This document shows, in pieces, positions 1-21,454 of a DNA stretch of 21,454 nucleotides. The notes below the pieces were generated by a model. That model did no database searches, was not told where the DNA came from, and saw only the letters and a program-made list of their open reading frames with translations. Within the stretch, counting starts at the first letter, position 1; every line of letters starts with the position of its first letter. The position numbers were made by a program, and so were the translations under genes. Origin of the DNA: a virus; the IMG/VR virus record IMGVR_UViG_3300045912_000815, positions 1 to 21,454 of that record, one strand, 5' to 3'.

Positions 1-2
1 GC

Positions 3-2963
3 GACGCCTTCGAGCAGATGATGAAAGCGGCCGAGAACGGCCGCGACTTCGAGACGGTGCTGTGCTACGACATCTCGCGCTTCTCGCGCGGCGGCACCAA
101 CGAAACCGGTTATTACTTGCATCGCTTGCAGATGGCCGGCGTTGGCGTAGTATTCACCGCCGAGGGGATTCCCGAAGGCGATGAAGGCGAATTGATTCAA
201 GGCGTTAAGTCCTGGCAAGCGCGGCAGTACTCGATCAAGTTGGCCCGCGATTCCATTCGCGGGCAGTTGTCGAACTTGCGCGAACGCAAAAGCGCTCCGG
301 GTGGCCAACCGCCCTACGGCTACGACAAGCAGCATCTCTCACCCGACGGAAAGGTGCTGCGAACGCTGCGGTGGATGCCGGACAACACCAAGCTGGAAAT
401 CGCGCCCGACGGCACCGTCATCCGCGCCATCGCCAGCGACGTGTTTGTAGCCAAGGCCAAGGGCGACATCGTTCGCCTGGTTCCCAGCACGCCGGATCGC
501 GTGCGGGCGATCCAACGAATGTTCAATCTGTGCGCGCAAGGCTACGGCTACCGGTGCATCGCGCAGCGGATGAACGAAGAAGGCATACCGAGCATGTTCG
601 GCCGTCATTGGAACATGTCGAACATTGCCCAAATGCTTCGCAACCCGGTGTATTGCGGCTCGCTGGTTTACAACAAGCGATCCGAGGGGGCGCTCTTCGG
701 CATGAGCGTGGACGGCATGCTCCGGCCCAAGAAGGGCAAACGGGGTTGCTTCAAGAATGCGCGAGGAGATTGGGTCATCGTTCCCGGCGTTCACGAACCG
801 TTGATCTCGCGGGAAATGTTCGACGCCGCCCAAGCCGCAATGGCCAAACGCCGGTACGCCGGCGGTAAGGCCCGGTCGGTGCGGCGGACTCTGGTCGCGA
901 CTTTGCTGGTCTGCAATCGCTGCGGATCGAGCTTCACCACAATCCGCGACACCCGCCGCAAGCCCGAGTTCGGACCGCCCTACCGCCACTACACCTGCGC
1001 CGGCTACCACCGCTACGGCAAGAAGGTCTGCGGCCTGGTGCGCATTCCCGGCCTGGCCCTCGACGCCTTCGTGCTCAAATTGATCGGCCGCGTGCTCCAG
1101 GGCGACGCCAAGACGCGGAAGCAAGCCATCGAGGCGTTCGTCAAGGCGATGGCACAACCGGCGACGGCGGCGAACGCGCCGGGCATCCGCCGCGAGATCG
1201 AACAATTGGACCGGCGAATCAAAACGACTCTGGCGTTGATCGCCGATCCGACCTTCGACGGCCTGGACGACGTTCCCGCCCTGCTGGCGGATTTGAAACG
1301 CAAGCGCGACACATTGGTCAGTAAGCAGCAGGCCACCGAGTCGGCTGAGCGGCCAGAGATGACGCCGCAGCAACTACGCGAATGGGCTTCGGAGCAATTC
1401 GACAAGCTGGACCGAATGGCCAACAAGGAGGAAGTCGATCTGGCGGATCGGCAGTTGGTCGAGGCGTTCATTCAGCGAATCGAGATCGAACCGGACGCCA
1501 AGACGGGCGTGGTCGTCTTCTACGCCGACTTGCGCTCGGTCCTCTCGTCCACACGGCTACTCGGTGGGGACGACCCGCAAACCGATGAGTCGGCGCGATC
1601 TCTGACCCAGTGCGCCACGCGCGAGAGCGTCTTGGCAGGTGCAGTTCTCGGCCTCGGCGGACCGGGACAGAAGATCTCCGGCATCATGCCGTGCACGGTG
1701 ATCCGTCCGAGCGACATGGCGGACAACATCCTCAACCGCGATCGGCACCCGGAATGGAACGGCGAGCGGACCAAAATGGTCTACTCGTTCCCGACTGACG
1801 AAAAACTCTGGGCCCGCTATGCGGAGATTCGCGCCGAGAGCCTTCGCCACGGCAACGCCGGCGATGAGGCAACCGACTTCTATCGCGAGCATCGTGCGGC
1901 GATGGACGACGGTGCCGTGATCGCCTGGCCAGAACGGTTCAATCACGACGAGCTGTCGGCCATCCAGCACGCGATGAACTTGAAGTTGCAGGACGAGGCG
2001 GCGTTCTTCGCAGAGTACCAGAACGACCCTTTGCCCGAGGAAGTGGCCGAAGCTGACGAACTCACAGCCGACCAAATCGCGGGCAAGTTCAATCGGATGA
2101 AGCGCGGCGATGTGCCGATCGGCTGCAACCATCTGACGATGTTCATCGATGTACAGGCGAACGTGCTATTCTTCGTTGTCGCCGCGTGGGAGGACGACTT
2201 CACCGGATATGTGATTGACTATGGCACTCTCCCCGATCAGAAGCGACCGTATTTCACACTGCGTGATGCGCGGCTCACGTTGGCCAACACCACGCGTGCA
2301 AGCGGGATTGAAGGTGCGATCTATTCTGGGTTGGACTCCGTGACCGGCAGTTACCTCAGCCGCGAATGGCGGCGTGATGACGGCGCGATGCTGCGCATCG
2401 AACGCTGTTTGATCGACGCCAACTGGGGCACGTCCACTGATGTGGTGTACCAGTTCTGCCGGCAGTCGCAGCACGCCGGCATTGTCCTTCCCAGCCACGG
2501 GCGATTCGTTGGTGCTTCGAGCCAGCCATTCAGCGAGTACAAGCGCCGGCCCGGTGACCGCGTTGGCCACAACTGGCGTATGCCCAACGTCCAAGGCAAA
2601 CGATCGGTACGGCACGTCGTTTACGACACCAACTTCTGGAAGTCGTTTGTCCACGCTCGCTTGGCCGTCGCGATGGGGGATCGTGGCTGTCTGTCGCTGT
2701 TCGGTGACAGGCCGGAACACCATCGTCTCTTTGCCGAACACCTCACTTCGGAGTACCGCGTCAAAACCGAGGGACGTGGGCGCACCGTCGACGAATGGAA
2801 GCAACGACCAGAACGCGGCGACAACCATTGGTTCGATGGAATCGTCGGCTGTGCAGTCGCCGCGTCGATACAAGGCTCGGTGTTGCCCGGCACAGATGGT
2901 CAAGCGACAGCGAAGCGAGAGCGCGTCAGCTTCGCCGACTTGCAGCGGAGGGCCAAGCGATGA
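3..2963 (+). CDS. Chimeric ORF: large serine recombinase (5' partial) fused in frame to terminase large subunit C-terminal part
   Basis: The frame is open from base 3, so the true start lies outside the window. The first ~90 codons are the C-terminal part of a resolvase catalytic domain (SRFSR motif near base 75); the nucleophilic serine is off the edge. A recombinase domain follows (about 300-850), then a zinc ribbon (CNRCG near 912 and a second Cys cluster near 1000-1035), then a coiled coil (about 1180-1450). The recombinase family usually ends soon after the RIEIEPD-type segment near 1480. Here translation continues without a stop into a GpA-type terminase from about 1569 (see separate entry). 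Such enzymes integrate and excise elements at att sites. The reading as an element inserted in a terminase gene is inference; a fixed gene fusion or an assembly join is the alternative. Confidence 0.85.
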   Translation, partial: DAFEQMMKAAENGRDFETVLCYDISRFSRGGTNETGYYLHRLQMAGVGVVFTAEGIPEGDEGELIQGVKSWQARQYSIKLARDSIRGQLSNLRERKSAPGGQPPYGYDKQHLSPDGKVLRTLRWMPDNTKLEIAPDGTVIRAIASDVFVAKAKGDIVRLVPSTPDRVRAIQRMFNLCAQGYGYRCIAQRMNEEGIPSMFGRHWNMSNIAQMLRNPVYCGSLVYNKRSEGALFGMSVDGMLRPKKGKRGCFKNARGDWVIVPGVHEPLISREMFDAAQAAMAKRRYAGGKARSVRRTLVATLLVCNRCGSSFTTIRDTRRKPEFGPPYRHYTCAGYHRYGKKVCGLVRIPGLALDAFVLKLIGRVLQGDAKTRKQAIEAFVKAMAQPATAANAPGIRREIEQLDRRIKTTLALIADPTFDGLDDVPALLADLKRKRDTLVSKQQATESAERPEMTPQQLREWASEQFDKLDRMANKEEVDLADRQLVEAFIQRIEIEPDAKTGVVVFYADLRSVLSSTRLLGGDDPQTDESARSLTQCATRESVLAGAVLGLGGPGQKISGIMPCTVIRPSDMADNILNRDRHPEWNGERTKMVYSFPTDEKLWARYAEIRAESLRHGNAGDEATDFYREHRAAMDDGAVIAWPERFNHDELSAIQHAMNLKLQDEAAFFAEYQNDPLPEEVAEADELTADQIAGKFNRMKRGDVPIGCNHLTMFIDVQANVLFFVVAAWEDDFTGYVIDYGTLPDQKRPYFTLRDARLTLANTTRASGIEGAIYSGLDSVTGSYLSREWRRDDGAMLRIERCLIDANWGTSTDVVYQFCRQSQHAGIVLPSHGRFVGASSQPFSEYKRRPGDRVGHNWRMPNVQGKRSVRHVVYDTNFWKSFVHARLAVAMGDRGCLSLFGDRPEHHRLFAEHLTSEYRVKTEGRGRTVDEWKQRPERGDNHWFDGIVGCAVAASIQGSVLPGTDGQATAKRERVSFADLQRRAKR
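1560..1574 (+). other. Probable element/terminase junction (attachment-site half)
   Basis: Recombinase-like sequence ends around LSSTRLLGG and terminase-like sequence begins at DDPQTDES, so the join lies within about 1560-1574, a G-rich stretch containing GGTGGGGACGAC. A serine recombinase gene directly beside one end of its own element is the usual layout. The exact crossover dinucleotide cannot be set without the other end or an intact terminase relative. Confidence 0.4.
1569..2963 (+). pseudogene. Phage terminase large subunit (GpA-like), 5'-truncated: Walker B onward plus nuclease domain
   Basis: This is the C-terminal ~464 codons of the chimeric ORF. It opens with DDPQTDESARS, which matches the region just after the Walker B strand of GpA-family packaging ATPases. 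The nuclease half follows, with FIDVQ near 2142 as a likely first metal-binding aspartate and HWFDGIVG near 2826 as a likely late acidic site. The Walker A part of the ATPase is absent and would be expected upstream of the recombinase element, outside the window. As arranged here, no complete DNA-packaging motor can be made from this copy. No convincing ribosome binding site was seen for a separate internal start (the ATG at 1686 lacks one). Confidence 0.75.
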
Positions 2964-3151
2964 AGCCTAATACTAGCGCGCTGGTTCAAGTACCGCGAGG
3001 AATACGGTGCCGCCGCTGCGGTTGTGTTCATCTCCGCGTCGTCTACACGCGGCGGGGTGCGGGCGAACGCATCGTGCGTCGTCGCGAATGCCGACATTGC
3101 GGCGCACGCCTTACAACAAGTGAGCGGTGCACAACCGCCAAAGGAGTTTGA
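2960..3151 (+). CDS. Small NrdR-like zinc-ribbon protein
   Basis: This 63-residue basic protein starts at an ATG that overlaps the terminase stop (ATGA), so translation is probably coupled. Two CxxC pairs, CRRC at about residues 17-20 and CRHC at about 44-47, bracket an Arg-rich stretch (RIVRRRECRHCGARLTTSER). The spacing and the RRRECxxCG...TTxER pattern resemble the N-terminal zinc ribbon of NrdR repressors, but the ATP-cone domain is missing. It is probably a nucleic-acid-binding accessory protein of the phage. A ribbon of the same style occurs in the endonuclease VII gene at 15759. The function is inferred from the motif only. Confidence 0.65.
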   Translation: MKPNTSALVQVPRGIRCRRCGCVHLRVVYTRRGAGERIVRRRECRHCGARLTTSERCTTAKGV

Positions 3152-3154
3152 AAC

Positions 3155-3363
3155 AATGCTCCAAGGCACCATTCACTCAAGCCATATTTTCCATCAATCA
3201 GCAAGCCGGACCACTTGGCGTTTCATTCCGTCTGGACGAACGAGCTTGGTTCAACTGCGCACGAGCTTTCTCATCGCACAATCTGTCTGATGAGCTTGTC
3301 TGTAGCATCGAACGGTGCGATCCAACCTACGGCAAGCGATGTGACCGAAGCATCAGGACCTAG
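3155..3363 (+). pseudogene. Possible small gene remnant between terminase module and cargo island
   Basis: AAGGAG at 3141-3146 stands 8 bases before an ATG at 3155, a good translation start, but that frame encodes only 44 residues without recognisable features (stop at 3290). The neighbouring frame, open to 3363, gives a more protein-like stretch with segments such as FSINQQAGPLGVSFRLDER. One explanation is a phage gene with a good start and a shifted frame. The 3' end meets the convergent peptidase gene at 3360. No family is recognised; chance ORFs are quite possible. Confidence 0.25.
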
Positions 3364-4355
3364 TCGCCGCTGTCGTGTCGGTCTTTCGTCCAAGGCGAAT
3401 CGTACTCATCGTCTTCGTCAAGATCGAGACGTCCATCAGGCGAAGTCCCGCCACCGAAGAGCTCGTTATCATCCATCGTAATGAGGACAATGACTGTGTT
3501 CATGAATTTTACGGGCAGATAATGCTCTTTGACTTCAAGGCCTTCGATGTTTGCGGCACGGCCAAACAATGACAACCATTCGGCGGCAAGACCTTTCCGA
3601 CTTACCTTCGCCGAATCTCCGTCGACAAAAGCATTCCATTGCTCTATCGCAAATTCGGACTCCAATTCGCCTTTTCGAGGGTAACAGGACCCGGCAATTA
3701 GTCGATCCGAAGGGAACATCCACGCGACCTCGCCGTTGCGAATGCCTGCAACCGCACATGGGTCTTCCGAAAGGCGAACAATACGAAACGTCGCACAGAC
3801 GGGTGAAACTTGGTAATCGCGGCTCAGTTCGTCCACAAGTTCAAGCGTCGGTCGGGATTGATTCACTCGCCGCCCGACTAGGGAGGTCGGAAGCAAGAGG
3901 CTCGCCGCAAAGGCATCTGCTTCACGTTCGATGCGGCGATTCTGTCGCCGGAACTCGCTTTTTGACGGATGCGTGATTCCGCCGTTCAATAAATAGTCGC
4001 GATGTTCTTCGAGAAAGTAATGTCCAAGCTCGTGGGCAATCGAGAATCGCGTCCGTGGATGGTGCGGTCCATTCGTATAGTCCACGTCATACTTGGTGTT
4101 GTAAAACAACACGAAACGTTGGTGCTGCGGATAATACTTGAGTTTCCCGTCAAAACTGTTTTTGAAATTGCGCCCGCCGGCGCGCAGCCATTCGCTCTCT
4201 GATGCTATGATTTTATGCGGATCAATTTGCCCCTTGTAACCAAGTCGCACTATCAGATCATCGGCGACCCGACCGGCCAGGAACTGTCGATGCCTCTCCT
4301 TCTCCCAGTCAACCTTTGCATCAATCATGGCCATCGTCGCCTTCGGTCTCATCAT
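3360..4355 (-). CDS. ImmA/IrrE-family zinc metallopeptidase
   Basis: This is a 331-residue cytosolic protein (no signal peptide or membrane segment). HELGH at about residues 108-112 provides two zinc ligands and the catalytic glutamate. The downstream EREADAFAASLLLP segment (about 143-156) supplies the likely third ligand, as in the COG2856/ImmA-IrrE family, whose members cleave transcriptional regulators after a stress signal. The C-terminal ~130 residues form an extra domain with an acidic tail. The gene overlaps the end of the acidic-protein gene by about 35 bases if it starts here (AGGA 8 bases upstream). An in-frame ATG at 4334 with AAGG 5 bases upstream is an equal alternative. Its place behind a sigma factor suggests it acts on a regulator of that sigma factor; this is inference. 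Confidence 0.85.
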   Translation of the reverse strand: MMRPKATMAMIDAKVDWEKERHRQFLAGRVADDLIVRLGYKGQIDPHKIIASESEWLRAGGRNFKNSFDGKLKYYPQHQRFVLFYNTKYDVDYTNGPHHPRTRFSIAHELGHYFLEEHRDYLLNGGITHPSKSEFRRQNRRIEREADAFAASLLLPTSLVGRRVNQSRPTLELVDELSRDYQVSPVCATFRIVRLSEDPCAVAGIRNGEVAWMFPSDRLIAGSCYPRKGELESEFAIEQWNAFVDGDSAKVSRKGLAAEWLSLFGRAANIEGLEVKEHYLPVKFMNTVIVLITMDDNELFGGGTSPDGRLDLDEDDEYDSPWTKDRHDSGD

Positions 4356-4683
4356 TCAGGAGTTCCTGTTCAAGCTCTGCCTCAAGTCGCTCTGTCTCTT
4401 CGTCGCCCTCTCCTTCATTGCGGAACATTGCAGCACATTCGGCATTGATCTCTTGATTCAGCGGTTTTCGATTCTGGAGCGTTGATGGTTCAGTAGTTTG
4501 GATTGGCGATTCTTCCGAGACCATTTTTTCTACGATCGCGGCCATCTCTTCATCAGTAAGTGGAATTGCTTTCGTGTTCTTGAAGGCTTCAGCCGCTTCT
4601 TCTGGTGTGGGGGGACATAGCCCCTTCTTTTTTCGGAGCTTGTTCGCGACTAGGTCCCACACCTTGTCAGCGTCAGTGCTCAT
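4321..4683 (-). CDS. Small acidic protein between sigma factor and metallopeptidase
   Basis: The product is 120 residues long, starting at an ATG that overlaps the sigma-factor stop (ATGA). No family is recognised. It is strongly acidic towards the C-terminus (many Glu and Asp after about residue 85), with a short basic patch KLRKKK near residue 17 and a likely helical, partly disordered remainder. There is no signal peptide or membrane helix. Position and size make it a candidate regulator of the sigma factor, for example an anti-sigma factor or a substrate of the neighbouring peptidase, but nothing in the sequence proves this. A longer reading of the frame, upstream to 4794, would lie inside the sigma gene and is less likely. 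Confidence 0.65.
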   Translation of the reverse strand: MSTDADKVWDLVANKLRKKKGLCPPTPEEAAEAFKNTKAIPLTDEEMAAIVEKMVSEESPIQTTEPSTLQNRKPLNQEINAECAAMFRNEGEGDEETERLEAELEQELLNDETEGDDGHD

Positions 4684-5303
4684 GTTCTGCCTTTCTCGCG
4701 GTCTCGTTGTTTTTCTGCCGCAATTAAGATCTCCTGAAACTTCTTCTTGATCGTACATTTCGCAACGTCGAAATCGTTGCGAGTTTTGCCCCACGCTTTC
4801 ATGAGGTTGGCGGCGTCAATGTTGCCGCTAGTTATTACATATTCACGTGCCACGGCTTGCTTGAAATCCTTGAGCTTATTTTCGATGAAGTCATCAAGAA
4901 TCTTTGTGCGCCAGTCTTTCTTGCCATCGTCTTCGCACTCCGTTGGCGGGGGGGGATAGAAGACCGGTTCGTCGGTAAACAATTCGAAGGTTCGCTGGTC
5001 CTTTGCCGAGCACATGTCGAGAGCGACGTTGTAGGCCAAGCGGATCATCCAGGCCTCAAATGTCGCCTTCTTTCGATTGAACGACCCAATGTATTTCAGC
5101 ATCTTGACGAACGCGTTTTGCACAGCGTCTTCGACACTGTGATGTTTCAAGACGTCACCGAAGTGTTTCGTCAAATAGCCCTTTAGCTTGGGTCCATACC
5201 TGGTGACAAGTGTAGTCGCGGCGGTTTGGTCCTTGTAGGCAGCGACTCGCAACGCCAAGGATTCGTCGTCGTCCTCATCGTCCTGCGATGCCGTTTGCCC
5301 CAT
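4680..5303 (-). CDS. ECF-type sigma-70 family RNA polymerase sigma factor
   Basis: This 207-residue protein has an acidic N-terminal tail (residues 8-14), then a sigma region 2 (about 18-105). Region 2 includes HSVEDAVQNAFVKMLKYIGSF and the Trp/Arg-rich TFEAWMIRLAYNVALDMC, typical of the core-binding and -10-recognition helices. A Pro-rich linker follows (PPPP near 117), then a poorly conserved region 4 (about 130-195). Region 3 is absent, as in ECF sigma factors. AAGGAGG lies 5 bases before the ATG, a strong ribosome binding site. It is first in a three-gene operon with the acidic protein and the ImmA-like peptidase. The diverged region 4 suggests an unusual promoter; the composite motif just upstream is a candidate target. 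Confidence 0.8.
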   Translation of the reverse strand: MGQTASQDDEDDDESLALRVAAYKDQTAATTLVTRYGPKLKGYLTKHFGDVLKHHSVEDAVQNAFVKMLKYIGSFNRKKATFEAWMIRLAYNVALDMCSAKDQRTFELFTDEPVFYPPPPTECEDDGKKDWRTKILDDFIENKLKDFKQAVAREYVITSGNIDAANLMKAWGKTRNDFDVAKCTIKKKFQEILIAAEKQRDREKGRT

Positions 5304-5328
5304 GCCGGCCTCCTTCGGCCTGATGGTA

Positions 5329-5351
5329 GGAATACTTCTGCGTCTTAATCA
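5329..5351 (-). promoter_or_regulatory. Composite motif facing the sigma-factor operon
   Basis: Read on the minus strand, this is TGATTAAGACGCA (5351-5339), three bases, then GTATTCC (5335-5329). It ends 25 bases before the sigma-factor ATG. An identical motif with identical internal spacing faces the ubiquitin-like operon at 5403-5425. The distance would suit a promoter with a short leader holding the AAGGAGG site, or an operator for a shared regulator. Which part would be -35 or -10 cannot be decided by eye. Confidence 0.6.
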
Positions 5352-5377
5352 CGGCCCAAGAATTCTTTGATTTTCCC

Positions 5378-5389
5378 CGACGAACGTCG
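5378..5389. repeat. Short palindrome between the two divergent motifs
   Basis: CGACG, two bases, CGTCG lies between the paired motifs. A second perfect 10-base palindrome, AAGAATTCTT, is at 5358-5367. Either could be an operator for a dimeric protein; both are short enough to arise by chance. Confidence 0.3.
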
Positions 5390-5402
5390 ATTCTTCAGAT
5401 TC

Positions 5403-5425
5403 TGATTAAGACGCACTGGTATTCC
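5403..5425 (+). promoter_or_regulatory. Composite motif facing the ubiquitin-like operon
   Basis: TGATTAAGACGCA (5403-5415), three variable bases, then GTATTCC (5419-5425), the same as the minus-strand copy at 5351-5329. Only the three spacer bases differ (ctg here, gaa there). It lies 94 bases before the start of the ubiquitin-like gene. Twenty matching bases at fixed spacing in inverted arrangement between two divergent operons strongly suggest a shared regulator or sigma factor. Confidence 0.6.
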
Positions 5426-5454
5426 CTGCAGGTCCGGCTAACAACGCTAGGCCG

Positions 5455-5480
5455 CCACCGTTTTACTGAAAAAACGGTGG
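5455..5480 (+). promoter_or_regulatory. Perfect 10-bp stem-loop in the leader of the ubiquitin-like operon
   Basis: CCACCGTTTT, a six-base loop, then AAAACGGTGG form a perfect stem. No T-run follows, so it is not a standard terminator in the plus direction. It falls within the presumed leader between the motif at 5403 and the start codon, so it may act as an attenuator, an RNA-stability element or a DNA operator. Confidence 0.45.
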
Positions 5481-5491
5481 ACCATCAAACC

Positions 5492-5511
5492 GTCGCAACC
5501 TGCGACAGGAG
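5492..5511 (+). promoter_or_regulatory. Small hairpin abutting the ribosome binding site of the ubiquitin-like gene
   Basis: GTCGCA, ACC, TGCGAC form a 6-bp stem with a 3-base loop at 5492-5506, immediately followed by AGGAG at 5507-5511, 8 bases before the ATG at 5520. Placing a hairpin directly against the ribosome binding site may influence its access; the role is inferred. Confidence 0.4.
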
Positions 5512-5519
5512 AATGCCTT

Positions 5520-5813
5520 ATGCTGGAACATGACCAAAGCCGTGGTGAACGCGGCCACGAGGTCGATCACCACGGCCATCGTGAGGACGAATGTCCCCGG
5601 CAGGTCACCATCATCGTCGATACGGTGACGATCCACCTCCACCCCGGCCGCTACGACCTTGAAACGATCAAGCGGTTGTCGAAAGTTCCACTTTCCGACG
5701 AACTTGATGAACTGGTCGGCACCAAACTGGTGCCGCTGCCGGACGACAAACCGGTCGTGATTAAGGGCTGTGAAATTTTCGCTTCTCATCCGAAGAGCGG
5801 GGGAGCGTCGTGA
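5520..5813 (+). CDS. Ubiquitin-like (beta-grasp) protein
   Basis: The product is 97 residues long. After a charged, His-rich, likely disordered N-terminus (about 1-26), residues 27-90 look like a single beta-grasp fold: TIIVDTVTIHLHPGRYDLETIKRL gives strand, strand and helix, followed by VPLPDDKPVVIKGCEIF-type strands. The C-terminus reads SGGAS, a Gly-Gly pair followed by two residues, as in ubiquitin-like precursors that need trimming before activation. It is first in a four-gene operon with E2-like, JAB-like and E1-like genes, a layout known from bacterial ubiquitin-like conjugation systems (Bil/Bub-type and multi-ubiquitin types). By analogy it would be attached to target proteins, possibly phage structural ones. 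The family call rests largely on context. Confidence 0.75.
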   Translation: MLEHDQSRGERGHEVDHHGHREDECPRQVTIIVDTVTIHLHPGRYDLETIKRLSKVPLSDELDELVGTKLVPLPDDKPVVIKGCEIFASHPKSGGAS

Positions 5814-6154
5814 CGTCGTTCCCCGAGGACCAAGTGGCAGAGCTTCGGCAACTCTGCCCAGGTCTTCAATCTGCGCCGGAGGGCGACAATATCCTGTACT
5901 CGCTGCCGAAACTTTCGTTGCATGAGGGCTGCACGCCGGCCGCGGTCGACGCACTGCTTTGTCCGTTTGAACGTGAGGGCTATCCCTTTCGACTCTATTT
6001 CGCCGAGCTGATTGCCGCGCCGGTCAAGCTCAATTGGAACACAACAGGCTGCCGCATTCTGGAACGAAATTGGTTCGCATTCTCCTGGAAAGTGCCGGGT
6101 GATTTGCGACTCATCCAAATGGTGGCGGCTCTTTTGAGGGTAATGGTCCCATGA
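5810..6154 (+). CDS. E2-like (UBC-fold) conjugating protein, prokaryotic type
   Basis: This 114-residue protein starts at GTG in a GTGA overlap with the upstream gene; GGGGGAG lies just before it. The segment from about 58 (YPFRLYFAELI...NWN) to about 110 (RNWFAFSWKVPGDLRLIQMVAALLR) resembles the strand-and-helix end of prokaryotic E2-family proteins encoded beside JAB and E1 genes. Four cysteines occur (16, 41, 51, 81). Cys81, in TGCRILERNWFAF, is the most plausible thioester site by position, but this is not certain and some prokaryotic E2 families lack a catalytic cysteine. It would take the ubiquitin-like protein from the E1 and pass it to the target. Confidence 0.7.
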   Translation: MTSFPEDQVAELRQLCPGLQSAPEGDNILYSLPKLSLHEGCTPAAVDALLCPFEREGYPFRLYFAELIAAPVKLNWNTTGCRILERNWFAFSWKVPGDLRLIQMVAALLRVMVP

Positions 6155-6651
6155 CGCCACTGATACGAATTACAAGGTCGCTCTACGATGCGGTTCAAGT
6201 CGATTTGCGCAGGCCGCATCCGTTCGCTGGCGAACGGGTCGGATTTCTTTATGGCCGTCTCGCCAATTCCGCGACTGATAGGCCGTTGGTGTTGATTACG
6301 GCTTATACGCCACTTGACGACGATCGTTACCTTCCTGATCCGACGGTGGGCGCCAGAATTGATAGCCAAGCGATCCGTTCCGCGATGCAGGGCGTGATCG
6401 ACCGCAACGAAGGTTGCTTCCACGTTCACATCCACGCCTGGCCCGGAAGTCCTCGCTTTGGCATGACCGATTTGGCCGAGTTGCCCCGGCTCGTTCCGAG
6501 CTTTCAAACCGTTGGACAGCATCATGCTCATGGATTGTTCCTGCTGTCCGACGACTTGGCCTATGCGGATGTTTGGCTTCCTGGCCAACGCGAGCCGGTC
6601 GCGGGCCGGCTCAACATCGTGGGATTCCCTTTGACCCTGATTGGAGCTTGA
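6151..6651 (+). CDS. JAB/MPN (JAMM) metallopeptidase-like protein, likely deubiquitinase/processing enzyme
   Basis: The product is 166 residues long, with an ATGA overlap with the E2-like gene. The JAMM elements are visible: Glu28 (GERVGFLYG), the HxH zinc ligands His93 and His95, and Asp107 in HIHAWPGSPRFGMTD. In relatives the residue three before this Asp is usually Ser; here it is Gly104, so activity may be altered. Length fits a stand-alone prokaryotic JAB domain. Expected roles are trimming the two residues after Gly-Gly from the ubiquitin-like precursor and removing it from targets. There is no signal peptide, so it should act in the cytosol with the rest of the operon. Confidence 0.8.
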   Translation: MTPLIRITRSLYDAVQVDLRRPHPFAGERVGFLYGRLANSATDRPLVLITAYTPLDDDRYLPDPTVGARIDSQAIRSAMQGVIDRNEGCFHVHIHAWPGSPRFGMTDLAELPRLVPSFQTVGQHHAHGLFLLSDDLAYADVWLPGQREPVAGRLNIVGFPLTLIGA

Positions 6652-6652
6652 A

Positions 6653-7456
6653 ATGGACAATCGATTTTCTCGCCAAGGTTTCCTTGGTGCCGCAGGGCAG
6701 GCGGCCATAGACCAAGTCCGCGTTGGAATCTGCGGACTCGGCGGTGGCGGGTCGCACATTGCCACCCAGCTTGCTCATCTCGGTGTCCTCGACTACAAAC
6801 TGTTCGATGCCGATGGTGCCGAAGAAACGAACCTGAACCGCACCGTCACGCTGATCGAATCGGACGTAGCTGCTGGAACCTTAAAAGTCGAAGCGGCCCG
6901 GAGACGAATCTTGGAGGTTCGCTCCGCCGCAAGGGTCGAGGCTATGCCATTTCAGTGGCAGGATCGTGCCGAGACGCTCCGCACCTGCGACGTCGTTTTC
7001 GGGTCGGTTGATGTCTTTAGCGAACGGCGCGATCTTGAAGCAACTTGCCGCCGATTTCTGATTCCGTTGATCGACATTGGCATGGACGTTACACCTGTAA
7101 CAAACGGCCCGCCCGCTATGGCCGGCCAGATTATCCTGTCGATGCCTGGCGACGCCTGTATGTTCTGCATGGGATTCCTAAACGAGCACAACCTTAAACT
7201 GGAGGCACAACGGTATGGCGCAGCCGGCGACCACCCCCAGGTCATTTGGGCAAACGGGATATTGGCATCAACGGCCGTCGGCGTTTTCGTCGACTTGCTC
7301 ACCAATTGGTCCGGCTCGCTTCGTGAGCGCGTGCACCTCGTTTACCGTGGCAATGAAGGCACCATCAGGCCCGATAACCGGCTACCACACGTTCCTCGGT
7401 CGTGCCCACACTATCCGTTAGATCAAGTCGGCGAACCGCGCTTTCGTGCTGTTTGA
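6653..7456 (+). CDS. E1-like ThiF-family adenylyltransferase
   Basis: The product is 267 residues long from the ATG at 6653, one base after the JAB stop, with GGAG 6 bases upstream; a TTG at 6641 is less likely. FSRQGFLG and the nucleotide loop GLGGGGSH (about 28-35) open a ThiF/MoeB/E1 Rossmann domain. DADGAEETNLNRT follows, matching the family's Asp and NLNR signature, then a SVD...R segment near 117-125. CMFC could hold zinc or provide a catalytic Cys. It should adenylate the C-terminal glycine of the ubiquitin-like protein and hand it to the E2. Only the adenylation domain is present, with no fused E2 or ubiquitin-fold domain. Confidence 0.88.
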   Translation: MDNRFSRQGFLGAAGQAAIDQVRVGICGLGGGGSHIATQLAHLGVLDYKLFDADGAEETNLNRTVTLIESDVAAGTLKVEAARRRILEVRSAARVEAMPFQWQDRAETLRTCDVVFGSVDVFSERRDLEATCRRFLIPLIDIGMDVTPVTNGPPAMAGQIILSMPGDACMFCMGFLNEHNLKLEAQRYGAAGDHPQVIWANGILASTAVGVFVDLLTNWSGSLRERVHLVYRGNEGTIRPDNRLPHVPRSCPHYPLDQVGEPRFRAV

Positions 7457-8020
7457 ACAACATGATCGGCAATTCCAACTTCTGCGCTCGATCAGTCATC
7501 GATGCCGTTCAAATTCAACACAAGTAGATTCGAGTTATACTCTTTCGTTCCAAATCCGAAATTCCAAGGCATATGGAACGCGGGATCAGCCTGAAAAGGA
7601 CGCTCGAGTTGGAATGTTGTTTCCACTTCTTGCGTCGGTCCGATACAGCGGAGCAGGTAACGCGTGTAAGCCAACCCGATGCTACCAAGGACGCTGGCAA
7701 CGAGCGACGGGTGATTTGTTGATGGGATCGCAATCACATCAACACAGGCGCAGGCTGCCCGGTATGGGCTACATGTGATTCGTTTGAACTTCCATCATCT
7801 AAAGTCTCACCGTTCGTTTCTGCACGACCGGTCCGTCCTCGATCATGCTGTTGTGTCCGAATCATCCACATTTGATGTCAATCCACCTGCGGCTGATCAT
7901 GGAGATGTCTACCCGTAGACCGTTTCCAGAAAATTCTGCGCCGATCGTTCGTCAAATGGCTCTGGCACCGAGTAGGTGAGAGATAGAGGGACACATTTGG
8001 TTTCCCGAGGAACTCACGCA
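7457..8020. other. Mostly non-coding stretch at the right edge of the cargo island
   Basis: Apart from the minus-strand remnant, no convincing gene, tRNA or strong terminator is seen in these ~560 bases. A short GTCTAC-CC-GTAGAC palindrome lies at 7907-7920. The stretch ends at the ribosome binding site of the gpW-like gene, so phage morphogenesis genes resume at once to its right. Confidence 0.5.
7492..7794 (-). pseudogene. Unrecognised minus-strand ORF, probable gene remnant
   Basis: The frame is open from 7794 to the stop at 7492. A GTG start at 7737 would give 81 residues, but coding-like sequence (SPYRAACACVDVIAI) continues upstream of it without a good start, suggesting a truncated 5' end. 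The predicted product reads like a real protein, with aromatic and Gly-rich segments such as PWNFGFGTKEYNSNLL. No family is recognised. It converges on the E1-like gene. It may be a decayed cargo gene; a chance ORF is possible. Confidence 0.3.
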
Positions 8021-8218
8021 GTGCCTGGTGATCTGGACGACACGATCGAACAAAACGCCAAAGGGCCGGCGAAAGCTGCTGGGGATGCCGGTTCGGTCGA
8101 ACAACATCCATTGCCCGATCAAATCGAAGCTGATCGTTACCTCGCTTCAAAAGAAGCGACCAAGCAAAAACAGCGCGGCCTTCGTTTCAACAAACTTGTC
8201 CCACCGGGAACCGATTGA
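8021..8218 (+). CDS. gpW-like head-tail joining protein
   Basis: This is a 65-residue product starting at GTG, with GAGGA 9 bases upstream; the longer frame has no better start. The C-terminal half, VEQHPLPDQIEADRYLASKE followed by a basic RGLRFNKLVPPG, matches the small proteins that precede the portal gene in lambda-type phages. The last base of its stop is the first base of the portal start (TGATG). In lambda, gpW completes the head so that tails can attach. In an uninterrupted phage this gene normally follows closely on the terminase, which is why the ~4.9 kb between them looks like an insertion. Confidence 0.65.
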   Translation: MPGDLDDTIEQNAKGPAKAAGDAGSVEQHPLPDQIEADRYLASKEATKQKQRGLRFNKLVPPGTD

Positions 8219-9669
8219 TGTTGCGCTGGTTGACTAACTTGTTCACGACCGAGCGAGCCGCAGCGCAGCGCGGCCGGCCAGTGCGTTGGCTGCGGGCTCG
8301 CTATGACGCCGCCACGACCACGGATGAGAATCGCCGCCACTGGGCTAATGCCGATGGTCTGTCGGCTAACGCCGCCAACAGCGCCGAAGTTCGACGGACC
8401 CTGCGGAATCGTTCGCGTTACGAAGTCGCCAACAACAGTTACGCGAAGGGAATCGTTCTGACATTGGCCAATGACGTAATCGGCACCGGTCCGCGCTTGC
8501 AGATGTTGACCGAAAACGCCGAGGGCAACCGAACAATTGAACGGGAATTCGCCAATTGGTCTCAAGCGGTTCACTTGGCCGACAAGCTGCGCACGATGCG
8601 GATGGCACGCGCCACGGATGGCGAGTCTTTCGCACTGCTTTCCAGTAACCCCAAGCTGACTACGCCGGTCCAACTCGACCTGCGCCTGATCGAAGCCGAT
8701 CAGGTGTGCACGCCAGATTTGAACCCGATGGTCGCCATTGCCATCGATGGCGTCGTCTTTGACGCTTCGGGCAATCCAACCGAGTACCACGTTCTCCGCG
8801 AACACCCTGGCGAAACGACGCGCCGGATGTTTCTCGAATACGATCGAGTTCCGGCGGCTTCGATGATTCATTGGTTCCGCTGTGATCGACCCGGCCAGGC
8901 GCGGGGCATTCCCGACATCATGCCGGCGCTGCCGCTCTTCGCACAACTGCGACGATTCACGCTCGCCGTCATCGCGGCCGCCGAGACCGCCGCTGACTTT
9001 GCCGGCATTTTGTACACCGACGCACCGGCCAACGGTGAAGCGGACGCCGCCGAACCGTTCGAGCCAATCGAGCTCGAAGCGCGGGCGCTGGTGACCATGC
9101 CCGGTGGTTGGAAGATGAGCCAACTGCAGGCCGAGCAACCGGCGACGACGTATGCCGAGTTCAAAAAGGAAATCCTCAACGAGATCGCCCGCTGTTTGAA
9201 CATGCCGTTCAATGTCGCGGCGGGCAACTCGTCGGGTTACAACTACGCATCCGGTCGACTCGATCACCAAACGTATTTCAAAGCGATTCGCGTCGAGCAA
9301 GCGCAACTGGAAGAAACCGTTCTCGACCGCGTCTTCGCCGCGTGGCTCGATGAAGCCGCACTCATTCCCGGACTATTGCCCCACAACCTGGGACCATTCG
9401 CCGATTGGCCGCACCAGTGGTTTTGGGACGGACACGAACACGTGGACCCGGCCAAGGAAGCCAATGCGCAAGCGACACGCCTCGCCAACTTGACTACCAC
9501 GCTTGCCGACGAGTACGCCCGCCGCGGGCTGGATTGGGAAGCCCAGCTGCGCCAGCGCGCCAAGGAAATGTCATTGATCACGGAGTTGGGACTGACGCCA
9601 GCGGCGACTGGTCCCGATTCCACATCCGTTGAGGAACCCGACGATGCCGTCGCGACGCCGACCGACTGA
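8218..9669 (+). CDS. Phage portal protein, lambda family
   Basis: The product is 483 residues long. The N-terminus is rich in RYDAA-type and NNSYAKGIVLTLANDVIGTGPRLQ sequence, diagnostic of lambda/gpB-like portals, followed by DLRLIEADQV and the stem-region segments (RGIPDIMPALPLFAQLRRFTLAVIAAAETAADF). MPFNVAAGNSSGYNYASGRLDHQTYF, in the C-terminal half, is a strong family signature. Portals form the dodecameric ring through which DNA enters the capsid and with which the terminase docks. Length is typical. The ATG at 8218 overlaps the upstream stop; the TTG three bases earlier is less likely. The end overlaps the next gene by 26 bases. Confidence 0.95.
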   Translation: MLRWLTNLFTTERAAAQRGRPVRWLRARYDAATTTDENRRHWANADGLSANAANSAEVRRTLRNRSRYEVANNSYAKGIVLTLANDVIGTGPRLQMLTENAEGNRTIEREFANWSQAVHLADKLRTMRMARATDGESFALLSSNPKLTTPVQLDLRLIEADQVCTPDLNPMVAIAIDGVVFDASGNPTEYHVLREHPGETTRRMFLEYDRVPAASMIHWFRCDRPGQARGIPDIMPALPLFAQLRRFTLAVIAAAETAADFAGILYTDAPANGEADAAEPFEPIELEARALVTMPGGWKMSQLQAEQPATTYAEFKKEILNEIARCLNMPFNVAAGNSSGYNYASGRLDHQTYFKAIRVEQAQLEETVLDRVFAAWLDEAALIPGLLPHNLGPFADWPHQWFWDGHEHVDPAKEANAQATRLANLTTTLADEYARRGLDWEAQLRQRAKEMSLITELGLTPAATGPDSTSVEEPDDAVATPTD

Positions 9670-11563
9670 CGATTCCAATACGCCGCGCACCATCTCGTTC
9701 GAGGCGACCGCCACGATTGACTTGGAAGCCGCTGGCGAAGGTGGCAATGTGCTACCCCGATTTCGCATGGTGGCCTACACCGGTCAGCCGATGCGGGTAT
9801 CGGGATGGCGACATCCGGTGATCCTCGATCTGGCCGGGCTTTCGGTGCCCTCGCAATCACGGCCGATTCGGTTCGGCCATGATCCACTCTCCGGCGTCGG
9901 CCATACCGACGCCGTACGCGTGGAAGAAGGACAATTGGTCGCGACGGGCATTGTCTCGCGCGACACGCACGCGGCGCGCGAAGTCGTGATCTCGGCCAAG
10001 AATGGCTTCCCCTGGCAAGCATCGGTGGGAGCCAGCGTCGAGGAATTCGAATTCATCAAGGAGAACCAACAGGTTCTCGTCAATGGCCGTTCGTTTCAGG
10101 GGCCGGTGAACGTGGTGCGCAAGTCGACCTTGGGCGAAATCAGCTTCGTCGACCTCGGGGCCGATGGGCGCACGACCGTCAGCGTCGCGGCTCGCCACCA
10201 AACCGAAGACCATACGGCCGACGATGCGCCGGCCGATCCACCGTCGACCGTTGATGTCATCCGCGCGGAAGCTTTGGCCGAGACCCAGCGTATTACAGCC
10301 GTGCGTCGGATCTGCGCTAGCCGTTTCCCAGTGATCGAAAGTCAAGCGATCAGCGAAGGGTGGGATGCCAATCGCACAGAACTTGAAGTCTTGCGGGCCA
10401 CCCGACCGCGCTCGCCACTGCCGCATTCCGGCGATGGGCCGTTGGCCGGCCATGTCTTGGAAGCGGCTTGCATGATGACCGCCAAGTTCGATGGCCTCGA
10501 CCGGTTGTTCGAACCGCAAACTCTGGACTTGGCTTCGCGCCGATTCCGCAATGGCATTGGATTGCAGGAACTCTTGCTCGAGGCGGCCTGGGCCAATGGT
10601 TATACGGGGCGCACATTCCGCGACCATCGAATGGTGCTGCAATACGCCTGCGGACATGGAATCGAAGCCGGTTTCTCGACCATTGACATCGGCGGCATCT
10701 TGTCGAACGTCGCCAACAAGTTTCTCCTCGACGGTTTCTTCTCGGTCGAACGCACCTGGCGCAACATCTGCGCGGTCCGCAATGTCAGCGACTTCAAGAC
10801 CGTCACGAGTTATCGCTTGATTGGCAAGGACCAATACGAACCGGTCGCGCCCGGCGGCGAGATTCAGCACGGCACCCTCGGCAACGAAACTTACACCAAC
10901 AAGGCCGACACCTACGGATTGATGCTGGCGATCGACCGCCGCGACATCATCAACGATGATCTCAATGCGATAACGACGGTGCCGCGCAAACTGGGACGCG
11001 GTTCCGGTTTGAAGATCAACGACGTGTTCTGGTCGACGTTCATGAACAATGCCGCGTTCTTCAGCGTGGGCAACAAGAACTTCATCTCCGGTGCGGCGAC
11101 GGCGCTCGGCATCGATGGGCTGACGACCGGGGAAGTCACGTTCCTGAATCAGGTTGATGGCGACAACAAACCGGTTGGCGTGATGCCGGCGATCATGTTG
11201 GTGCCGACCGCGCTGTCAGCCATCGGCTCGCAGTTATTCAAGTCGCTGGAACTGCGCGACAACACGGCCAGCGTGAAGTACCCGATCACCAACCCGCACC
11301 AAGGCAAGTTTCGCGTCGAGGTGAGTCGCTACCTGGGTAACACCAGTTACACCGGCAATTCGACCAAGGCCTGGTACTTGTTGGCCGAACCGACCGATCT
11401 GCCCGTGATTGAAGTCGCGTTCCTCAACGGACAGGAAGCGCCAACGATCGAGTCAGCGGAAGCTGACTTCAAAAACCTTGGCGTGCAAATGCGTGGTTAC
11501 CACGACTTCGGCGTGGCCTTGCAGGACCCACGGGGCGGCGTGAAGAGCAAGGGCGAAGTGTAA
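9644..11563 (+). CDS. Fused prohead protease - major capsid protein
   Basis: This is a 639-residue protein starting at ATG 9644, with GAGGA 8 bases upstream, overlapping the portal gene. Residues ~15-185 are a prohead-protease domain: His79 in RFGHD and Ser127 in PWQASVGASVEE are the likely catalytic pair, followed by LGEISFVDLGADG. A linker (about 190-230) leads to the capsid part, with an HK97-fold-like region (LLSNVANKFLLDGF through MPAIMLVPTAL to the C-terminus). The protease would cleave the scaffold region and itself away during capsid maturation. Single-polypeptide fusion replaces the usual separate protease and capsid genes, so ribosomes make them in equal number. Confidence 0.9.
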   Translation: MPSRRRPTDDSNTPRTISFEATATIDLEAAGEGGNVLPRFRMVAYTGQPMRVSGWRHPVILDLAGLSVPSQSRPIRFGHDPLSGVGHTDAVRVEEGQLVATGIVSRDTHAAREVVISAKNGFPWQASVGASVEEFEFIKENQQVLVNGRSFQGPVNVVRKSTLGEISFVDLGADGRTTVSVAARHQTEDHTADDAPADPPSTVDVIRAEALAETQRITAVRRICASRFPVIESQAISEGWDANRTELEVLRATRPRSPLPHSGDGPLAGHVLEAACMMTAKFDGLDRLFEPQTLDLASRRFRNGIGLQELLLEAAWANGYTGRTFRDHRMVLQYACGHGIEAGFSTIDIGGILSNVANKFLLDGFFSVERTWRNICAVRNVSDFKTVTSYRLIGKDQYEPVAPGGEIQHGTLGNETYTNKADTYGLMLAIDRRDIINDDLNAITTVPRKLGRGSGLKINDVFWSTFMNNAAFFSVGNKNFISGAATALGIDGLTTGEVTFLNQVDGDNKPVGVMPAIMLVPTALSAIGSQLFKSLELRDNTASVKYPITNPHQGKFRVEVSRYLGNTSYTGNSTKAWYLLAEPTDLPVIEVAFLNGQEAPTIESAEADFKNLGVQMRGYHDFGVALQDPRGGVKSKGEV

Positions 11564-11599
11564 TCCAACTCGGACTTCGATGTTCACCTGGAGGCAATG

Positions 11600-11935
11600 A
11601 TGGCCGCGACGATTTTCATTCAGGACGGGGGGAGCATCGATTACATTCCGATCGTGGATACGGCTGCCGGAACTGTAGTCGTGCAAAACAACCTGATTGG
11701 GATCACCAAACAGGCCATCAAAGCTAACAAGCTCGGTGCGCTGGCAGTTGAGGGCATTTTCGACTTCCCCACCGAGGACGTCGGAGTGTGGTCGGTCGGC
11801 GACTTTGCCTATTGGAGCAAGGGCGACGAATGGGCGGTCACCACGCCGACGGAAGAGAACATGCTCATTGGCAAGGTCGTCAAAGTCGATCCGCGCCCAG
11901 GATTGTTTTACGTTCGTATTCGCATGACCCAGTGA
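11600..11935 (+). CDS. DUF2190 family capsid decoration/cement protein, copy 1
   Basis: The product is 111 residues long and follows the capsid gene. Two ATGs stand in tandem at 11597 and 11600; GGAGG at 11590-11594 gives better spacing (5 bases) for the second. ATIFIQDGGSIDYIPIVDTAAGTVVVQNNLIGI and the end IGKVVKVD...VRIRM match the DUF2190 beta-rich fold. Such proteins bind the outside of the capsid and stabilise it. It is clearly paralogous to the next gene. Confidence 0.85.
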   Translation: MAATIFIQDGGSIDYIPIVDTAAGTVVVQNNLIGITKQAIKANKLGALAVEGIFDFPTEDVGVWSVGDFAYWSKGDEWAVTTPTEENMLIGKVVKVDPRPGLFYVRIRMTQ

Positions 11936-11952
11936 CACCCGGAGATTGAGGC

Positions 11953-12288
11953 ATGCCCCAAGCAACCTTTGTTCACGACGGCGCTTCCGTCGATTACACG
12001 CCCGGCGTTGACGTCGTATCGGGCACGGTGGTGGTTCAAGCCGACTTGGTCGGCGTGGCGCGAACTGATCTGCCTGCCAATCAGCGCGGCTCGCTCGCTG
12101 TCGAAGGCGTCTTCGATTTCGCCAAGTCGACGGCCGGCGGCAGCGCCTTGGCGGCGGGAGCAACTGTGTACTGGGACAACGTGGCCAAAGTCGCGACGGC
12201 CACCGTTGGCAGCAACAAGCAGATCGGCAAAGTCGTCAAGGCGGCGCTGGATGCCGACGCGACCGTGCGCGTGCGCATGAACCAGTGA
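11953..12288 (+). CDS. DUF2190 family capsid decoration/cement protein, copy 2
   Basis: The product is 111 residues long, the same length as copy 1, and shares the framework ATF..DGASVDYTPGVDVVSGTVVVQ, GSLAVEGVFDF and IGKVVKAAL...VRVRMNQ. The middle (about 58-85) differs, with a more typical AGATVYWDN segment. The ATG follows GGAGATTGAGGC. Tandem duplication and divergence suggest two decoration proteins occupying different capsid sites, or one being replaced by the other. Confidence 0.88.
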   Translation: MPQATFVHDGASVDYTPGVDVVSGTVVVQADLVGVARTDLPANQRGSLAVEGVFDFAKSTAGGSALAAGATVYWDNVAKVATATVGSNKQIGKVVKAALDADATVRVRMNQ

Positions 12289-12295
12289 GGCCGCT

Positions 12296-12676
12296 ATGCC
12301 CGACTTGTTGCACTTCGGCCTCGACTGGCTCGGCGATCAACTGAAGGCGCATGTGTCGCGACCCGTTGTGTACCGACGCGGCGGCGACGAGGCGACGGTG
12401 CTGGCGACGATTGGCCGAACGCTGCTCAAGCTCGAAGACGGTTACGGCGGCGTGCGGATGGAATGGACCGACCGGGACTTCCTGATTCACGCGGCGGACC
12501 TCGTGCTCGGCGGCAACCCGGTGTTACCACAGCGCGGCGATCTTGTTCGCGAGGCGCAGGGAGCCAAGACCTTCGTGTACGAGGTAATGGCTCCGGGCAA
12601 GGAACCGGCGTGGCGCTGGTCGGATGTGTACCGCAAAATGCTGCGGATTCACAGCAAGCAAGTGGGAGTGGAATGA
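12296..12676 (+). CDS. Probable head-tail joining protein
   Basis: This 126-residue protein starts 7 bases after the decoration gene. It reads DGYGGVRMEWTDRDFLIHAADLVLGG in the middle and GDLVREAQGAKTFVYEVM near the end, a small beta-barrel pattern like that of FII/gp-type head-tail connectors. Its place between capsid and tail-completion genes supports this. No signature residue settles the family. Confidence 0.6.
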   Translation: MPDLLHFGLDWLGDQLKAHVSRPVVYRRGGDEATVLATIGRTLLKLEDGYGGVRMEWTDRDFLIHAADLVLGGNPVLPQRGDLVREAQGAKTFVYEVMAPGKEPAWRWSDVYRKMLRIHSKQVGVE

Positions 12677-13105
12677 GTGGCGGCAACGATTATCGCCATT
12701 GCCGATGCCGTGGTCGAGCAATTAAACGCGGCCGCGCTCAGTCAACCGGTCGTCGCGGTGCGGCACTACCAGCCGAACTTCGAATTGGCCGAGATGACCG
12801 AGCTCAAGGTCAACGTGGTGCCGCGCTCGGTGACGAGCAAGGGCCTCGACCGCAATCGCGACAGCTTCGACTTCAAGATCGATGTGGCCGTGCAACGGAA
12901 GGTGGAACCAACGGCGGGCAACCTCGATGCGCTCATGGAATTGGTGGAGGAGATCGCCGACTACTTCCGCGCCGAGCCGTTGGCCGGTGCGACCGGCGCT
13001 CGGTGCGTCGAAGTCGAGAACAATCCGGTGTATGCGGTGGAGCATCTGGAAGAGTTCCGCCAATTCACGAGCGTTCTCACGCTGACTTACCGAGTCTGGA
13101 GGTGA
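12677..13105 (+). CDS. Probable tail completion / minor tail protein (tail terminator-like)
   Basis: The product is 142 residues long, starting at GTG directly after the upstream stop. An N-terminal helix (AIADAVVEQLNAA) precedes strands such as LKVNVVPRSV and FDFKIDVAVQRKV, then a helix (NLDALMELVEEIADYF) and a last strand SVLTLTYRVW. This alternation fits tail-terminator or minor tail proteins that cap the tail at the head side. Function is inferred from order: it lies just before an HK97-gp10-like gene and the tail tube gene. Confidence 0.55.
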   Translation: MAATIIAIADAVVEQLNAAALSQPVVAVRHYQPNFELAEMTELKVNVVPRSVTSKGLDRNRDSFDFKIDVAVQRKVEPTAGNLDALMELVEEIADYFRAEPLAGATGARCVEVENNPVYAVEHLEEFRQFTSVLTLTYRVWR

Positions 13106-13108
13106 TCC

Positions 13109-13540
13109 ATGATCGGCATCACCTTCCAGCAGGCCAAGAAGGGCTTCTTCGACCGCGAAGCGGTGCATCGTTCAGTCGATGCGGCATCGCGGCGCGTGCT
13201 CTCGAAGTTCGGCGCGTTCGTCCGGCAGCGGGCGAAGACATCGATCCGCAGTCGCAAGGGCACAAGTCCGCCGGGATCGCCGCCATTTTCGCACGTGGGG
13301 CTGCTCAGGAAGTTCATCCTGTTCGCTTACGACCCACAGCGAAAGTCGGTCGTGATCGGCCCGACGTTGATTCGCGCCGAATCCGTTGCGCCACGGTTGC
13401 TGGAACACGGCGGCGAAACGACGCTGGAAACCAAACGCGGTTCCCAGCGCGCCCGGTATCGACCCCGGCCCTTCATGGGGCCCGCATTTATCGCCGAGCA
13501 AGCTCAGTTGCCGGCTCTGTGGAAGAACTCGGTGCGCTAG
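13109..13540 (+). CDS. Tail completion protein, HK97 gp10-like
   Basis: The product is 143 residues long, starting 3 bases after the upstream gene. It has a basic N-terminal helix (SVDAASRRVLSKFGAFVRQRAKTSI), a Ser/Pro-Gly loop (GTSPPGSPPFSH) and a conserved RPRPFMGPAFIAEQAQLPALW end. These are typical of HK97 gp10-family and minor-tail proteins that complete the tail. The stop overlaps the unusually strong ribosome binding site of the tail tube gene. Confidence 0.65.
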   Translation: MIGITFQQAKKGFFDREAVHRSVDAASRRVLSKFGAFVRQRAKTSIRSRKGTSPPGSPPFSHVGLLRKFILFAYDPQRKSVVIGPTLIRAESVAPRLLEHGGETTLETKRGSQRARYRPRPFMGPAFIAEQAQLPALWKNSVR

Positions 13541-13550
13541 GAGGTGACCA

Positions 13551-13991
13551 TTGTCCGTGAAACTCGGCCTCGACGCCAAGCTCTACCGCAATACCGGGAC
13601 GTTCGCGAGTCCGACCTGGAACGAGGTCATCAATGTCAAGGATCTGACGCTCAACCTTGAAGCCGGCGAGGCCGACGTGACCACGCGCGGTAACAACGGT
13701 TGGCGGGCCACGGTCGCGACGCTCAAAGATGGCTCGATTGAGTTCGAGATGGTCTGGGACACCGAAGACTTGGACTTCGCGGCAATCCGCGACACGTTTC
13801 TCAACCGGGGAGCGATGGAGTTCGCCGTCATGGACGGTGGCATCGCGGACTCCGGTTCACAAGGACTGCGGGCCACGTGCATGGTCACCAACTTCAGCCG
13901 CAACGAATCACTCGAAGAAGCCATCACCGTCAGCGTCACCGTCAAACCGACCTATTCCGTCAACGCCCCGATCTGGATGGTCATTCCCTGA
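13551..13991 (+). CDS. Phage major tail (tube) protein
   Basis: This 146-residue product starts at TTG; GGAGGTGA at 13540-13547 is close to a perfect anti-16S match and fixes the start, and the sequence SVKLGLDAKLYRNTG begins in the expected way. DLTLNLEAGEADVTTRGNNGW and DGSIEFEMVWDTED are typical of tail-tube beta-sandwich subunits. The strong ribosome binding site with a weak start codon fits a structural protein needed in many copies. It forms the DNA-conducting tube of the siphovirus tail. Confidence 0.8.
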   Translation: MSVKLGLDAKLYRNTGTFASPTWNEVINVKDLTLNLEAGEADVTTRGNNGWRATVATLKDGSIEFEMVWDTEDLDFAAIRDTFLNRGAMEFAVMDGGIADSGSQGLRATCMVTNFSRNESLEEAITVSVTVKPTYSVNAPIWMVIP

Positions 13992-14011
13992 GTTTTCTAA
14001 AAGGAGACACC

Positions 14012-15049
14012 ATGCGTTATTTGTGTGGGGGCATACTTTGCGCGCTGATGTTCACGCCGGCCACCTCGGCCCAAGGCGTGCGAATCGTCGGCGAGACCAA
14101 ATACCAACCACATTCGCTCGTGCGTTTGCGGGCTGAAGGTGTGGACGCCAAAGCCGCGCTACTGTGGCGGGTGCATCCATCGAAGGACGTGCAAAAGGCC
14201 ACGAGCCCGCGCGGCGTGCTGGAATTCGCCGCCCATCCGGGCACATACGAAGTCGAACTGCTCGTCATCACGAATGCCGTCGATGCGCTGCAGGTCGAGG
14301 AAGCGCGCATCACCGTCGAAATCGAATCCTGTGCGCCGGCACCACCGAAGCCTGATCCCGAACCGCCCGGCGACGGCAAGCTCGATCCGGTCGCGGCGCT
14401 CGGGCGCATTCGCTTTGGCAACGCCGGCTGCACGGCGACGGTGATCGGCCCGCGCCGGCCCGACGGTCGGTGGGACGTGCTCACCGCGGCGCACTGCGTC
14501 AGCGGTGTCGGCCAGCGCGGCACACTCATGCTCAAAGACGGCCGATCGCTGGGCCTCCGCGTGGTGATTCATCAACCGACGCCGGACGTGGCGTGGTGCG
14601 TGACCGACGAGGCGGTTGGCGACTTGCCGTTTGCGCTATTGGACGATGGTAATCCAGCGGTCAACACGCCAGTGTGGCACATGGGTTTTGGCGTCGATAA
14701 GCCGGGTAACCGCGAAGACGGCACCGTGGCCCAAGGCGAGAACGCCCAAGGCCAACTGCGGATGGTCCTCAGCGTATCTTCGGGTGATTCCGGCGGCGGC
14801 ATCTTTCGCGCTGACACAAATGAACTTGTCTCCACGGTTTGTTGTACCAGCGGCATGGCCCGAAGTGTGTCGATGTGGGGCGCATCAACCGAGGCAATTC
14901 GCAAGGCGCGACCCAAGGCCGAAATGGCCGAAGTCTGGGTGCCGATCCCGATTCCGATTTGTCAGGACGGCCAGCGCCAAGACGCCAATGACACCGAATG
15001 GACGCCATTGCCGATTCCGATCCGCACCGTTCGCGCAACCCAGGAGTGA
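14012..15049 (+). CDS. Exported trypsin-like (S1) serine protease inside the tail gene cluster
   Basis: This 345-residue protein starts at ATG 14012 (AAGGAG upstream), not in the longer upstream frame, because a signal peptide begins there (residues 1-20, hydrophobic core, ATSA end). Residues ~28-105 look like a beta-sandwich domain (possibly PKD-like), then a Pro-rich linker (109-120) and an S1 peptidase domain with His161 (LTAAHC), Asp192 (DVAWC) and Ser260 (SSGDSGGG). The C-terminus has repeated Pro-Ile motifs (VPIPIPIC, PLPIPIR). It should be secreted. It sits between tail tube and tail chaperone genes. Roles in virion maturation, host entry or exclusion of other phages are possible; none is shown. 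Confidence 0.88.
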   Translation: MRYLCGGILCALMFTPATSAQGVRIVGETKYQPHSLVRLRAEGVDAKAALLWRVHPSKDVQKATSPRGVLEFAAHPGTYEVELLVITNAVDALQVEEARITVEIESCAPAPPKPDPEPPGDGKLDPVAALGRIRFGNAGCTATVIGPRRPDGRWDVLTAAHCVSGVGQRGTLMLKDGRSLGLRVVIHQPTPDVAWCVTDEAVGDLPFALLDDGNPAVNTPVWHMGFGVDKPGNREDGTVAQGENAQGQLRMVLSVSSGDSGGGIFRADTNELVSTVCCTSGMARSVSMWGASTEAIRKARPKAEMAEVWVPIPIPICQDGQRQDANDTEWTPLPIPIRTVRATQE

Positions 15050-15052
15050 TTC

Positions 15053-15550
15053 ATGCGCAGCTTCACTGATAACCTTGGCCGAGCCTGGACGGTGACGATC
15101 AACGTCGCGGCGATCAAACGCGTGCGCGGCCTGGTCGGCGTTGATCTCTACAAGTTGGTCGATGATGGTTTCAAACCGCTGGCCGCGCTCGTTACCGATC
15201 CGGTGCAATTGGCCGACGTGCTCTATTGCCTGTGCAAGGACGAGGCCGAAGCCAAGCAAATCTCCGACGAGGACTTTGGTCGGGCGCTGGCCGGCGACGC
15301 CATCACCTTGGCGGCCGACGCATTCGTCGAGGAACTCATTGATTTTTTCCCCGACGCCCGGACGCGGACGAGCCTCAAGAAGGTGCTCGCGGCCGGGCGC
15401 TCAGTGCGGGACAAGCTGCTCGATCACGCGGAGTCATTGATAGAAACGCTCGATCCGACGGCCGAAGCGAATCGCTTGATCGCCTCGTTTGGGAACTCGC
15501 CGGCGTCGTCGGCATCGACCCCGGCCCGTTCACCCTCCGCGAACTCGTGA
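15053..15550 (+). CDS. Tail assembly chaperone (gpG-like)
   Basis: The product is 165 residues long, starting 3 bases after the protease gene. The first ~140 residues are alpha-helical with a tail-chaperone look (AAIKRVRGLVGVDLYKLVDD, LADVLYCLCKDEAEAKQISDEDF, LIDFFPDARTRTSLKKVL). The last ~20 residues are low-complexity Ser/Pro/Ala and lie where the next gene's frame is already coding. By position between tail tube and tape measure it is the gpG analogue that coats the tape measure during tail assembly. Confidence 0.72.
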   Translation: MRSFTDNLGRAWTVTINVAAIKRVRGLVGVDLYKLVDDGFKPLAALVTDPVQLADVLYCLCKDEAEAKQISDEDFGRALAGDAITLAADAFVEELIDFFPDARTRTSLKKVLAAGRSVRDKLLDHAESLIETLDPTAEANRLIASFGNSPASSASTPARSPSANS

Positions 15551-15762
15551 TCATGGCCGAGGCCAAGAACCGGCAAGCCTGGGCGCACACCTCGGCGCTC
15601 TTGGCATTGATCGCCAACTGTCACCGCGATCCAAAGAAGACACGGCCGTTCCAGCCGGCCGACTTTCATCCGCACGAAAAACACCGCAAGCCCACCCCGA
15701 TGAAGGTCGGCATCGCAGTCTTGAAGCAAGTGTTCGTTGAACGTCCGGTTGCCAAAGGATGA
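15547..15762 (+). CDS. Tail assembly chaperone partner (gpT-like)
   Basis: The product is 71 residues long from GTG 15547, which overlaps the gpG-like stop (GTGA); an ATG at 15553 is the alternative. Coding-like sequence in this frame begins earlier, from about 15469 (LVWELAGVVGIDPGPFTLREL), so the real product may be a frameshifted fusion with gpG rather than an independent protein. AWAHTSALLALIANCHRDPKKTRPFQPADFHP is the recognisable core of such chaperone extensions. It would bridge tape measure and tube subunits. Confidence 0.65.
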   Translation: MIMAEAKNRQAWAHTSALLALIANCHRDPKKTRPFQPADFHPHEKHRKPTPMKVGIAVLKQVFVERPVAKG

Positions 15763-16748
15763 TGGAACCGATCGCTAATCAGGATGGGATTTTGTCCGAT
15801 GCGAACGCCAGCACTCCGCTGGCCAGCAAGCGCAATCGACTGCGGTCGATTGTGGAAAAGCTGGGCCCGACGGCTTCATCAGCAGACATCCGCCAGGAGG
15901 CATATCGCGTCGGATTCGGCGTTGTTAGTAGCAGCATGTTGGTCCATGTGCGCAACGAGCTTTGGCCGGACCGCCCGCGCCGTGCTGGTCGCCGATCGGC
16001 CAGCTACGACGCGACGGCCATGCACTTGCCCGAGTCCGTGGACGGGTTGCCGCGCTGTCCTTCCTGCGACTCAACGGAATTACGAGTGCGTCAAGTCGCA
16101 CGGTTGGGTGATGGGATGGCTCGTCGCGGCCGCGTGTGCAAATCGTGTGGAGAGCGATGGCAATCGATCGAGCCGGTCGAAAGGACCCAAATGCATGTCC
16201 GACGCCGCAAGGCGATGTTGGCCACGCAGAAACAATGTTCGACCTGTCGCCGTACCCTGCCGGTCGCCGCCTTCTCAAAAAAGGCCAACGACGTGCATTT
16301 GTACCGCTCAAGCTGCCGAGAGTGCCTTAACCAGAAACGCGCCGATCTTTATCTGAAGCGATTATTGAACGGATACTGTTGGAGCCTGGATCAGTACCTG
16401 GCGCTCTTTGACCGACAACACGGCCGCTGCGCTATTTGCGGCGAGAATGGTTTCGATGGCCTAGGACGGTCGATCCGCCCTTGCCGATTCCTGTGCATCG
16501 ATCACAGTCATGTGACCGGCCGCATTCGTGGATTGCTCTGCGATAAATGCAACTTGGGAATCGGCAACTTCAACGACGATCCACAACGGCTGCACCGTGC
16601 GGCAATGTACCTGCGCCGCGCTCGTAGTGCAGTGGACCAAGATTACCCCTCATTGAGAAAGGAGGGACTCTGTCATGGCAGCCACTGCGAGCGGCATCCG
16701 TGCGGGGTCGGCGTTTCGTCGAACTCTACGTCAAAGACAACCGACTGA
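15759..16748 (+). CDS. Winged-helix / zinc-ribbon / endonuclease VII-like HNH protein
   Basis: The product is 329 residues long, with an ATGA overlap with the gpT-like gene. Three parts are visible: a helix-turn-helix-like N-terminus (about 22-75), an NrdR-style zinc ribbon (about 98-140, CPSC ... CKSC), and a recombination endonuclease VII domain (about 155-290) with CSTC/CREC and CAIC/CDKC zinc pairs and the catalytic DHSH. Enzymes of this family cut branched DNA and help trim DNA before packaging. The last ~35 residues overlap the next gene's ribosome binding site and start and look non-native, so the original stop may have been lost by a frame change. Confidence 0.8.
   Translation: MMEPIANQDGILSDANASTPLASKRNRLRSIVEKLGPTASSADIRQEAYRVGFGVVSSSMLVHVRNELWPDRPRRAGRRSASYDATAMHLPESVDGLPRCPSCDSTELRVRQVARLGDGMARRGRVCKSCGERWQSIEPVERTQMHVRRRKAMLATQKQCSTCRRTLPVAAFSKKANDVHLYRSSCRECLNQKRADLYLKRLLNGYCWSLDQYLALFDRQHGRCAICGENGFDGLGRSIRPCRFLCIDHSHVTGRIRGLLCDKCNLGIGNFNDDPQRLHRAAMYLRRARSAVDQDYPSLRKEGLCHGSHCERHPCGVGVSSNSTSKTTD
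16675..16719 (+). other. Displaced N-terminus of the tape-measure gene (other frame)
   Basis: GGAGG at 16661-16665 with 9 bases to the ATG at 16675 is the expected start. It encodes MAATASGIRAGSAF, then the frame becomes unlike the family. Coding continues one frame over as FVELYVKDNR. A single extra base near 16717 (or a +1 shift at TTT-C) joins them. Confidence 0.55.
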
Positions 16749-18637
16749 CGAAGGGCCTCGCCGCTGCTTCCCAGAAGCTCATGGCGTTTGGCGCGGGACT
16801 CACTTCGCTCGGAACGAAATTAGCCGGCATCGGCACGGCGCTGACAACGCCGTTTGTCCTTGCTGCCAAGTCGTTTGCCGATATGGGCAGCGAACTGGTA
16901 GACATGAGTCAGCGCACCGGCGTGTCGGCCGAAGCGCTGTCTGAGCTCGGCTACGCCGCCGAACAATCGGGCGCGGACCTGGAAACGCTCGAAGGCGGCC
17001 TGCGAAAGATGCAGAAGTTCGTCGTCGGGGCGGCCGGTGGGTCGAAAGAAGCACGCGACGCGCTCGGCAAACTCGGTCTCTCCGTGGCCGACTTTAAGGC
17101 GCTCGCACCCGAGGATCAATTCAAACTTATCGCCGATCGATTGGCGGGAATCGCGAACCCAACCCAACGCGCGGCTCTGGCAATGGAGGTGTTCGGCAAA
17201 TCGGGCACCAAGTTGCTACCCCTGTTTGCCGATGGCGCTCAAGGCATTGAAGCCTTGCAACAGAAGGCCCGCGATCTCGGTCTCACCATCTCCAACGAAG
17301 ACGCGGCCGCCGCCGAAGAGTTTGGCGACACACTGGACACATTGTGGAAGGTGATCAAGCGGGCAGCCTTCGTGGTCGGTTCGGCGCTCGCGCCAGCGCT
17401 CAAGGACTTGGCCGAATGGCTCACTCGCGCCGCGAAGTACGTGATCGATTGGATTAACCAGAACCGCGAGTTGATCGTCACCGTGTTCAAGGTCGCGGCC
17501 GCCGTCGCGGCTGCTGGAATCGCGCTGATCGGCATCGGCGCGGCCGTCTCGTTTATCGGTTCGGCCATTGGTGGCGCGGTCGCGCTAATCTCCGGCATTG
17601 GCACCGTACTCGGCGTCTTGCTCAACCCGATCACGCTGGTGATCGCAGCGCTCGGCGGTCTCGTTGCCTACCTGCTGTACACGAGTGAAGCCGGGGCCAA
17701 GGCGCTCGATTGGTTGGGCGAGCGATTCGGCGGACTTCGAGATACTGCGCTCGCTGCCTGGGAAGGCATCTCCGATGCCTTGGCCGCCGGCGATCTCGGC
17801 TTGGCGGCGAAGATCGCCTGGCTCGCGCTCAAGATGGAGTTCCAAAAGGGCATCCTTTGGCTCGAGGAGAAGTGGATCGACTTCAAGAACTTCTTCATCG
17901 ACACCTTCTACAAGGCGGTCTATGGCCTCGCGAGTTTCCTCAACGACGCTTGGGCCGGCATCCAAGTCGCGTGGGTCGAGACGGTGGCCTTCCTCGGCAA
18001 CACCTGGACCAACTTCATCAGCGTGCTGCAAAAGGGATGGAACCGCTTCAGCGGCTTCTTCCAGAAAGTGTGGGCGAAGGTTAAGAGCGTATTCACCGGC
18101 GGTGATGCTGACGCCGAGATCGCGCAGATCAACGAGCAAGTCGCTGCCGAAGACAACGCGATCAACTCCCGGCGCGACGCGGCCATCAACGACCGTGAAA
18201 CCGAACGCCAGCGCCGGCGCAAAGCGATAGAAGCCGACCGCGCTGGCGTCGAAGGCGAACTCGGCCGAATGCAAGAAGCCGAACGCGCCGAGCGCGAGGC
18301 GAAGAAGCAAGCCGCGTTAAAAGAGACCGGCGACGCCTTGGCGGAAGCGAAACAAGAGTTCGACGACGCATTGGCCGAAGCCAAGCGCAAGCGCGAAGAG
18401 GCCGATGCGGCAAAGTCTCCCGACCGCATGAAGAAGCCGGACTTCCCCGAACTCGACGAAGTGGCCGATACCGCCCGCGCCAAGGTGGATGTGCAAGGCA
18501 CATTCAACGCGATGGGCGTCCGTGGGTTCGGCGCGGACTCACTCAACGAACGCACGGCTAAGGCCGCCGAACAAACCGCCGCCAACACCAAGCGTCTGGT
18601 GCAGGAAGCGCAAAACGGCGGTTTGGTCTTCGCATGA
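16700..18637 (+). CDS. Tail tape measure protein
   Basis: The product is 645 residues long from GTG 16700; this start has only a weak ribosome binding site and the true N-terminus is probably at 16675 in the adjacent frame. Typical features are an N-terminal helical repeat region (RRFVELYVKDNRLTKGLAAASQKL), a tape-measure core (FADMGSELVDMSQRTGVSAEALSELGYAAEQSG...), hydrophobic, possibly membrane-spanning segments (about 257-327), and a charged coiled coil (about 467-573). It sets tail length and enters the cell envelope during DNA injection. It is short for the family, predicting a short tail by the usual length rule. Confidence 0.85.
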   Translation: MRGRRFVELYVKDNRLTKGLAAASQKLMAFGAGLTSLGTKLAGIGTALTTPFVLAAKSFADMGSELVDMSQRTGVSAEALSELGYAAEQSGADLETLEGGLRKMQKFVVGAAGGSKEARDALGKLGLSVADFKALAPEDQFKLIADRLAGIANPTQRAALAMEVFGKSGTKLLPLFADGAQGIEALQQKARDLGLTISNEDAAAAEEFGDTLDTLWKVIKRAAFVVGSALAPALKDLAEWLTRAAKYVIDWINQNRELIVTVFKVAAAVAAAGIALIGIGAAVSFIGSAIGGAVALISGIGTVLGVLLNPITLVIAALGGLVAYLLYTSEAGAKALDWLGERFGGLRDTALAAWEGISDALAAGDLGLAAKIAWLALKMEFQKGILWLEEKWIDFKNFFIDTFYKAVYGLASFLNDAWAGIQVAWVETVAFLGNTWTNFISVLQKGWNRFSGFFQKVWAKVKSVFTGGDADAEIAQINEQVAAEDNAINSRRDAAINDRETERQRRRKAIEADRAGVEGELGRMQEAERAEREAKKQAALKETGDALAEAKQEFDDALAEAKRKREEADAAKSPDRMKKPDFPELDEVADTARAKVDVQGTFNAMGVRGFGADSLNERTAKAAEQTAANTKRLVQEAQNGGLVFA

Positions 18638-18644
18638 GGAACTC

Positions 18645-19436
18645 ATGGCGATCATTATCGAGACGTTTGAAAGCCGTGAAGCGACTGTGGGGGTCGAGAG
18701 CCCGTCAGTTGATTTGCAGTTCATCGTGCTCGGCACGGAACTGGATGTCGATGTCCGCGCGTTGGTCGAAGCCACGATCCCGGCGATCTACGCGGGGCTG
18801 TTCTTCCAGAACTATCACATCGCCCACCAGGGCGGCGGCGTGTGGGAAGTGTCGGCGCGGTACGGCAAGGTCGAACCGAAGGAAGCCGGCGAGTCGTCAT
18901 ACTCGTTCGACACCGGCGGCGGCACGCAGAAGATCACGCAGAGTTTGGAGACGGTTGATAGCTACGCGCCGCCGGGCGACGACCCTCCGGACTTCCAAGG
19001 CGCGATCGGCGTCGGCACCGACAGCGTCGAAGGCACCGACGTCACGGTGCCGGTATTCAACTTCACTGAGACGCACTACATTCCGGCCGCGCTGGTGACC
19101 GGCGGTTACAAAGCAACGCTTTTTTACCTCACCGGCAAAGTGAATGGCGGCCCGTTCAAGGGCTTCGCGCCGGGCGAGGTGCTGTTCCTCGGCGCGTCCG
19201 GATCGTTACGCGGGGCGGAAGACTGGGAAATCGCCTTCAAGTTCGCCGCTAGCCCGAATGCCGTGGGCCTCTCGGTGGGCGACATCACCGGCATCGAAAA
19301 GGAGGGTTGGCAATACATGTGGGTGCGCTACGCCGACGCCGAAAACGCCGACACGTTGGTGAAGCAACCAACGGCAGCCTACGTCGAGCGAGTTTACGAG
19401 TACGGCGACTTCTCGTTGCTCGGGATCGGAGTCTAG
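18645..19436 (+). CDS. Conserved phage tail-region protein of unknown function
   Basis: The product is 263 residues long from ATG 18645 (GAGGA 4 bases upstream), not from earlier codons in the same frame that lie inside the tape-measure gene. It begins ETFESREATVGVESPSVDLQFIVLGT, with a beta-rich body (GGGVWEVSARYG; HYIPAALVTGGYKATLFYLTG) and a Phe/Gly-rich C-terminus. No signal peptide is seen. Position straight after the tape measure suggests a distal-tail or baseplate component. No family name can be given with confidence. Confidence 0.65.
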   Translation: MAIIIETFESREATVGVESPSVDLQFIVLGTELDVDVRALVEATIPAIYAGLFFQNYHIAHQGGGVWEVSARYGKVEPKEAGESSYSFDTGGGTQKITQSLETVDSYAPPGDDPPDFQGAIGVGTDSVEGTDVTVPVFNFTETHYIPAALVTGGYKATLFYLTGKVNGGPFKGFAPGEVLFLGASGSLRGAEDWEIAFKFAASPNAVGLSVGDITGIEKEGWQYMWVRYADAENADTLVKQPTAAYVERVYEYGDFSLLGIGV

Positions 19437-19437
19437 G

Positions 19438-20121
19438 ATGGGTGGCGACCCGTTCAAAAAAGTGCTGCCGGGCCAGCGGCTCAGCATCCCGGCCGAAGCG
19501 TTCAACGGCTTCATCGACGCCGCCGCCTACGTTCGCGCTCGTCAACACAACGCGGACACCGAGGCGGCTGATTCGTTCCGACAAACGAGCATTGTCCGAG
19601 TGCGCAACACGACCGACGAACCGGTGCCGCGCTTTGGCGTCCTGACGTTGGGCGACTCGATCATCCAGCCCGAGGACAACGAGTCGGAATTCAAGAACAC
19701 GGTCGCCTTCGACGGCAGCAAACCCGAAGACCCGGTCGAGCCGGGCAAGTACGCCATCCTGTTGGAACCGCTCGACAAGGACACGATCGGTCGCGGCATC
19801 GTCGCCGGCGTTACGCCGGTGAAGCTCAAGGTTAACCCGGAACAACTCTACGACTTCGCCGAGGTTGAGAAGGACACGACCGCGCGGCTCATCAACGTGC
19901 CGCACGGTTCGGGGCGAGTGCTGTGGGTCGAAGACAACGAAGAGGAAGAACGTTGGGCGGTCGTGCGGATTGAGCCGGCCGACTTCCAGGCCCATGTCTT
20001 CATCCAGAGCAACAAGCCCGACGACGAGGGTTTTTATCCGGGTGTGGTCCAGCGCTACAAGGTGGCAACCGGCGAATGGGAAACGCTCTTTGACTGCAAG
20101 GTGCTCGACATCAACCAATGA
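19438..20121 (+). CDS. Conserved phage tail-region protein of unknown function
   Basis: The product is 227 residues long, starting one base after the upstream stop. It opens DPFKKVLPGQRLSIPAEAFNGFIDAA, followed by a strongly acidic beta-rich body with repeated short Pro/Gly turns (FGVLTLGDSI; YAILLEPLDKDTIGRGIVAGV). No catalytic motif or transmembrane segment is seen. It lies between an unknown tail gene and the Ser-Gly-repeat protein, so a tip or fibre-attachment role is plausible. Function is not established. Confidence 0.65.
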   Translation: MGGDPFKKVLPGQRLSIPAEAFNGFIDAAAYVRARQHNADTEAADSFRQTSIVRVRNTTDEPVPRFGVLTLGDSIIQPEDNESEFKNTVAFDGSKPEDPVEPGKYAILLEPLDKDTIGRGIVAGVTPVKLKVNPEQLYDFAEVEKDTTARLINVPHGSGRVLWVEDNEEEERWAVVRIEPADFQAHVFIQSNKPDDEGFYPGVVQRYKVATGEWETLFDCKVLDINQ

Positions 20122-21454
20122 TCGATCAGCAACGAATTCTGGCGCGCTACCTCGGCATGAAAGGCGACAAGCCCGTCATGTCGTTCGCTTGCATCGGCTT
20201 ATCCATCGAGTCGGGCAAAGGCGTGCTAATGCGCTTCCTCGGCATGCTCGACGATTTGCCGCTCTACGGCTTCTCGACCTGCGAGTTCCCGCGCATGGGC
20301 CGATACCTCGTGCGCTTCGTCGGAATGACGGCGACGAACTTACCGCTGTATGCGCTAGCGTGTTGCTCAGAATCGATGAGCGGTTCGTCGGGCAGCTCTG
20401 GAGAGAGTGGCTCCTCGGGTGAAAGCTATGGCTCCGGCGAATCGTTCGGTTCCTCGGGTGCATCGGGCGAAAGCGGATCGTCGGGTGACAGTTCAGGCCC
20501 CGGTGAATCGGCGGGATCGTCCGGCGGGTCGGGTGAAAGCTCTGGGCTCAGTGGATCTTCGGGTCAACTCGGTTCATCGGGCGATAGTTCTGGGCCAGGC
20601 GAATCATCTGGGCTCGCAGGTTCGTCGGGTGACAGCGGCCTGTCGGGAGGAAGTGCGTCAGGTTCCGGTTCGCAAGTTGGCAGTGGTTCGGGCTCCGCGT
20701 CGGGTGCTGGATCAGGATCGCCAAGCGGTAGTGGTGCTTCCGGGAGCCAAGGTGCCTCAGGCAGTGGCAGTGCGGCGGGCAGCGGTAGCGGAGTTGGAAG
20801 TGGTTCCGGCGGTGGCTCGGGCGGCAGTGGTTCTGGTGTTGGTTCAGGGTCAGGTGCTGGTGGTAGTGGATCAGGCGCGGGAAGCGGCGCAGGTTCCGGT
20901 AGTGGCGTATCGGGAATCAAATCGGGTTCCGGTGCGAGTGGTCAAGGATCGGGAGGTTCAGGCCTCGGCAGCAACGCGGGCAGCGGTTCCGGAGTTGGCT
21001 CAGGTTCCGGTGCCAGCGGCAGTGGCTCCGGCCCCGGTGCTTCGGGCTCAGGGCCGGGAGCGAGCGGCAGCGGCGCAGGCAGTGGGAGCGGACGTGGCGG
21101 TTCTGGATCGGGCAACGGATCGGGGAGCGGTTGCTCGTGTCCGGAATATCCGTGGGAACCGACCGAAGTCGATGGTGGCACGTGGACCGACGACGACTGG
21201 ACCATGCGCTTCCACTTCCCCGAAAAGCCGGAAGCCGAAGCCCTACCGTCGGGCATGGCCACGCGGCACAAATGTCTGTGCGCTGAAACTGACTTGGCCA
21301 TCGCGATCACCGCGTCCGACACGCCGGACGACAACACATACGCCGAGGTGCGTGTCGACGATGAGCTTGTCGCCTCGATCGAGACCGGTGGCACGACGAC
21401 GATCACACTTCAACCAGGCGAGTACGAGATCGAGCTATCCGCCGGCGCGCTCAA
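20118..21454 (+). CDS. Ser-Gly-rich repeat protein, probable tail fibre or surface protein (3' partial)
   Basis: The frame opens at an ATG overlapping the upstream stop (ATGA) and runs off the window, giving 445 codons. Residues ~1-86 contain three degenerate copies of an Arg-Tyr/Phe-Leu/Val-Gly-Met unit (RYLGM, RFLGM, RFVGM) each ending near Cys. Residues ~88-338 are almost only Ser and Gly with scattered Ala, Glu, Asp and Val. From about 339 a CSCPEYPWEPTE segment starts a globular, acidic, beta-rich domain with HKCLCAET. The low-complexity part is probably a flexible spacer. A tail-fibre or tip role is inferred from position. Confidence 0.75.
   Translation, partial: MIDQQRILARYLGMKGDKPVMSFACIGLSIESGKGVLMRFLGMLDDLPLYGFSTCEFPRMGRYLVRFVGMTATNLPLYALACCSESMSGSSGSSGESGSSGESYGSGESFGSSGASGESGSSGDSSGPGESAGSSGGSGESSGLSGSSGQLGSSGDSSGPGESSGLAGSSGDSGLSGGSASGSGSQVGSGSGSASGAGSGSPSGSGASGSQGASGSGSAAGSGSGVGSGSGGGSGGSGSGVGSGSGAGGSGSGAGSGAGSGSGVSGIKSGSGASGQGSGGSGLGSNAGSGSGVGSGSGASGSGSGPGASGSGPGASGSGAGSGSGRGGSGSGNGSGSGCSCPEYPWEPTEVDGGTWTDDDWTMRFHFPEKPEAEALPSGMATRHKCLCAETDLAIAITASDTPDDNTYAEVRVDDELVASIETGGTTTITLQPGEYEIELSAGAL
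20379..21131 (+). repeat. Ser-Gly coding low-complexity repeat
   Basis: About 250 codons of near-continuous Ser/Gly units with varied codons (tcg, tca, tcc, agc, agt; ggt, ggc, gga, ggg), so the repetition is kept at protein more than DNA level. The first third favours units with Glu or Asp (SSGESG); the rest is SG and SGSGAG. Confidence 0.8.

Follow-up and report, generated by a model that had tools for sequence, protein, structure and literature searches.

Does a short motif that lies twice between the divergent operons of a viral genome island act as one shared control, and which protein would read it? The island belongs to an IMG/VR contig with a terminase, portal, capsid and tail gene cluster, and is located between the terminase and the portal. 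The whole stretch analyzed (21,454 bases, hereafter the window) carries the following island features:

3360–4355, minus strand: CapP-type ImmA/IrrE (M78) metallopeptidase with an HELGH motif (Pfam M78, 1.7e-14)
4321–4683, minus strand: small acidic helical protein, 120 aa, its start overlapping the sigma stop
4680–5303, minus strand: ECF-like sigma factor, 207 aa (Pfam Sigma70_r2, PF04542, 5.8e-12)
5329–5351, minus strand: sigma-operon-facing site, TGATTAAGACGCA-GAA-GTATTCC (boxes TTAAG 5348–5344 and AGTAT 5336–5332)
5403–5425, plus strand: Ubl-operon-facing site, TGATTAAGACGCA-CTG-GTATTCC (boxes TTAAG 5406–5410 and GGTAT 5418–5422)
5455–5480, plus strand: perfect hairpin of 10 bp within the 94-nt Ubl-operon leader (leader fold z = -2.9)
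5520–5813, plus strand: single-domain ubiquitin-like protein (Ubl), C-terminus ...SHPKSGGAS, aligning with the last domain of multiubiquitin proteins
5810–6154, plus strand: E2-like small protein (28–36% identity to its multiubiquitin-operon equivalent, 55% to that of locus L018)
6151–6651, plus strand: JAB/JAMM-type isopeptidase (37–41% identity to plasmid equivalents)
6641–7456, plus strand: ThiF/E1-type activating enzyme (Pfam ThiF, 3e-25; 43–63% identity to relatives)

Two Motif Copies Face the Two Operons

The composite motif TGATTAAGACGCA-N3-GTATTCC was found exactly twice in the window, one copy per strand and each reading outward, with 20 of 23 bases and the internal spacing equal between the copies. 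The preliminary description of this DNA had placed one copy on each strand, each directed towards one operon, and the positions that it gave (5403–5425 on the plus strand, 5351–5329 on the minus strand) were exact. No third copy with up to three mismatches was detected in the 21,454 bases, the expectation from 100 dinucleotide shuffles being 0.00. Scored as an ungapped divergent pair, the motifs reached 17.6, compared with 8.4 ± 1.0 in shuffled sequence, and none of 40 shuffles attained 17.6. The minus-strand copy ends 25 nt upstream of the sigma ATG (5303) and the plus-strand copy 94 nt upstream of the Ubl ATG (5520). Neither a sigma-70 promoter nor an Rfam RNA was found at the motif site. 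An exact-motif search did not detect the motif elsewhere in IMG/VR, and in the window's own record the pair accounts for all copies.

The leader of the Ubl operon (5426–5519, plus strand, about 94 nt) folds better than its shuffles. Leaders of about 80–95 nt with hairpin-forming repeats were also observed in the related loci L013 and L018.

Genes of the Island

The predicted sigma factor matched ECF sigma factors in the PDB (best 2q1z, 4.2e-12), and the structural model together with the fold matches indicated a layout of region 2, a flexible linker and a four-helix C-terminal part. In this model, of modest confidence (pLDDT 72.8), a disordered linker separates four helices at the N-terminus from four at the C-terminus. 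Its Foldseek matches were ECF sigma factors, on which region 2 superposed at 2.4–3.9 Å; against whole ECF sigma chains about 185 columns were aligned, with a poor overall rmsd. No Pfam match to sigma region 4 was obtained in the protein.

Sequence and fold searches with the small acidic protein gave nothing usable: no family or database entry, no known anti-sigma fold and no HTH family was matched, and its model of five helices (low confidence, pLDDT 68.6) had no fold match. Homologues were detected in L013, L018, L098, L099, L119–L123 and L127, and in L013 and L127 this domain is fused to the peptidase. The protein is a candidate for both sigma inhibitor and peptidase substrate. The peptidase itself was assigned to capP by PADLOC (3.7e-40), and a profile of its planctomycete relatives had CapP (7t5t, 7.1e-14) as its best PDB match, so by homology it is a predicted CapP; its start may be an internal ATG.

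Within the Ubl operon only the ThiF protein gave a Pfam match, the other products aligning with multiubiquitin operons of rhizobial plasmids. The window Ubl is 44–53% identical over 75–87 aa to the Ubl frames of L014, L018 and L013, and the JAB protein shares the invariant residues E28, H91, H93, H95 and D107 with its plasmid equivalents. As the Ubl, E2-like, JAB and ThiF/E1 genes all occur together, the gene content assigns the predicted conjugation operon to a known, Bub-like kind. Phage defence by Bub operons is unproven in general (PMC13373217).

Two further frames of the contig were recorded. A 981-aa frame (18–2963, plus strand) joins a serine integrase (phrog_95, residues 1–499) to the C-terminal part of a terminase large subunit (514–953) and is without a complete terminase N-terminal ATPase part; it may represent a fusion, an integrase insertion into the terminase gene or an assembly effect. 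Inside the tail gene cluster, an Endonuclease VII-like protein with an NrdR-like zinc ribbon is encoded (15759–16748, plus strand).

A Sigma Factor in the Place of CapH

In the plasmid relatives of the conjugation operon, an HTH gene and an ImmA/IrrE gene were found divergent from the multiubiquitin-hyp-hyp-ThiF genes. A wider survey of the regulators beside such operons used an E1 profile: run against 84,980 species genomes it returned 80 loci, and with those on plasmids the survey comprised 88. In 80 of these the sequence upstream of E1 extends for 3.3 kb or more. Of the 88 loci examined, 52 have an M78 peptidase in divergent orientation no more than 4 kb away, and an XRE gene adjoins or is fused to 44 of the 53 minus-strand M78 genes; the HTH and M78 assignments were automated and made with self-built profiles. 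This arrangement of M78 and XRE genes (CapH+CapP) has been described for CBASS and Bub operons (PMC13373217).

The relative with the highest E1 identity (L014, 63%) carries XRE and ImmA genes. L013 (Zavarzinella formosa) and L018 (Planctomycetota SZAS-6) carry a sigma factor and a small protein of the window type where most others carry XRE, which shows that the sigma/small-protein pair occupies the CapH slot. Thus, most relatives of the window's conjugation operon have CapP with the XRE repressor CapH, and in the window the sigma factor replaces CapH.

The Sigma Module and Its Cargo in Planctomycetota

Genome searches detected the sigma/small protein/ImmA-IrrE peptidase unit in 17 further planctomycete loci, which with the window gives 18 loci with the sigma gene. 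Beyond L013 and L018, the units were detected with profiles of the small protein and the peptidase, and a small-protein homologue was detectable in most. Sigma matches on Burkholderia and Caballeronia plasmids were discarded as ordinary ECF genes outside the module context. No relative of the window sigma or E1 was found in IMG/VR, and no E1 in phage records. Facing or neighbouring the module were ubiquitin-like conjugation operons, CBASS and one 6A-MBL-like operon, distributed as follows:

Window, L013 and L018: the same Ubl operon (Ubl/E2/JAB/E1)
L124: another multiubiquitin/E2/JAB-ThiF operon
L098: operon with a UvrD-like helicase facing the site; a Ubl/E2/JAB-E1 operon lies on the opposite flank
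L128: multiubiquitin-like gene downstream, same strand
L129: MBL and an E2-E1-JAB-patatin protein
L131: ThiF and a small Ubl-like protein
L123: CBASS cyclase, E2 and phospholipase
L125: CBASS cyclase and phospholipase
L127: CBASS cyclase
L099, L119 and L120: DUF2188, with a type I restriction R subunit next in one case

The conserved gene order and the fusion of small-protein domain and peptidase in two genomes support the sigma factor, small protein and peptidase as one unit, and the cargo supports an association of this module with defence operons.

In L099, L119, L120 and L127 the operon that faces the sigma site encodes a small DUF2188 protein at its start or close to it, which hints at a place for DUF2188 in defence regulation. 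Additionally, UvrD-like helicase genes lie beside Ubl operons in L008 and L011 (Rhizobium and Bosea plasmids, with a PD-(D/E)XK nuclease) and in the planctomycete L098, suggesting a functional link between the two.

Geometry of the Sites

The preliminary description had read the motif as a regulatory site shared by both operons, a reading to be abandoned if relatives lacked it. A divergent pair of the form NTNAS-N7-(C)GTAT was present between the sigma gene and the facing operon in 14 of the 18 sigma loci, and the reading survived. In 13 loci the 220 bp before sigma contain such a pair, with five bases identical, the next seven variable and NGTA after them; L129, with the second box CATAT in the same geometry, is the fourteenth. 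Any such pair, even with one mismatch, was obtained in 0–16% of shuffles, typically in 0–7% and mostly in less than 5%. In L122 the sigma-side site is normal and the cargo-side site reads TTAAG-N18-GTATT (4000–4130), ten bases over the usual N8, which suggests that helical phase matters. The diverged members L132 and L133 each have only one site, directed towards sigma, and in L128 the genes are present and no site was found.

Over 31 aligned sites, information was confined to positions 0–5 ([GT]TNASG) and 12–16 (CGTAT). The second box, CGTAT, resembles the -10 element of ECF promoters (CGTA of SigW and SigX). The spacer between the boxes is 7 bp in these sites, compared with 16–17 bp in ECF promoters, about one helical turn less, and no conserved -35 or -10 partner at the canonical 16–17 bp was found for either half in the 31 sites. 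In most loci the site ends about 20–50 nt before sigma. The gap between the paired sites varies from 22 to 129 nt, which argues for two independent sites rather than one composite operator.

The first box differs by clade (TTAAG, GTAAG, GTAAC, GTGAG or GTCAC), and within each locus both sides carry the same version. Its differences between loci follow sigma similarity (Mantel r = 0.53, reached in 0 of 5000 permutations), a correlation to which common ancestry contributes. In each of three whole genomes (10.1, 4.8 and 3.4 Mb) the locus-specific site matched only twice, at the pair, so the regulon would consist of the two divergent operons. This restriction to the locus and the recurrence in relatives strongly support a regulatory site common to both operons, which are very probably under shared, dedicated control.

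Weak extra conservation of G was also seen on both sides at positions +25 to +28 from the first box in the 31 sites; these residues could mark the transcript start region.

Proposed Circuit and Alternative Explanations

Within the unit, only the sigma factor belongs to a recognised DNA-binding family, and the box co-varies among its relatives; for these reasons it is probably the reader, and the sites its promoters. In the full circuit, which is considered moderately likely, one dedicated ECF-like sigma factor would read both sites as outward-facing promoters, one for the sigma/small-protein/CapP operon and the other for the ubiquitin-like conjugation operon. In the resting state the sigma factor would be held by the small acidic protein. 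CapP would be activated by a signal, which is probably, as in the known CapP and PprI/IrrE cases, ssDNA produced by DNA damage or infection, and would then cleave the small protein; the freed sigma factor would then transcribe both operons, with positive feedback on its own. The unit would thus be a sigma-based substitute for the CapH repressor of CapH+CapP controllers. Precedents exist for the individual steps: CapP is activated by ssDNA and cleaves CapH (PMC13373217), PprI is activated by ssDNA (PMC10904395), and CalpL cuts the anti-sigma factor CalpT, freeing CalpS (PMC12751052).

The role of the small protein as an inhibitor removed by CapP is the tentative part of this circuit, with a chance slightly under one half. 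The two small-protein/peptidase fusions helped the idea of cleavage, and fit an adaptor or sensor equally well as a substrate. The sigma factor and its two promoters may therefore be correctly read while CapP turns over sigma itself, or while the small protein serves as an adaptor or chaperone; the lack of a known anti-sigma fold agrees with this, and the roles are not readable from the gene order alone. Small acidic genes that overlap a sigma gene, however, commonly encode anti-sigma factors. The three-gene logic is, moreover, like that of Calp (PMC12751052) and RseA-type circuits, and such other roles are considered somewhat unlikely.

The 7-bp spacer leaves a place for a different reading, in which the sites are operators and a sigma-like or other DNA-binding protein represses both operons until CapP destroys it, like CapH. 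Normal sigma contacts would need more than the 12-nt start-to-start spacing, a repressor is the normal target of CapP (PMC13373217), and the CapH-type loci L009 and L014 have inverted pairs in the same place. By contrast, the sites are non-palindromic, outward-facing and placed where a -10 element is expected, the protein has a recognisable sigma region 2 and the small protein matches no HTH family, all of which make repression at operators a distinctly unlikely explanation. Finally, although the island lies in a phage record beside the integrase-terminase fusion, it is extremely improbable that the pair arose by chance or as a side effect of mobile DNA (recombination or attachment arms), as one geometry recurs in 14 loci, nearly all of them in bacterial genome contigs, with a locus-specific sequence between sigma and the facing operon.

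Comparison with Known Systems

The preferred reading, a sigma factor released at two promoters, has counterparts among several known controllers. CapH+CapP controllers of CBASS, Bub and other defence operons share with the window a CapP-family M78 peptidase and the divergent position before the conjugation or CBASS operon. They differ in the XRE repressor CapH, whereas the window has a sigma factor and a small acidic protein and no XRE gene, which makes activation, rather than derepression, the probable mode of control. The Calp system of type III CRISPR (CalpL-CalpT-CalpS) has the protease/anti-sigma/sigma logic for a transcriptional phage response that is proposed here. Its protease is a SAVED-Lon protein with a cA4 sensor; the window peptidase is M78 only, without a cA4 sensor, and the operons to be switched on adjoin the window module.

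Local two-promoter control upstream of Bub, CBASS and R-M operons, as in the window, is also exerted by CapK+CapS and CapW/BrxR, but through kinase/STAS or WYL repressors, with no sigma factor or peptidase. The IrrE/PprI-DdrO and ImmA-ImmR pairs likewise couple an M78 peptidase to a transcription regulator; their targets are repressors, whereas the target proposed for the window is a sigma inhibitor. As for the cargo, Bub/multiubiquitin operons of rhizobial plasmids and planctomycetes have the same Ubl, E2-like, JAB and ThiF order, the window differing in its single-domain Ubl and its position within a phage structural gene cluster.

The unit is not a member of the CapH+CapP group, since it has no CapH, nor of Calp, since it has no Lon-SAVED protein; it is a sigma-based variant of the known CapH+CapP controllers, Calp-like in logic. 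No description of a sigma/CapP pairing was found in the part of the open literature covered, and the kit appears to be a so far undescribed switch that turns on antiviral genes purely locally. From the circuit sketched in the preliminary description, one defence-associated unit of sigma factor, small protein and ImmA-like peptidase under shared control has stood, and the claim of a "new type" of defence system was too strong, because the Bub-like operon, CapP and the Calp-type logic are all known. What is new is a controller that has a sigma factor where CapH would stand.

Possible Counterparts outside Planctomycetes

Among the E1 loci, a sigma-sized gene in the place of the regulator, with M78 and without XRE, was also found in L020 and L034 (Verrucomicrobiota), L025 and L063 (Bacteroidota) and L072 (Acidobacteriota), with a small frame before the peptidase in most of them. 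A sigma profile gave moderate support in L025 (1.6e-7), weak support in L072 (0.0018) and none in L020, L034 and L063. L025 and L072 have strong inverted pairs whose internal spacing is longer and nearer to that of ordinary ECF promoters. These loci are leads to sigma counterparts outside planctomycetes. The chances are finely balanced for the broader view that the controller has been swapped among Ubl-conjugation, CBASS and other operons of Planctomycetota, with likely counterparts in Verrucomicrobiota, Bacteroidota and Acidobacteriota and a planctomycete promoter type with a 7-bp spacer.

Meaning for the Control of Antiviral Operons

An active question is what keeps toxic antiviral operons off until they are needed; the controllers known so far act as repressors. 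If the proposed circuit is true, a CapP wired to a sigma factor would constitute an activator-type switch with built-in positive feedback and a regulon of two promoters, and CapP can be re-plugged to another kind of transcription regulator. Operons near such modules would be predicted as defence genes. Furthermore, if the 7-bp spacer belongs to a true promoter, the accepted promoter geometry of the sigma-70 family would be challenged.
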